Source of the DNA: Lachnospiraceae bacterium
Lineage (GTDB): Bacteria > Bacillota > Clostridia > Lachnospirales > Lachnospiraceae
Direction: 5' to 3'
NCBI GenBank assembly: GCA_014804785.1
Contig: JAAUZD010000026.1
Location: 1 to 51,114 of the forward strand
Length of the DNA stretch: 51,114 nucleotides
Under the pieces are notes generated by a model, which did no database searches, had not been told where the DNA came from, and worked only from the letters and a program-made list of their open reading frames with translations. Shown here one piece after another: positions 1 through 51,114 of this stretch (position 1 is its first letter; each line of letters begins with the position of its first letter). A program made the position numbers and the translations under genes.

Positions 1-621
<621 letters not shown>

Positions 622-813
622 AATTTCAAGTCCTCCCGGTCCAAGGTATGCCTTCTGGCTTTTCCTTTAACCGTTATTACTGTTCTTGGTTCGAGCCGGT
701 CTTCCGACCTGCTCCGTTCGTTTCTGAATTTTCTTTTATAGAATTTTCAGGGTTGCATTGCTGTTCATTTGTCAAGGTTCTGTGTTTTCATCTTGTTCAG
801 ACGCAACTCTGAT

Positions 814-842
814 ATAATACCATGAGTTTTTGTCTATGTCAA
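814..842 (-). promoter_or_regulatory. rRNA operon promoter P2 (sigma-A)
   Basis: On the minus strand TTGACA (842-837) is followed by a 17-nt spacer and TATTAT (819-814). Transcription would start near 807, giving a leader of about 185 nt before the mature 16S end. That leader contains a boxA-like stretch, CCTTGACAAATGAACAG, at about 777-761. It is the proximal of two tandem rRNA promoters. Confidence 0.85.
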
Positions 843-894
843 GAGATTTTTTAATTTTTTCTTTCACCACTTGTTTTCCAAACGGTGGACTTAC

Positions 895-924
895 ATTATA
901 GCATTTCTTACAAAAACTTGTCAA
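895..924 (-). promoter_or_regulatory. rRNA operon promoter P1 (sigma-A)
   Basis: TTGACA (924-919), an 18-nt spacer and a perfect TATAAT (900-895) lie on the minus strand about 82 bp upstream of P2. Tandem rRNA promoters are usual in Firmicutes. The AT-rich block at 925-1070 upstream of P1 shows no gene and could act as an UP-element-like region. The whole 622-1123 interval therefore holds rRNA leader, P2, P1 and the tRNA-Ser terminator only. Confidence 0.85.
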
Positions 925-1071
925 TAAATTAATTTCAGTTTATTTTCCCAAAAATCACGGCATGTATTTGTAGATTATGCTACAAATTTTAGCATTCAGC
1001 CAAATCCCAGCACACTTTATAAGTGCCTGCTTGCATCAAACGATCATGCATTCACAAAATCATATTGGAAC

Positions 1072-1102
1072 AAAAATTTAGAAGTATCATTTAAGATACT
1101 TC
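1072..1102 (-). terminator. intrinsic terminator of tRNA-Ser
   Basis: On the minus strand, stem GAAGTATC / GATACTTC (8 bp, 6-nt loop, positions 1102-1081) is followed by TAAATTTTTG. It lies 22 nt beyond the tRNA 3' end and separates the tRNA-Ser unit from the rRNA promoters. Confidence 0.75.
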
Positions 1103-1123
1103 CAACTCTATTGGCAGCTAAAA

Positions 1124-1211
1124 CGGAGAAAGAGGGATTTGAACCCTCGCGCCGCGTGAACGACCTACACCCTTAGCAGGGGCGCCTCTTCAGCCTCTTG
1201 AGTATTTCTCC
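1124..1211 (-). tRNA. tRNA-Ser(GCT)
   Basis: An 88-nt class II tRNA on the minus strand. The 5' GGAGAAA pairs with 3' TTTCTCC, with discriminator G at 1124. The anticodon loop CTGCTAA gives anticodon GCT (serine AGC/AGU codons). A long variable arm and the GGTTCAAATCC T-loop are present. CCA is not encoded. It has its own promoter (1268-1296) and terminator (1072-1102). Confidence 0.96.
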
Positions 1212-1267
1212 ATAATCTGAATTGCACCGCTACCAATATTTTATTATGCTTTTGTGACGCAAAAGTT

Positions 1268-1296
1268 ATTATACATAAGCAGATTTTGTTTGTCAA
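1268..1296 (-). promoter_or_regulatory. tRNA-Ser promoter (consensus sigma-A)
   Basis: A perfect TTGACA (1296-1291), 17-nt spacer and perfect TATAAT (1273-1268) on the minus strand, about 50 nt upstream of the tRNA-Ser 5' end. This is the best consensus promoter in the window, fitting a strongly expressed stable RNA. Confidence 0.9.
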
Positions 1297-1341
1297 TGCT
1301 TTTTACTCTAAAAAACTAAATTGTTGTACCCAGGCTACTGC

Positions 1342-2055
1342 TCACACATGATTTAAATATATGCTAACTGTATTCTCTATTCTTCTCTTAACTTCCTGCG
1401 CAATCTCCAGCGTTTTCATATCTTTATATTCTTCATAATATATAGGTGGCATATAAATAAGTTTAACCGTAACCGGACGAATTGATTTTTCATCAAAGGG
1501 CTTAAATGAATCAATTAGCGCGCAGGGGACAATAGGACATTTTGCTTTGACAGCGCTTTTAAAACTGCCGCCTTTGAATTCCAGAAGTCGATTCCCCATT
1601 TTACTTCTCGTACCCTCTGCAAAAATAAGAAAATTCTTTCCCGTCTTCACCTCTTCTGCCATGGAAATAATTACTTTCATGGACTGTTTAATATCTTCTC
1701 TATCCATAGCATAAGCACCCAACGCTTTGATAACCTGTTTTAACAGTATGATATTGCTAGCCTCTTTTTTTGCGACAAAAGAAAATGGTCTGGGGCAAGA
1801 ATCCAGAAACACAAGTACATCAAACAAACCTTGATGATTGGGGTAAAATATAAATCCATCTTCTTTTGGAATATTTTCTATTCCATATGTCTCAATTGTT
1901 ACTCTCCCCGCATGGTTGGCCTTCTTAGTTACTTTTTTTATAAAATGGAAAGACTCTTCAAATGAAACTTTACTGCTTATTCCGCACCACCAGATTCTGA
2001 TAAAATAATATGGGGCTATCCAAAAAAGTCTGATTACCATCAATGCAATTCTCAT
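1342..2055 (-). CDS. 1-acyl-sn-glycerol-3-phosphate acyltransferase family protein (PlsC-like)
   Basis: This 237-residue protein belongs to the PlsC/LPLAT family, which transfers an acyl group to lysophosphatidic acid at the inner membrane face in phospholipid synthesis. The acyltransferase motif NHQGLFD (NHxxxxD) and the second motif EGTRS are present in the expected order, about 80 residues apart. An N-terminal hydrophobic stretch (RIALMVIRLFWIAPYYFI) fits membrane association. The start at 2055 is chosen because TGAGGA lies 7-9 nt upstream. An in-frame TTG at 2112 would add 19 residues but has no ribosome-binding site. It is the last gene after the fumarase pair. The exact acyl acceptor is not shown by sequence. 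Confidence 0.85.
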   Translation of the reverse strand: MRIALMVIRLFWIAPYYFIRIWWCGISSKVSFEESFHFIKKVTKKANHAGRVTIETYGIENIPKEDGFIFYPNHQGLFDVLVFLDSCPRPFSFVAKKEASNIILLKQVIKALGAYAMDREDIKQSMKVIISMAEEVKTGKNFLIFAEGTRSKMGNRLLEFKGGSFKSAVKAKCPIVPCALIDSFKPFDEKSIRPVTVKLIYMPPIYYEEYKDMKTLEIAQEVKRRIENTVSIYLNHV

Positions 2056-2126
2056 GTCTATATCCTCAGCATCTTGCAAGTTATGCTTGCAATACTGCGT
2101 TAATATGCTCAATTATAATCATATAA

Positions 2127-2678
2127 TCAATCTTCTTTATATTTTTCAATTGCTGTTTCATATAGATTATTTCCCTCAGAATCAATCACAACGATAACCG
2201 GAAAATCTTTTACCTGAAGCTTGCGTATTGCTTCTGTTCCTAAATCATCATATGCAATTACCTCAGAACTTATAATAGATTTTGAAAGCAATGCACCGGC
2301 ACCGCCTACCGCGGCAAAGTACACTGCACCATTGCGGATAATCGCCTGCCTTACTGAATCGCTTCTCTTTCCTTTTCCAATCATCCCTTTTAATCCCAAG
2401 TCCAAAAGAGAAGGTGCATATTTATCCATCCTGCTGGCAGTTGTGGGGCCTGCTGATCCAATGGGACGTCCTTCTCTTGCCGGGGACGGACCCATATAAT
2501 AAATGACATTATGATTTATATCAATAGGAAGGGCTTCGCCCCGCTCTAAAGCTTCATACATTCTTTTATGTGCAGCATCCCTGGCTGTATAGATTGTTCC
2601 CGTTATGTATACATAATCGCCGCTGTGCAATTCTTTTGCTGTTTTATCATCATAAGGTGCAGTAATATATCTATCCAT
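2127..2678 (-). CDS. class I fumarate hydratase, beta (C-terminal) subunit
   Basis: This 183-residue protein matches the C-terminal subunit of two-subunit class I fumarases and tartrate dehydratases, which with the alpha subunit interconverts fumarate and malate. Recognisable blocks include the N-terminal SGDYVYITGTIYTARDAAHKR, MGPSPAREGRPIGSAGPTT, which lines the active site, and AVGGAGALLSKSI. Length is normal for the separate subunit. The start ATG at 2678 has GAGGG 7 nt upstream. It follows the alpha subunit gene after 23 nt, so the two are co-transcribed. L(+)-tartrate dehydratase is the alternative, but the fumarase call is more usual in clostridia. Confidence 0.9.
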   Translation of the reverse strand: MDRYITAPYDDKTAKELHSGDYVYITGTIYTARDAAHKRMYEALERGEALPIDINHNVIYYMGPSPAREGRPIGSAGPTTASRMDKYAPSLLDLGLKGMIGKGKRSDSVRQAIIRNGAVYFAAVGGAGALLSKSIISSEVIAYDDLGTEAIRKLQVKDFPVIVVIDSEGNNLYETAIEKYKED

Positions 2679-2701
2679 AATTATACCCTCTTATTTTTCT
2701 T

Positions 2702-3544
2702 CTAAAGTATTCTGACACAGTGTCTGTTCACATGACAGCAGATATTAACTGCAACTGGAAGTCCGGCAATATGTGTGGGATAAGTATTGATATTGACAGC
2801 AAGCGCTGTTGTGCTTCCCCCTAATCCTCCCGGACCGATTCCTGTTTTATTGATCTTATCCAATAATTCCTTTTCCATTTCGCACACATATGAAATAGAA
2901 GAGCGCTGGTTTATTGGTCTGGTCAACGCCTTTTTTGCAAGAAACGCACACTTTTCGAATGTCCCGCCAATACCGACTCCCACCACCATAGGAGGGCATG
3001 CATTAGGTCCTGCCTCCTTTACCGCTGTAAGGATTGCATCTTTTACGCCTTCAATACCATCTGCCGGCTTCAGCATAAAAACACGGCTCATATTTTCGCT
3101 GCCGAATCCCTTTGGCGCCACAGTGATTTTAATCTGATCACCCTCAACAATATCATAATGGATAACTGCCGGTGTATTGTCCTTTGTATTTTCCCTGAGA
3201 ATGGGATCACCTACCACTGACTTGCGGAGGAATCCCTCTTTATACCCCTGCTTTACCCCTTCATTTATCGCATCTGTAAGCAAACCGCCTTCTATATGCA
3301 CATCCTGCCCGACTTCCATAAAGATTACTGCCATTCCTGTATCCTGACAAATAGGAATCATATCTTCCGAAGCAATCTTGAGATTATCCTCAAGCTGACA
3401 TAAAATCTGCTTTCCGAGAAGCGCCTTCTCTGCCTTCGCCGATTCTCTTAATGCGTCCTTCATATCATCTGTCAGATAATGATTCGCCTCAATGCACATT
3501 TCCTTTACATTTTTTATGATTTCTTCTACCTTAATTGATTTCAT
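2702..3544 (-). CDS. class I fumarate hydratase, alpha (N-terminal, Fe-S) subunit
   Basis: This 280-residue subunit carries the [4Fe-4S] cluster of oxygen-sensitive class I fumarase. Candidate cluster cysteines are C66 in PICQDTGMAV, C183 in NACPPMVVGVGIGG and C269/C270 in the C-terminal NICCHVNRH block. Their spacing resembles that of class I fumarases. GGLGGSTTALAV and YPTHIAGLPVAVN are also typical. The start is set at 3544 (ATG AAA TCA); a longer frame reaches 3622 but runs into the HIT gene and lacks an RBS. The stop of the upstream HIT gene lies 19 nt before it. An Fe-S fumarase fits a strict anaerobe. Confidence 0.9.
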   Translation of the reverse strand: MKSIKVEEIIKNVKEMCIEANHYLTDDMKDALRESAKAEKALLGKQILCQLEDNLKIASEDMIPICQDTGMAVIFMEVGQDVHIEGGLLTDAINEGVKQGYKEGFLRKSVVGDPILRENTKDNTPAVIHYDIVEGDQIKITVAPKGFGSENMSRVFMLKPADGIEGVKDAILTAVKEAGPNACPPMVVGVGIGGTFEKCAFLAKKALTRPINQRSSISYVCEMEKELLDKINKTGIGPGGLGGSTTALAVNINTYPTHIAGLPVAVNICCHVNRHCVRIL

Positions 3545-3563
3545 CCTAAGCAATCCCCATTTT

Positions 3564-3974
3564 CTACTCGGTAATCGTCTTCTTAATTTGTGCCAGCTCT
3601 TCCTGATCAGGCTCTCCTGCAATATATTTTAGAATTTCTCCGTCATTTTTATATCTCGGAATCAAATGCATGTGAAAATGAAAGACGGTCTGACCTGCAA
3701 CTTCTCCATTATTTTGGACAAGATTAAATCCATCACATTTTAGTTTATCCGTCATAGTCGTCATCATTTTTTTCGCCAGCCTCATAGCATCTGCTGCCAT
3801 ATTCTCCGGCAGCTCATAAAGATTTGCATAATGATGCTTAGGGAGAATAAGTGCGTGCCCTTTTGTAGCTGGTCCTACATCAAGAATCACTTTGAACTGT
3901 TCATCTTCGTGAAGGGTATGTGATGGTATTTCTCCTGCAATAATTTTACAAAAAACACAATTGTCCTGTCTCAT
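3564..3974 (-). CDS. HIT family nucleotide-binding protein
   Basis: This 136-residue protein has the histidine-triad motif HFHMHLIP near residue 95, with the catalytic middle histidine. It also has an N-terminal CVFCKIIAGEIP block whose two cysteines often bind zinc together with later histidines. HIT proteins of this type hydrolyse AMP from nucleoside phosphoramidates or AMP-lysine. The start at 3974 is preceded by AAAGGAG with good spacing; a TTG at 3989 would place that RBS inside the gene. It lies 19 nt after the flavodoxin-SCP2 gene and 19 nt before the fumarase alpha gene. Its cellular substrate cannot be read from sequence. Confidence 0.92.
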   Translation of the reverse strand: MRQDNCVFCKIIAGEIPSHTLHEDEQFKVILDVGPATKGHALILPKHHYANLYELPENMAADAMRLAKKMMTTMTDKLKCDGFNLVQNNGEVAGQTVFHFHMHLIPRYKNDGEILKYIAGEPDQEELAQIKKTITE

Positions 3975-3993
3975 ATTTTCTCCTTTCAAACGT

Positions 3994-5001
3994 TTAAAAT
4001 GGTCTTTCCATAAAATTAAATATCTGATCCAGCGTTCGAAGAATCTTAAAGTCTCCCTTCATCTTCATTGCACCGCCCATAAACGCTCTCTGAAATGTCA
4101 TTCTGGCATAAATGATATCGTTCATAGTGTCTCTGCTGATTTGCATGTCCACATCAGGATTTTCTATACTGCCATAATAATAATTATTCTCCGCTCCGTC
4201 AATTTCTATAATAAGAGGTTTCTTTTTTCCTTCTATCTGAATTTTATAAACAGCTCTGAATCCTGCCTGCGGAACAAAATGTTCTTTAAATTCATCAATG
4301 AATTCTTCTTTGCTTTCTTCCTGCTCTCCGCTTCCCATCAAATCCCTGAACATACTGGTAAGTTCCTGAATGTCTTTTTTCTGTCTTTTTACATACACAT
4401 CATCAGAAACATACTGGGACAATTGTTCTGACTCCTGCGGTGTCAGATTAATATTTTTATCAATCGAGACCATCTGCTTTACAGCTTGATTACTTGCAGG
4501 AAAGCACGCCATCTTCTGATTGATTGTGCGGTACATATTCTCTGCCTTTTTTTCAATGATTTTAATGTAATTCTCATTATCATCAAAAATGGATGTGTCC
4601 GCAATGTAACCGCAGATTCCGCTGCAGGGAAGCCCTCCTAAAATTTCCCAAGCTCCGGAAAGAGTCAGCTTTCCTTCCCTTTCCCCATAGGTAGTAGACA
4701 TGACAACAGGGCACATGTAGGTTTTTGAAATTTTTTCTTTATCGCCATAAAGCCAGCAGGCATCCAAGAACTGGTGCATATAGCCACCTATCCCGTACCA
4801 TTCCACTGTAGATGCAAGAATGATTCCGTCTGCTGTTTTGATGGTCTGCGGCAATGTAGGTATGTTGTTTTTGAGTTCAAACAGATTAAACCTCTCAACA
4901 GTAACATGGAGTTCTTCTAAAACTCCCTGCATTTTATTGATTACATACAATGTAGGGTCATCCATTAACCCTCTGCCTCCATAATAGATATTAATCTTCA
5001 T
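3994..5001 (-). CDS. flavodoxin-fold NAD(P)H-dependent oxidoreductase fused to SCP2 sterol-binding-like domain
   Basis: The N-terminal 150 residues form a flavodoxin-like FMN-binding domain: KINIYYGGRGLMDDPT, ADGIILASTVEWYGIGGYMHQFLDA and VMSTTYGEREG are in the positions where FMN loops lie. The last 100 residues (YKIQIEGKKKPLIIEIDG to AFMGGAMKMKGDFKIL) resemble an SCP2 lipid-binding domain. Such fusions occur in clostridia, and their substrate is unknown. The start ATG at 5001 has AAAGGCAGGGG upstream; the in-frame start 18 nt earlier overlaps that RBS. It heads the operon with HIT, fumarase and PlsC genes. A promoter with a palindromic operator lies directly upstream. Confidence 0.8.
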   Translation of the reverse strand: MKINIYYGGRGLMDDPTLYVINKMQGVLEELHVTVERFNLFELKNNIPTLPQTIKTADGIILASTVEWYGIGGYMHQFLDACWLYGDKEKISKTYMCPVVMSTTYGEREGKLTLSGAWEILGGLPCSGICGYIADTSIFDDNENYIKIIEKKAENMYRTINQKMACFPASNQAVKQMVSIDKNINLTPQESEQLSQYVSDDVYVKRQKKDIQELTSMFRDLMGSGEQEESKEEFIDEFKEHFVPQAGFRAVYKIQIEGKKKPLIIEIDGAENNYYYGSIENPDVDMQISRDTMNDIIYARMTFQRAFMGGAMKMKGDFKILRTLDQIFNFMERPF

Positions 5002-5023
5002 ATTGCCCCTGCCTTTCACTAAA

Positions 5024-5063
5024 ATACTACATCTAGTATAAAGCGGTTTTTTCTATCTGTAAA
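5024..5063 (-). promoter_or_regulatory. promoter with YodB/HxlR-like palindromic operator over the -10 box
   Basis: On the minus strand TTTACA (5063-5058), a 17-nt spacer and TATACT (5040-5035) form a sigma-A promoter 34 nt before the flavodoxin-SCP2 start. A perfect inverted repeat ATACTA-CATC-TAGTAT (5024-5039) overlaps the -10 box. Its core TACTA-N4-TAGTA equals the known arrangement of the YodB/CatR quinone-responsive operator (TACTATTTGTAGTA). No HxlR/DUF24-type regulator gene is in the window. Confidence 0.65.
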
Positions 5064-6333
5064 TAAATTTTAACTTTCCCAGACGGATTTCATCGCCGGG
5101 CTCGATTATTTCTGATGCATTTGGGGCAAGACGCATCCCGTTTCTGAAAGTTCCGTTGGTCGAATTCAAATCTGTAACATAAATTTTATTCCCCTCCCTG
5201 AAAAATTTGGCGTGCATACGACTTATGCTGTGTTCATCAATTACCATATCAACAGCGCCTGCAAGTTTCCCAACTATGAGCGGAAGACTTCCAAGATCAA
5301 TATGACATTTCACTTTTCTATCAAGACTATATAATTTATTTTCATAATTTTCTGTCCAGGGAATATAAACTGTATTTCCTAAATCCGAATCAGATATTGG
5401 CATATCATTTTCATATGTGGACACATAGCGATTCACTTCTTTTATACTTTCCTGTTCCTCCCCATGCTTTCTTTGAGTGAGCAGCAAATAAAGATACCAT
5501 GCCGCCGAACCTAAAAGCAGGGCAGCAACCATGATCCATCCTACTATAAGATAAATTTCTTCCTGATAAGTAAGTTGATAAGAACACATAATATAAATTA
5601 AAGCGCCGGCTCCTGCTATACCTATTCCCAAAGCACATACTGTCTGCTTTAATGTTCTTTTCATTTCATTTTTCTTTGCTCCATCTGATAACGGTTTCAA
5701 AGGTATCGCCTTTTCTTCCTGCTGGAAACAACTGTCACATTCTGATTTCTGATATTGTGACTCTTCAATATTTTTTTCCTCTTCCCCCACAATATCATCC
5801 TGAAACCACTTTAACACTTCATCCAGTACAAATTGTTCCCGATGTACCAGATCCGCTATTTTATACACGATTTCTACAGCCTTCAGGTCTTCATTGTCCA
5901 CCTTGGAAATAAAAAAATCCATAAGTTGGAGAAAACTGTTTTCTTCTGCATCCGGATAATATAAAAAAGAATATTCCCCTGTTTCAATATTTTGAAAAAC
6001 ATATTCCGGCATCAACAGAAGACAGCTTACATCCAACAGATATTTCTGGAGCGTATCATTTACAATTTTTAGCTGTACAAAAAAGCTGCAAAGCTCCTTC
6101 ATTCCAATGTTTCTTCCATCATAAATACTAAAGAGGCTTTGTCTTGAAGTGATTTCATAATATAATAAGATTTCCCCATTGATATATCTTTCCTGACTGA
6201 CAAGCAGACCCTGTATTTTATTTTCTGTTACCATTTTCCTTTGATAAACATTTTCTGTTGAACCGCTATTATCCTTTATAATAAGATAATTGTGTCTGTA
6301 GTCTTTGTAATACTTTACATCAAGCATTTTCAT
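5053..6333 (-). CDS. DUF6382 and FHA domain protein of the Tad locus
   Basis: This protein of about 426 residues begins with a DUF6382 domain (LDVKYYKDYRHNYLIIK onward, about 200 residues). Two hydrophobic segments follow near the middle (VCALGIGIAGAGALIYIMC and IVGWIMVAALLLGSAAWYLY). It ends with an FHA phosphothreonine-binding domain (IDEHSISRMHAKFF, VTDLNSTNGTFRNG). DUF6382-FHA proteins sit at the end of clostridial Tad pilus operons and probably regulate pilus assembly in response to Ser/Thr phosphorylation; that role is inference. GGAGG precedes two close ATG codons at 6333 and 6327, and the second has better spacing. An open frame reaches 6600 inside the upstream TadE gene, but without an RBS. 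Last gene of the Tad operon. Confidence 0.82.
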   Translation of the reverse strand: MKMLDVKYYKDYRHNYLIIKDNSGSTENVYQRKMVTENKIQGLLVSQERYINGEILLYYEITSRQSLFSIYDGRNIGMKELCSFFVQLKIVNDTLQKYLLDVSCLLLMPEYVFQNIETGEYSFLYYPDAEENSFLQLMDFFISKVDNEDLKAVEIVYKIADLVHREQFVLDEVLKWFQDDIVGEEEKNIEESQYQKSECDSCFQQEEKAIPLKPLSDGAKKNEMKRTLKQTVCALGIGIAGAGALIYIMCSYQLTYQEEIYLIVGWIMVAALLLGSAAWYLYLLLTQRKHGEEQESIKEVNRYVSTYENDMPISDSDLGNTVYIPWTENYENKLYSLDRKVKCHIDLGSLPLIVGKLAGAVDMVIDEHSISRMHAKFFREGNKIYVTDLNSTNGTFRNGMRLAPNASEIIEPGDEIRLGKLKFIYR

Positions 6334-6395
6334 TTTTCCTCCATTCCGAAGCGTCACAAATTTGGGGTTGAACAAATTACTATCAAGCAATTTAT

Positions 6396-6818
6396 TCAAT
6401 CTTTCCTCCACTCCCTGATGATTCTTACTGGATTCCATCTTTGTGTTATCTTTATAATAAAATCTTTGGTTCCCTTTTGCCCGGTCTGTACCAGGATACA
6501 GTCTTCTTTTATGATGCATTTTCCTGCTTCTGTGGGGAAAAAAGGATAAAAAATTTTCCTGTCCTCCATTCTTTCCTCCACGTACTCCTGTGCCTGCCAA
6601 AACCCATCTTCCTCCAGGCCATAAATCACTTCTCCATAATTTTCATTTCCCTCCGTAAATTCCGCTGCACGCATGGCAAGCAGAAAATTATCCTGGGAGA
6701 TTGCACACCGACAATATAAAAATAAAGCACTGAGAATAATAAGCAAATATAGAATCAATACAATCGGCATGATAAAAGATGCCTCCACCGTAAAATATCC
6801 CTTACATTTTTTACACAT
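6396..6818 (-). CDS. TadE-like pseudopilin (second)
   Basis: This 140-residue protein has a class III prepilin-like N-terminus, KCKG-YFTVEASFIMP, with a glycine before the predicted cleavage site and glutamate at +5. A single hydrophobic helix follows (IVLILYLLIILSALFLYC). The remainder is short and extracytoplasmic. TadE/TadF-type minor pseudopilins are processed by the prepilin peptidase and needed for Flp pilus assembly. Its start overlaps the 3' end of the prepilin peptidase gene by 8 bp, which indicates translational coupling. GGAGG lies about 12 nt upstream of the ATG, slightly far. Call by motif and context; sequence beyond the helix is not recognised. Confidence 0.75.
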   Translation of the reverse strand: MCKKCKGYFTVEASFIMPIVLILYLLIILSALFLYCRCAISQDNFLLAMRAAEFTEGNENYGEVIYGLEEDGFWQAQEYVEERMEDRKIFYPFFPTEAGKCIIKEDCILVQTGQKGTKDFIIKITQRWNPVRIIREWRKD

Positions 6819-7230
6819 ATAATAGCGCTACCTCCATTCCTAATAATAAAAAAGGTATGAAAGGAATCGGCTCTGTCTTTTTTCTGAAAATACAAACCAT
6901 TGCCCAGATTCCTGATAACATTACTCCGATACATACCACAGCCAGCGTAAACCATCCTCCTGTCCACAGTCCAAATGCTAATACAGTCATTCCGTCCCCA
7001 TATCCAATATTTTCCTTTGTCAAAAATGCCAATAACAAAAGAACACATCCCGGAAAAATATTCCACCCGGCTTCATTCCACGAAAACTGACCTGTAACTA
7101 TTTGATAAAATATGGCAGACAGCGCAAAAAAGACTACACTAAAAACCGGCACTGCCTTTTCCTTGACATCTCCTGCTGACAATCGGGCAAGAAACAAGAG
7201 ACTGACACAATAAGAAATAATTTCGTTCAT
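6811..7230 (-). CDS. prepilin peptidase, TadV/CpaA type (A24 family)
   Basis: This 139-residue membrane aspartic protease belongs to the minimal TadV/CpaA type without the N-terminal methylase domain of PilD. The two catalytic aspartates are visible in SAGDVKEKAVP near residue 21 and in ENIGYGDGMTV near residue 74 (GxGD motif). Four to five hydrophobic segments fill the rest. It should cleave the three proteins of the locus that carry a G-x4-E prepilin site (Flp and the two TadE-like proteins). The start at 7230 has GGGG 4 nt upstream; the alternative 21 nt earlier overlaps that RBS. Confidence 0.88.
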   Translation of the reverse strand: MNEIISYCVSLLFLARLSAGDVKEKAVPVFSVVFFALSAIFYQIVTGQFSWNEAGWNIFPGCVLLLLAFLTKENIGYGDGMTVLAFGLWTGGWFTLAVVCIGVMLSGIWAMVCIFRKKTEPIPFIPFLLLGMEVALLYV

Positions 7231-7283
7231 TTTTCCCCTATTCCAAAACATTTATATCAGAGTACACGGCAAAATATCAAATT

Positions 7284-8114
7284 CTACCCTGCACATTTAC
7301 TGCAGGCGCCATAACCATCTGCTTCACTTAAGGGAATCATGTATACCATTCTCTTAAGCGAAGAACAATCCGACTGCCCATGATAACGATTACCATCTGC
7401 AGTAATATAAACAACACCGTCTTTTTGAGGTTTACACCTTAAGCAGGCATGATATTTTTCTCCAGAACGATTTCTCAAAGAAAAAACGCTCTCATAATCT
7501 ACCGCCTGCACCTGTACTTTTAAGTAATTACAGTCATATGAAAGATGATATTTACTGCCTGTTTTCGTTATATACACATAGATTTCCTGCTGCCTGTCAC
7601 CTTGCGTCTCCAAACCGGTATATCCCGTGAAGGCATGACCTAAAAAACGGTCTCTAATCACAATATTCCCGATTGGAATCCAGCTGGCAAACGGTTTCAA
7701 TTGATATTCCGCAATAAATTCGACTCTGCCATCTTCATTTACCGTTGACAAATCCTGAATTTGTACCCCACTTTCACCGCCTGCCACGCACAAATATGGA
7801 TGCAGCTGACTGCCCAAATAATCCTTTATCTGGCTTTGAACATCCGGTAAAGGTTCATCTGCATATTTCACCAGATAACCTGCAAATGTATATTGGTTTC
7901 CCGTCTGGTGCATTGCCTCCTGCACATCAGACTGAAAACGTACAGCTTCCAAACTTAAGAGCACTGTTATTATAAAAAACAGGAACAACGGCAATACCAG
8001 ACTCCCTTCTAATGCCATACTACCTTTTGATTTAACGGAAGAAAGAAAAAATGCTCTCTTTTTAAACGCTGCCTTTTTTATTTTATTTGCTTTGAGAGAA
8101 GAGACCTTTACCAT
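7284..8114 (-). CDS. TadE-like pseudopilin with tandem C-terminal YH-C-x-x-C modules
   Basis: This 276-residue protein has a basic N-terminus, a prepilin-like site (SKG-SMALEGSLVLP, glutamate at +5) and one hydrophobic helix (LFLFFIITVLLSLEAV). A domain of about 120 residues follows. Uniquely, the C-terminus carries two similar modules of about 45 residues: VYITKTGSKYHLSYDCNYL...YHACLRCKP and VYITADGNRYHGQSDCSSL...YGACSKCAG. Each has YH, a single Cys and a final CxxC, which suggests metal binding or disulphide formation outside the cell. It lies between DUF5702 and the peptidase gene. The start ATG at 8114 has no strong RBS, so the exact start is uncertain. The fusion is described in the findings. 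Confidence 0.78.
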   Translation of the reverse strand: MVKVSSLKANKIKKAAFKKRAFFLSSVKSKGSMALEGSLVLPLFLFFIITVLLSLEAVRFQSDVQEAMHQTGNQYTFAGYLVKYADEPLPDVQSQIKDYLGSQLHPYLCVAGGESGVQIQDLSTVNEDGRVEFIAEYQLKPFASWIPIGNIVIRDRFLGHAFTGYTGLETQGDRQQEIYVYITKTGSKYHLSYDCNYLKVQVQAVDYESVFSLRNRSGEKYHACLRCKPQKDGVVYITADGNRYHGQSDCSSLKRMVYMIPLSEADGYGACSKCAG

Positions 8115-8187
8115 TGTTTTCAGTTACATTGCTTCGTCTAAAGAGAGCACTTTTCCTTTCTTCCGTTTTTTGTAGAAATGTATTTCC

Positions 8188-9579
8188 TCAAAAGTATCCG
8201 TATAGCCGTCTTAAATCGTAATGACCTCCGTAATCTCCTATGGCGGTCACATTTGCTTCATACCGCTCTATGCACCAATCCATTTTGAAATTATGATTAC
8301 CATCATAGAGCCTTATGTCCATTTCCATAATATCCATTGTTCGCAGATTGATTGTTTCTTCTTCCACTAGTAGAATCATACTTGCAAGATATTGATCATA
8401 AGACCATCCTTGATTGCTTTCCGTGCAATAAATGCTGCCCTCAAGTACATGCATAACAGACATGCTATGGCTGGATTTTCTTACTGGGATGCTTTTACCT
8501 TCATAAATTGCCCGGACATCACCTACGCTTTCAAGAAACGCACAAGCATACAAAATGCTTTCAGCGACAGGTTCTTTAAATTCATCTTTTAGCGAAACAG
8601 CCTGAAGCTCCCCCGCTGCCGCAAGTGCCTGCGCTCTCAAATTATCATCCGACAAAGCACAGGCTGCATTATCGGCAAAACGTATCCTAAATAGCCTCTC
8701 TGCCACAGCTCTTGCATTTTCCAGGTCAGAAGCATTTCCTTCTGCTACATATTCCAATTGACAGGAAAGAAGAGAAGATTTCTTGGGACATCCTAAATAT
8801 CCCATTTTCTCAAAAAGATAGGATAAAAATAAATCTTCTTCTCTTTTAAACTCCTGTCTGTTACTTCCAGTATTTTTTATTTGCCTGTGAGAAATATAAT
8901 TTCCCAAAGACAGATTTGCCGGACTGATAGATTCTGTATTTACTCTGGCTAAAAATAAAACATCACTTTGTGCCAGACTATAGACCCAGTCTGCTGGGTT
9001 GGACAGTGATACTTCTTCCCAGATTCCTTCTTCATTTAAGACACAAGGAAGCTCCATTCCATCCAGCTGTTCCATAACACTGCTCCACTCTTCCATGGGA
9101 GTACCTTGATCAAGTGCCCGTATTTCTTCCATCCCTCCCGGCACTTCTCTTTCTTTGCCAGAGATTCCAGTATCCTCCACATAACAAATTGCCTGATTTC
9201 TCATGGATGCACCCATCCCTGCCGCTGCAGTTTCAAAATATGGGATGGCGACATCTTGTATTCTCAATTTTCCCCAAGGCGCATCTTTTCCTGCAAGAAT
9301 TCTGGAGGTATTTTCTTCTATGTAATACCAGAGTCGATCTTCCACATGAGAGACGCAAGGTTCCTTTCCTAAATAAGATGCATCAATATAAATAAGATCA
9401 TATCTTTCCAAAAGTTCTGCATGAAATTCTGACAAAACCGAATTCATACCTGTATCCACAGCGCACTCATATCTTACTTTTACAGCATTTCTGACAGCAT
9501 TTCCGGTAAGCAGAAGAATAAAACCAGTCAATATTGACAACGAAAGAGACAAAAATATCGTTAAATATCCTTTCATCAT
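8188..9579 (-). CDS. DUF5702 protein of the Tad pilus locus (TadG-like role)
   Basis: This 463-residue protein begins with a short cytoplasmic stretch and one membrane helix (MKGYLTIFLSLSLSILTGFILLLTGNAVRNA). It continues with the conserved block VDTGMNSVLSEFHAELLERYDLIYID typical of DUF5702 proteins in clostridial Tad operons. The rest is predicted extracytoplasmic. DUF5702 proteins occupy the place of TadG-like pilus accessory proteins; the exact role is not known. Its start overlaps the flp stop by 4 bp (ATGA), so it is translationally coupled to the major pilin. It lacks the glutamate at +5 of the pilins and is probably not processed. Confidence 0.8.
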   Translation of the reverse strand: MMKGYLTIFLSLSLSILTGFILLLTGNAVRNAVKVRYECAVDTGMNSVLSEFHAELLERYDLIYIDASYLGKEPCVSHVEDRLWYYIEENTSRILAGKDAPWGKLRIQDVAIPYFETAAAGMGASMRNQAICYVEDTGISGKEREVPGGMEEIRALDQGTPMEEWSSVMEQLDGMELPCVLNEEGIWEEVSLSNPADWVYSLAQSDVLFLARVNTESISPANLSLGNYISHRQIKNTGSNRQEFKREEDLFLSYLFEKMGYLGCPKKSSLLSCQLEYVAEGNASDLENARAVAERLFRIRFADNAACALSDDNLRAQALAAAGELQAVSLKDEFKEPVAESILYACAFLESVGDVRAIYEGKSIPVRKSSHSMSVMHVLEGSIYCTESNQGWSYDQYLASMILLVEEETINLRTMDIMEMDIRLYDGNHNFKMDWCIERYEANVTAIGDYGGHYDLRRLYGYF

Positions 9580-9752
9580 GCTAGAATGGCAGCACTGTCT
9601 AAGGAAATTTTTTCAAATATAGTGCTGGCAAGCTCCTGAATTTGTGTCTTAAAAATCAGTACAAGACCAATTAAAACCACAATAATCAATATCATTTCCA
9701 CTGTCCCCATTCCCTGATTATTGCTTTTTCTCTTTTTTATTCTTTTTTTCAT
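9576..9752 (-). CDS. flp: Flp-type IVb pilin
   Basis: This 58-residue protein is the likely major pilin. It has a basic leader (KKRIKKRKSNNQG) ending in glycine, then MGTVEMILIIVVLIGLVLIF with glutamate at +5, the hallmark of Flp pilins, and a short hydrophilic tail. Size and layout match the Flp1-like family. The start at 9752 is supported by GGAGG 5 nt upstream; an open frame to 9800 would overlap tadC without an RBS. It lies 34 nt after tadC. High translation from the strong RBS fits a structural subunit. Confidence 0.88.
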   Translation of the reverse strand: MKKRIKKRKSNNQGMGTVEMILIIVVLIGLVLIFKTQIQELASTIFEKISLDSAAILA

Positions 9753-9786
9753 CTTTTCCTCCATTCCGGCATTTATTTGATGCCAA

Positions 9787-11142
9787 TTAAATATTTCCAA
9801 AATCCAAATAGGCGGGCAAAAGTACTAAAAACATGACCAATACCAGCATCAGCATCATCGGAAACAGTAATCTGGTACCTGCTTCCTCGCCCGCTTTCTT
9901 TGCTATATTTCTCCGATCCTCCTGGGCGCCATCCGCCTCCTGCGCAAGGATGGTAAGAAGCTGACTATTTCCCTGCTTTAAATGAACAGCCAGCAAAAAA
10001 CTCAGCCTTCGATACCTTGTCTCTCCGCATCTCTTTCCAAATTCCCGGTAAACCTGTTCTTCCGTTACACCATTTTCTAACTGGTGACAAGATATCCTCA
10101 TTTCCTCATAAAGATAGCTCTTCTTCTGTTTTTGAGGATTCTCATAATCCTTCATAATCCTGTAAAATGCATTTTTGACGGTAAGACCCGCAGACATATA
10201 TAATCGAAGTTTGCTGACAAACCCTGGATAGTCTGAAAGCAGCTGCTGATTTCTTTTTCTGCACTCCTTTTCCAAATCTTTTTCCATTCCTCTTACAGCC
10301 ATTACAGAACCAAAAATAGCTAAGAAAATAATCAAGACTGTATAATTTTTTTTGACTTCTTTCCACACAATTGATTTTCCTTGTAAACTGCCAGGAAGTA
10401 CGATCTGTCTGCGGCTTGTTCCATCCGTATCTATTGCGAACAGCAAGTCTTGCAATGATTGAAAAAATTGTTCTTCCTCATCAGACATTTCCGGTAGTAA
10501 AAATACTTTATAAGTAAAACTTGTTTTTTCCTGCCCGTATGATACTGTTACGGTTAAATCTACCTCCTCTTTCGTATCAACTTCATCTCTCGCTACTTTT
10601 CCATCCCTATTTATCTTTTTATAATCACTGCTGTCCCATGTAAGCTGGAACGGATAACCAACTACAGAAGAAACCAGATTTAAATCACTGGTCACGTGCT
10701 CTAAATCAGTATTTTCCTTTTTGATTAAGTCAGGTAATTCCGCATAAAGTTTTTCTTGCAGCTTCCTTTGTTCCTCCTGCGAAAGCCTTCTGGCTTTTAC
10801 CAAAAATGGTATTTCCCTGCTCCATTTTTCCGTTTCCGCGAGCAATGTTACCTTATAATCCCCTGCGTCCCACTCATTCCTAATGAGGCACATCCCTTCC
10901 GCAAGTCTGTTCTCCATCCGGCTGCACAGCTGAAGAAAGACGGCAGACACAATCCCAATAACCAAAATTCCCAATATTACAGCCAATTTCTTTACACTAA
11001 AAGCGTCTTGTAGTTTTTCTATACTTTCCAGCGGGTACAATTGCTGCAGTTCCTTATATATCTTTTGATTCTGTTTTCTGCTAATAACCGGCTTCAATTT
11101 TCCGTGAAGCTTTTTTGCCAACGGTAAAAATGGATTTTTCAT
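9787..11142 (-). CDS. tadC: TadC-like type II secretion F-family membrane protein with Ig-like insert
   Basis: The C-terminal half (SDYPGFVSKLRLYMSAGLTVKNAF to GEEAGTRLLFPMMLMLVLVM) is a T2SSF domain typical of TadC, an inner-membrane platform protein of the Flp pilus machine. At 451 residues it is about 150 longer than usual TadC. Between the first helix (residues 52-72) and the second (about 268-286) lies an extracytoplasmic region. Part of it, LTWDSSDYKKINRDGKV with flanking strands, resembles a bacterial atrophied Ig-like (aBig) domain. The start ATG has AGGGG at good spacing. It follows tadB after 21 nt. Confidence 0.83.
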   Translation of the reverse strand: MKNPFLPLAKKLHGKLKPVISRKQNQKIYKELQQLYPLESIEKLQDAFSVKKLAVILGILVIGIVSAVFLQLCSRMENRLAEGMCLIRNEWDAGDYKVTLLAETEKWSREIPFLVKARRLSQEEQRKLQEKLYAELPDLIKKENTDLEHVTSDLNLVSSVVGYPFQLTWDSSDYKKINRDGKVARDEVDTKEEVDLTVTVSYGQEKTSFTYKVFLLPEMSDEEEQFFQSLQDLLFAIDTDGTSRRQIVLPGSLQGKSIVWKEVKKNYTVLIIFLAIFGSVMAVRGMEKDLEKECRKRNQQLLSDYPGFVSKLRLYMSAGLTVKNAFYRIMKDYENPQKQKKSYLYEEMRISCHQLENGVTEEQVYREFGKRCGETRYRRLSFLLAVHLKQGNSQLLTILAQEADGAQEDRRNIAKKAGEEAGTRLLFPMMLMLVLVMFLVLLPAYLDFGNI

Positions 11143-11163
11143 TGGATACCCCTTTTTGCAGGA

Positions 11164-11931
11164 TTATATTTCTATGGAAATGATATGAACAGACAGTACA
11201 TAAGCACTTATATAGGTAAGCAGGCAAAGACTCATAACGAATAAGCCTGCCATAGAATGATACAGATTATAAAAATATCCTGGAGAAGTAATACTGATGT
11301 AAAGCATGATTGCAAAAGGCATCACATTCATAATTTTTTGCTCCAATCTTCTTCCACTTAATAAAACAGCAATTTCTTTCTCTGCTTCAATTTTGTGAAT
11401 AATGATATCTGCCGTTTTTTCCATCACAGATGCCATATTTCCACTGCTTCTCTGGGAAATTTCATATACCTGTGCAAATTCAGTGATCTCTGTGATATCA
11501 AGCTGACTGCCAATCTGTTTCCATAATCCGGTAAAAGAACTATTATTCTCTCTTCCTGCCTTTAAAATGCGCAGCATACGGCAGACGCTGCTATCCTCAC
11601 CAAACAATCCTTTCATATCCTGATAGCTTGAAAGAAAGGCATTTTCTGCGGAATATCCCGCTTTTTGCCCGGTTGCCGTAAGCAGCATCAACTCTTTGAA
11701 CTGCTCTCTTGCAGCTTCTTTTTTCTTTTGGTATAGCATCTTTTTTTCCATCCGGTAATATCCGAAGCCTATCCCGGCAAGAGGCAAAATCGCCCAGACC
11801 GACTGATAAAAGAAATAGTCCAAAAGAAATATTACAAAAGCTGTTTTCCCCAAAAGATATCTGCTCTCCGAAGCTGTCAATTGGAAGAAGTCCCATTCGT
11901 CACAATCCTGTTGTTTTAAATTTCTCCACAT
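11164..11931 (-). CDS. tadB: TadB-like type II secretion F-family membrane protein
   Basis: This 255-residue protein carries a T2SSF domain (ELMLLTATGQKAGYSAENAF, YEISQRSSGNMASVMEKTADII) flanked by membrane helices: one pair near the N-terminus (FVIFLLDYFFYQSVWAILPL) and two at the C-terminus. It matches TadB, which with TadC forms the inner-membrane platform on which the TadA ATPase acts. The first 32 bp overlap the 3' end of tadA, so translation is coupled. GGGAG stands about 9 nt before the ATG. Confidence 0.85.
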   Translation of the reverse strand: MWRNLKQQDCDEWDFFQLTASESRYLLGKTAFVIFLLDYFFYQSVWAILPLAGIGFGYYRMEKKMLYQKKKEAAREQFKELMLLTATGQKAGYSAENAFLSSYQDMKGLFGEDSSVCRMLRILKAGRENNSSFTGLWKQIGSQLDITEITEFAQVYEISQRSSGNMASVMEKTADIIIHKIEAEKEIAVLLSGRRLEQKIMNVMPFAIMLYISITSPGYFYNLYHSMAGLFVMSLCLLTYISAYVLSVHIISIEI

Positions 11932-13102
11932 GCTTCATTTCTCCCAGTTTTTTTAAATCACCGCATATTTTGCCGTTATCTGAAATTTCTTTTTGCTCGA
12001 ACCGATAGATTGTCCTCATTTTAACTTCTCCTTCAGATAGTCCGACTGGCTCTGCGATCTCCAGTACACGTCTGCTTCCATCCCTTAATCTTCCCAGATG
12101 AATAATCAGATCAAACCCTGATGCAATCTGCCTGCGTATGGCGGGGAGCGGCATGTCCATACCCATAAGCACCATTGTTTCCAGGCGGCTGACCACATCT
12201 CTGACACTGTTTGCATGTACCGTAGTCATTGCACTGTGACCTACATTTATGCTTTGAAGCATATCTACCGCCTCCTTGCCCCGTACCTCACCAACAACAA
12301 TTCGGTCAGGCCGCATCCGCAGAGAAGCCTTTAGCAAATCCCGGATGGTTATTTCCTTACACCCTTCCACATTGGCATTTCTTGTCTCCAAGCTGACCAG
12401 ATTGGGAATGTTTCTAATTTGCAGTTCTGCACTGTCCTCTATCGTAATTACCCGCTCTGATTCTGGGATAAAGTTTGACAGGACATTTAGGAAAGTTGTC
12501 TTTCCTGATCCTGTTCCGCCGCATACCAGAATATTGCATCCTGCCTGTACCAGCGTTTCAAGCTGGTCCTTACATTCTCTGGACAGACAGCCCATGGAAA
12601 GAAGTTCATCCATGGTAATTGGATTGGGCGGGAATCGTCTGATAGTGAGTATGGGTCCGTTAATGGCTACCGGATCCAGTACTACATTTACTCTTGCACC
12701 ATCTGAAAGCCTAGCATCTACAATTGGCGACGCTTCATTGACAACGCGATTACATTTTGCAGTAATCTGCCAGATAACTTGTTTCAATTTTTCTGCCGAA
12801 TCAAAGCATATATCAAGTTTATTGATTTTCCCTTTCTGCTCTATGAAAATACCCTGCGTGCCATTGACCATAATTTCCGTAATCTGCGGATTTTCAATTA
12901 ATTCCTGCAGGATTCCGAGTTGCCTGATTGAGTGAAATATTTCTTTCCGGCACCGTTCCCTTACTGAAACCTCCAGATATCGTTTCTTACTTTCCTGCTG
13001 AATCTGCTCATCTATCAGTTCCATAATTTCATCTTCTGTCATTTCCCTGGACAGATTTAATCTCTGTATGATTAATTCCTGCAAACCCATGTTCTTATCC
13101 AT
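11900..13102 (-). CDS. tadA: TadA/CpaF-type secretion ATPase
   Basis: This 400-residue hexameric ATPase powers Flp pilus assembly. It shows the Walker A motif CGGTGSGKTTFLNVL, the Asp-box region ITIEDSAELQI, the Walker B region RPDRIVVGEVRGKEAVDML and the His-box GHSAMTTVHANS. These are in normal order for the CpaF subfamily. The start at 13102 is chosen because AAAGGAG lies 5 nt upstream; it overlaps the tadZ stop by 8 bp. A frame start 15 nt earlier would bury the RBS. The 3' end overlaps tadB by 32 bp. Confidence 0.95.
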   Translation of the reverse strand: MDKNMGLQELIIQRLNLSREMTEDEIMELIDEQIQQESKKRYLEVSVRERCRKEIFHSIRQLGILQELIENPQITEIMVNGTQGIFIEQKGKINKLDICFDSAEKLKQVIWQITAKCNRVVNEASPIVDARLSDGARVNVVLDPVAINGPILTIRRFPPNPITMDELLSMGCLSRECKDQLETLVQAGCNILVCGGTGSGKTTFLNVLSNFIPESERVITIEDSAELQIRNIPNLVSLETRNANVEGCKEITIRDLLKASLRMRPDRIVVGEVRGKEAVDMLQSINVGHSAMTTVHANSVRDVVSRLETMVLMGMDMPLPAIRRQIASGFDLIIHLGRLRDGSRRVLEIAEPVGLSEGEVKMRTIYRFEQKEISDNGKICGDLKKLGEMKHVEKFKTTGL

Positions 13103-14114
13103 TTGACTCCTTTCCAAAAAGCTCCGGGAAAACCTTTGACTTGATATAGCCTGCCAGTTCTCCGTAAGTCAATTCTTCAAAATGTACTGGAAGCTGTTTG
13201 AAAATTGGGAGCTTCCATTTGGTTGTTCTGGCTGTAATGTCCCCATAATCCATACTTTCCAGAGCTTTCTCATATTGCTCTATCTTGGCAAGCGCTGCCC
13301 CATCTTCTCTGGAAATCGTATAGATATAATCACATTCTCTAAGGACATCCCACAAATCCAATATTCCATCTGACAAGTCTAGAATCATATATTCATATTC
13401 ACTGCTTTTTTCGATTTCCTGAAATAGATCGATCCACTGATTTCCCCTGATTCCGGCTAAGTTCTGGTATATATCCGCAGGGGGTATGAAATCCAGCCCG
13501 TTTACAGTCTCTATCATACTTTCCATCCGGTATGCCAGTTTCTCACGCGCGCATGAAAAATAATACATCAGATCCGAAATATCACTATCAAAATTTTTGC
13601 TCATCATCCGGGCAAAGCCTGAATAAATTTCAAAATTCAAATACAGGGTTTTACAGCTTTTGGCAAGCATTTGTCCTAGTGTTAATGAAAATGTGGTCTG
13701 CAGGCATCTTCCTACGGGTGTATAAACACCAATAATTTTCATTTTCTTTAAGCCTGTTCTTAATGCCGCGGGCACTGTTTTCGACTTATCGCTGTAGTAT
13801 GCCATAACTTCGTGGAGAATTGTTTCACATGATTGATACTTGTTGATATGATGCAGAGCTTTGTTTAGATTTTCTCCGCTTTCACTGAGAATAATGATGT
13901 GTGGAATATTTAAGGTTTCCACTTCCTGTTTGTATGCGCTTTCTGAAATGAGAAGACATTCGATATCTTTGATTTTAGAGCAGGAAAAAAACCTGTTTCC
14001 ATCTGTAAAAACATAAACCTCAAAAGGCAGATTTGTCTTGCCGCTGATGAACTCCATTAACCGATATGCATATCTCTCCTCGCTGTCAAAAATCGCAAGG
14101 ATTCCTTTATCCAA
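13095..14114 (-). CDS. tadZ: TadZ/CpaE-like ParA-family protein with degenerate P-loop
   Basis: This 339-residue protein has an N-terminal receiver-like half (ILAIFDSEERYAYRLMEFI, IECLLISESAY) and a ParA/MinD-like second half, the layout of TadZ/CpaE, which positions the pilus machine. The P-loop is replaced by IIGVYTPVGRCLQTTFSL, which lacks the lysines of KGGxGKT, so ATP hydrolysis is doubtful. Later blocks (YLNFEIYSGF, YEYMILDLSDGILD) follow the switch regions. The start is TTG at 14114 with GGAAGGGGG about 6 nt upstream. It is the first gene of the Tad operon, behind a leader of about 210 nt. Confidence 0.8.
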   Translation of the reverse strand: MDKGILAIFDSEERYAYRLMEFISGKTNLPFEVYVFTDGNRFFSCSKIKDIECLLISESAYKQEVETLNIPHIIILSESGENLNKALHHINKYQSCETILHEVMAYYSDKSKTVPAALRTGLKKMKIIGVYTPVGRCLQTTFSLTLGQMLAKSCKTLYLNFEIYSGFARMMSKNFDSDISDLMYYFSCAREKLAYRMESMIETVNGLDFIPPADIYQNLAGIRGNQWIDLFQEIEKSSEYEYMILDLSDGILDLWDVLRECDYIYTISREDGAALAKIEQYEKALESMDYGDITARTTKWKLPIFKQLPVHFEELTYGELAGYIKSKVFPELFGKESNG

Positions 14115-14328
14115 TGATGACCCCCTTCCTGATTACAAAAAACCAAAATATTTCTACACATTTCACAATTTTTAAATTAGAATGTTGATTTCCGGAAGGA
14201 ACCCTTCCAAATGAACCAGATATCTCTGCTCACTGACTAGCAAGCAGTTATATTTGATTAAGAAAAAATGATTGTCACACATAAGATCCAGAAAGCATCT
14301 TATCTGACCAAGAACGTTCTTGTTTGTA
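14115..14328 (-). other. structured 5' leader of the Tad operon
   Basis: This gene-free stretch of about 214 nt between the promoter and tadZ can form several hairpins on the minus strand: ATAAGAT/ATCTTAT (about 14299-14277), CTGCTTGC/GTGAGCAG (near 14250-14225) and GGAAGG-GTT-CCTTCC (about 14208-14194). No U-tract terminator is seen, and I do not recognise a known riboswitch class such as the cyclic-di-GMP types. The remaining 14364-14508 is AT-rich without a gene. Confidence 0.45.
14309..14322. promoter_or_regulatory. perfect palindrome at the start of the Tad operon transcript
   Basis: CAAGAACGTTCTTG is a perfect 14-bp palindrome. It lies about 6 to 20 nt downstream of the predicted start of the Tad transcript, a position typical for a repressor operator. 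It is not a Firmicute LexA box, because the GAAC and GTTC halves are not separated by 4 nt. Confidence 0.5.
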
Positions 14329-14334
14329 AAATGG

Positions 14335-14363
14335 ATTATATAAGATATTTTTTTACTTGTCCA
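14335..14363 (-). promoter_or_regulatory. Tad operon promoter (sigma-A)
   Basis: On the minus strand TGGACA (14363-14358), a 17-nt spacer and perfect TATAAT (14340-14335). Transcription would start near 14328 and read tadZ after a leader of about 214 nt. Confidence 0.7.
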
Positions 14364-14508
14364 TAGATAAATGATATATTTTTAATTTTTGTAGATATTA
14401 CACAAAAAATAAAAATTTTTTTCCCGAAAAACCCCTGAATGCCTTGAAAATCCAACATTTGTGGATGTCAATTATTTCTTACCCATACCTTTAGTTTCTC
14501 TTTTGATA

Positions 14509-14787
14509 TCACAAAAGCATATAAAAATTAATCCCATAAAGCATTGCAATTCCCGGAACTCCCAATACTCCGGTAGTCAAAAAAGTAATCGGATTATAAC
14601 CTATCTGCACTCCGGGAAGTACATCTGCAAGCAGGAAATTTACAAAATAAATCGACATCATACCTAAAACCCCACGGAGTATGAAATTAATCATCCATTC
14701 TGCCCGGCTTTTCATAATACCAATCAGCAGCACCACAACCAAAATGACAGCAATCAGAATAATACCTGTGTATGTATTCATCATCAT
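14509..14787 (-). CDS. BofA-like (pro-sigmaK processing inhibitor) family membrane protein
   Basis: This 92-residue protein has three hydrophobic segments and the family signature near the C-terminus, IGYNPITFLTTGVLGVPGIAMLYGI. BofA in Bacillus inhibits the SpoIVFB protease that activates sigma-K in the mother cell. In clostridia the family is kept beside yaaL/DUF2508, as here. The start lies at a run of three ATG codons behind GGAAGGATGA. The DUF2508 gene is divergent and shares the 218-bp spacer. Whether this organism sporulates is not shown by the window. Confidence 0.8.
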   Translation of the reverse strand: MMMNTYTGIILIAVILVVVLLIGIMKSRAEWMINFILRGVLGMMSIYFVNFLLADVLPGVQIGYNPITFLTTGVLGVPGIAMLYGINFYMLL

Positions 14788-15005
14788 TCATCCTTCCTTT
14801 CCCTTCAATATATGTCCAAAATTCAAAGCATATACCAGAATAAGGATAATCCCATACAAAAATATCGGAAGGCTGAATAGTAATAAAAAATCGGTTCATA
14901 CTCATAATATACAGGTAATTAATGGATAATATCGGAATAATATGTAAAGAGAAGAAAAACGCTCTTTGTACAAACTGTTTATATATCAAATAAAAGGGGT
15001 ATGCC

Positions 15006-15308
15006 ATGAAGATGTATTTTAGTCAGAGTTCCCGCGTAAATCGCACACTTTCCGAAAAAGAAATTGAACGCAATGCTTTGTTATCAGATTTGGAAAAAAC
15101 CAAAAAGGCATTGGAAATCGCCTATTCTGGTTTTGACAATGTGATTGAACCAGATTTAATCGACTGTTACATTTATGAAGTGAATTCTGTCTTAAAACGC
15201 TATAAATTCTTATTAGAACAGGCAGCGGCTTTAAGCCTGCTGCCTGAAGAAGATACGCAAACTGCACCTTTAAACACGGAAACCCCGCTCACTCCCTTGG
15301 TCGGCTAA
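15006..15308 (+). CDS. DUF2508 (YaaL-like) family protein
   Basis: This 100-residue protein matches DUF2508 through LLSDLEKTKKALEIAYSGFDN and EPDLIDCYIYEVNSVLKRYKFLLEQA. The family is cytoplasmic, of unknown function, and commonly adjacent to recR and bofA; here it is divergent from bofA and recR is absent. The ATG at 15006 has AGGGG 6 nt upstream. The conserved part ends near residue 77. The last 20 residues (DTQTAPLNTETPLTPLVG) form a variable tail that overlaps the 3' end of the convergent fliS gene by 39 bp. Confidence 0.82.
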   Translation: MKMYFSQSSRVNRTLSEKEIERNALLSDLEKTKKALEIAYSGFDNVIEPDLIDCYIYEVNSVLKRYKFLLEQAAALSLLPEEDTQTAPLNTETPLTPLVG

Positions 15309-15746
15309 GCTCTCCGTCAAAGTATTTTTGCCATAAGTAAGACCGGCATAAACTGTCTGTGTATTGGACATCACTGGACCGGAAGAATCCTGAGTGCTGA
15401 TTTTTTCGTAGGTTTCGTGAAGCTTTTTCATAATTCTTTCTACATGTTCCAATTCCTCCACAGAATTTCGCATGTCAGCTCTTGCCAACTCCCTATTGGC
15501 ATAGAGATAGAGCTGTAAGAGATTCATCGCCGGCTCATATTCAAAGTGGAGGGATGTCATCAATTCATTGAGGCACCCTCTTGCTTTCCTGATGCCATCC
15601 CTGAAACCATCCCTGTCACCTTTTTCGCGCGCATCTCTGGCTTCTTCAATATAAGCAAGGAGCATTTCATAAAGAATAACCACCAACTGTGACTTATTTG
15701 CCTGGGTTATCCTAAGCGTAAACTGCTGCTTCAACTCTCTCGTCAT
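15270..15746 (-). CDS. fliS: flagellar export chaperone FliS
   Basis: This 158-residue protein matches FliS, the chaperone that binds the C-terminus of flagellin and prevents premature polymerisation before export. Typical blocks are RITQANKSQLVVILYEMLLAYIEEA, IRKARGCLNELMTSLHFEYEPAMNLLQLYLYANREL and VERIMKKLHETYEKI. The conserved helical domain ends near residue 120. A tail of about 30 residues follows and is encoded partly in the convergent overlap with DUF2508. It lies 36 nt downstream of the flagellin gene, its partner, in the same direction. Confidence 0.92.
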   Translation of the reverse strand: MTRELKQQFTLRITQANKSQLVVILYEMLLAYIEEARDAREKGDRDGFRDGIRKARGCLNELMTSLHFEYEPAMNLLQLYLYANRELARADMRNSVEELEHVERIMKKLHETYEKISTQDSSGPVMSNTQTVYAGLTYGKNTLTESLADQGSERGFRV

Positions 15747-15782
15747 TGCTTTTTACCTTTCCAGATTATTTTGCATGAAAAT

Positions 15783-16898
15783 TTACTGTAATAACTGTAA
15801 TACCTGTGCGGGTCTTTCGTTCGCCTGTGCCAGCATGGAAGTACTTGCCTGTGTCAGCACCTGCACTGTCGTATATTCTGTCATTTCCTCTGCCATATCT
15901 ACATCCATGATGCGGGAGTATGCCGATGTCATACTTTCACTGGAAATATCCAGACTGCTGATTGTATGCTCCAGACGGTTCTGGTATGCTCCAAGTCCGC
16001 TGCGTACAGATGAAATATATTTTATCGCATCGTTCATTCTGCCAAGCGCATCCTCTGCCCCTTCGGGAGTAGAAAGATCAATAGAAGAGATTCCGATATT
16101 CTCCAGATTTACTCTGGGAATTCTGATACCCAGCTGTTGTCCTTCATTAGCGCCAATCTGCATATCCATAGCGCCAAATCCCACCAGATCAAGGGCTACT
16201 CTTATCGTTCCGCCTGTTCCATCGTCTTCTATATGAAGCTTTAATTCAAAATCCTGACTGCCGGTGATGGTCACTAAGTTTCCATCAATCTGGCTGACTC
16301 TAGCATCCGCTGGGAAATTGGATAAATCGGGATCCTCAGCAAAACCTCCCACCTCATCAATGGTGCCGTCTGCATTGAATGTCACGCCGGTTAATAATAC
16401 ATTATATAATCCGGTTTTTATAGCATCACTATAATATGTTACCTTCACGTTTTCTTTATCTGTATATCCTCTAAGGTCAAAGGAACCATCTAAAAGCTTC
16501 TGCCCGTTAAACTCTGTCTCAGAGGAAATTCTGGTAATCTCTTCTTTTAACTGCTGAACTTCCTGATTGATCAGTTTCCTGTCGTCATCCGTCAAAATCC
16601 CATTATTTGATTTCACGGAAAGCTCGTTGATTCTCTGAAGCATATCGTGGATTTCCGATAAACTTCCATCAGCAATTTCAATAATAGAAACACCGTCAGA
16701 AGCATTTTGTGTCGCCTGATTGATTCCCTTAATCTGGGCATTCATACGTCTTGACATGGCAAGACCGGATGGATTATCTTTTGCATTTACGATTTTAAGA
16801 CCGGAAGATAACCTTGCCAGTGACTGCTGCAGTCTGTTATCATTTCTGTTTAGTTCGTTTGTGGCAATAGCTGCTGATGCATTATAACTGATTCTCAT
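15783..16898 (-). CDS. flagellin
   Basis: This 371-residue protein is a flagellin filament subunit. The conserved N-terminal D0/D1 (MRISYNASAAIATNELNRND, RLSSGLKIVNAKDNPSGLAMS) and C-terminal D1/D0 (LGAYQNRLEHTISSLDISSE, MAEEMTEYTTVQVLTQAS, ANERPAQVLQLLQ) are complete. A central variable region of about 130 residues is short. The ATG at 16898 overlaps the 3' end of the DUF6240 gene by 17 bp and uses AAAGGA inside that gene as RBS. Flagellin synthesis may therefore be coupled to the upstream gene, and no separate promoter is seen. FliS follows directly. Confidence 0.97.
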   Translation of the reverse strand: MRISYNASAAIATNELNRNDNRLQQSLARLSSGLKIVNAKDNPSGLAMSRRMNAQIKGINQATQNASDGVSIIEIADGSLSEIHDMLQRINELSVKSNNGILTDDDRKLINQEVQQLKEEITRISSETEFNGQKLLDGSFDLRGYTDKENVKVTYYSDAIKTGLYNVLLTGVTFNADGTIDEVGGFAEDPDLSNFPADARVSQIDGNLVTITGSQDFELKLHIEDDGTGGTIRVALDLVGFGAMDMQIGANEGQQLGIRIPRVNLENIGISSIDLSTPEGAEDALGRMNDAIKYISSVRSGLGAYQNRLEHTISSLDISSESMTSAYSRIMDVDMAEEMTEYTTVQVLTQASTSMLAQANERPAQVLQLLQ

Positions 16899-19800
16899 AA
16901 TCTACATTTCCTTTCTTCATTCCTGTTTCCTGTACATATCCAATAAATGCTTTCGCTGTTCGATAAAGCATCTGTGAATCATTACCTGATTGTCGGTTCT
17001 CAGATTCCTTTAAAGAAAAATCTACCATATTCAAATTTTCTCCAGCGGCAAAATAAATTTCCCCTGTAGGAATCTTCTCTTCCTTTAACTTCTCTTCCAA
17101 AAGAGCTTTATTTTCATCCAGAAGTTTACATCCATCCTTAGAACCACAGATACAAAATCCTGAAAGCCCCTGTTTTGTCATCTTAAATTCCGCGGCAGTC
17201 TTACCAATGATTTCAGATTCAAAGGTGATTGCAACCTTACTTTCCTGGGAATCATTATGTATAATCTTCAAATTGATGGAGGTAAGCACTCCTCCCACAT
17301 CTGTTGGTATCTCATAATTTTCTTCCCTTGACATATTACCCATGAAAGAAATCTGTTTGTAAAGGATGCTCATGGCTCTCACATCCAATGCGGCATAAGA
17401 ATCCGAAAAAGCCATGTCTTTCATCGCTCCCTGGATTTTTTGCAGAAAGTTTTCATATGCCTTTTGCGCCTCTTCCTTACCTTTGAGATTTTCTATGACA
17501 TCCTCGCCGGCTTCCGCTAAAATAACTTCATCTTCATCCGGCTTCTTAAGCCTGTCAAATTCCCGCCAGATATCCTTTGGATTCTTTAGAAGCGCTCCTG
17601 CTGCCATAAGATGGTCGGCTGTAACCGGCTGATTGTAATCACTTAAATGCTTGAGAACCGCATCCTCAGATTTCACCGCCATGCGTATCTGCTCATACAT
17701 CATACGGTCAAATTCACTGCCGGCGCTTTCACTTCCCGCGTCCTCAAGAAACTCTGCAAGTTCCTGCTCAGTAGGCAGTACGCCTGCCTGAAATCCTTTT
17801 GCAATCTGATCGGTAATACTTTCTGTTCCTGTATCCCGGGCATTCACCCCGCCGAACTTATCATCTACCGTATAATCCATTGGGCCTCTTCTGCTGCTTC
17901 TAAGTGCGCCAAGCAGATTTCCTAAAGTAAATTCGCCGCCTGCCTGCCAGAGCGCGCCCACCGCCGCATCATCTGCCTTTTCAATCTGATGAACCAATCT
18001 GTAAATACCGATATAAGCACTTCTCTCTTCCTCGGTTATGCCCTTTTGATTTTCCAGCTTATAGAGAAATTTGCTGTAAGATTCCATCTCATCTGCCGTA
18101 TCCATCTGCCCACTGAAATAATCCTTAAGTTCATCCAGAGACATTGTAAGAGGATTGACCCCTTCCCTAATCATATTTAAGACCCGTCCCGGCTTCATTT
18201 CTTTTATTACACCGCAAAGTAAATCGTCCTTATCTCTGATCTGTCTGATGTTATCTTCCGTGATTTCCAAACTATTATAACCGAGTATACGAACAGCACG
18301 CCTGTTTGCATCTGAAAGTTCAAGATCCATATCCTTCAAAATATCATCGACATTCCTAAAGGCTTTTTGTATGGAATCTCCCATATCCCTTCTGGGAGCT
18401 GTCATAAGCGCTTCATACGTCTGACCCGCCTTTTCATAGTCAGTCGTCCGGCTGCTGCCATAAGCATAAATCTTCCGTAAGTCATCCGACGCGGAAACCT
18501 CTGCAAGAATTGCTGCCGGGGAAGCGCTGATACCCTGTAAAGCCTTAAGCGTTTCCTGATAAAGAGATGTTTTTTCTTCCGCTTCAGAAGCATCCACCTG
18601 TCCGGTCAATGCTTTCGCAAAACTGCTTTCTGCCTCTTTCAGCTTTGTAATGAGTTCTTCCAAAGAAGCTGTTTCTATCTGATATCCGCTTCGCAAAAGC
18701 CGTATATTGGCTTCTATCGTCATGGACAGTCTGACTTCTTCGAGAAGCCTGCGTCCCCTTATATTTTCCGTAAAATCTTTTGCCTCTAACGTTCTTCCGT
18801 TCCTGCCCGATATTTCATCCTGCACAGCAAGCAGATTTCTCAATGTTAGCGGCAAATCCCTGGCAAGAATGATATCGGCTGTTTCTGCATCAATGGAGGC
18901 TGTTTTCTCCATAAGTTCCACGGACTTCTCTGCAAAAGTTGCCTCTTTTCCTAAATCCGCCTTTGCCGGCGCTGTCCCATCGGCAATCGCACAGGCTGCT
19001 GCTGCCATGAAATCTTCATAGGATATGGGGAACTGCTGCTTTCTTATGTCACAAAGCAGAGAAAAAGTTTCTGTATTTAACGGAATTCCCTTTTCCACCA
19101 GCCACCTGGCATTTTGAAGATTTTCTTCCTCCACTGCATAGCCGGCTTCCTCAATCACTTTTTCAATTTGGGGACGAAGCTGCTGGAAATCCACTTCCTC
19201 AGGCTTTCTGGCATAATAACCGGAAACCCCGCCTGCGGCATAATAACCTCTGCCCTGACGGTCTGCACCTCCGTGCGCCGAATACTTTGCTGTATACAAA
19301 TTTTCAGGTGTAGGAGCCAAGTCATTTTCAACCATATATTTGACACTGCCGTCAGAAGGTGTATCTGCTTCTGTCAACATATTCCATGCCTCGGTAACGG
19401 CAGTAATATTTTCTTCCGTCAAAGGGATATCCCGCTTGGCAAACTGTTTTTTTAACTCTTCCGCAAAAGCTTCGCTTCCTGTAATATCCCGGACCACATC
19501 ATCACTGACAGTATCCGTATACCCAGCAATCTGTACTCCACCTTTCAGAAGCGCTGTTTTGATATGATCTACAATCGTCACAACGGTTTCAATATCCGTA
19601 CTGCCAGGATGAAAGCCTTCTTTCTGAAGCTTTGCAAAATCTTCGTCTGACATAGTATTAGACATTACTGCCATATAATTCCGCTGGACAGCGATGTCCT
19701 GCTGCCCTGCTTCCAGCATGATTTCTTCTGCGGTCCGTCCATGACCTGCGTAAGCGCTGTTATCCATAACTGTGCCAGAAATGTCTAATGCAAACCCGCC

Positions 19801-19911
19801 TGATTCTACCTTCGCCGTCTCCTGCGGGGTACGATATGAACTTGTTCTGCCGCCTGCATTCGCACGCACATGGGCAGTTTTTGTTTCTGCCCCTTCAAAT
19901 ATAATATTCAT
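16882..19911 (-). CDS. DUF6240 large repeat protein of the flagellin operon, FliK-like C-terminus
   Basis: This 1009-residue protein is recognised as DUF6240, found next to flagellar genes in Lachnospiraceae. It contains irregular repeats of about 80 residues marked by a P-x-T-x-E/D-N-L type motif (RDIPLTEENITAV, LAPTPENLYTA, GIPLNTETFSLL, LPLTLRNLLAV, GEFTLGNLLGAL, QPVTADHLMAAG). The last 170 residues (TDVGGVLTSINLKII to TGEIYFAAG) resemble the beta-alpha fold of the FliK hook-length-control C-terminal domain; this is inference from pattern. The start at 19911 has GAGAGGA 5 nt upstream. It has no signal peptide. It may act in flagellar assembly or export control. Confidence 0.7.
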   Translation of the reverse strand: MNIIFEGAETKTAHVRANAGGRTSSYRTPQETAKVESGGFALDISGTVMDNSAYAGHGRTAEEIMLEAGQQDIAVQRNYMAVMSNTMSDEDFAKLQKEGFHPGSTDIETVVTIVDHIKTALLKGGVQIAGYTDTVSDDVVRDITGSEAFAEELKKQFAKRDIPLTEENITAVTEAWNMLTEADTPSDGSVKYMVENDLAPTPENLYTAKYSAHGGADRQGRGYYAAGGVSGYYARKPEEVDFQQLRPQIEKVIEEAGYAVEEENLQNARWLVEKGIPLNTETFSLLCDIRKQQFPISYEDFMAAAACAIADGTAPAKADLGKEATFAEKSVELMEKTASIDAETADIILARDLPLTLRNLLAVQDEISGRNGRTLEAKDFTENIRGRRLLEEVRLSMTIEANIRLLRSGYQIETASLEELITKLKEAESSFAKALTGQVDASEAEEKTSLYQETLKALQGISASPAAILAEVSASDDLRKIYAYGSSRTTDYEKAGQTYEALMTAPRRDMGDSIQKAFRNVDDILKDMDLELSDANRRAVRILGYNSLEITEDNIRQIRDKDDLLCGVIKEMKPGRVLNMIREGVNPLTMSLDELKDYFSGQMDTADEMESYSKFLYKLENQKGITEEERSAYIGIYRLVHQIEKADDAAVGALWQAGGEFTLGNLLGALRSSRRGPMDYTVDDKFGGVNARDTGTESITDQIAKGFQAGVLPTEQELAEFLEDAGSESAGSEFDRMMYEQIRMAVKSEDAVLKHLSDYNQPVTADHLMAAGALLKNPKDIWREFDRLKKPDEDEVILAEAGEDVIENLKGKEEAQKAYENFLQKIQGAMKDMAFSDSYAALDVRAMSILYKQISFMGNMSREENYEIPTDVGGVLTSINLKIIHNDSQESKVAITFESEIIGKTAAEFKMTKQGLSGFCICGSKDGCKLLDENKALLEEKLKEEKIPTGEIYFAAGENLNMVDFSLKESENRQSGNDSQMLYRTAKAFIGYVQETGMKKGNVDYENQL

Positions 19912-19940
19912 ATAAATCCTCTCACTTATTGCAGTCTTCT

Positions 19941-19986
19941 GCCTATAGAAATCTGCAAAAATAATTTCCTGCAAGTTTCTATAGGC
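19941..19986 (-). promoter_or_regulatory. long hairpin in the flagellin-operon leader
   Basis: GCCTATAGAAA and TTTCTATAGGC form a perfect 11-bp outer stem, extended inward by an imperfect TTGCA/TGCAG stem. The apical loop on the minus strand begins GGAAATT. It ends 30 nt before the DUF6240 start codon. No U-tract follows, so it is a leader structure, not a terminator. A GGA in the loop and a second GGA in the Shine-Dalgarno resemble the layout of CsrA-controlled hag leaders. Confidence 0.55.
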
Positions 19987-20019
19987 AAAAAGGGCAAATG
20001 CTTTACACATTCACCCTTT

Positions 20020-20046
20020 ATTTCGGCATATATTTTCTTTTTCTTA
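20020..20046 (-). promoter_or_regulatory. candidate sigma-28 (SigD) flagellar promoter
   Basis: On the minus strand TAAG (20046-20043), a 15-nt spacer and GCCGAAAT (20027-20020) match the SigD consensus TAAA-N15-GCCGATAT with one mismatch in each box. It lies between the glgB stop and DUF6240, giving a leader of about 100 nt. The placement before flagellin genes supports the call. Confidence 0.55.
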
Positions 20047-20053
20047 ATATCTT

Positions 20054-21973
20054 TTAAAAAACAAATATTGCGGCTGAATAAGCAGGCAAGTCAAGTGTGA
20101 TGCTGTAATTCTTATAGTCACAGTAATCTTTTACTGCCGTAACCTCTTTCGCGATTGGCGCGCCTGTACCGCCAAACCGTTCCTCTGTGCTGGAAAGAAG
20201 TAATTTATACTTTTTCTTTGAAGGTACACCCAGCTTATAATCCTTCCATTCGATAGGCGTCATATTGATGATAAAGAGCAGACTGTTCCTGCCTGTTGAA
20301 CTCTTTCTGCAAAAACTGTATGTGCTTCTATCCTTATCATCACAGTTGAGCCACTCAAATCCATCCCAGCAATTGTCAAACTGATACATGCAAGGATACT
20401 TTCTGTAAATCTTAAGAAGCTCTTTCATATATTCGTGGAGCCCTTTATTTAAATCTTCACCCAGAAGATTCCAATCCAGCTCTCTTTCCTCACTCCACTC
20501 TCTTTCCTGCCCGAAATCCTGCCCCATGAAAAGAAGCTTCTTACCTGCATGACCGAACATATAGGTATAACCACACCGCAGATTTGCGTATTTGTCTACC
20601 TTAAAACCAGGCATCTTATTGATCATGGAACATTTTAAATGAACCACTTCGTCATGTGAAAGGGGAAGAATATAATTTTCACTGTCATTATATGACATCG
20701 CAAAAGTCAACGCATAATGATTGTCTTTTCTAAAATAAGGATCCAGCTTCATGTATTCGCAGAAATCATGCATCCAGCCCATGTTCCATTTGAAAGAAAA
20801 TCCCAGACCATCATCTTCCACTTTACCTGTGACTTTAGGCCATGCAGTAGATTCCTCCGCTATCGTTAAAAATCCAGGATAAGTGCCTAGCACTACGGAA
20901 TTCATATGTTTAAAGAATTCAATGGCTTCCAGATTCTTATTTCCACCATATTTATTTGCCACCCACTGACCTTCTTTTTTACCGTAATCCAAATACAACA
21001 TGGACGCTACTGCATCCACGCGGATGCCATCAATGTGATATTCCTTAATCCAGAACAGAACATTGGCTATCAGGAAATTCTTAACCTCTGTCTTACCGTA
21101 ATTGAAGATTTTCGTTCCCCAATCAGGGTGTTCTCCCTTTCGTGGATCGGGATGTTCAAAAATACATTGTCCGTCAAACCGTCCAAGCCCATGGGCATCT
21201 TTCGCAAAGTGCGCCGGTACCCAGTCTAAGATAACGCCTATTTTATTTTTATGCAGCTTGTTCACAAGATACATAAAATCCTCCGGATCACCATACCGGG
21301 AAGTTGGCGCATAATAGCCTGTTACCTGATATCCCCAGGAACCGTCAAAAGGATATTCTGCAATACCCATAAGTTCAATGTGGGTATATTTCATCTCCTT
21401 CAGATATTCCACAATCCTGTCTGCAAACTCACGATAGTTATAGAATCCTTCTGCGTCCGGTTTCGGATGGCGCATCCAGGAACCAATATGACATTCATAA
21501 ATTGCCAGCGCTTCATGGTTATAATCTTTTCCTTCGCGCTCTTTCATCCATACCTCATCTGTCCACTTGAATCCTGAGATATCTGTTGTACGGGAAGCCG
21601 TTCCTGGACGAAGTTCCGCACTGTTCGCAAAGGGATCTGCTTTGTACAGTTTTTCACCATACGGTGTAGTAATTAAAAATTTATACAACTCATTTACGCC
21701 CACTCCCGGAATGAACGTTGCATGAATTCCTCCCGGTCCTAACTTCGTCATGGGATTTGCTGTTTCGTTCCAGCCATTGAAAGTGCCTATTACATGGACA
21801 CTTGCCGCATTCGGCGCCCAGACTCCAAAGAACATACCCTTCTGACCGTTCTTTACCGATGGATGGGCACCCAACTTTTTGTAAATGTCATAGTGTGTTC
21901 CCTGGGCAAACAGATATTGGTCTGCCTCGGAGATAAAAACTTCTGTTTCTGCCTTTTTCTCTGTTACTTCCAT
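20054..21973 (-). CDS. glgB: 1,4-alpha-glucan branching enzyme
   Basis: This 639-residue enzyme introduces alpha-1,6 branches into glycogen. An N-terminal CBM48-like domain (GVWAPNAASVHVIGTFNGWNE) precedes the GH13 barrel. The catalytic set is visible: DGIRVDAVASMLYLDYG (nucleophile Asp near residue 320), TIAEESTAWP (acid Glu) and LSHDEVVHLK (Asp). QVTGYYAPTSRYGDPEDF is typical of GlgB. The C-terminal beta domain ends with LPAYSAAIFVF. The ATG has GGGGG 9 nt upstream and starts 17 nt after the stop of the TPR gene. Other glycogen genes are not in the window. Confidence 0.96.
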   Translation of the reverse strand: MEVTEKKAETEVFISEADQYLFAQGTHYDIYKKLGAHPSVKNGQKGMFFGVWAPNAASVHVIGTFNGWNETANPMTKLGPGGIHATFIPGVGVNELYKFLITTPYGEKLYKADPFANSAELRPGTASRTTDISGFKWTDEVWMKEREGKDYNHEALAIYECHIGSWMRHPKPDAEGFYNYREFADRIVEYLKEMKYTHIELMGIAEYPFDGSWGYQVTGYYAPTSRYGDPEDFMYLVNKLHKNKIGVILDWVPAHFAKDAHGLGRFDGQCIFEHPDPRKGEHPDWGTKIFNYGKTEVKNFLIANVLFWIKEYHIDGIRVDAVASMLYLDYGKKEGQWVANKYGGNKNLEAIEFFKHMNSVVLGTYPGFLTIAEESTAWPKVTGKVEDDGLGFSFKWNMGWMHDFCEYMKLDPYFRKDNHYALTFAMSYNDSENYILPLSHDEVVHLKCSMINKMPGFKVDKYANLRCGYTYMFGHAGKKLLFMGQDFGQEREWSEERELDWNLLGEDLNKGLHEYMKELLKIYRKYPCMYQFDNCWDGFEWLNCDDKDRSTYSFCRKSSTGRNSLLFIINMTPIEWKDYKLGVPSKKKYKLLLSSTEERFGGTGAPIAKEVTAVKDYCDYKNYSITLDLPAYSAAIFVF

Positions 21974-21990
21974 ACCTTAAACCCCCAATT

Positions 21991-24765
21991 TTAATAATGC
22001 ATAAAATCTTTTTCTCTTAGAACAATCATATCCTCATCATCATAACGCTTTCCAAGCAATACATCAAAGAAATGTTTCGGCGTCTTCTTGTCTGCATAAT
22101 AAATTGCTTCGTCTATCAGTTCTTCAATCTCTCCCAGTGTTACCTCATGATCACTGGTCTGCATATCCGCAATTCTTGTATGCAACGCCAGGACACCCAG
22201 CTCGTCAATTGCATACTCCTGATCCAGCGCATACTTTCTGGCATATTTTACAAGTGTCTGATCATCCAGTGCTTCTAAATCCACTCTTAAATTAAACGCT
22301 CCTGTGAGGTCAGAATATTTTGCCAAAAAATCATTCATTCTTGCTTTAGTATCTTCTATAAGAACAATCAATCCTTTTTCCTCTTGATTGAGTTCCTTTA
22401 GAAGCTGTGCCACAGTTGCTTTTTTCATCCCGGCAGCACTTTCAATGATAAGTGCACCGTTTGACAGCTTTGATAAGGTTGATCCTACATCTTTCTTATT
22501 CATTGTCACACCGGAAATCTTCGCTACTTTTCCAGAAAAATTGTTGTCTGAAAGCTGCACTTCCTTTACAAGCAGCTTGGCAAGCTCTATAGAGCCAGTG
22601 CCTTCTTCCCCGGTAATAATGACATTTCCTGTGTAAGATGCCATGCTGATATTATCAATTGCCTCCACAATCTGTCTTCTAGTGCGCTTGTGATGAATAA
22701 AAGGGGCAAATTGTTCCTTCTCGCTGCCTGTCATTTCTCTGGCAGTATATTTATTTTCTCCTTCTTCCTCCTCCTTTGCTTTTTGTTCTCCGGGAAATTC
22801 ATAAATAGATGCTTTTCCCTTTTCAGCGGAAGTTTCCTCTGCATCCTCAGATTCTGTCTTTGTCGCCTCCTTCGCTTTTTCCAGAGCAGGCTGATCCTTG
22901 CTGATTTCTTCTGAGGATTCCATTTCCTGTACCGTTTCCTCCGAAAGTTCTTCTTCCAATGCCTCCTCTGATTCCGTATCTTCCAGCATTTCTTCTATTT
23001 CTTCATTTACTTCATCTATTTCCTCTATTATCTCTTCGATTTCTTCCGGCTCTGCATAAGGCGCCTGCTTTATTTCTTCTTTATCTATATCAGCCACTTT
23101 AACTACTTTGGGGCGTTCCTGCGCTGCCCGAAGCTTTTCCTCTTTGATGGCGGCTGACATCATGGCTTTTTCCAGATTTTCTAAAAGCCCTGATTTGGTG
23201 GCTTCATCAAAATCGGCAAAAAGCGTATCTGTCTGCTGCTGGACACGTTTACGGATTTCCTCCATCCGTTTGCGTTCATTCTCCTGTTTCATTCTTTCCC
23301 ACTCAGCCATAATATCTTCAATACTCAGCTGACCGGTTATCTGCTTTTCTACCTTTTCCTGCTCCGGAACTACTAAAGAAATCTGACCGTCATATTCCTG
23401 GGTAAGCATATCATCGTATCCCGAAGGCTTATGGAAAGTCCTGATTACGCCCGTATTGCTGATTGCCGGGTTGGGACTTGCTGCTACAAGCGAAGGTTTC
23501 CGTTCGTCCTCCATAGAATTGACAATGGGTACCGTGGACATTTCCACTTGTTCACTCACGGGTGCAAACAATGTGCCGGAACCATTTTTCTGTGCCAGCT
23601 CAGAGACCACATCCTGAATATTTACCTCTTCCGTATTTCCAAAAAATACTTCTTCAGAATTTTCCTGCTCTTCCGTTTGCTTTTCAGACACCATTGCAGA
23701 ATCCGGTTCTTTCTTGCTTGTATCCAGGTCTTTTTCTGCAATCATCTGCATCTCATCTGTATTCTGGTTCAGAGGGACTTCCTGTTTTTTATCTTCAGTG
23801 CCTGCCTGACCGTCCAATCCTGTGACCGGTTCATACACTCTGGTTTTCAAAAGCTGGTTCGTCTCTTCCGCAGGCATTTCCTGAGTCTTATTTTGCTCCA
23901 GGAACTCCTTCATGCTCTCTGCAAGCTCTTTCTGCAGATTAATAGTGTTGTACTGACTTACATCAACAGTCTTTACCTGAATGTCAAGTTCTTCTTTTCC
24001 AGGTTCTTTCTGTGGTATCTCCTGCGTATCATCTGTAAGGATATTTTGCTCCAGACTGAATTCATTATCCTCTTCTTCTTCTGTTGCCTCTCCTGCTTTT
24101 TCCTGTATTTCCTGCTGGTCAACAACATAATCAGGTGCAATGAAACCTCCTGTCCGTTTCATCTGGTCATATTTAGCCTGCTGTTCCTCACTAAGGGGTT
24201 CATGAAGCATCTTAAGCTCTAATGCCTTCAATATATATCTTCCCTCGCCAAACCAGAGAAACATTTCATCGCATTCTTCAACGCACTTAGATGCAAGTCC
24301 GACCCTATGATAAAGATATGCCAACTCATAAGCCCACTTTTCACGATAATCCCGTTTTTTTAGTTCCTCAAGTACCTCGATTCTCTCTTCCAGACTTACT
24401 TCCTGCGCTTCATATAATTTATATTGCAGGATATATCTTCCGCTGTCTTTCGGCGCCAGCTGTACAAATTCCTTATAATATTCCAACGCCTGAACAAATT
24501 CACCCAATTTAATTGACAGCTCACATAAGGAGTAAACAATCAAACGTCCCCCTGCATGCCGGTCATAGGCAAGAAGAAGAATGTCTCTGCTGTCTTCATA
24601 TCTTCTATTGATTTTATATAAATCACTGATGGTGCAAAGCATCATTACGCTCTTTACCCTGCGCCAGTCAATAGTATCTGCTATTTTAACGGCTTCATCA
24701 TATTGTCCCTGTGAAATCAGGGACTTTATTTCATCTGCACGTACTTTGTATTCATACTTATCCAA
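21991..24765 (-). CDS. TPR protein with acidic middle region and degenerate AAA-type domain
   Basis: This protein of about 924 residues has N-terminal helical repeats resembling TPR (SLISQGQYDEAVKIADTI, YKINRRYEDSRDILLLAY, ALEYYKEFVQLAPKDSG). A long acidic, low-complexity and partly coiled-coil middle follows. The C-terminal domain of about 220 residues has an AAA layout but altered motifs: Walker A is GEEGTGSIELAKLL without the lysine, and the Walker B position reads GALIIESAAGM. It probably cannot hydrolyse ATP normally. Function is unknown. Start: TTG at 24765 is favoured because GAGGTG lies upstream; GTG at 24774 and ATG at 24807 are alternatives. It has its own promoter after rsmA. Confidence 0.7.
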   Translation of the reverse strand: MDKYEYKVRADEIKSLISQGQYDEAVKIADTIDWRRVKSVMMLCTISDLYKINRRYEDSRDILLLAYDRHAGGRLIVYSLCELSIKLGEFVQALEYYKEFVQLAPKDSGRYILQYKLYEAQEVSLEERIEVLEELKKRDYREKWAYELAYLYHRVGLASKCVEECDEMFLWFGEGRYILKALELKMLHEPLSEEQQAKYDQMKRTGGFIAPDYVVDQQEIQEKAGEATEEEEDNEFSLEQNILTDDTQEIPQKEPGKEELDIQVKTVDVSQYNTINLQKELAESMKEFLEQNKTQEMPAEETNQLLKTRVYEPVTGLDGQAGTEDKKQEVPLNQNTDEMQMIAEKDLDTSKKEPDSAMVSEKQTEEQENSEEVFFGNTEEVNIQDVVSELAQKNGSGTLFAPVSEQVEMSTVPIVNSMEDERKPSLVAASPNPAISNTGVIRTFHKPSGYDDMLTQEYDGQISLVVPEQEKVEKQITGQLSIEDIMAEWERMKQENERKRMEEIRKRVQQQTDTLFADFDEATKSGLLENLEKAMMSAAIKEEKLRAAQERPKVVKVADIDKEEIKQAPYAEPEEIEEIIEEIDEVNEEIEEMLEDTESEEALEEELSEETVQEMESSEEISKDQPALEKAKEATKTESEDAEETSAEKGKASIYEFPGEQKAKEEEEGENKYTAREMTGSEKEQFAPFIHHKRTRRQIVEAIDNISMASYTGNVIITGEEGTGSIELAKLLVKEVQLSDNNFSGKVAKISGVTMNKKDVGSTLSKLSNGALIIESAAGMKKATVAQLLKELNQEEKGLIVLIEDTKARMNDFLAKYSDLTGAFNLRVDLEALDDQTLVKYARKYALDQEYAIDELGVLALHTRIADMQTSDHEVTLGEIEELIDEAIYYADKKTPKHFFDVLLGKRYDDEDMIVLREKDFMHY

Positions 24766-24824
24766 GGTACTCACCTCATATATACTTTTGCCGTAAGGCA
24801 TAATCATCCTATTTTTATTTTTTT

Positions 24825-24853
24825 AGTTTACCATATGCTCTTTTGTATGTCAA
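24825..24853 (-). promoter_or_regulatory. promoter of the TPR/AAA gene and glgB
   Basis: On the minus strand TTGACA (24853-24848), a 17-nt spacer and TAAACT (24830-24825). It overlaps the last codons of rsmA and would start RNA near 24818. Confidence 0.55.
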
Positions 24854-25728
24854 AATAGATTACTGAATTCGGCAAATTCTTCTAAGGTAAGCGCCTCTCC
24901 CCTTATCGTCTGACTCAAGCCCATTTTATCAAGAACATCACATACTTCAGACCTGGTTGCCCTCCTGCCATTTCCATCATCATCTATCAACGAGGAGGAA
25001 TTTACAAGTGCATTTACCAACGTTTTCCTGCGTTGGTTAAATGCTGCACGTATAATAGAAAATAATTTTTTTTCGCTTGTAATCTTTACCGGAGGTTCTG
25101 TAAATCTTGTAAGCCTGATCACGCTGCTGCCTACACCCGGTCTTGGCATAAAACAAGCAGGCGGCACGTTCATGATCAGCTCCGGCTTTGCGTAATACTG
25201 TACCGCAAGACTCAGTGCACCGTAATCTTTCGTACCAGGTCCCACCTGCATACGGTCTGCCACCTCCTTCTGAACCATGATGGTAATGCTTGAAAGAGGT
25301 ACCTTGCTCTCAAACAGTCCCATGATAATGGGGGTTGTAATATAATATGGCAGATTCGCTACCACTTTAACCGGTCTTCCTCCGTTTTTTTCATCTGCCA
25401 GCCCGGCAATATCTACCTTTAAAATATCTTCGTTGATAATCGTTACATTATGATATTCCAAAAGTGTATCTTCCAATATGGGAATCAAGTTTTTATCTAT
25501 TTCAACAGCCACTACTTCCCTTGCATGTTCTGCCAGATATTGTGTCATGGTGCCAATACCGGGCCCAATCTCAATCACACAGTCTTCTCCGGTAATCTCT
25601 GCCGAATGTATGATTTTTTCCAGAATATTGGCATCGATAAGAAAATTCTGTCCGAATTTTTTCTGGAAATGGAAACTATATTTTTTTATGATTTCTGCTG
25701 TTGCTGTAGGTGTTGCCAGATATGCCAT
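24850..25728 (-). CDS. rsmA: 16S rRNA (adenine1518/1519-N6)-dimethyltransferase
   Basis: This 292-residue enzyme dimethylates two adjacent adenines in the 3' helix 45 of 16S rRNA using S-adenosylmethionine. Motifs are in order: FQKKFGQNFLIDANIL at the N-terminus, the SAM loop VIEIGPGIGTMTQYLAEHA, VVAVEIDKNLIPIL, the catalytic NLPYYITTP, and the C-terminal RAAFNQRRKTLVNAL. Length is normal. It follows tatD after 36 nt, a common clostridial pairing. Confidence 0.96.
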   Translation of the reverse strand: MAYLATPTATAEIIKKYSFHFQKKFGQNFLIDANILEKIIHSAEITGEDCVIEIGPGIGTMTQYLAEHAREVVAVEIDKNLIPILEDTLLEYHNVTIINEDILKVDIAGLADEKNGGRPVKVVANLPYYITTPIIMGLFESKVPLSSITIMVQKEVADRMQVGPGTKDYGALSLAVQYYAKPELIMNVPPACFMPRPGVGSSVIRLTRFTEPPVKITSEKKLFSIIRAAFNQRRKTLVNALVNSSSLIDDDGNGRRATRSEVCDVLDKMGLSQTIRGEALTLEEFAEFSNLF

Positions 25729-25764
25729 CCCTTTTCTCCTCTATCGCATCCGCTTGACGTTGAC

Positions 25765-26535
25765 TCATTGCTTACGGAAGTAAAATTCTTTTGCATTCTC
25801 CATGGTTATGGTGAACACTTCTTCTTTGCTGATCTTTTTAATTTCAGCAAGCCGCTCCGCCACAAAATCAATATAAGTTGATTGATTTCGTTTGCCCCTA
25901 TAAGGCTCCGGCGCAAGATACGGACAGTCGGTTTCCAAAAGAATCCGGTTCATAGGGATGTATTCTACAGCCTCTATCAACTTTTTCGCATTTTTAAAGG
26001 TGAGCACCCCTCCAATGCCAAAATAATAATCCATGTTCAGATATTCTCTTGCCATTTCCCTGGTATAAGAAAAACAGTGAATGACGCCTCTCGTCTTTTT
26101 GCTCTGCCATCCCTTTAATATTTCCAACGTATCCTGTGCCGCGTCCCTGGAATGCACAATAATAGGCAGCCCCGTTTCACCTGCCAGCTGCAACTGTTCT
26201 TCAAACCATTTTTTCTGAATCGCCTTATCCGGATCCGACCAGTAATAATCAAGCCCTATCTCTCCTATTGCAACTACTTTGGGTTCTGCCGCCCTTTCTT
26301 TTAGCCATGATAAATCTTCCCGGGTCATTCCTCCTGTCTCAGATGGGTGTACTCCGATTGCTGCATATATAAAAGAATATTTTCTGGCAAGTTCTAATGT
26401 CTTTCTGGTAGAATCTATGCTGGCTCCTACATTGACAATAAACTCCACACCATCCTCACTCATGCCCCTGAGCAGTTCGTCCCTGTCCCTGTCAAATGCC
26501 TCGTCATCATAATGCGTATGTGTATCAAATATCAT
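25765..26535 (-). CDS. tatD: TatD family hydrolase (metal-dependent DNase)
   Basis: This 256-residue TIM-barrel metalloenzyme has the metal ligands of TatD: FDTHTHYDDEAF (HxH), GEIGLDYYW (Glu), IVHSRDAAQDT (His), VIHCFSYT (His) and LLETDCPYLAP (Asp). The family has 3'-5' exonuclease or deoxyribonuclease activity. A promoter that overlaps the opposing tRNA-Lys promoter lies upstream. It is the first gene of the tatD-rsmA pair, with the TPR gene downstream. Confidence 0.93.
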   Translation of the reverse strand: MIFDTHTHYDDEAFDRDRDELLRGMSEDGVEFIVNVGASIDSTRKTLELARKYSFIYAAIGVHPSETGGMTREDLSWLKERAAEPKVVAIGEIGLDYYWSDPDKAIQKKWFEEQLQLAGETGLPIIVHSRDAAQDTLEILKGWQSKKTRGVIHCFSYTREMAREYLNMDYYFGIGGVLTFKNAKKLIEAVEYIPMNRILLETDCPYLAPEPYRGKRNQSTYIDFVAERLAEIKKISKEEVFTITMENAKEFYFRKQ

Positions 26536-26594
26536 TTATTTTTTTCCGCACTTTCTCAATAAAACTTTTATAGTAAAATTTTTTTAAAAAATAC

Positions 26595-26623
26595 TTGCAA
26601 ACTACAAAACATTATACTATAAT
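26595..26623 (+). promoter_or_regulatory. tRNA-Lys promoter (sigma-A)
   Basis: TTGCAA (26595-26600), a 17-nt spacer and TATAAT (26618-26623) on the plus strand, about 42 nt upstream of the tRNA 5' end. It overlaps the minus-strand tatD promoter. Confidence 0.75.
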
Positions 26624-26640
26624 AACTCTTGCGTTGTAAA
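26611..26640 (-). promoter_or_regulatory. tatD operon promoter (sigma-A)
   Basis: On the minus strand TTTACA (26640-26635), an 18-nt spacer and TATAAT (26616-26611). Its -10 lies inside the spacer of the opposing tRNA-Lys promoter, so the two polymerases would compete for the same DNA. Confidence 0.65.
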
Positions 26641-26664
26641 TGAAACAACAGATAAATCTTGTAC

Positions 26665-26737
26665 GCGTCTTTAGCTCAGTTGGTAGAGCACCTGACTCTT
26701 AATCAGGGTGTCCAGGGTTCGAGCCCCTGAAGACGCA
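26665..26737 (+). tRNA. tRNA-Lys(CTT)
   Basis: A 73-nt cloverleaf: acceptor GCGTCTT/AAGACGC with discriminator A, D-loop AGCTCAGTTGGTAGAGC, anticodon stem CCTGA with loop CTCTTAA giving anticodon CTT (lysine AAG), and T-arm with GGTTCGAGCCC. CCA is not encoded. It is a single gene with its own promoter and terminator. Confidence 0.97.
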
Positions 26738-26742
26738 CTGTA

Positions 26743-26789
26743 AGTACCATTTTTGAGGACCTATGAGCCTTGGGGATGGTGCTTTTTTT
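26743..26789 (+). terminator. intrinsic terminator of tRNA-Lys
   Basis: A stem of about 16 bp with several G-U pairs, AGTACCATTTTTGAGG with CCTTGGGGATGGTGCT, ends in seven T residues (to 26789) on the plus strand. The T-run touches the 3' end of the convergent membrane-protein gene. Confidence 0.85.
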
Positions 26790-27645
26790 AGAACACCAGT
26801 CCCGTCATTTCAATCACAATCCCCGATACCACTCCGATTGCATAAAGTATCAAAGTAATCTTTACATTTTCTTTCAAATTATCATTTACCTTACAAAGCA
26901 CTAAAAGTCCCACACCTGAGCCTGCAAGCAGTCCGGAAATCATAGCGCCGGCTCCCAGAACGCCCTCCAGATAAAGCTGTGTCAATACCACAGAGGAAGC
27001 GCAGTTCGGTATCAGACCAATCACCCCTGCAACCATCGGTCCCAGAACAGGTTTTTCTGAAATAAATGCTGCCAGCGTATCTTCTCCTGCAAATCCAATC
27101 AACAAATTTAAAAGAAAAGAAATTAATATAATAAAAAGAAAAATCTGCAGTGTATGACGGATTGCTGATTTTATGATTTTTCCTTCTTCACAATGGCAAT
27201 GCTGATGGTCACACATATGCTCTATCCTGAGTTCCTCCTGCGCCATTCCCTTTTTTATCTGCATCAGCACGTCAATCATAAGACCTGCCAATATGCCTAA
27301 GACTGCTTTCACTGCAAGAACCCGAATAATAGTATGGGACGGCGCCTGTTGGGATATTAAGATGGGAAGCATCTCATCTGAAGTGGACAAAAATACAGCA
27401 GCCAGCGTACCAAGCGTAATAATGCGTCCTGCATACAAATTGGAGGCTGCCGTGGAAAACCCGCATTGAGGAACAATTCCCAATATCCCGCCTATAACCG
27501 GACCCCATTTTCCTGACTTTTTCATAATCAGCTGGGTCTTCCGGCTGGTTTTATGCTCTATATATTCCATTGCCAGATAAGTGACAAATAAAAACGGAAG
27601 CAGTTTTATTCCGTCCAATAAAGTGTCAACAATGATATCCTGCAT
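26788..27645 (-). CDS. ArsP_2-type putative heavy-metal/manganese exporter
   Basis: This 285-residue membrane protein matches the 10-TM putative metal exporter family (PF11449), also annotated as putative manganese transporter or arsenic efflux protein. It has two related halves, each with a GI-P-C motif: GGILGIVPQCGFSTAAS and AGVIGLIPNCASSVVLT. Between them a cytoplasmic loop, EHMCDHQHCHCEEGK, is rich in Cys and His and may bind metal. The ATG at 27645 follows a purine-rich AGAAGGAGAAG stretch. Transported ion is not certain. It lies after a hairpin separating it from the DUF1624 gene. Confidence 0.78.
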   Translation of the reverse strand: MQDIIVDTLLDGIKLLPFLFVTYLAMEYIEHKTSRKTQLIMKKSGKWGPVIGGILGIVPQCGFSTAASNLYAGRIITLGTLAAVFLSTSDEMLPILISQQAPSHTIIRVLAVKAVLGILAGLMIDVLMQIKKGMAQEELRIEHMCDHQHCHCEEGKIIKSAIRHTLQIFLFIILISFLLNLLIGFAGEDTLAAFISEKPVLGPMVAGVIGLIPNCASSVVLTQLYLEGVLGAGAMISGLLAGSGVGLLVLCKVNDNLKENVKITLILYAIGVVSGIVIEMTGLVF

Positions 27646-27669
27646 TTTTCTTCTCCTTCTTTAAAGCAA

Positions 27670-27720
27670 AGAATCCTTTTCTGTTTTTGGCATACCAAGT
27701 ATACCACAGAAAAGGATTCT
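27670..27720 (-). terminator. long perfect inverted repeat after the DUF1624 gene
   Basis: A 15-bp perfect inverted repeat (27670-27684 and 27706-27720, arm AGAATCCTTTTCTGT) with a 21-nt loop begins at the DUF1624 stop codon. On the minus strand it is followed by TTTGCTTT, a weak U-tract. It probably acts as a terminator or 3' stabilising structure before the metal-exporter gene 25 nt further on. Confidence 0.55.
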
Positions 27721-28535
27721 CACCAACTAAAATCTACTAACCAGATTACAGAAAAAATTCCATAAATAAGTGGCTGATGAATCATATAAATAATCAGGGA
27801 ATGCCTGCCAAGAAAAGAAAACAGCGGACATTCTTTGCGGAGAAATGTATTCATGATTTCCCCATTTCTGACCCTTTTTATCACATGATACAGGAAAAAT
27901 CCTGTGAGGTATAAAAAGAACCATGGAAAAAAGGAAAAATAGTCGGTAGAATAAAATCCCGGATCCGTAAATCCCAGAAATGTCATAACATTGCCCTGAT
28001 AAAGAAATCCGGGAAGCTTTAGCAGATTCCACCCTTCAAATCCCAGATACCCATAATTGATATTCCGGGTCAGGAAAAATAATGCTGCACTCAGCAAAAG
28101 CCCTGCCCAGGCGTTTACGGTCCAGGCATGTATTGCCCGGGCATTCACTGCCCGTATTGCCATATGCAGAACCGTCATAAAAATCATGCTGCTCCCAATC
28201 AGTGTCAGAACACCGAATACAACTCTGTTCTCCGGCATAAAAATAATTGTAACAAGGGATACGACCGCACCCGCAATAAAAACTGTTACTCCTCTTTTTA
28301 GATGTTTTTTCCCCAGAGACCAGCAAAAACCGGAAAGCAGAATGAAACTCCAGCAGATGCTTTGCTGCCAGATATAAGCGCCCATCCCCCTGTACCAGTT
28401 CCAGTCCTTCCCGAAAATATGTACCAGATCCCAGCATGCGTGATACAAGATCATGCTGATCACCACAAACCCTCGGATGCTGTCCAGCGCACCATATCTG
28501 AAACTCTTTTTTCCTACGTCAACATTCATATTCAT
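27720..28535 (-). CDS. DUF1624 (heparan-alpha-glucosaminide N-acetyltransferase-like) membrane protein
   Basis: This 271-residue protein has about seven membrane segments and the family start block RYGALDSIRGFVVISMILYHACWD with the conserved RG...YH, plus a C-terminal LGRHSLIIYMIHQPLIYG. The family is related to membrane acyltransferases that acetylate sugars across the membrane; substrate is unknown here. A short in-frame duplication is visible at VNARAIHAWTVNAWAG. The gene is monocistronic by the hairpin at its stop codon. Confidence 0.8.
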   Translation of the reverse strand: MNMNVDVGKKSFRYGALDSIRGFVVISMILYHACWDLVHIFGKDWNWYRGMGAYIWQQSICWSFILLSGFCWSLGKKHLKRGVTVFIAGAVVSLVTIIFMPENRVVFGVLTLIGSSMIFMTVLHMAIRAVNARAIHAWTVNAWAGLLLSAALFFLTRNINYGYLGFEGWNLLKLPGFLYQGNVMTFLGFTDPGFYSTDYFSFFPWFFLYLTGFFLYHVIKRVRNGEIMNTFLRKECPLFSFLGRHSLIIYMIHQPLIYGIFSVIWLVDFSW

Positions 28536-28614
28536 TATATAGCTGTGATCCTATGTGATTTTTTCATGATACCTCCATGAAACTTTATCATATTTCGTAT
28601 CCTATTTCCAGACT

Positions 28615-29343
28615 TCAAGCAAAAAATTCTTCAAGAAGATCTTCCAGTTCCTCCTGATAGGATGCTGTCCCAGATACTGCGACTGCTTCTCCCGGATTTT
28701 CACACATTTGCTTCGACGCTTCCTTAGGAACTTGCTTTTGTATTTCAGCCTTTGCAAATTCTTCTGCAAATTCCTTTGCATATTTCTCCCGCTTCCGGAC
28801 TCCTTCTTCCATGGCATTTTCCCGTTCTGTTTCCAACCGGGGTGTAAAATGATTTTCTAAGTAATCCATTAGATTCGTTTTTAGGATTTTTCTTTTTTCC
28901 TGTATATCCACAATTCCTGAAACGGAAAAATACAGGTATAATCCCAGTATACTCATTAAATAATAGGGCATAATCTGAAATAAAGTATCTCCTGCCGCAA
29001 GCAGCAGACAAATAGTGATACCTGCCATCAATATAGACAGCATCATGAACTGTCCCGAGATATGGGAAACTTTTACCAGTTGTATTTTTGCAATACAAAT
29101 TCTCTGCAGAAACTTGTCCACAAATACATCCGTATTAACTATCTTGCCATTTAATTTGTAATAACTGGCATATTTTTGTTTGCATTGCTTCAACAGCTTG
29201 TTTTCCGTGTCGGACATATTATCTGTTTCAGAAATCATCTTCTGATAAATCACACCAGCCGCAATCTGGCATATGATACTGGATAACAGAAAAAAAGAAA
29301 TTAAACCTGTAAGTAATTTGTGCTCCAATAATATTGTAAACAT
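28615..29343 (-). CDS. uncharacterised membrane protein with charged C-terminal tail
   Basis: I do not recognise this 242-residue protein. It has a hydrophobic N-terminal segment (LLTGLISFFLLSSIICQIAAGVI), two further segments near residues 100-150 (FMMLSILMAGITICLLLA, IMPYYLMSILGLYLYFSV), and a long charged, probably helical C-terminal tail with many Glu and Lys (REKYAKEFAEEFAKAEI). The start at 29343 has GGAAGGAGG 4 nt upstream; an open frame to 29421 lacks such a site. It is divergent from the TSCPD-murG genes and separated from DUF1624 by about 80 nt. Confidence 0.7.
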   Translation of the reverse strand: MFTILLEHKLLTGLISFFLLSSIICQIAAGVIYQKMISETDNMSDTENKLLKQCKQKYASYYKLNGKIVNTDVFVDKFLQRICIAKIQLVKVSHISGQFMMLSILMAGITICLLLAAGDTLFQIMPYYLMSILGLYLYFSVSGIVDIQEKRKILKTNLMDYLENHFTPRLETERENAMEEGVRKREKYAKEFAEEFAKAEIQKQVPKEASKQMCENPGEAVAVSGTASYQEELEDLLEEFFA

Positions 29344-29469
29344 ATTTCCTCCTTCCCTTACTATATTATAGTGGAAGGCAGTTTTTCCCTCAAGAATCCA
29401 GGGGCTGTAAGTCCTCGTCATTTTTCTTCAAAAAAAATAATAATTCCACATGGAAATACCTTTTCATAC

Positions 29470-29498
29470 TGGAAATAAGATGCACTTTCTGCTATACT
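29470..29498 (+). promoter_or_regulatory. promoter of the TSCPD-murG set
   Basis: TGGAAA (29470-29475), a 17-nt spacer and TATACT (29493-29498) upstream of the TSCPD gene. RNA would start near 29505, about 20 nt before the start codon. Confidence 0.5.
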
Positions 29499-29525
29499 TA
29501 TCCATTAAAGAAAGGATGAGTGATT

Positions 29526-29774
29526 ATGAAATATCAGACAAAGGGTACTTGCTCAACCTCAATCGACATTGAGGTAGAGGACGGTAAAATTAAATTTGTT
29601 GAATTTTTTGGGGGTTGTAATGGAAATTTAAAGGGTATTGCTAATCTGGTAACAGGCATGCCCGTAGATGAAGCCATTTCCAAATTAAAAGGCATTCGCT
29701 GCGGCTTTAAACCCACTTCCTGCCCGGATCAGCTGGCACATGCTCTGGAACAGATGAAAAACGGTAATTGTTAA
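29526..29774 (+). CDS. TSCPD domain protein (TIGR03905 family)
   Basis: This 82-residue protein is a small TSCPD-domain protein. The eponymous motif region reads FKPTSCPDQLAHAL, and a second Cys-bearing block FFGGCNGNLKGI is typical. The domain occurs at the C-terminus of some ribonucleotide reductases and as a free protein in anaerobes, possibly binding metal through its cysteines; function is unknown. AAAGGA lies 10 nt before ATG 29526; GTG at 29520 is an alternative. murG starts 18 nt downstream. Confidence 0.85.
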   Translation: MKYQTKGTCSTSIDIEVEDGKIKFVEFFGGCNGNLKGIANLVTGMPVDEAISKLKGIRCGFKPTSCPDQLAHALEQMKNGNC

Positions 29775-29792
29775 AGCTGGGAGGTTTTCTTT

Positions 29793-30875
29793 ATGAGCAA
29801 CTCAAATGTTACCAAAAAAATAGTTCTCACCGGAGGCGGCACTGCCGGACATGTAACGCCCAATATTGCCCTGCTTCCTTCCTTGAAAGCTGCCGGATAT
29901 GAGATTTCCTATATCGGTTCCTATGAGGGAATCGAAAAAAAGCTGATTACAGATTTCGATATCCCTTATTATGGAATAGCCACAGGAAAATTCAGGCGGT
30001 ATCTTGATCTTAAAAACCTGACAGACCCGTTCCGGGTAATCAAAGGTTTCGCTCAGGCCAAAAAACACTTGAAAAAAATCAAACCTGATATTGTCTTTTC
30101 AAAGGGTGGATTTGTCAGTGTTCCTGTCGTACGGGCAGCTGCATCCCTGCACATCCCATGTATCATCCACGAATCCGATATGACTCCTGGGCTCGCCAAC
30201 AAGCTATGCATTTCCGCCGCCAGCAAAATATGCTGTAATTTCCCGGAAACCCTGGCTATGCTGCCTAAGGAAAAAGCTGTGCTGACAGGCTCTCCCATCC
30301 GCGAGGAACTGACCAAAGGCGACAAACTCGCCGCCTTGGATTTCTGTGGCTTTTCTGCGAATAAGCCTGTCATTATGGTAATTGGAGGCAGTCTCGGCGC
30401 CGCTTCGATCAATAAGGCAGTAAGAGAAGCCCTTCCTAAGCTTTTAACCGATTTTCAAGTGGTGCATATTTGCGGAAAAGATAAAATAGACAATATGCTA
30501 TTACATGTGGAAGGCTACATCCAGTTTGAATACATCAAGGCAGAATTGAAGGATCTTTTTGCCCTGGCAGACGTAGTCATTTCCCGGGCAGGTGCAAATT
30601 CTATTTGCGAACTTTTAGCTTTAAAAAAGCCTAACCTATTAATTCCGCTTTCCGCACAGAGCAGCCGCGGGGATCAGATTTTGAATGCCAAATCCTTTGA
30701 ATCTCAGGGATTTTCCATGGTAATTGATGACGATTATCTCTCACCGGATTTACTGGTAGAAAAGGTGGTAGAATTATATTTTATGAGACAGACTTATATA
30801 GATGCTATGGGCAAGAGCGGTCAGCAGGGATCCATCAAAGCAATTATGAATCTGATTGAAAGTGAAACGGCATGA
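29793..30875 (+). CDS. murG: UDP-GlcNAc:undecaprenyl-PP-MurNAc-pentapeptide GlcNAc transferase (MurG)
   Basis: This 360-residue GT28 enzyme forms lipid II from lipid I at the cytoplasmic membrane face. The N-terminal glycine loop VLTGGGTAGHVTPN, FSKGGFVSVPVV, the acceptor His in IIHESDMTPGLANK, VIGGSLGAASIN and the nucleotide site SRAGANSICELLAL are present in normal order. Length is normal. It stands outside a dcw division cluster, next to a TSCPD gene and a small unknown gene whose start overlaps its stop by 4 bp. It may be a second MurG copy; that cannot be decided here. Confidence 0.93.
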   Translation: MSNSNVTKKIVLTGGGTAGHVTPNIALLPSLKAAGYEISYIGSYEGIEKKLITDFDIPYYGIATGKFRRYLDLKNLTDPFRVIKGFAQAKKHLKKIKPDIVFSKGGFVSVPVVRAAASLHIPCIIHESDMTPGLANKLCISAASKICCNFPETLAMLPKEKAVLTGSPIREELTKGDKLAALDFCGFSANKPVIMVIGGSLGAASINKAVREALPKLLTDFQVVHICGKDKIDNMLLHVEGYIQFEYIKAELKDLFALADVVISRAGANSICELLALKKPNLLIPLSAQSSRGDQILNAKSFESQGFSMVIDDDYLSPDLLVEKVVELYFMRQTYIDAMGKSGQQGSIKAIMNLIESETA

Positions 30876-31147
30876 AAAAAGAAATGACGATAGATGCCTT
30901 ATGGCAATTATTGATTGACCATCAAAACCAGACTTTTTATACCATGAAAAAACTGCCTTTCCGCTATTGTGTGAAGGGCGGTGAGATTTTTGTGGACAGA
31001 CGTTCCAAATCCATCACAAAAGCAACCTTTGAACAGGCCCTCCGCAAGCTGGAAACTGACAGCGGCATTATAACCGGTCCCAAATCCTTAAATGTCTTCG
31101 GCGCGCCTTACGTCTGGGCGATCTTAAAGACCTTTGAACTCGTATGA
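30872..31147 (+). CDS. small protein coupled to murG, unknown
   Basis: I do not recognise a family for this 91-residue soluble protein. It overlaps the murG stop by ATGA, so it is translated with MurG. The body is compact: TIDALWQLLIDHQNQTFYTMKKLPFRYCVKGGEIFVDRRSKSIT in parts, a helix (KATFEQALRKLET) and GPKSLNVFGAPYVWAILKTF at the end, suggesting a small alpha/beta or winged-helix-like fold. No signal peptide or membrane helix is seen. It ends 11 nt before the convergent SGNH gene. Confidence 0.75.
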   Translation: MKKEMTIDALWQLLIDHQNQTFYTMKKLPFRYCVKGGEIFVDRRSKSITKATFEQALRKLETDSGIITGPKSLNVFGAPYVWAILKTFELV

Positions 31148-31158
31148 CATGAAACTTC

Positions 31159-32238
31159 TTATTCGTCGTAAATATCCACCTTTATCCTGTCTTCATATGG
31201 TTTTACAAGCTCCTCGGTTATTTCATAGGACAAAGATCTCATATCACTGATGGCTTCTTTGTAATTTTCAATACTAATCTGATGCTTCCCATCAATCATG
31301 CTGTCACAGATATAGTGATTGATCTCCGGCGAAAAGTGAAGAATATCCATATAATTTTCTAAGTCTGTTATAACTTCCCTGTCATTTTGAAAGTAAAATA
31401 GCTTCACATTGCTGCACGCAAGTAATGCTTCCATTGCTTTCTCCAAATTATAAAAATAAGCCTCCGTATCTCCTTCCCGATAAATGTTATCCCACCACAA
31501 CATTGAATAAGGCGGGAAAAATACATAAAAAACGGTATCAGGATGAGCTTTGATACGGCTGGTCAGCAAAGCAATATTTTCATTCAGAACCTCTTCATAA
31601 TAATTTTCCGGCTTCATTTCCGCAACGGAAGGCTTACGGATATATAATCCCAATGTCATATCCGAATTAAACTCCTTCCACTGCGCCCAGTTATAAGAAT
31701 CATTTTCGTCATAATCTCCTATGAGAGAATGGGCAATCAGATAAGGAATCTTTTCCATCAACACGCCCTTATTCAGCCAGTATTCCACGTCATTGAGATA
31801 ATTATCATCATATAGGTACATAGGACATCCTGTAAGTTCATAAGTCGTCTCTGGGTCGGCGACCAGTGCAGAAGGATCAAGATTATAAAAAACATACTCA
31901 AGATCCTGATGATCAAAAGCAATATCGAGAAGATAACACAAGTCCGCTGTTGCACCGTAAGAACGGATTGCTTTGATCGTCTTACAGTCAAATCCCTGAT
32001 CAAACCAGCCATTATTGTAGTTTTCAGCGACAGAAGATCCTGCAATCACACTGTCATAATCCAGTGTTTTAAGAGAACCTACACACTGATATTCCTTATC
32101 TGTAAGCACTGCTTTTAATCCCGGAAGCGGTTTGTGATACTGAAAAAAAGGATCGAACAGTACCACTGCCAGAATACAGAGCAACAATAAACTGATACTA
32201 CAGATAAAAAATTGTTTTATAAATTTCTGCGACTTCAT
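31159..32238 (-). CDS. SGNH/DltD-AlgJ-like partner of MBOAT acyltransferase
   Basis: This 359-residue protein has an N-terminal membrane anchor (FICSISLLLLCILAVVLF) and an extracytoplasmic domain with SGNH-like motifs: SVIAGSSVAENYNNGWF near the nucleophile position and DILHFSPEINHYICDSM (DxxH) near the C-terminus. Such proteins accept an acyl group moved by the MBOAT partner and transfer it to a surface glycan. Starts: ATG at 32238 with GGAG is favoured; a TTG at 32256 has poor spacing. It begins 19 nt after the MBOAT stop, so the pair is co-translated. The polymer acylated is unknown. Confidence 0.75.
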   Translation of the reverse strand: MKSQKFIKQFFICSISLLLLCILAVVLFDPFFQYHKPLPGLKAVLTDKEYQCVGSLKTLDYDSVIAGSSVAENYNNGWFDQGFDCKTIKAIRSYGATADLCYLLDIAFDHQDLEYVFYNLDPSALVADPETTYELTGCPMYLYDDNYLNDVEYWLNKGVLMEKIPYLIAHSLIGDYDENDSYNWAQWKEFNSDMTLGLYIRKPSVAEMKPENYYEEVLNENIALLTSRIKAHPDTVFYVFFPPYSMLWWDNIYREGDTEAYFYNLEKAMEALLACSNVKLFYFQNDREVITDLENYMDILHFSPEINHYICDSMIDGKHQISIENYKEAISDMRSLSYEITEELVKPYEDRIKVDIYDE

Positions 32239-32257
32239 AATCTCCATTCCTGCCAAG

Positions 32258-33754
32258 CTAAAAATTAAAATAAATAAAGGTGCTGACCTGTGAAAAGGAA
32301 ATCACGGACCAGACAAAGACAATTACTACCAAAAAGCATAGCTTTTTATTCAGAGGATGCTCGCTTACAATTTGCAGTGCATTCTTCCGTGTCAAAATAA
32401 ACCCGCTAACTGCCAGCAGTAAAATAAACACTGCCAGATACGCATAGGTAAGCAGCTCCGGCGCTGCCAGATTAATCACCTGCTTGAACAAATAAAATTC
32501 AGGAACATCCAGTTTCGCCGTTACTTTATAAATATATCCCGTGTTCTTAAATGCAAAAATGTTTTTAAACATCTGAAATGCATTTGCCATACTGTCACTG
32601 CGGAAAAAGAACAATGACAGATTGAAGAAACCAAACGTAAAGAGCCATCCAATCCATCTTGGAATATGGAATTTGGCAGGAACCTTTTCATTGCTGCCCT
32701 TCACACCTACAATTCCCAGATTATCCCAAATCACCAAAAGACCCTGCATGGTTCCCCATGCCACATACGTCCAATTTGCCCCATGCCACAGACCGCTTAA
32801 AAAGAAGACCATAAAAGTATTAAAAATAGTTCTCCCTTTTCCCTTCCTGCTGCCGCCTAAGGGAATATAAACATACTGTATGAAAAATCTTGACAACGTC
32901 ATATGCCATCTCTGCCACAATTCCTTTACAGAGCATGCCTTGTAGGGGGAATTAAAGTTCACTGGTAATTCTATATTGAACATTTTCCCCAGTCCCATTG
33001 CCATATCACTGTATCCGCTGAAATCAAAATAAATTTCAAAAGTATATGCCAAAATAATCAGCAGTGTAGTGGGCGTATCCAGAAAAGCCGTCTGCTCAAA
33101 ACCGTAATTTACAGGCAACGCAAGCACATCTGCAAGCAGTACCTTTTTTCCAAGACCCAGCGTAAAAAGTACAATTCCCTGTGCAAAATTATCCGAATGA
33201 AATTTCCGGTTCGACCGGTCTTCAAACTGCGGCATCATTTCTTTATAAAGCACAATAGGTCCTGCAATCAACTGGGGGAAAAAGGTCACAAAAGTCAGAT
33301 AATTGATAAAGGAGTAATGCTCCGCCTTCCCTGTACATCTGTCCACGATGAACGACAACTGCTGAAACGTAAAAAAACTGATTCCAAGAGGAAGTAAAAT
33401 GTGCTTTAAGTTAAAGTTCGTGTGGAAGATAAAATTGATATTTTCAAAAAAGAAATCATAATATTTGAAATAAAACAAAAATCCAAGGTTCAGCGAAATA
33501 CCCGCGGCAAGCAGAAGGCGCGCGGTCAGCTTCGTATGGGAAAATCTCATCAGATAACTGAGAAAATAATTCCCCATTATACTGACAACAATAACAGCAA
33601 GATAATATGGATTAAAATACCCATAAAACCACAATGACATACCTGCCAGAAAAAGCTTGGCAGGTTCATATGCTTTGAAATGATTTAATATATACCAGCC
33701 GGCAAGCGTCAGCGGCAAAAATAAGAAAATAAAAATATAAGAATTAAACAGCAT
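32258..33754 (-). CDS. MBOAT family O-acyltransferase (AlgI/DltB-like)
   Basis: This 498-residue membrane protein has about ten hydrophobic segments and the AlgI-like signature: LPLGISFFTFQQLSFIVD, FPQLIAGPI, FDFSGYSDMAMGLGKMF, NFNSPY, the motif LWQRWHMTLS and the catalytic histidine in FFLSGLWHGANWTYV. The family passes acyl groups across the membrane for acylation of cell-wall or exopolysaccharide polymers. It forms a pair with the SGNH gene downstream and is divergent from a DUF4358 lipoprotein gene. Confidence 0.92.
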   Translation of the reverse strand: MLFNSYIFIFLFLPLTLAGWYILNHFKAYEPAKLFLAGMSLWFYGYFNPYYLAVIVVSIMGNYFLSYLMRFSHTKLTARLLLAAGISLNLGFLFYFKYYDFFFENINFIFHTNFNLKHILLPLGISFFTFQQLSFIVDRCTGKAEHYSFINYLTFVTFFPQLIAGPIVLYKEMMPQFEDRSNRKFHSDNFAQGIVLFTLGLGKKVLLADVLALPVNYGFEQTAFLDTPTTLLIILAYTFEIYFDFSGYSDMAMGLGKMFNIELPVNFNSPYKACSVKELWQRWHMTLSRFFIQYVYIPLGGSRKGKGRTIFNTFMVFFLSGLWHGANWTYVAWGTMQGLLVIWDNLGIVGVKGSNEKVPAKFHIPRWIGWLFTFGFFNLSLFFFRSDSMANAFQMFKNIFAFKNTGYIYKVTAKLDVPEFYLFKQVINLAAPELLTYAYLAVFILLLAVSGFILTRKNALQIVSEHPLNKKLCFLVVIVFVWSVISFSQVSTFIYFNF

Positions 33755-33870
33755 TGTTACTCTCCCTGTACGGATATCTTAACACAACTTTACATATTTT
33801 GTCTAATATATGGAAATACTTAGTAACAAAGCATGAAACAAATTTGGGGTTCATAAACAGGAGGCAGATT

Positions 33871-34494
33871 ATGAAAAATAAAGTTTTCTTTTCCATCATT
33901 TTCTGTATATTTTTATTTATTACCGGATGTACAGACAATTATGAAAAAAATCAGGGAGATAACCATCAGGCATATGTGGACGAGGGCAATGGTCAAGATG
34001 ATGCCATCAACACTTTGCAGGTCGGAAGTAAGTATAGAATTGTAGGACCCATGGACGATTTAAAAGACGCTGTTGTGGATATTCTCGGTGATCACTACTG
34101 GCCGGACACGCTGCTCACCGCGGAGGAACTTGCAGAGCGGACCGGTGTTTCAGAAAACATGTATGAAGACTTTTTGGCTGAATATCAACATACAGAGGCA
34201 GGAATTGACATGATGATCCTGGTCAAAGCCAGACCGGAAGAGGTAGAAAATGTTGAGAGGTATTTAAACGAATACCGAGAGATGCTTCTTAAGATTTATG
34301 AGCAGCAACCTCAAAATGAAGCCAAGGTATTCGCATCCAGAATCGAAACCATCGACAATTACGTCTGCTACATTCAATTAGGCGCGAACATTGCATCCCT
34401 TGAAAATCAGGGAAAAGAAGAAATGATTGCCTATTGCCAGCAGGAAAATGAACGGGCTCTGGATATTATTGAGAAGCGCATATTAAACTCCTGA
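33871..34494 (+). CDS. DUF4358 lipoprotein
   Basis: This 207-residue protein has a lipoprotein signal peptide (KNKVFFSIIFCIFLFITGC, cysteine at the lipobox). The DUF4358 domain follows: LTAEELAERTGVSENMYEDFLAEYQ, MMILVKARPEEVENVERYLNEYREML, YVCYIQLG. The function is unknown; the family is often near MBOAT acyltransferase genes in clostridia, as here. The start at 33871 has GGAGG 6 nt upstream. An open frame from 33754 would start exactly where the divergent MBOAT gene starts and has no RBS. Confidence 0.82.
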   Translation: MKNKVFFSIIFCIFLFITGCTDNYEKNQGDNHQAYVDEGNGQDDAINTLQVGSKYRIVGPMDDLKDAVVDILGDHYWPDTLLTAEELAERTGVSENMYEDFLAEYQHTEAGIDMMILVKARPEEVENVERYLNEYREMLLKIYEQQPQNEAKVFASRIETIDNYVCYIQLGANIASLENQGKEEMIAYCQQENERALDIIEKRILNS

Positions 34495-34575
34495 TTTTGA
34501 TTTTTATCTGTTCTTTGGACTTGAATTCAAGTATAATATAGGTATTCAATACATTACTTTGAAAGGATAATACCT

Positions 34576-35334
34576 ATGAAAAAATTAATCTCCTGGAATG
34601 TTAACGGTCTGCGTGCCTGTGTGGAAAAAGGATTTCGGGGTTTCTTTCAGGAAGCAGATGCTGATATCTTCTGCCTGCAGGAAACCAAACTTCAAGAAGG
34701 ACAGATTGCCTTAGATCTCCCCGGATACCATCAATACTGGAATTATGCGGAAAAGAAAGGCTACTCGGGAACAGCTATTTTCACAAAGCAGGAACCCATA
34801 TCCGTCTCCTATGGAATGGGCATAGAAAAACACGACCACGAAGGACGCGTCATCACCTTGGAATTTGAACACTATTATATGATTACAGTCTATACCCCTA
34901 ATTCACAGGATGAATTAAGAAGGTTAGATTACCGGATGGAATGGGAGGATGATTTTTTATCCTATCTTAAGAAATTGGAAATGAAGAAACCTGTCATCGT
35001 CTGCGGCGATATGAATGTGGCTCATAAAGAAATCGACCTGAAGAATCCAAAGACAAACCGCAAAAATGCCGGCTTTACGGATGAAGAGCGGAATAAATTC
35101 ACTGCACTTTTAGATGCCGGCTTCACAGACACCTTCCGATACTTTTATCCTGATCTTGAAGCAGCCTACTCCTGGTGGTCCTACCGCTTTAAAGCAAGAG
35201 AAAAAAATGCCGGATGGCGTATTGATTATTTTCTTGTATCATCATCCTTAAATACATCCTTAAAGGATGCACTGATCTACAAGGATATTCTGGGATCAGA
35301 TCATTGTCCTGTAGGACTTATAATAGAGGATTAG
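34576..35334 (+). CDS. xth: exodeoxyribonuclease III
   Basis: This 252-residue AP endonuclease/3'-5' exonuclease of base-excision repair shows the ExoIII motifs: [19 protein letters not shown] (metal Glu), [14 protein letters not shown] (Asp/Asn), [21 protein letters not shown] and the terminal SDHCPVGL (Asp-His). GAAAGGA lies 8 nt before the ATG. Its last four codons and stop lie in a perfect palindrome shared with the convergent gene. Confidence 0.96.
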
Positions 35335-35356
35335 CCGACTGGCTAATCCTCTATTA
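35321..35356. repeat. perfect 16-bp inverted repeat spanning two convergent stop codons
   Basis: TAATAGAGGATTAGCC - GACT - GGCTAATCCTCTATTA: both arms are perfect. Each arm carries the end of one gene (codons for Ile-Glu-Asp and the stop). No clear T-run follows on either side, so it is at best an atypical bidirectional terminator. Confidence 0.85.
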
Positions 35357-36020
35357 ATCTGAGACCTGCCGTGTCTGTTACCGGAAGAGAAAATACAATA
35401 GACTTTGCCCGGCTTTCCATACCGGCTTTTTCCATAATTGCTTTCATGATATTATTTTTCTGTTCTTTCTTTGCAACAATAAAAATCATTTCCTTTTCGG
35501 CTGCCAGGGAAACACCCATAAACTGTTCTGCCTTTTCCATTCCGGTTCCCCTTGCATGAATCACTGTACCGCCATATGCGCCCGCTTCTCTCGCTGCATC
35601 CATAATCAATTCAATATTTCCCTGATCTGCAATCACAATTATAAGTTCACGTTCCGTATCCTTCAAGGTTGACTCCTCCTCCTTCTGATAATCCTGTTTT
35701 TCCAATAAGAACTGCAGCGCTTTCTTTCCTCCAATGCTGCTTAAAGGAATGATAAAGGCTATTCCCCCTCCCGGAGCGTCAATCTTCAACTTCTGCTGCA
35801 ACTCCTTTTTGATGCGCAGCCAGTCATCTTCCTCATGTACAGAAAAAACCACCAGCTTTTCTGCCTTATCCAGACCCAGATAGTCCAGCATATCACTTGA
35901 TGCAGTGCCTTCCCCTAAGCTCGTGAACATTACGTGCTGCTCATTTGACTTATACAGCTCCAGATACTTTTTCCCTACTTTTCTGTCGACAATCGTTGTC
36001 ATTAAATACAATTTACCCAT
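35343..36020 (-). CDS. tandem P-II-like nitrogen-regulator family protein
   Basis: This 225-residue protein contains two P-II-like ferredoxin-fold domains. The second is clearer (ERELIIVIADQGNIELIMDAAREAGAYGGTVIHARGTG, IVAKKEQKNNIMKAIMEKAG); the first is more divergent (YLMTTIVDRKVGKKYLELYK, GGGIAFIIPLSSIGGK). P-II-like proteins bind nucleotides or small anions and control transporters. It starts 14 nt after the stop of the DUF1538 transporter gene, which makes that transporter its likely target; this is inference. The usual GlnB signature with the T-loop tyrosine is not seen. Confidence 0.78.
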   Translation of the reverse strand: MGKLYLMTTIVDRKVGKKYLELYKSNEQHVMFTSLGEGTASSDMLDYLGLDKAEKLVVFSVHEEDDWLRIKKELQQKLKIDAPGGGIAFIIPLSSIGGKKALQFLLEKQDYQKEEESTLKDTERELIIVIADQGNIELIMDAAREAGAYGGTVIHARGTGMEKAEQFMGVSLAAEKEMIFIVAKKEQKNNIMKAIMEKAGMESRAKSIVFSLPVTDTAGLRLIED

Positions 36021-36034
36021 AAGTCATCCCATTT

Positions 36035-37606
36035 CTATAATTCAATAATTTCCATATCTCCAAAGGCTTCCAGAGGAATAGTACCTTTCCTGTCGAATGC
36101 CATTTTGTGCAGCCTGTTTTCTTTCAGCTTAAATACCAGCCCCATGATCTGAATGGCAATCAGAGGCGTCATAGCTACCATAGCCACAATTCCAAAAGCA
36201 TCCGTTATAATATTCCCTCCCAAAGCTGCGCACGCACCCATAGCAAAAGGAAGTAAAAAAGTCGCCGTCATGGGACCGGATGCCACACCGCCGGAGTCAA
36301 ATGCAATTGCAGTAAAGATCTTAGACACAAAAAAGGTCAGAACAAGTGCAATCGCATATCCAGGAATTATAAACCACATAATCGAAATCCCCGTAAGCAC
36401 TCTCACCATGGCAAGACCTACCGACACGGATACACCCAGCGATAAGCTGGTTCCCATCGCCTTGGCGGATATAGCGCCGGATGTCATCTCTTCTACCTGT
36501 CTCGTAAGAACAAACACGGCGGGCTCTGCGCGTACGATAAAATAACCTATGACCATGCCTATAGGAACGATCACCCATGCATAAGGAAATCCTGCTATGG
36601 TCTGCCCCAGATAATTTCCCGCCGGCATAAATCCCACATTGACACCTGTCAGGAAAAGAACCAGACCAATATATGTATATACAATACCAATGCCAATCTT
36701 GATCAGCATACGTTTATTGATATCCCTGGAAATCAGCTGAAATAATCCAAAGAATAATACAATGGGAAAGAGTGATATTGCCATCTCCTTAAAATAAGTG
36801 GGAAATCCGCTTGTAAACAACCCCCAGAGTTCTACCGTATTGTCAATTACCGGAATAGATTCCGAAACACTTTCTGCCTGCCCCGGATGATAAATCATAC
36901 CCAGAATGAGGACAGCCAGTATAGGACCAATAGAGCAAAGGGAAACCAGACCAAAACTGTCATCTGCTGCATGCTTATCACTTCGGATTGCTGCAATACC
37001 GATACCAAAAGCCATAATAAAGGGCACTGTCATAGGACCTGTCGTAACACCCCCAGAATCAAAAGCGACCGCCAAAAAATCCTTAGGCACAAAAAGGGTC
37101 AAAACAAACACTGCCACATAAAAAAATACCAACATATGAGGCAAGGCAACCCTGAAAAGCATACGTAATAGGGCAATCACCAGAAACGCACCGGAGCCTG
37201 CTGCCACTGCCAGAATCAGGACCATGTTAGGTATCGAAGGAACCTGCTGCGCCAATACCTGTAAATCCGGTTCTGAAATGGTAATGATAAAGCCCATGAC
37301 AAAACTGATTAAAATCATAATCAGAAGTTTTTTCGACTTTGTCATGATGGTTCCGACTCTTTCGCCCATAGGCGTCATGGCTAACTCAACGCCAACGTTA
37401 AAAAGCAGCATCCCCATAATTAATAATACCGCCCCAATCAAAAAAGTCATTAATATACTGGGAGGTATAGGCGCAATTGTAAAGCACAAAAGCAGAACAA
37501 TTGCAAGTATAGGGAAAACTGCTTTTAAGGTTTCTAGTAATTTTTCTTTTAATTTTGAACGATTAAACTGCAATAATATCAGACGCCTTTCCTGCCAAAT
37601 GATCAT
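36035..37606 (-). CDS. DUF1538 family membrane transporter, internally duplicated
   Basis: This 523-residue protein has about twelve hydrophobic segments in two homologous halves. Each half contains the signature AFDSGGVxxGPMT: AVAFDSGGVTTGPMTVPFI near residue 181 and AIAFDSGGVASGPMTATFL near residue 440, each followed by a short loop and an aspartate-containing FG(L/I)V segment. The family is a predicted transporter of unknown substrate. The duplicated SGG-GP motif suggests two re-entrant loops. The start ATG at 37606 has a weak GGAAAG; an internal TTG near 37573 is an alternative. Co-transcribed with the P-II-like gene. Confidence 0.82.
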   Translation of the reverse strand: MIIWQERRLILLQFNRSKLKEKLLETLKAVFPILAIVLLLCFTIAPIPPSILMTFLIGAVLLIMGMLLFNVGVELAMTPMGERVGTIMTKSKKLLIMILISFVMGFIITISEPDLQVLAQQVPSIPNMVLILAVAAGSGAFLVIALLRMLFRVALPHMLVFFYVAVFVLTLFVPKDFLAVAFDSGGVTTGPMTVPFIMAFGIGIAAIRSDKHAADDSFGLVSLCSIGPILAVLILGMIYHPGQAESVSESIPVIDNTVELWGLFTSGFPTYFKEMAISLFPIVLFFGLFQLISRDINKRMLIKIGIGIVYTYIGLVLFLTGVNVGFMPAGNYLGQTIAGFPYAWVIVPIGMVIGYFIVRAEPAVFVLTRQVEEMTSGAISAKAMGTSLSLGVSVSVGLAMVRVLTGISIMWFIIPGYAIALVLTFFVSKIFTAIAFDSGGVASGPMTATFLLPFAMGACAALGGNIITDAFGIVAMVAMTPLIAIQIMGLVFKLKENRLHKMAFDRKGTIPLEAFGDMEIIEL

Positions 37607-37799
37607 ATCTTTCCAGATAATCTCATTGGACTAAATGAAATATTTAATTGAGACAATAATATATATGCCAATTCTTTCAGAATTATGGACTGTTTCTATC
37701 ATAACATAAAAAACTGTACAAATAGCAGGAATTTATTATTTTTTATATTTTTTAACAAAATAAAATAGATAGATTTTTCTATCATTCTTATTGCAGATT

Positions 37800-37841
37800 A
37801 ATAAATATTTATCGATTATCAATAAATATTTATTGACAATC
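37800..37841 (+). repeat. two 21-bp direct repeats overlapping the -35 box
   Basis: Positions 37800-37820 and 37821-37841 are adjacent direct repeats matching at 18 of 21 positions (shared core AATAAATATTTAT). The second copy contains the -35 box. They look like a double operator for the downstream DUF2975/HTH locus. The rest of 37607-37799 is AT-rich, with no gene seen. Confidence 0.55.
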
Positions 37842-37861
37842 AATTATTCCAGTGATATAGT
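37833..37861 (+). promoter_or_regulatory. promoter of the DUF2975-HTH locus (sigma-A)
   Basis: Perfect TTGACA (37833-37838), a 17-nt spacer and TATAGT (37856-37861). RNA would start near 37868, about 60 nt before the DUF2975 start. Confidence 0.8.
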
Positions 37862-37929
37862 TCTTGTAAAGCAATACATAGATTTCACAAAGCAGAATCA
37901 GAAATAATCTATAAATAGGGAGGTTTCAC

Positions 37930-38376
37930 ATGAATCAAAAGCTAATCGTATTTACAAAAATACTTCTGGATTTTTTATTTTATACCGGAATCATCGTTAC
38001 CATCTTTGTTCCGTTTATCATTATCAAATACGGAGACTATAATTCTTACTTTGCACAAAATGTTCCCGAGCTAAGTGTCATCTTTATTCTTTCCGGTATT
38101 TTCGCAGTATTGATTATTCGCGAGCTTCGCAAAATGTTTAAATCCGTACTGGCAGATGACTGTTTTATCCCAGAAAATGTTAAAAGTCTTAACAGAATGG
38201 GTACCTACAGTTTTTTTATCGCCCTGATTACCTGCTGCCGGCTGCATCTTTATATTACGCCTGCCGTCATTGTCGTCATTCTGGTCTTCGTGATTGCGGG
38301 ACTTTTCAGCAAAGTGCTCTCTTATGTTTTCGACAAAGCCGTAACCTACAAACTGGAAAATGACTTGACGATTTAG
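37930..38376 (+). CDS. DUF2975 membrane protein
   Basis: This 148-residue protein has four membrane segments (LDFLFYTGIIVTIFVPFIII, LSVIFILSGIFAVLII, YSFFIALITCCRLHLYI, AVIVVILVFVIAGLF). It matches DUF2975, which is usually paired with a small YozG-type HTH repressor encoded next to it. The ATG has GGGAGG 7 nt upstream. The HTH gene starts 10 nt downstream. The pair probably senses a membrane or envelope state; the ligand is unknown. Confidence 0.8.
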   Translation: MNQKLIVFTKILLDFLFYTGIIVTIFVPFIIIKYGDYNSYFAQNVPELSVIFILSGIFAVLIIRELRKMFKSVLADDCFIPENVKSLNRMGTYSFFIALITCCRLHLYITPAVIVVILVFVIAGLFSKVLSYVFDKAVTYKLENDLTI

Positions 38377-38386
38377 GAGGATTCAC

Positions 38387-38623
38387 ATGGCGATCAAAAT
38401 CAATCTTGACGTGGAAATGGCAAAGCAGAAAAAGGGGCTTACGGAACTTGCAAACGAAGTAGACATCACCCTTGCCAATCTTTCCATATTAAAAAACAAC
38501 AAAGCCAAAGCCATCCGGCTCTCAACCTTAAATGCCATCTGTAAGGCGCTGCACTGCCAACCCGGTGATATTCTCGAATATGTGGACGAAGAGGAAGATC
38601 ATGAACAAGCATCTGAAAAATGA
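38387..38623 (+). CDS. YozG-like Cro/C1-type HTH regulator
   Basis: This 78-residue protein is a single Cro/C1-type helix-turn-helix domain (LDVEMAKQKKGLTELANEVDITLANLSILKNNKAKAIRLSTLNAICKALHCQPGDILEY in parts) with an acidic tail. Regulators of this type act together with DUF2975 proteins. It probably binds the direct repeats at the promoter upstream (inference). GGAGG lies before the ATG. Its last 23 bp overlap the next gene. Confidence 0.88.
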   Translation: MAIKINLDVEMAKQKKGLTELANEVDITLANLSILKNNKAKAIRLSTLNAICKALHCQPGDILEYVDEEEDHEQASEK

Positions 38624-39032
38624 AAAATATATATTTTCATTTTATTTTGCTGTTTTTGCGGCGGCGTCTCTGACGGAATCTGTTTTGATAGAAAGTTTTT
38701 TATGGGCAGGTTTTCATGAATTTGGCGATATAGCAATGGAATATACGAAACAGGGAAGGCGGGCAGCAGGTATCCTTTTGCTGTCTCCATATCTGGTCTG
38801 TTTCGTTGTTATAATCTTTTTCATCACGATATTTCATAGGACAAAACAAAAGACCCATAAGCCGGCTCACAGCACATGCTGCGTCGGCTGTGCTGCTGCC
38901 CTGTTCGGAACCGGCACCGGCATTATCCTTTTTTTACTGGATTCCTACACATTACGTATTTTATGGAATCTAATTTATAAACTTATAAATTTAATTCAAC
39001 ATTCTGCCTGGATGAACTATCCAGTGCCATAA
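38601..39032 (+). CDS. uncharacterised small membrane protein
   Basis: I do not recognise this 143-residue protein. It has three to four hydrophobic segments (YIFSFYFAVFAAASLTESV, ILLLSPYLVCFVVIIFFITIF, CAAALFGTGTGIILFLL). The start at 38601 uses GAGGA 5 nt upstream and overlaps the HTH gene by 23 bp; an open frame from 38532 is only a frame extension. It lies between the HTH regulator and DUF4173 genes in one operon, so it belongs to the same membrane-linked system. Confidence 0.7.
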   Translation: MNKHLKNEKYIFSFYFAVFAAASLTESVLIESFLWAGFHEFGDIAMEYTKQGRRAAGILLLSPYLVCFVVIIFFITIFHRTKQKTHKPAHSTCCVGCAAALFGTGTGIILFLLDSYTLRILWNLIYKLINLIQHSAWMNYPVP

Positions 39033-39047
39033 TGAAGGAGGATTACT

Positions 39048-40568
39048 ATGGAACCTATTAAAGAAGAAATTCTACCAGAAGAAAACCAAAAAAAAGAAAA
39101 TCCCCTGTTTCCTTTTATGGGAATTGGGAGTCTGATTTATGCTGCTTTTTATACCTTTTGCTTGTATAAGAACAGTTCGGGTATCACCTACCCTTTTTTC
39201 GTAGGCGGAACCTGCTTGTTTTTCTTCTTTTACTTGAAAAAGTCAGGGATTACCGCCAAAAAGTTCTCCCTTTTTCTCATCATTAGCCTATTTTTACTAG
39301 GTCTATGCACCTGCCTGACGGATTCCTATATTCTAAGAGCCTATAATAAATTGGGAATTTTCTTCCTGTTTTTCTATATGGTGCTTCATAACTTGTATGA
39401 GGATAAAGATTGGGATATCTCTAAGTATCTGGGATCTATTATTAATATTTTATTTTCCAGCCTGGTGTTTCTTTTCAGACCTTTCACAGATTTTTTAACT
39501 TTTTGGAATGCAGAAAAAAAGAAAAACAGGAAATCTGACGGCAAAGGAAAATATGTTTTTGCGGGTATTTTAATCGCACTTCCGCTTTTATTCGTGATTT
39601 TGATACTTCTTTATGAAGCGGATGCCGTGTTTTCCAGCTTCTTTGATCAACTGTTTATTTTTGATATTTATTTTGAAGGCGATATATGGGGTATTATATT
39701 TTTGTTTGCATTTATTTTTTTTGCATCCTACTGTATTATGACCCGCCTCTCTGTCCATGACCTTAAAGAAAATCTTCCCGACAAAAGAACGGCAGAACCT
39801 ATTATAGCCATCACCTTTACAGCGCTGATTTCTCTAGTATATCTGATTTTCTGCTACATACAGGTGGTATATCTTTTCGGAGGATTCGGTACCTTGCCGG
39901 AGGGTTATACCTATGCCGCCTATGCGAGAGAAGGATTTTTCCAGCTGGTTTTTGTGTGTCTGATTAATCTGGCACTGGTGCTCGTCTGTACCAAGCGCTT
40001 TCGGGAAAACAAGGTTTTAAAAGGCATCCTGACATTTATTTCTGCCTGCACTTATATTATGATTGCTTCCAGCGCTTACCGGATGCTTCTTTACATTCAG
40101 ACCTACTATTTAACCTTCCTGCGGCTCTTTGTATTGTGGACCCTTCTTATCCTGTCTTTACTTATGGCAGGTGCACTGGTCATGATTTACCGGAAATCCT
40201 TTCCGCTGACCAGATATTATGTGATAACGATTACGGTGCTTTATCTGGTATTTTCCTTTGCCCACCCGGATTATTGGATTGCCCGGTATAATCTGAACCA
40301 TATCTACTGGTCACAGGAAACCATAGTAGATTATCAGGACCGCTATGGATATGATGACTTTCATTACCTGCGCCGCCTTTCTGCTGACGCTGCGCCCGCA
40401 ATTTTCGAAAATGCAGAAAAGCTGGGCTATGAAGATGAAAACTGGTTCCTAAATTATGTAGAAGATACTTCCATAAAGGCTTCCATATGGGATAAACAAA
40501 CTATCAAACAATGGAATCTTTCCCGGTGGACTGCAATGAAGCTGCTTTCATCTCATTCAGCACACTGA
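39048..40568 (+). CDS. DUF4173/DUF4153 membrane protein
   Basis: This 506-residue protein has about twelve hydrophobic segments and the DUF4173 features GYTYAAYAREGFFQLVFV and DDFHYLRRLSADAAPAIF near the C-terminus. The latter soluble tail follows a NxHxxW-like stretch (ARYNLNHIYW). Function is unknown. AAGGAGG precedes the ATG. It is the last gene of the locus beginning with DUF2975; no clear terminator follows. Confidence 0.8.
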   Translation: MEPIKEEILPEENQKKENPLFPFMGIGSLIYAAFYTFCLYKNSSGITYPFFVGGTCLFFFFYLKKSGITAKKFSLFLIISLFLLGLCTCLTDSYILRAYNKLGIFFLFFYMVLHNLYEDKDWDISKYLGSIINILFSSLVFLFRPFTDFLTFWNAEKKKNRKSDGKGKYVFAGILIALPLLFVILILLYEADAVFSSFFDQLFIFDIYFEGDIWGIIFLFAFIFFASYCIMTRLSVHDLKENLPDKRTAEPIIAITFTALISLVYLIFCYIQVVYLFGGFGTLPEGYTYAAYAREGFFQLVFVCLINLALVLVCTKRFRENKVLKGILTFISACTYIMIASSAYRMLLYIQTYYLTFLRLFVLWTLLILSLLMAGALVMIYRKSFPLTRYYVITITVLYLVFSFAHPDYWIARYNLNHIYWSQETIVDYQDRYGYDDFHYLRRLSADAAPAIFENAEKLGYEDENWFLNYVEDTSIKASIWDKQTIKQWNLSRWTAMKLLSSHSAH

Positions 40569-40598
40569 TTGTAAGCGGGATAGAAAGTATGAGCGTTC

Positions 40599-40918
40599 CT
40601 ATATCTGCTGCTGCCGTGGACTGGGTATCCAGTTTTCCCACAAAAAAAATGCAAAGGCATACCAAAAGCGGAAGAAATTGTCTGTCAGCTTATAAATTCC
40701 CCGATTCAAATTCGCCTTCTCTTTTGTTCCCGCGTCAACAGAAAATCAACCTCACTGTATAGGGCACAGCTCTTTGTCAAAATATTCTGCTTGATATTTT
40801 CCTCCAAAGATAATCCTGCATCAAATTGACGAAGATAATGCGGAATTCCGCCAAGCACAGAGTAGACCAGAACCTTATCACGGGCAGAATAAATCGTATC
40901 ATGCTTATAAACATTTAT
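40599..40918 (-). pseudogene. decayed ATPase fragment (archaeal-type ATPase with DUF234-like tail)
   Basis: On the minus strand 40918-40706 reads YSVLGGIPHYLRQFDAG, LSLEENIKQNIL and ALYSEVDFLL, then a stop. In another frame 40706-40599 reads NRGIYKLTDNFFRFWYAF and then a stop. Both pieces match the C-terminal part of AAA ATPases of the DUF234-associated family in the right order, but the usual stretch between them is missing and the frame shifts. The ATP-binding N-terminal part is absent. This explains the otherwise empty 40569-40937 interval. Confidence 0.7.
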
Positions 40919-40937
40919 ACATCACCAATTTATAAAT

Positions 40938-42488
40938 TTACAGTTGCACAATCTGCGTTGCCGTGTTTTCCATAAATGCTTTGTCATGTTCTACCAGTAT
41001 CATGGTGGGCTTAAATTTTAAAATCAATTCTTCTATCTGCATCCTAGAAAATACATCAATAAAATTCAAAGGTTCATCCCAGATATAAAGATGCGCCTGC
41101 CTGCAAAGGCTTCCGGCTAAAAGAACTTTTTTCTTCTGACCGCCGCTGTAATCTTCTATCCTTTTTTCAAACTGGATTCTGGAAAAATCCAGTTTCCGCA
41201 AAAGTGCTCTAAACAGTGTATCATCAATGTCATATTGGGCTGCATATTCTTTTATTGTCCCATGGAGCATGGAGGTATCCTGTGAGCAATAAGAGACAAT
41301 CATCTGATTAGGCGTCACAATCCGCCCGCTCTTTAGAACAGGTTCTGCCATATCCTGATATACCCAATCCTGCTTTCGATTTTCTCCGCTCTGCTCAAAA
41401 ATCTGATGCAGGATCGCTTTTATAATGGTAGATTTTCCGCACCCGTTTTTTCCTTTTAAAAATACCCTGTCTCCTTGTCTCACCTCAAAATTAAAATTAC
41501 GAATCACTCCATTGCTTTCCCTATATCCAATTGTACACTCTTCCATGACCACCAGCTTTTCTTTGTAGTGGTTTAAAGGAATAATTTTTAAATCTTCTAC
41601 TGTTTCCAGATTTTTTAATAAAGCGGATTTTTCTTCTATTTCTCTTTCCCGTCTCCGCTCCAGATTCTTACGGCGCATCTGCATCCTGCGGGATTTTTCA
41701 CCCATATACGCTCTTGCATCTATGCTCTTTTCATACTTTATGGATTTTGTGCCTATTTTAGCTGCTTCCACATTATCAGCCCACTGTCCCGCCTTTCTGG
41801 CGGACTGCGCCAGTCTTTGAATGTCTTTTTTCAAACGATCATTTTCAGCAAGCTCATAGGCATCTTGATTTTTCTTGTTTTCCCACCAGGAACTGAAATT
41901 ACCCTGCTGTACTTCAATGTCAGACTTATTGATTACGAGCACATGATCTACACAGCCATCCATAAAATTCCTGTCATGAGAGACCAGGATAAATCCCTTT
42001 TTACTGCTCAAATATTGTTTTAATATTTCTCTTGCCTCCATATCCAGATGATTGGTGGGCTCGTCAATCAGTAAAAAACGATTTTCTCTGGAAAAAAGAA
42101 GTGCAAGCATGACCTTTGTCTGTTCTCCGTTGCTTAAAGTGCTAAAAGGTCTGTAGAAAACTTCCCCGTCCACTTCTAAAAAATTAAGTTCCCGGCATAC
42201 CTTCCAGAATTCATAATCAGGATCAATTTCCTCTATCACATCAATCGTATTTTTATCTTTATCCCTAACCTCAAACGGAAAATAATCAAATGCGACGGAA
42301 GCATTTATATTTCCTTTAAATTCATATTCCCCCATCAGAAGTTTTAGAAAGGTAGTTTTTCCCTTTCCGTTTCTTGCAATAAATCCCAGTTTCCAATCTG
42401 TATCAATTTGAAAAGACACTCCCTCAAAGATATTATCGTAACTTCCTTCATAACAGAAAGTTAAATTGCTTACATTAATCTGCGACAT
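40938..42488 (-). CDS. ABC-F ribosomal protection protein, Lsa/CplR-like
   Basis: This 516-residue ABC-F protein has two ATPase domains and no membrane segments. Domain 1: GFIARNGKGKTTFLKLL, TLSNGEQTKVMLALLF, LLIDEPTNHLDM. Domain 2: FLKGKNGCGKSTIIKAIL, DYSGGQKKKVLLAGSL, LYIWDEPLNFIDVF. The WDEPLNxxD form of the second Walker B and the linker RKAGQWADNVEAAK resemble Lsa-type proteins, which displace lincosamides, pleuromutilins and streptogramin A from the ribosome. The start at 42488 has GGAGG 7 nt upstream. The leader has a uORF and a terminator. Actual resistance is not proven by sequence. Confidence 0.82.
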   Translation of the reverse strand: MSQINVSNLTFCYEGSYDNIFEGVSFQIDTDWKLGFIARNGKGKTTFLKLLMGEYEFKGNINASVAFDYFPFEVRDKDKNTIDVIEEIDPDYEFWKVCRELNFLEVDGEVFYRPFSTLSNGEQTKVMLALLFSRENRFLLIDEPTNHLDMEAREILKQYLSSKKGFILVSHDRNFMDGCVDHVLVINKSDIEVQQGNFSSWWENKKNQDAYELAENDRLKKDIQRLAQSARKAGQWADNVEAAKIGTKSIKYEKSIDARAYMGEKSRRMQMRRKNLERRREREIEEKSALLKNLETVEDLKIIPLNHYKEKLVVMEECTIGYRESNGVIRNFNFEVRQGDRVFLKGKNGCGKSTIIKAILHQIFEQSGENRKQDWVYQDMAEPVLKSGRIVTPNQMIVSYCSQDTSMLHGTIKEYAAQYDIDDTLFRALLRKLDFSRIQFEKRIEDYSGGQKKKVLLAGSLCRQAHLYIWDEPLNFIDVFSRMQIEELILKFKPTMILVEHDKAFMENTATQIVQL

Positions 42489-42536
42489 ATACATTCCTCC
42501 TTTATAAGTCAAACAGGGAAGATTTTCCCTACGCAC

Positions 42537-42567
42537 AAAAAAGGTGCAGAAGATTAAACTCTGCACC
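42537..42567 (-). terminator. attenuator terminator before the ABC-F gene
   Basis: On the minus strand GGTGCAGA-GTTTAATCT-TCTGCACC (8-bp perfect stem) is followed by TTTTTT, 48 nt before the ABC-F start and inside its leader. It would stop transcription before the gene unless an alternative fold forms. A nearby GGTATGCAG could pair with CTGCACC as antiterminator. Confidence 0.8.
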
Positions 42568-42647
42568 CTGCATACCAAAATGTATCATCGCAAATAGTAT
42601 CATTAGATATTACTTACAAATATTTTATTTATTGAAATACAAAAGAC

Positions 42648-42713
42648 TCAGATGTTCTTCTTCCACACACAAACTATTAAGTTAATTATTGAGCGGAAAA
42701 ATAAAACATCCAT
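42648..42713 (-). CDS. candidate leader peptide of the ABC-F gene
   Basis: A 21-codon ORF (starts MDVLFFRSIINL, ends KKNI) begins about 20 nt after the predicted transcription start and has GGAAGGGAG upstream. Overlapping alternatives start at 42717 (MHGCFIFPLNN) and 42709. Leader peptides whose translation is stalled by antibiotics commonly control ABC-F attenuators. Which ORF is used cannot be decided from one sequence. Confidence 0.4.
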   Translation of the reverse strand: MDVLFFRSIINLIVCVWKKNI

Positions 42714-42739
42714 GCATCTCCCTTCCATTTATTGAAATA

Positions 42740-42768
42740 AACTTATCAGAAAAAAAACCTTTTGTCAA
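42740..42768 (-). promoter_or_regulatory. promoter of the ABC-F gene
   Basis: TTGACA (42768-42763), a 17-nt spacer and TAAGTT (42745-42740) with an upstream TGA resembling an extended -10, on the minus strand. It lies directly after the diguanylate cyclase stop. RNA start near 42733 gives a leader of about 245 nt. Confidence 0.6.
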
Positions 42769-42771
42769 TCG

Positions 42772-43887
42772 TTAATAAATAATTCTATCTCTGCCCTGCT
42801 CTTTTCCCTGATATAACCTTTCATCTGCTTCTTTGATAGACGCTACCAAATCACTGTTAAAATCATACTCTGTAAGACCAAATGTCATAGTTACGCTGAC
42901 CTCAATGTCATCTCTTCTGATTTTCATCGATTTTATTTTATCGCGAATATTCTCGACTTTCAAATAAGCATCGTCTCTGTTGCAATCCGGGAACAATAAA
43001 AGAAATTCTTCACCGCCCCATCTTGCCACAAAATCTTTTCCTTTCAATTCCTTTTTGAAAATCTGGGAAATGCCTTTCAATACTTCATCACCAAAATCAT
43101 GACCATAATTATCATTTACTTTTTTAAAAAAATCTATATCACATATACAAAGACTGAATGTAGTATAGTCTGATGACTTCTGTATAAGATATTCCATATA
43201 TTGCAGTGCTTTTCTTCTGTTATTCAGACCTGTAAGTGCATCTGTATTCGCCAACTCTTCCAATTGCATATTATAATCCATTAGCTTTCTTTCAAGCTCC
43301 TGGCTATTATTACTGAAAATAAAAACCACCACAGAAAGACACCAGAAAATCGTAATTGTATTTACAATCTGCAGCATATTCTCGCCTGATGCCGTTAATG
43401 GCCATAATGGGTCTCTATAACGACAAATATAAAAAAGCAAAATACGAAGAGCACACAAAAAAACAGCATACATAATTTTTCTTGTGTATCGTTTATAGCT
43501 TGAAAAGAAAAACAGCACCAGCATCACCATCAAAAAATGCTGTACGCCTATGTTCCATCCATATAAATAAAGAATAATGTAGATCCAGACAATCATCCCA
43601 AAGTTAAATATCCAAAGGGTGACCATAGATCTGCAATAATAGGATATAACAAAAAGACCTGCAAAGATAGCAAAAAACAACACATAAAACAATATGACTG
43701 CAAAATTCAGCTCTTTAACGTTAATGATTCCATTTATCGAAAAATATACCATAACAGAAATCAGCAGAATCCTTATGACAACTGTCAGCTTTTTGGTCTC
43801 GTTTTTAGCCTCTACATCCTTATTAATAAAATCTACTATTCGATTAAATAAACTTCCGGATTCTGTTCCCGGCACTTTATGATCCAC
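42772..43887 (-). CDS. membrane-bound diguanylate cyclase (GGDEF)
   Basis: This 371-residue protein has about six N-terminal membrane helices (residues 30-190) and a C-terminal GGDEF domain: NTDALTGLNNRRKALQYM, CDIDFFKKVNDNYGHDFGDEVL, ARWGGEEFLLLFPD. GGEEF and the metal aspartates are intact, so it should make cyclic-di-GMP. The inhibitory I-site reads KGKD where RxxD is usual. No sensory domain other than the membrane part is seen. A TTGCAT-N17-TATGAT promoter lies upstream. Cyclic-di-GMP could link to the pilus and flagellar genes in the window (inference). Confidence 0.93.
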   Translation of the reverse strand: MDHKVPGTESGSLFNRIVDFINKDVEAKNETKKLTVVIRILLISVMVYFSINGIINVKELNFAVILFYVLFFAIFAGLFVISYYCRSMVTLWIFNFGMIVWIYIILYLYGWNIGVQHFLMVMLVLFFFSSYKRYTRKIMYAVFLCALRILLFYICRYRDPLWPLTASGENMLQIVNTITIFWCLSVVVFIFSNNSQELERKLMDYNMQLEELANTDALTGLNNRRKALQYMEYLIQKSSDYTTFSLCICDIDFFKKVNDNYGHDFGDEVLKGISQIFKKELKGKDFVARWGGEEFLLLFPDCNRDDAYLKVENIRDKIKSMKIRRDDIEVSVTMTFGLTEYDFNSDLVASIKEADERLYQGKEQGRDRIIY

Positions 43888-43931
43888 TTTTCCACCTTTT
43901 TGCCATAAAAAACGTAAATATCTTATTTTTT

Positions 43932-43960
43932 ATCATACACCAAAGTGGTTTGTAATGCAA
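43932..43960 (-). promoter_or_regulatory. promoter of the diguanylate cyclase gene
   Basis: On the minus strand TTGCAT (43960-43955), a 17-nt spacer and TATGAT (43937-43932), about 45 nt before the ATG. Confidence 0.6.
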
Positions 43961-44033
43961 CAAATCCATCTGTTACAATTATAAACCCGCCATCTTATGA
44001 GTTAGAAATCTTTATTAGATAACTCCATACCTT

Positions 44034-44807
44034 TTACATGTTGGCATAGTCAAGGAACAGATAACGCGTCTTATTTTCATTTTCTATATATTCATTTGTA
44101 TGCTTCTCCCCCACATAAACCAATTCTCCATTTCGATATGCAAGCAAGGTATTTATAGGCACATTTTCCCAACAATTCTGTTTCAATGGTTTAGTAGAAA
44201 TAAAAAGCGTTTTCCCTTTTTGACATCTATGAAGACTGTTCTTATGATTTGCGTGGACATAAAATAAATCACCGTCATAAATTAAAAGATTTACTTTATT
44301 TTCCGGTGTAATCGTATGAATAACTTTATCGACAATTAAAAATCTCTCTTCATCTGTGAGTTCTCTCCCTGTTTTCTTCTGTTCTGCATTAATCTGATCC
44401 ACCAGATAATACAGAATCCTTTCGCTGTCTGACTGCCCTTTTTGCCTGGAAAGATAGGGGTCCAACTCACTACTTTCAAAAATCGTACCATTATGCGCCA
44501 GTGTCCATGCACGGTCAGCATCATCTCTTAAAATAAAAGGATGGGAATTCTTATATTCAATTCCCCCTTTTGACGCCTTTCTAATATGTGCTATAAGCTT
44601 ATCTTTTACTATCTCTTCCGTCAGCCTGTTCTTAAGATATGTACTTTCAAGAGACGATACCGGTTCTTTTTCCAAAGAAACTGCATTTTCGTAAAAAGTC
44701 GCCAGACCCCATCCATGAGGATTGTCAATTCCATGTTCGAAAAACTCCTTAAGCATCTCATTACATTTTACTTTTTCCCTACTGCTTATACCAAATAATT
44801 CACACAT
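44034..44807 (-). CDS. class II glutamine amidotransferase (YafJ/EgtC/Dug3-like)
   Basis: This 257-residue N-terminal-nucleophile amidohydrolase begins MCELFGISS. Cys2 would be the nucleophile after Met removal, which fixes the start at 44807 although the open frame extends to 44930. Further family motifs: NPHGWGLATFYE, IAHIRKASKGGIEYKNSHPF, WTLAHNGTI. The family includes EgtC (removes glutamate from a gamma-glutamyl thiol) and yeast Dug3 (glutathione breakdown). No synthetase partner domain is present, so it is a free amidase. It lies 22 nt after the ABC ATPase gene and is the last gene of the cysteine-attenuated operon. Confidence 0.83.
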   Translation of the reverse strand: MCELFGISSREKVKCNEMLKEFFEHGIDNPHGWGLATFYENAVSLEKEPVSSLESTYLKNRLTEEIVKDKLIAHIRKASKGGIEYKNSHPFILRDDADRAWTLAHNGTIFESSELDPYLSRQKGQSDSERILYYLVDQINAEQKKTGRELTDEERFLIVDKVIHTITPENKVNLLIYDGDLFYVHANHKNSLHRCQKGKTLFISTKPLKQNCWENVPINTLLAYRNGELVYVGEKHTNEYIENENKTRYLFLDYANM

Positions 44808-44829
44808 CTGTCTATCCATCCATTCACAA

Positions 44830-45579
44830 TTAATGCTGTTTAATTGAATTAAGGAATTCCTGCGCACGCTGGGTCTTAGGGTGTGCAAAGAATTCTTCCG
44901 GCACATTTTCCTCAATGATACTGCCGTCATCCATAAAAATAATTCTATCTGCTACCTGTCTGGCAAAATTCATTTCATGCGTAACAATCACCATCGTCAT
45001 ACCTTCCTTGGCAAGTCCCGTTATGACATCTAAAACTTCACCGATCATTTCCGGATCCAATGCACTTGTAGGTTCATCAAACAAAATCGCTTTCGGATGC
45101 ATTGCCAATGCGCGCGCAATAGCAACACGCTGCTGCTGCCCTCCGGAAAGTTGTGCAGGTACTTTAGAAGCCTGGCTGTCCACGCCGACTCTTTTTAAAA
45201 GTGCCATTGCTTCTTCCTGCGCTTCCTTTCGGGACTTACGAAGCACATCAATTGGACCAATAGTGACATTGTCAAGAATGTTTTTGTGGGCAAAAAGATT
45301 AAATGATTGAAACACCATTCCCACCTGTGAACGAATTTCGGCAAGTTTTCTTCCCTCCTTTGGCATAGCCACTCCATCAATAATGATTTCACCTGAATCA
45401 ATGGTTTCCAGCCGATTAATCGTGCGGCAGAATGTAGACTTTCCGGAACCTGAGGGTCCAATGATGACTACCACTTCTCCCTTTTTCACAGAAAGATTTA
45501 TATCTTTTAGCACATGCAATGATCCAAAATATTTATCAACATGCCTCGCTTCAATGACCGGATTCTGCTCCTGTAACAT
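44830..45579 (-). CDS. polar amino acid ABC transporter, ATP-binding protein
   Basis: This 249-residue ATPase has Walker [19 protein letters not shown]-loop [18 protein letters not shown], signature [16 protein letters not shown], Walker [15 protein letters not shown] and H-loop [14 protein letters not shown]. All are typical of the GlnQ/GluA/TcyC polar amino acid group. GGAGC lies upstream of the ATG. It follows the second permease gene after 24 nt. Substrate is not defined by the ATPase; the Cys-rich leader points to cystine or a cysteine compound. Confidence 0.93.
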
Positions 45580-45603
45580 AACTTTGTCTGCTCCTTCCTG
45601 ATA

Positions 45604-46434
45604 CTATTGTATTAACATAGCGGAAATATTCTTACGTCTGGCAATTACAACAGATACTTTATTCAAAATATAATTTATAACAATGTAAATCACGGCTACT
45701 ACCAAATACACAGAAAGAAGCGCATCGTGGTTACTGATCAGAACACGGGCGTTCTGCATCAAGTCTGCATAATTGACAACATAAGCAAACGTAGTATCTT
45801 TTAATACGATAACCAGTTCTGATATCAGTGCCGGAATTACATAGCGGAACGCCTGCGGAAATACTATCTTAAAAAATGTACTGTTTCCTGACATGCCCAA
45901 AGAAAGAGCTGCCTCCGTCTGCCCTTTGGGAACTGCGTTTACTCCAGAGCGAAGCACTTCTGCAACCACACCCGAAGCAGAAATTGCCACAGGTATTGCT
46001 ATCTTCCAAAACGCTGGCAATTTCAACCCAAATTGTGGAGCAATGAGAAAGAAAAAATAAATAAAAAGCAGCGTAGGCACTCCTCGGCTAAATTCAATCA
46101 GTACCGTACTTATTCCTTGAACAATCCTGATGCCTCTGATTCTGCCTAGCATAAGCAGCAGACCTAAAACAAAAGCAATCAGACCCGCCATAAGCGCGAC
46201 TTTTAAGGTACCTGCCAATCCTCTACCTAAAAATCTCCAGGTAGCATATTTTACAAAAAAATCCCAATATTTCGAGTCTAGCTGTCCGGTGATATAAAAC
46301 TGTCTGACAACGGCGAATGACAACGCTGCCAAAATAACTAACGAAATTATCGTAGCTGTTACGATACGCTTACGTGCCTTAGGTCCAGGTTCCTCATAGA
46401 GCATATCTCTTATGGAAGTATTTACAGTACTCAT
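45604..46434 (-). CDS. polar amino acid ABC transporter permease (second)
   Basis: This 276-residue permease of the His/Glu/Gln/Arg/opine family has a longer N-terminus with a membrane helix (IVTATIISLVILAALSFAVV), five core helices and the EAA-like coupling loop QTEAALSLGMSGNSTFFKIVFPQAFRYVIPAL. It overlaps the first permease stop by 4 bp (ATGA). The pair of different permeases plus separate ATPase and binding protein matches the gluABCD-type layout. Confidence 0.92.
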   Translation of the reverse strand: MSTVNTSIRDMLYEEPGPKARKRIVTATIISLVILAALSFAVVRQFYITGQLDSKYWDFFVKYATWRFLGRGLAGTLKVALMAGLIAFVLGLLLMLGRIRGIRIVQGISTVLIEFSRGVPTLLFIYFFFLIAPQFGLKLPAFWKIAIPVAISASGVVAEVLRSGVNAVPKGQTEAALSLGMSGNSTFFKIVFPQAFRYVIPALISELVIVLKDTTFAYVVNYADLMQNARVLISNHDALLSVYLVVAVIYIVINYILNKVSVVIARRKNISAMLIQ

Positions 46435-47090
46435 CGCAGTATCCTCACTTTCCGGTCAATCAGATTACCCAGCTGTCCGATCACTACAGCCGTTCCACAG
46501 TATAAAAGTGCAGAAATCAGAAAGGCTGTAACACCGCCCACCGCACGTGTATTAACATACGAGACAATACCGGTCAAGTCTGTTGGATTCATTGGCACCT
46601 GTGATGCCAATGCCGTTGTAAGCATGGTTGCAACCAACAGATTCGTCATCGGCAGTATGCTGGAGCGCAATGCCTGCGGAAGCACGACATTTTTAATCAT
46701 TTTAAAAAAAGTCATTCCAAGAGAACGTGCTGCTTCAATCTGTCCAACATCTATGGTGTTCATCCCAGCCATAAGATACTCAGAGCAAAATGCAGATGGA
46801 AGCAATGATGTTGCAATTAGAACACAAACATAATAGGACCAAACCAAATTAAGATATGGCAATGCATAGACAAGAACAATAAGAAGTGCAGCACCGGGAA
46901 TGTTTCTGAATATCTGCACATAAAAATCGCCTGCAAACCTCAGCGGTTTAACCGGACATATCCGCATGATAGTAACAGCAATACCGATGACAAATGCAAA
47001 TGCAAAAGCTAATGCAGTGAGCTTCCATGTTGTCAGAAGCGCCAGAATATATTTATCTCCATATTGAGTCAGAAGCTCATAGACATTCAT
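46431..47090 (-). CDS. polar amino acid ABC transporter permease (first)
   Basis: This 219-residue permease has five hydrophobic segments and the coupling loop QIEAARSLGMTFFKMIKNVVLPQALRSSILPM (EAA-type, in order). The start ATG at 47090 has GGAGG 7 nt upstream, immediately after the T-run of the intercistronic hairpin. It forms the heterodimeric channel with the second permease. Confidence 0.92.
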   Translation of the reverse strand: MNVYELLTQYGDKYILALLTTWKLTALAFAFAFVIGIAVTIMRICPVKPLRFAGDFYVQIFRNIPGAALLIVLVYALPYLNLVWSYYVCVLIATSLLPSAFCSEYLMAGMNTIDVGQIEAARSLGMTFFKMIKNVVLPQALRSSILPMTNLLVATMLTTALASQVPMNPTDLTGIVSYVNTRAVGGVTAFLISALLYCGTAVVIGQLGNLIDRKVRILR

Positions 47091-47102
47091 ACTATTTCCT
47101 CC

Positions 47103-47143
47103 AAAAAAGAGGCTTCATGACATTTTCCCTTGAAGCCTCTTTT
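47103..47143 (-). terminator. intercistronic hairpin between binding protein and permease genes
   Basis: On the minus strand AGAGGCTTCA and TGAAGCCTCT form a 10-bp stem followed by TTTTTT, then directly the permease Shine-Dalgarno. A leaky terminator or 3' stabiliser here would give more binding protein than permease, as is usual for ABC importers. Confidence 0.7.
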
Positions 47144-47161
47144 AAATGCCTGTTTATATAT

Positions 47162-48214
47162 CTATTTTTCTATTACCGGAGCCTTTGGTGCATCTTCAAT
47201 ACCGGTACGGTCTCCAAGACTAATCTTCCAAAGCTGTTCCCATGTACCATTTTCCTCTATCTTCTGCAGGAATTCATTTACAAATGCCACTCCGTCAGAG
47301 TCAAGTGGAAGACCGATTCCATAATTATCCTCAGGTCCAAATACATCGCCCGCAATTTCATATTTATCTGGATTTTTCACAATCGCATTTAAGAGTAATG
47401 TATAATCGGTAACATACGCATCCACGCGGCCCTGCTCCAATGCAGTCCGTGCTTCAATATCATTTGCAAATTCCTGAACAATAGCGTCAGGTGCATACTC
47501 TGCCAATATCTCCGGTCCAGTAGAACCTGACTGTGTTGCAACATTTTTGCCTGCCAGACTTTCAATGCCTGTAATTTCTGTATTTCCTTCCTTCACAAGA
47601 ACTGCCTGTTTGGAAGTATAATACGGACCTGCGAAGGAAATAACCTCCTGACGAGAAGGTGTGATGGAATAAGTAGCGAATACTGCATCCACCTGCCCGC
47701 TCTGCAGAACAGATTCACGTGTACTTGAATCAACCTGGGTCAGATCAAACTTTGTCTCATCCCCTAGAATATAACGTGCAAGCAACTGATAAAGACCTGC
47801 ATCAAATCCGCGGAGAGCGTCATCCGTTTCGTCAAGCTGACTGAACAGGAAAGAAGTACGTGTACCGCCAACTCTTAAAACACCTGCTTCCTTAATAGCT
47901 GCAGCCCAGCTGTTTGCTTCAATATCAGCATCATCAGCTACAATACCGGATGCGATAAGACTATCAAATGCCTCCTTATCAATGGCAACTGCCACCGGCT
48001 CTTCTGCCTCCTCTGCTTCTGCGGAAATATCTTCTGTAGCTTCTGTACCTTCCGTCTCTTCTGACGTCTCAACATCCTCAGTAGTTATTTCCTCCGCCGG
48101 TTCTGCAGAAGACGGAACTGATGATTCGCTGTTGCCGCACGCTGCCAACCCCAATACAAAAGTCAAAATCAATAAAATGCCTAATGTTTTTTTAATTCCT
48201 TTAATTTTTTTCAT
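47162..48214 (-). CDS. polar amino acid ABC transporter substrate-binding lipoprotein
   Basis: This 350-residue protein has a lipoprotein signal (KKTLGILLILTFVLGLAACGN, LAAC lipobox), a linker of about 50 residues rich in Ser, Thr and Glu, then a type II periplasmic-binding domain of the amino-acid family (GFDAGLYQLLARYILG, VDAVFATYSITPSRQEVISFAGPYY, LAGKNVATQSGST, GRVDAYVTDYTLLL, GIGLPLDSDGVAFVN in order). The start at 48214 has AAAGGAG 9 nt upstream. It is the first structural gene after the leader. Ligand cannot be read from motifs; cystine or a gamma-glutamyl thiol is inferred from regulation and context. Confidence 0.9.
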   Translation of the reverse strand: MKKIKGIKKTLGILLILTFVLGLAACGNSESSVPSSAEPAEEITTEDVETSEETEGTEATEDISAEAEEAEEPVAVAIDKEAFDSLIASGIVADDADIEANSWAAAIKEAGVLRVGGTRTSFLFSQLDETDDALRGFDAGLYQLLARYILGDETKFDLTQVDSSTRESVLQSGQVDAVFATYSITPSRQEVISFAGPYYTSKQAVLVKEGNTEITGIESLAGKNVATQSGSTGPEILAEYAPDAIVQEFANDIEARTALEQGRVDAYVTDYTLLLNAIVKNPDKYEIAGDVFGPEDNYGIGLPLDSDGVAFVNEFLQKIEENGTWEQLWKISLGDRTGIEDAPKAPVIEK

Positions 48215-48299
48215 AATATTCTCCTTTTTAACTATCACTTTTTACGCGTTATCAATGCATCAGGATTCAAGCAGAACATCTATTCCGATTTTTAGCCAT

Positions 48300-48327
48300 A
48301 AAAAATGGAAGCTTGTAACCAGCCTCC
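48300..48327 (-). terminator. attenuator terminator before the amino acid ABC operon
   Basis: On the minus strand GGAGGCT-GGTTACA-AGCTTCC (7-bp stem with one G-U) is followed by ATTTTTT. It lies 85 nt before the binding-protein start and 31 nt after the Cys-rich ORF. Its 5' arm overlaps CCGGGAGG (48330-48323), which pairs with TCTCCCGG (48426-48419) inside the ORF (8 bp, one G-U). The two folds exclude each other. Confidence 0.78.
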
Positions 48328-48358
48328 CGGACAGATGACATTATAGTACACTCTTTCA

Positions 48359-48484
48359 TCAAGTGTAATATACAGGCGCACAGCAATGCGAATACAGGCA
48401 CCTGGTCATACAATATGCCCGGGAGATAAGCATTCGACAACAACACTTGATACAATTTATTATCATGATGTTACGGATATTCAT
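48359..48484 (-). CDS. Cys-rich leader peptide (candidate cysteine attenuator)
   Basis: A 41-codon ORF begins at ATG 48484 with AAAGGAGG 8 nt upstream and ends at TGA 48359. It encodes eight cysteines, four of them clustered in NCIKCCCRM (codons 11-16, all TGT). The second half contains further Cys (YCMTRCLYSHCC). The antiterminator arm TCTCCCGG starts 11 nt after the last codon of the Cys run. A ribosome paused there for lack of Cys-tRNA would leave the arm free. No homologue is recognised, so this is probably a regulatory leader, not a functional protein. Confidence 0.7.
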   Translation of the reverse strand: MNIRNIMIINCIKCCCRMLISRAYCMTRCLYSHCCAPVYYT

Positions 48485-48530
48485 TGCATTCGCCTCCTTT
48501 TTAATCATCTTGCTCAAATCCGATAGGCAT

Positions 48531-48559
48531 ATCATATAACTCAAATCATACTATTTCAA
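48531..48559 (-). promoter_or_regulatory. promoter of the cysteine-attenuated ABC operon
   Basis: On the minus strand TTGAAA (48559-48554), a 17-nt spacer and TATGAT (48536-48531). RNA start near 48524 would place the leader ORF 40 nt downstream. A second -10-like TATAAT at 48345-48340 has only a weak ATTACA 18 nt upstream. Between 48560 and 48635 there is AT-rich DNA with an orphan AAAGGAGGAGG site without a following start codon. Confidence 0.7.
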
Positions 48560-48635
48560 TAGGAATTATGTACTATAAATTATAAATTTTCCTCCTCCTT
48601 TCACCTAAAATACCTACTTAAGCTTCACAAAAATT

Positions 48636-49397
48636 TTACCATCCCAGTTCTAATAGCCAGTTATTTAATAATCTCTCCCTATCCTTCTCTTTTATCTCTA
48701 AATCTTTAGGACTTATATACTCGCCCTTAATGTTACCATCTACAATATACAACACTCTGGAACACTTTGCGGCTACCTTTGCATCATGGGTTACCATCAT
48801 GATCGTTGTTCCTTCTTCGTTTAGCTTTACCAGTTCCTCCATTACCTCATTTGACGCAGTTCTGTTCAAAGCTCCCGTAGGTTCATCCGCAAATAAAACC
48901 CTGGGCATATTAATCATACTTCTACAAATACAGGCTCTCTGAAGCTGCCCTCCCGAAACTTCATTGATGTCGTTGTCGGCAATGTCAATAATACCCAGCT
49001 TACGCATTAAGTCCTGTCCACGCTGGACCGTCTCCTTACGTGTTTCGGTATTCTTATCAGACTGTACCGCAGGAAGAATAACATTATCGAGAACGGTCAG
49101 ATTTTTAAGCATATACATCTGCTGAAAGATAAATCCCATTTCATCAAGGCGTAAATCTGCAAGCTCCTTTTCACCCATTTTTGCAATATTCTTTCCACAG
49201 AATTTTGCTTCGCCTGCGGTAATGGAATCCATGCCCGAAACAGCATACAGGAGAGTTGATTTACCCGAGCCTGACGGACCCATAACAGCTACCATTTCAC
49301 CTTCAGAAACGGTAAAGTTTACATTTTTCAAAACGTTGTTCTGACGTTTGTTTACGATATATGTTTTGCAGAGGTCTTTTACTTCTAAAATATTCAT
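48636..49397 (-). CDS. ABC transporter ATP-binding protein, LolD/MacB type
   Basis: This 253-residue ATPase has Walker [20 protein letters not shown]-loop FIFQQMYMLKNLTVLDNV, signature EVSGGQLQRACICRSM, Walker B VLFADEPTGALNRTAS and H-loop VTHDAKVAA. The ADEPTGALN form is typical of MacB/LolD/BceA-type mechanotransmission ABC systems, which export peptides or sense antimicrobials. It follows the FtsX permease gene after 14 nt. No two-component system is seen in the window. Confidence 0.92.
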   Translation of the reverse strand: MNILEVKDLCKTYIVNKRQNNVLKNVNFTVSEGEMVAVMGPSGSGKSTLLYAVSGMDSITAGEAKFCGKNIAKMGEKELADLRLDEMGFIFQQMYMLKNLTVLDNVILPAVQSDKNTETRKETVQRGQDLMRKLGIIDIADNDINEVSGGQLQRACICRSMINMPRVLFADEPTGALNRTASNEVMEELVKLNEEGTTIMMVTHDAKVAAKCSRVLYIVDGNIKGEYISPKDLEIKEKDRERLLNNWLLELGW

Positions 49398-49411
49398 AAT
49401 AGTTTCCTTTC

Positions 49412-51114
49412 TTATTCAATGTTAGCAGTGTCGGAGGACTTGATTTTTCTTGTGTAAAGTGAGGTCAGGAATGCACTTACGGTTGTTGTAACAAGAATTA
49501 CAATAGGGAAGATAATATTCATTTCAACAGGATTGATAACGTAGTCAACTGCAAGCTCCATACCCATCATTTTAAATATCGGGTCAATGCAGAGGTGCGT
49601 AAGAGGCATGGCAAAAATTTCGCCGATAATCACTGTAATAATTCCCACGAATAAAAATCTTAAAGTATGGTATGCATAGATTTTTCCGTTTCGTGTGCCT
49701 ACGGCTTTCATGAGTGCAATTTCGCCCTGCTCTTTTGCGATAAAAGAACGCTCCATAAGTACGGTTATGAGTGCGGCTAATACGATTGTAAGAACAACTA
49801 CAAGGGATTTTACTGCGTCAAGAGCTCCCGCAACACCGACCAATTCCGCTACTTTTTCGGCGCAGGTTTTTATGTTTTCATAATCGGGAAAAATCCTCTG
49901 AATTTCTTCCATTCTCTGTTTAATTTCCTTGCTGTCAGGATTATCCGTAAAGGTAATCTGCGTATCGATACCGCCCTGTGCCTGAACGTAATTTATGTAT
50001 TCATCGCTGTGAAGCCTGATACAGTTGCCCCGCATATTCATAGCCTGGAAAAACGCCGAAATAATATATTCCTTATCTCCGTCAATGGTTTTAATCGTAA
50101 CGGTATCACCAATATTTGCGTTCAGCTTATCCGCAACAATTCGTGTTATTGCAATTTCATCGGTATTCTGTGGTGTTGTTCCTGCTGTGTATTCGTACAT
50201 ATCCATTGTTGAGCCTGTACCCTGAAGTATACAGATATTGCTCTCGTTTTCTCCAAAAGCTACGGGCAGGGTAAACATCATTTCCTGATAGCATTTTGCA
50301 GGAATACCATTTTCGGCAAGAGTTTGTTCCATATCGTCAAGGTGCTTTTCAAGCCTTTCGTGTCCGTCTTCAAGCATACATTCCATAATCATTTTACTGT
50401 CAAGATATATATCACAGTCTGCCCAGCCGAATGTCGAGGCAAGGCTGTCGCTGTTCATAGTAGAAACAGTTGCCGAAAGTATAAGTAAAAGAGAAAGACA
50501 GAGGAAGAATGTAAGTGTAATAATGCTGTAACGCTTGGGGCTGCTTACAATATCATTAAGTGCAAGGAAAGGCGTTGCAGGAAGCTTTGATTTACCAAGA
50601 CTCATTACACTCTTTTTACGGAAGCGTTCACCTGTCTGACCGTTTCTGATCGCGTCAATAGGCGTCATTTTCCTGACCTTGCCTGTACAGCCGTAGCAGA
50701 ACAGCAGAATTACCGCAATTACCAGCACTGCACAGAGAATGTTTACCAAAATCGGACTCTGATTTCCGACAATAATTGCCTGCGAGGAAACGCTCATAAG
50801 CATTTCACCGAAAGGAAAGCTAAGAACAAAACCAATGACCGCACCGATTATGGAAAGCCCCATATACTTTACAAGATATAAACCTCGGATTTTGAAATTG
50901 CCGATACCAATCGCCTTCATTACGCCGATTTCACGGAATTCCTCGGAAAGTGTAAAGAAAATAGTGAAACGCAAAACCACAAATGCTATTATTATAAGGA
51001 TAATGCTTACCACAAGCAGAATACCTACCACTACCATATCAAAAATATAGCAGAATTTCATAAAGGCTCTGTCCAATGTTAAAGCGCTGTTATCTACAAG
51101 CGGCTTTATCTGCG
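49412..51114 (-). CDS. FtsX-family ABC permease, N-terminus beyond window
   Basis: The reading frame is open to the right edge at 51114 without a convincing start, so the N-terminal part is missing. About 567 residues are present. Helices with FREIGVMKAIGIGNFKIRGLY mark the end of the first FtsX domain. After a region with three more helices comes an extracytoplasmic domain (about 200 residues), and the second FtsX domain (GEIALMKAVGTRNGKIYAYHTL) ends the protein. It forms an MacB-like exporter with the ATPase downstream. The substrate is unknown. Confidence 0.88.
   Translation of the reverse strand, partial: QIKPLVDNSALTLDRAFMKFCYIFDMVVVGILLVVSIILIIIAFVVLRFTIFFTLSEEFREIGVMKAIGIGNFKIRGLYLVKYMGLSIIGAVIGFVLSFPFGEMLMSVSSQAIIVGNQSPILVNILCAVLVIAVILLFCYGCTGKVRKMTPIDAIRNGQTGERFRKKSVMSLGKSKLPATPFLALNDIVSSPKRYSIITLTFFLCLSLLLILSATVSTMNSDSLASTFGWADCDIYLDSKMIMECMLEDGHERLEKHLDDMEQTLAENGIPAKCYQEMMFTLPVAFGENESNICILQGTGSTMDMYEYTAGTTPQNTDEIAITRIVADKLNANIGDTVTIKTIDGDKEYIISAFFQAMNMRGNCIRLHSDEYINYVQAQGGIDTQITFTDNPDSKEIKQRMEEIQRIFPDYENIKTCAEKVAELVGVAGALDAVKSLVVVLTIVLAALITVLMERSFIAKEQGEIALMKAVGTRNGKIYAYHTLRFLFVGIITVIIGEIFAMPLTHLCIDPIFKMMGMELAVDYVINPVEMNIIFPIVILVTTTVSAFLTSLYTRKIKSSDTANIE

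Follow-up and report, generated by a model that had tools for sequence, protein, structure and literature searches.

The window, meaning the whole 51,114-nucleotide stretch of Lachnospiraceae DNA that was analysed, encodes on its minus strand an amino acid ABC transporter whose predicted first regulated gene specifies a family 3 substrate-binding protein (SBP_bac_3, hereafter SBP; 47162-48214). Downstream of it on the same strand lie genes for two ABC permeases (46431-47090 and 45604-46434), an ABC ATPase of the polar amino acid type (44830-45579) and a class II glutamine amidotransferase-like protein (44034-44930), the last of which probably closes the operon. Because its frame overlaps the ATPase gene by 101 nt, the true start of the amidotransferase-like gene is probably internal; its product shows a weak likeness to EgtC that falls under the NCBIfam cut-offs. 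At the start of the window, a truncated 16S rRNA gene (1-621) and a tRNA gene (1124-1211) are found, also on the minus strand.

The leader, whose parts all lie on the minus strand, is contained in the 421 nt that separate the SBP gene from an unrelated gene for an ABC ATPase (48636-49397). Its sigma-70-type promoter-like site, TTGAAA-N17-TATGAT (48531-48559), matches the consensus at 10 of 12 positions, with six sites of such quality counted in a 901-base region against 3.0 expected. The leader peptide ORF, MNIRNIMIINCIKCCCRMLISRAYCMTRCLYSHCCAPVYYT (48359-48484), follows the Shine-Dalgarno (SD) motif AAAAGGAGGCG and comprises 41 codons, eight of them for Cys, with the presumed regulatory Cys codons 14-16 (48445-48437) followed directly by CGA ATG. 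It is the sole SD-led ORF of 15-60 codons with three consecutive Cys codons in the whole window, and no such ORF occurred in 40 first-order Markov windows. An intrinsic terminator, GGAGGCT-loop-AGCTTCC-A-T6, occupies 48300-48327, as judged from sequence and the fold model. The promoter, the 41-codon ORF with its strong ribosome-binding site and the terminator are thus present where the initial annotation had placed them. That annotation had further proposed an exclusive antiterminator pairing between TCTCCCGG (48426-48419) and CCGGGAGG (48330-48323). The two segments are complementary, their first pair being U-G, but the pairing does not stand alone and forms part of a longer, branched structure.

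In this branched antiterminator, the formation of which excludes the terminator, a 10-bp stem, P1, encloses P2, P3 and P4. The 5' arm of P1, CTCCCGGGCA (48416-48425), pairs with the 3' arm TGTCCGGGAG (48324-48333), which shares bases with the 5' arm of the terminator. P2 is formed by ATGAC (48405-48409) and GTCAT (48335-48339), and P3 is the hairpin CAGGTGC...GCGCCTG (48373-48404); like P1, both are indicated by folding and by covariation across related leaders. P4 (48342-48372), which contains the leader stop codon TGA (48361-48359), is indicated by folding, is variable across the leader family, and is absent from the covariance model R1 described below. The segment 48430-48321 folds at -42.8 kcal/mol, with a z-score of -4.94, a value as low being reached by none of 200 dinucleotide shuffles. 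P1 starts 14 nt downstream of the first base of the last Cys codon.

Relatives of the leader were sought by way of the SBP and by way of the leader sequence. Among 36 other genomes of the same genus, the best-scoring SBP match had 37% identity, some short or weaker matches being higher, and these same-genus matches were for that reason kept out of the alignment. In other organisms, mostly metagenome-assembled genomes labelled Lachnospiraceae, Clostridia, Clostridiales or Blautia, 40 loci with SBP orthologs of 68-88% identity were found, two of which (L037 and L045) carry the same leader, detected without any leader-based search. A pattern search with the DNA core common to the window, L037 and L045, TGTCGAATGYKTWYCTCCCGGGC, allowing up to three mismatches, was then run over 392 genomes of the order and matched 27 of them, against 9 for the reversed control pattern. 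Its 28 matches were judged to comprise 20 leaders and eight chance matches (L077, L086, L087, L090, L097 and L100-L102). The 20 leaders together with L037 and L045 formed the 22-sequence training set of model R1. Most of this set had been selected by pattern, which biases how conserved CGAATG and the P1 5' arm appear. The window leader, itself one of the training sequences, matches the model at 48324-48442, over the Cys codons and the whole antiterminator, with 82.2 bits.

Matches to R1, with the genome of the window (G000) counted at each level, were found in 46 of 397 genomes and 42 of 334 genera at the family level, in 15 of 391 genomes at the class level and in 5 of 378 genomes at the phylum level. 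Genomes with matches read as leaders number 44, 13 and 5, respectively, after removal of leader-less genomes at the family (G154 and G487) and class (G794 and G795) levels; G154 is also among the 15 at the class level, where 12 remain if it is removed there too. Of the 22 loci examined at the class and phylum levels, 20 were read as the same leader type, including some from other families and other classes, and two (L176 and L177) were dropped as lacking a proper leader. One of these wider leaders (L167) is cut short by a stop codon right after CCRMR. A chance arrangement in one genome would be in keeping with the eight of 28 pattern matches that are not leaders and with the control pattern matching in 9 of 392 genomes. 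It is nevertheless refuted by the comparative data, namely E-values as low as 7e-21 in genomes outside the training set, covariation and gene context, and its probability is negligible.

The initial annotation had looked to orthologous operons for conservation of the leader. At these loci the expectation mostly failed, as R1 matches occur at just 2 of the 40 SBP loci and are missing at 38, and the leader is instead conserved at other cysteine and methionine operons. Among the 38, L047 and L066, with 205 and 77 nt of sequence ahead of the gene, are too short to be judged fully. Given the 38 orthologous loci with no match, the leader at the operon of the window looks like a local acquisition, and since only two of the orthologous transporter loci carry it, the leader appears to move between operons.

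Other Cys-rich elements were seen upstream of the SBP orthologs. Five of the 40 have an SD-led, Cys-dense upstream ORF, against 0.20 expected by shuffling; one is the leader of L045 and four (L038, L050, L051 and L060) are of another type. Cys-rich short ORFs with no R1 match were noted at L049, L050, L053 and L060, such as MCMCRMCMCW in L050 and MCMCCCMC in L049, and these possibly represent a second, independent kind of cysteine leader. Small recurring elements were also seen by eye. At L062, L064 and L068 they comprise a GGCGAT-GTGATCGCC hairpin together with frames that read MCDRR or MRDRR (RRWMRC at L064 and L068), and at L049, L050 and L060 the frames read VCDRC or VCDRM.

Among the 78 R1 matches that were read, 75 have a usable leader ORF; the other three, L142, L158 and L162, lack a proper leader and do not enter the counts over 75 leaders. 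The consensus peptide is M(C)CRMxxSRA, in which SRA is the translated P1 5' arm. The Cys codons, whose conservation the initial annotation had named as a check, are conserved in relatives: the key codon (offset 0) encodes Cys in 66 of the 75 leaders, offset -1 in 54 and offset -2 in 27, while at each of the offsets from -14 to -7 at most one leader has Cys. An SD-like motif of at least four bases precedes the start codon in 73 of 75 leaders, a count to be read with the fact that starts were chosen for such a motif. A run of at least four T residues within 60 nt past P1 was found in 74 of 78 rows. Two leaders ahead of sulfhydrylase genes (L151 and L153) have RCGRM in place of CCRM, the key Cys having moved by one codon. 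L037 contains a second, divergent leader (2136-2242, minus strand; 28.6 bits) ahead of an O-acetylhomoserine sulfhydrylase gene, in which Gly replaces the key Cys.

The compensatory changes in the antiterminator that the initial annotation had proposed to look for were found in two alignments. RNAalifold on the MAFFT alignment detected only P1; P2 and P3 were assigned manually, from individual folds of sequences in the same set, before their pairs were counted. In the alignment of the 22 leaders, standard pairs occupy 89.6% of cells, against 85.7% in shuffles and 31.6-53.1% with slid partners, and both-side changes occur in 10 of 21 pairs, against a shuffle mean of 4.6, the observed number being reached in 1 of 500 shuffles. 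In the alignment of 82 matches, the corresponding figures are 90.7% against 82.3% and 29-55%, with both-side changes in 16 of 21 pairs, against 12.5 in shuffles, 6 of 500 of which reach as many, and 138 both-side cells against 35. The two alignments agree, the unfitted 22-leader alignment being the fairer test, as the structure had guided the 82-match one, which also includes four matches in antisense orientation (L105+, L107-, L094- and L116+) that were left out of the 78 read. By way of example, P2 is ATGAC/GTCAT in the window and ATGGC/GCCAT in several relatives, and P1 of L096 and of L091 has one A-U pair where most leaders have G-C.

Ribosome positions were compared in a fold model. For the window, a ribosome at C14, C15 or C16 yields the antiterminator, and one at the stop codon yields the terminator. 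Across 73 leaders (the 75 less two short matches, L139 of 56 nt and L141 of 65 nt), a ribosome stalled at the Cys codon gives an antiterminator probability above 0.5 in 58, with the terminator still favoured in 11. Without a ribosome, the antiterminator remains the preferred fold of 46 of the 73 leaders, including that of the window, so that termination seems to need a ribosome running through the leader; for the window this outcome depends on the 5' end used, since a longer transcript folded into the terminator instead. In 71 of 75 leaders, the distance from the stop codon to the end of the P1 3' arm is 17-60 nt (median 39), which places the stop mostly within the branched part, a position that fits termination by a run-through ribosome. 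For an anti-antiterminator (1:2) hairpin, formed by CGAATG with the P3 region, the modelled signal is weak: the mean duplex z-score is -0.94, with 31 of 73 leaders below -1, and masking CGAATG changes the number of terminator-favouring leaders from 24 to 19 of 73. Another candidate partner of CGAATG, the CATTTG in the 3' arm, was dropped, as by eye the pairing showed no covariation.

A structure that is branched and covarying, and thus more elaborate than a plain hairpin, might instead suggest a metabolite-binding riboswitch, in which P1-P4 would bind a sulfur compound, with no role for the ORF. Such a reading is very unlikely: an ORF with Cys codons stands at a fixed distance in 75 of the 78 matches read, the sequences of P2, P3 and the junction are variable, with no obvious conserved ligand core, and Rfam scans of the window and of eight leader loci gave no match over the leader. 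In release 15, the scan of the window gave no match over the leader at the gathering threshold and no T-box, and scans of eight leader loci with E-values up to 1 gave seven matches, none of them over a leader. A sub-threshold T-box in L037 (131-376) lies away from the leader. For the window and these eight loci, a T-box or other Rfam family was therefore rejected, and the leader adds a structured RNA that has no match in this release in the scans made.

The genes downstream of the 75 leaders were grouped by BLAST clusters and the clusters named against NCBIfam and Pfam, from one representative each, or three for the largest cluster, two of which are N-terminal pieces. Pyridoxal phosphate (PLP) enzymes of the O-acetylhomoserine sulfhydrylase and cystathionine group follow 42 of the leaders, SBP or MetQ-type lipoproteins follow 14, and glutathione S-transferase-like proteins follow four. 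Further clusters comprise three SBPs like that of the window, three MetN proteins and two permeases, and seven singletons include cysK, one further SBP and a LysR regulator. In total, genes for amino acid or methionine ABC transporters lie downstream of 23 leaders. cysS was not among the named downstream clusters of the 75 leaders, some singletons being without a name. At L164, where the leader scores 97.8 bits, the next long ORF begins like a glutamate-cysteine ligase; the 60 residues tested gave no Pfam match.

This gene context bears on whether the ribosome might stall for a cause other than uncharged tRNA-Cys, such as a pause or arrest at Cys-Arg(CGA)-Met, a thiol or redox signal, or general translation stress. 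Conservation at the level of codons would favour such a cause, as 68 of 75 leaders use CGA for the Arg and 73 have ATG at the next position. Part of this conservation, however, reflects search selection, since the training pattern contained CGAATG, and another possible source of it is a competing pairing between CGAATG and the P3 region. With downstream genes mostly of sulfur amino acid metabolism and extra Cys codons ahead of the key one, stalling for another cause appears improbable, though less so than a riboswitch.

In addition to the leader, an operator-like palindrome, CCTATTGAAATAGTATG (48547-48563, minus strand), overlaps the -35 element in the window and presumably resembles CymR sites. 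The consensus CCTAYTGACANN(N)TAGG, with up to three mismatches and within 140 nt upstream, was found at 61 of 75 leaders (one with the reversed-motif control) and upstream of 21 of the 40 SBP orthologs (control, one). The genome of the window holds a second copy of the leader (G000:C47:29019-29134, plus strand; L146:420-535), upstream of a MetN-like ATPase gene. An Rrf2-family gene (G000:C47:28428-28820) is directly divergent from it, and between the two a perfect palindrome, TTTACCTA-N9-TAGGTAAA, lies over the -35 element. We infer that the operator-like site is bound by an Rrf2 or CymR-like regulator. Control solely by such a promoter operator, with the leader acting as a constitutive partial terminator, would draw on the frequency of the site, also at orthologs most of which have no such leader. 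Yet this reading leaves the conserved Cys codons, the antiterminator covariation and the distance from Cys to P1 unexplained, and it is even less probable than a riboswitch.

On covariation and gene context, the leader is judged to be real, conserved and functional. The attenuator reading of the initial annotation is strengthened by the conserved Cys codons, the compensatory antiterminator changes, the terminator and the sulfur amino acid genes found in many genera, and the leader is most probably, with a probability of roughly 0.88, a ribosome-mediated transcription attenuator sensing charged tRNA-Cys. Under cysteine shortage, the ribosome would stall on the Cys codons immediately ahead of CGA ATG. 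P1 would then be free to form, as the first base of the last Cys codon is about one ribosome reach upstream, and P1 with the branched P2-P3(-P4) antiterminator would let RNA polymerase enter the transporter operon. With ample cysteine, the ribosome would cross the P1 5' arm toward the stop codon in the branched region; the antiterminator would stay open and the P1 3' arm would fold into the terminator. Initiation is probably controlled as well, by a cysteine regulator of the Rrf2 family (CymR-like) acting at the palindrome over the -35 element. The parts, their conservation, the covariation and the gene context are observed in the genomes, and from them we infer the response of read-through to cysteine, its kinetics and the identity of the regulator.

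In a wider and rather speculative reading, which we consider doubtful, the CRM leader would be a mobile class of cysteine attenuator, a module that brings its own operator and has spread among the cysteine and methionine operons of Bacillota, and in which the invariant Cys-CGA-ATG core sets a programmed pause or joins the RNA switch, thereby adding a timing step to the reading of cysteine charge. Several clostridia were reported, in the passages of a Clostridium perfringens study that deal with them, to have no cysteine T-boxes at their cysteine genes, such that other control may exist (PMC2940859), and the leader is a concrete candidate for such control in the family of the window and its relatives. 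Model R1 can also help to place unknown transporters and enzymes, those of the window included, in a cysteine regulon. An earlier description of a CRM-type leader was not found in the open-licence literature.

Ribosome-mediated transcription attenuation is the established mode of control of the trp and his operons in enterobacteria. In Firmicutes, attenuation by leader peptides is likewise not new, at least by the relevant parts of two reports: the Rli60 leader of ilv in Listeria is a branched-chain amino acid attenuator under dual control with CodY (PMC5864092), and His leader-peptide attenuation is found in bacilli, as at hisS of Bacillus (PMC2965389). As in trp, his and Listeria ilv, the present leader has an ORF with regulatory codons and an antiterminator overlapping a terminator, and the position of the ribosome would decide between them; Listeria ilv also, from the portion of the report concerned, pairs attenuation with a DNA-binding regulator, CodY (PMC5864092). 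It differs from these systems in the sensing of Cys, in a covarying branched antiterminator, in a 1:2 hairpin that is not clearly supported, and in that one related leader recurs at many different operons.

Closer in the amino acid sensed is uORFC-8-2, proposed as a Cys-codon attenuator with a terminator before cysS in Rhodobacterales (PMC8632094). The sections of that paper describing it give tandem Cys codons (at about codons 14-15 of the uORF), an intrinsic terminator and a proposed ribosome-mediated attenuation, all of which recall the present leader, and place it in Alphaproteobacteria, at cysS only, with the Cys codons inside the first stem (PMC8632094). Compared with uORFC-8-2 by this description, the leader reported here differs in having its Cys codons 5' of P1 and a CRMxxSRA peptide motif. 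Cys leader peptides of mycobacteria and other Actinobacteria are similarly short ORFs with Cys runs ahead of cysteine genes, and the pertinent passages of one report describe them as having no conserved terminator hairpins, other attenuator elements being missing too (PMC1262725); a title, Canestrari 2020, calls Cys leader peptides leaderless (reference in PMC9094748). Unlike the mycobacterial poly-Cys sORFs, an SD-like motif and a terminator are present here. The T-box reads tRNA directly, without a leader peptide. The cysteine T-box of Clostridium, according to the part of the report that treats it, resembles the present leader in that similar genes are controlled and a short cysteine supply prevents premature termination (PMC2940859). 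With no T-box match on the window leader, the leader described here differs from the cysteine T-box in having a peptide ORF.
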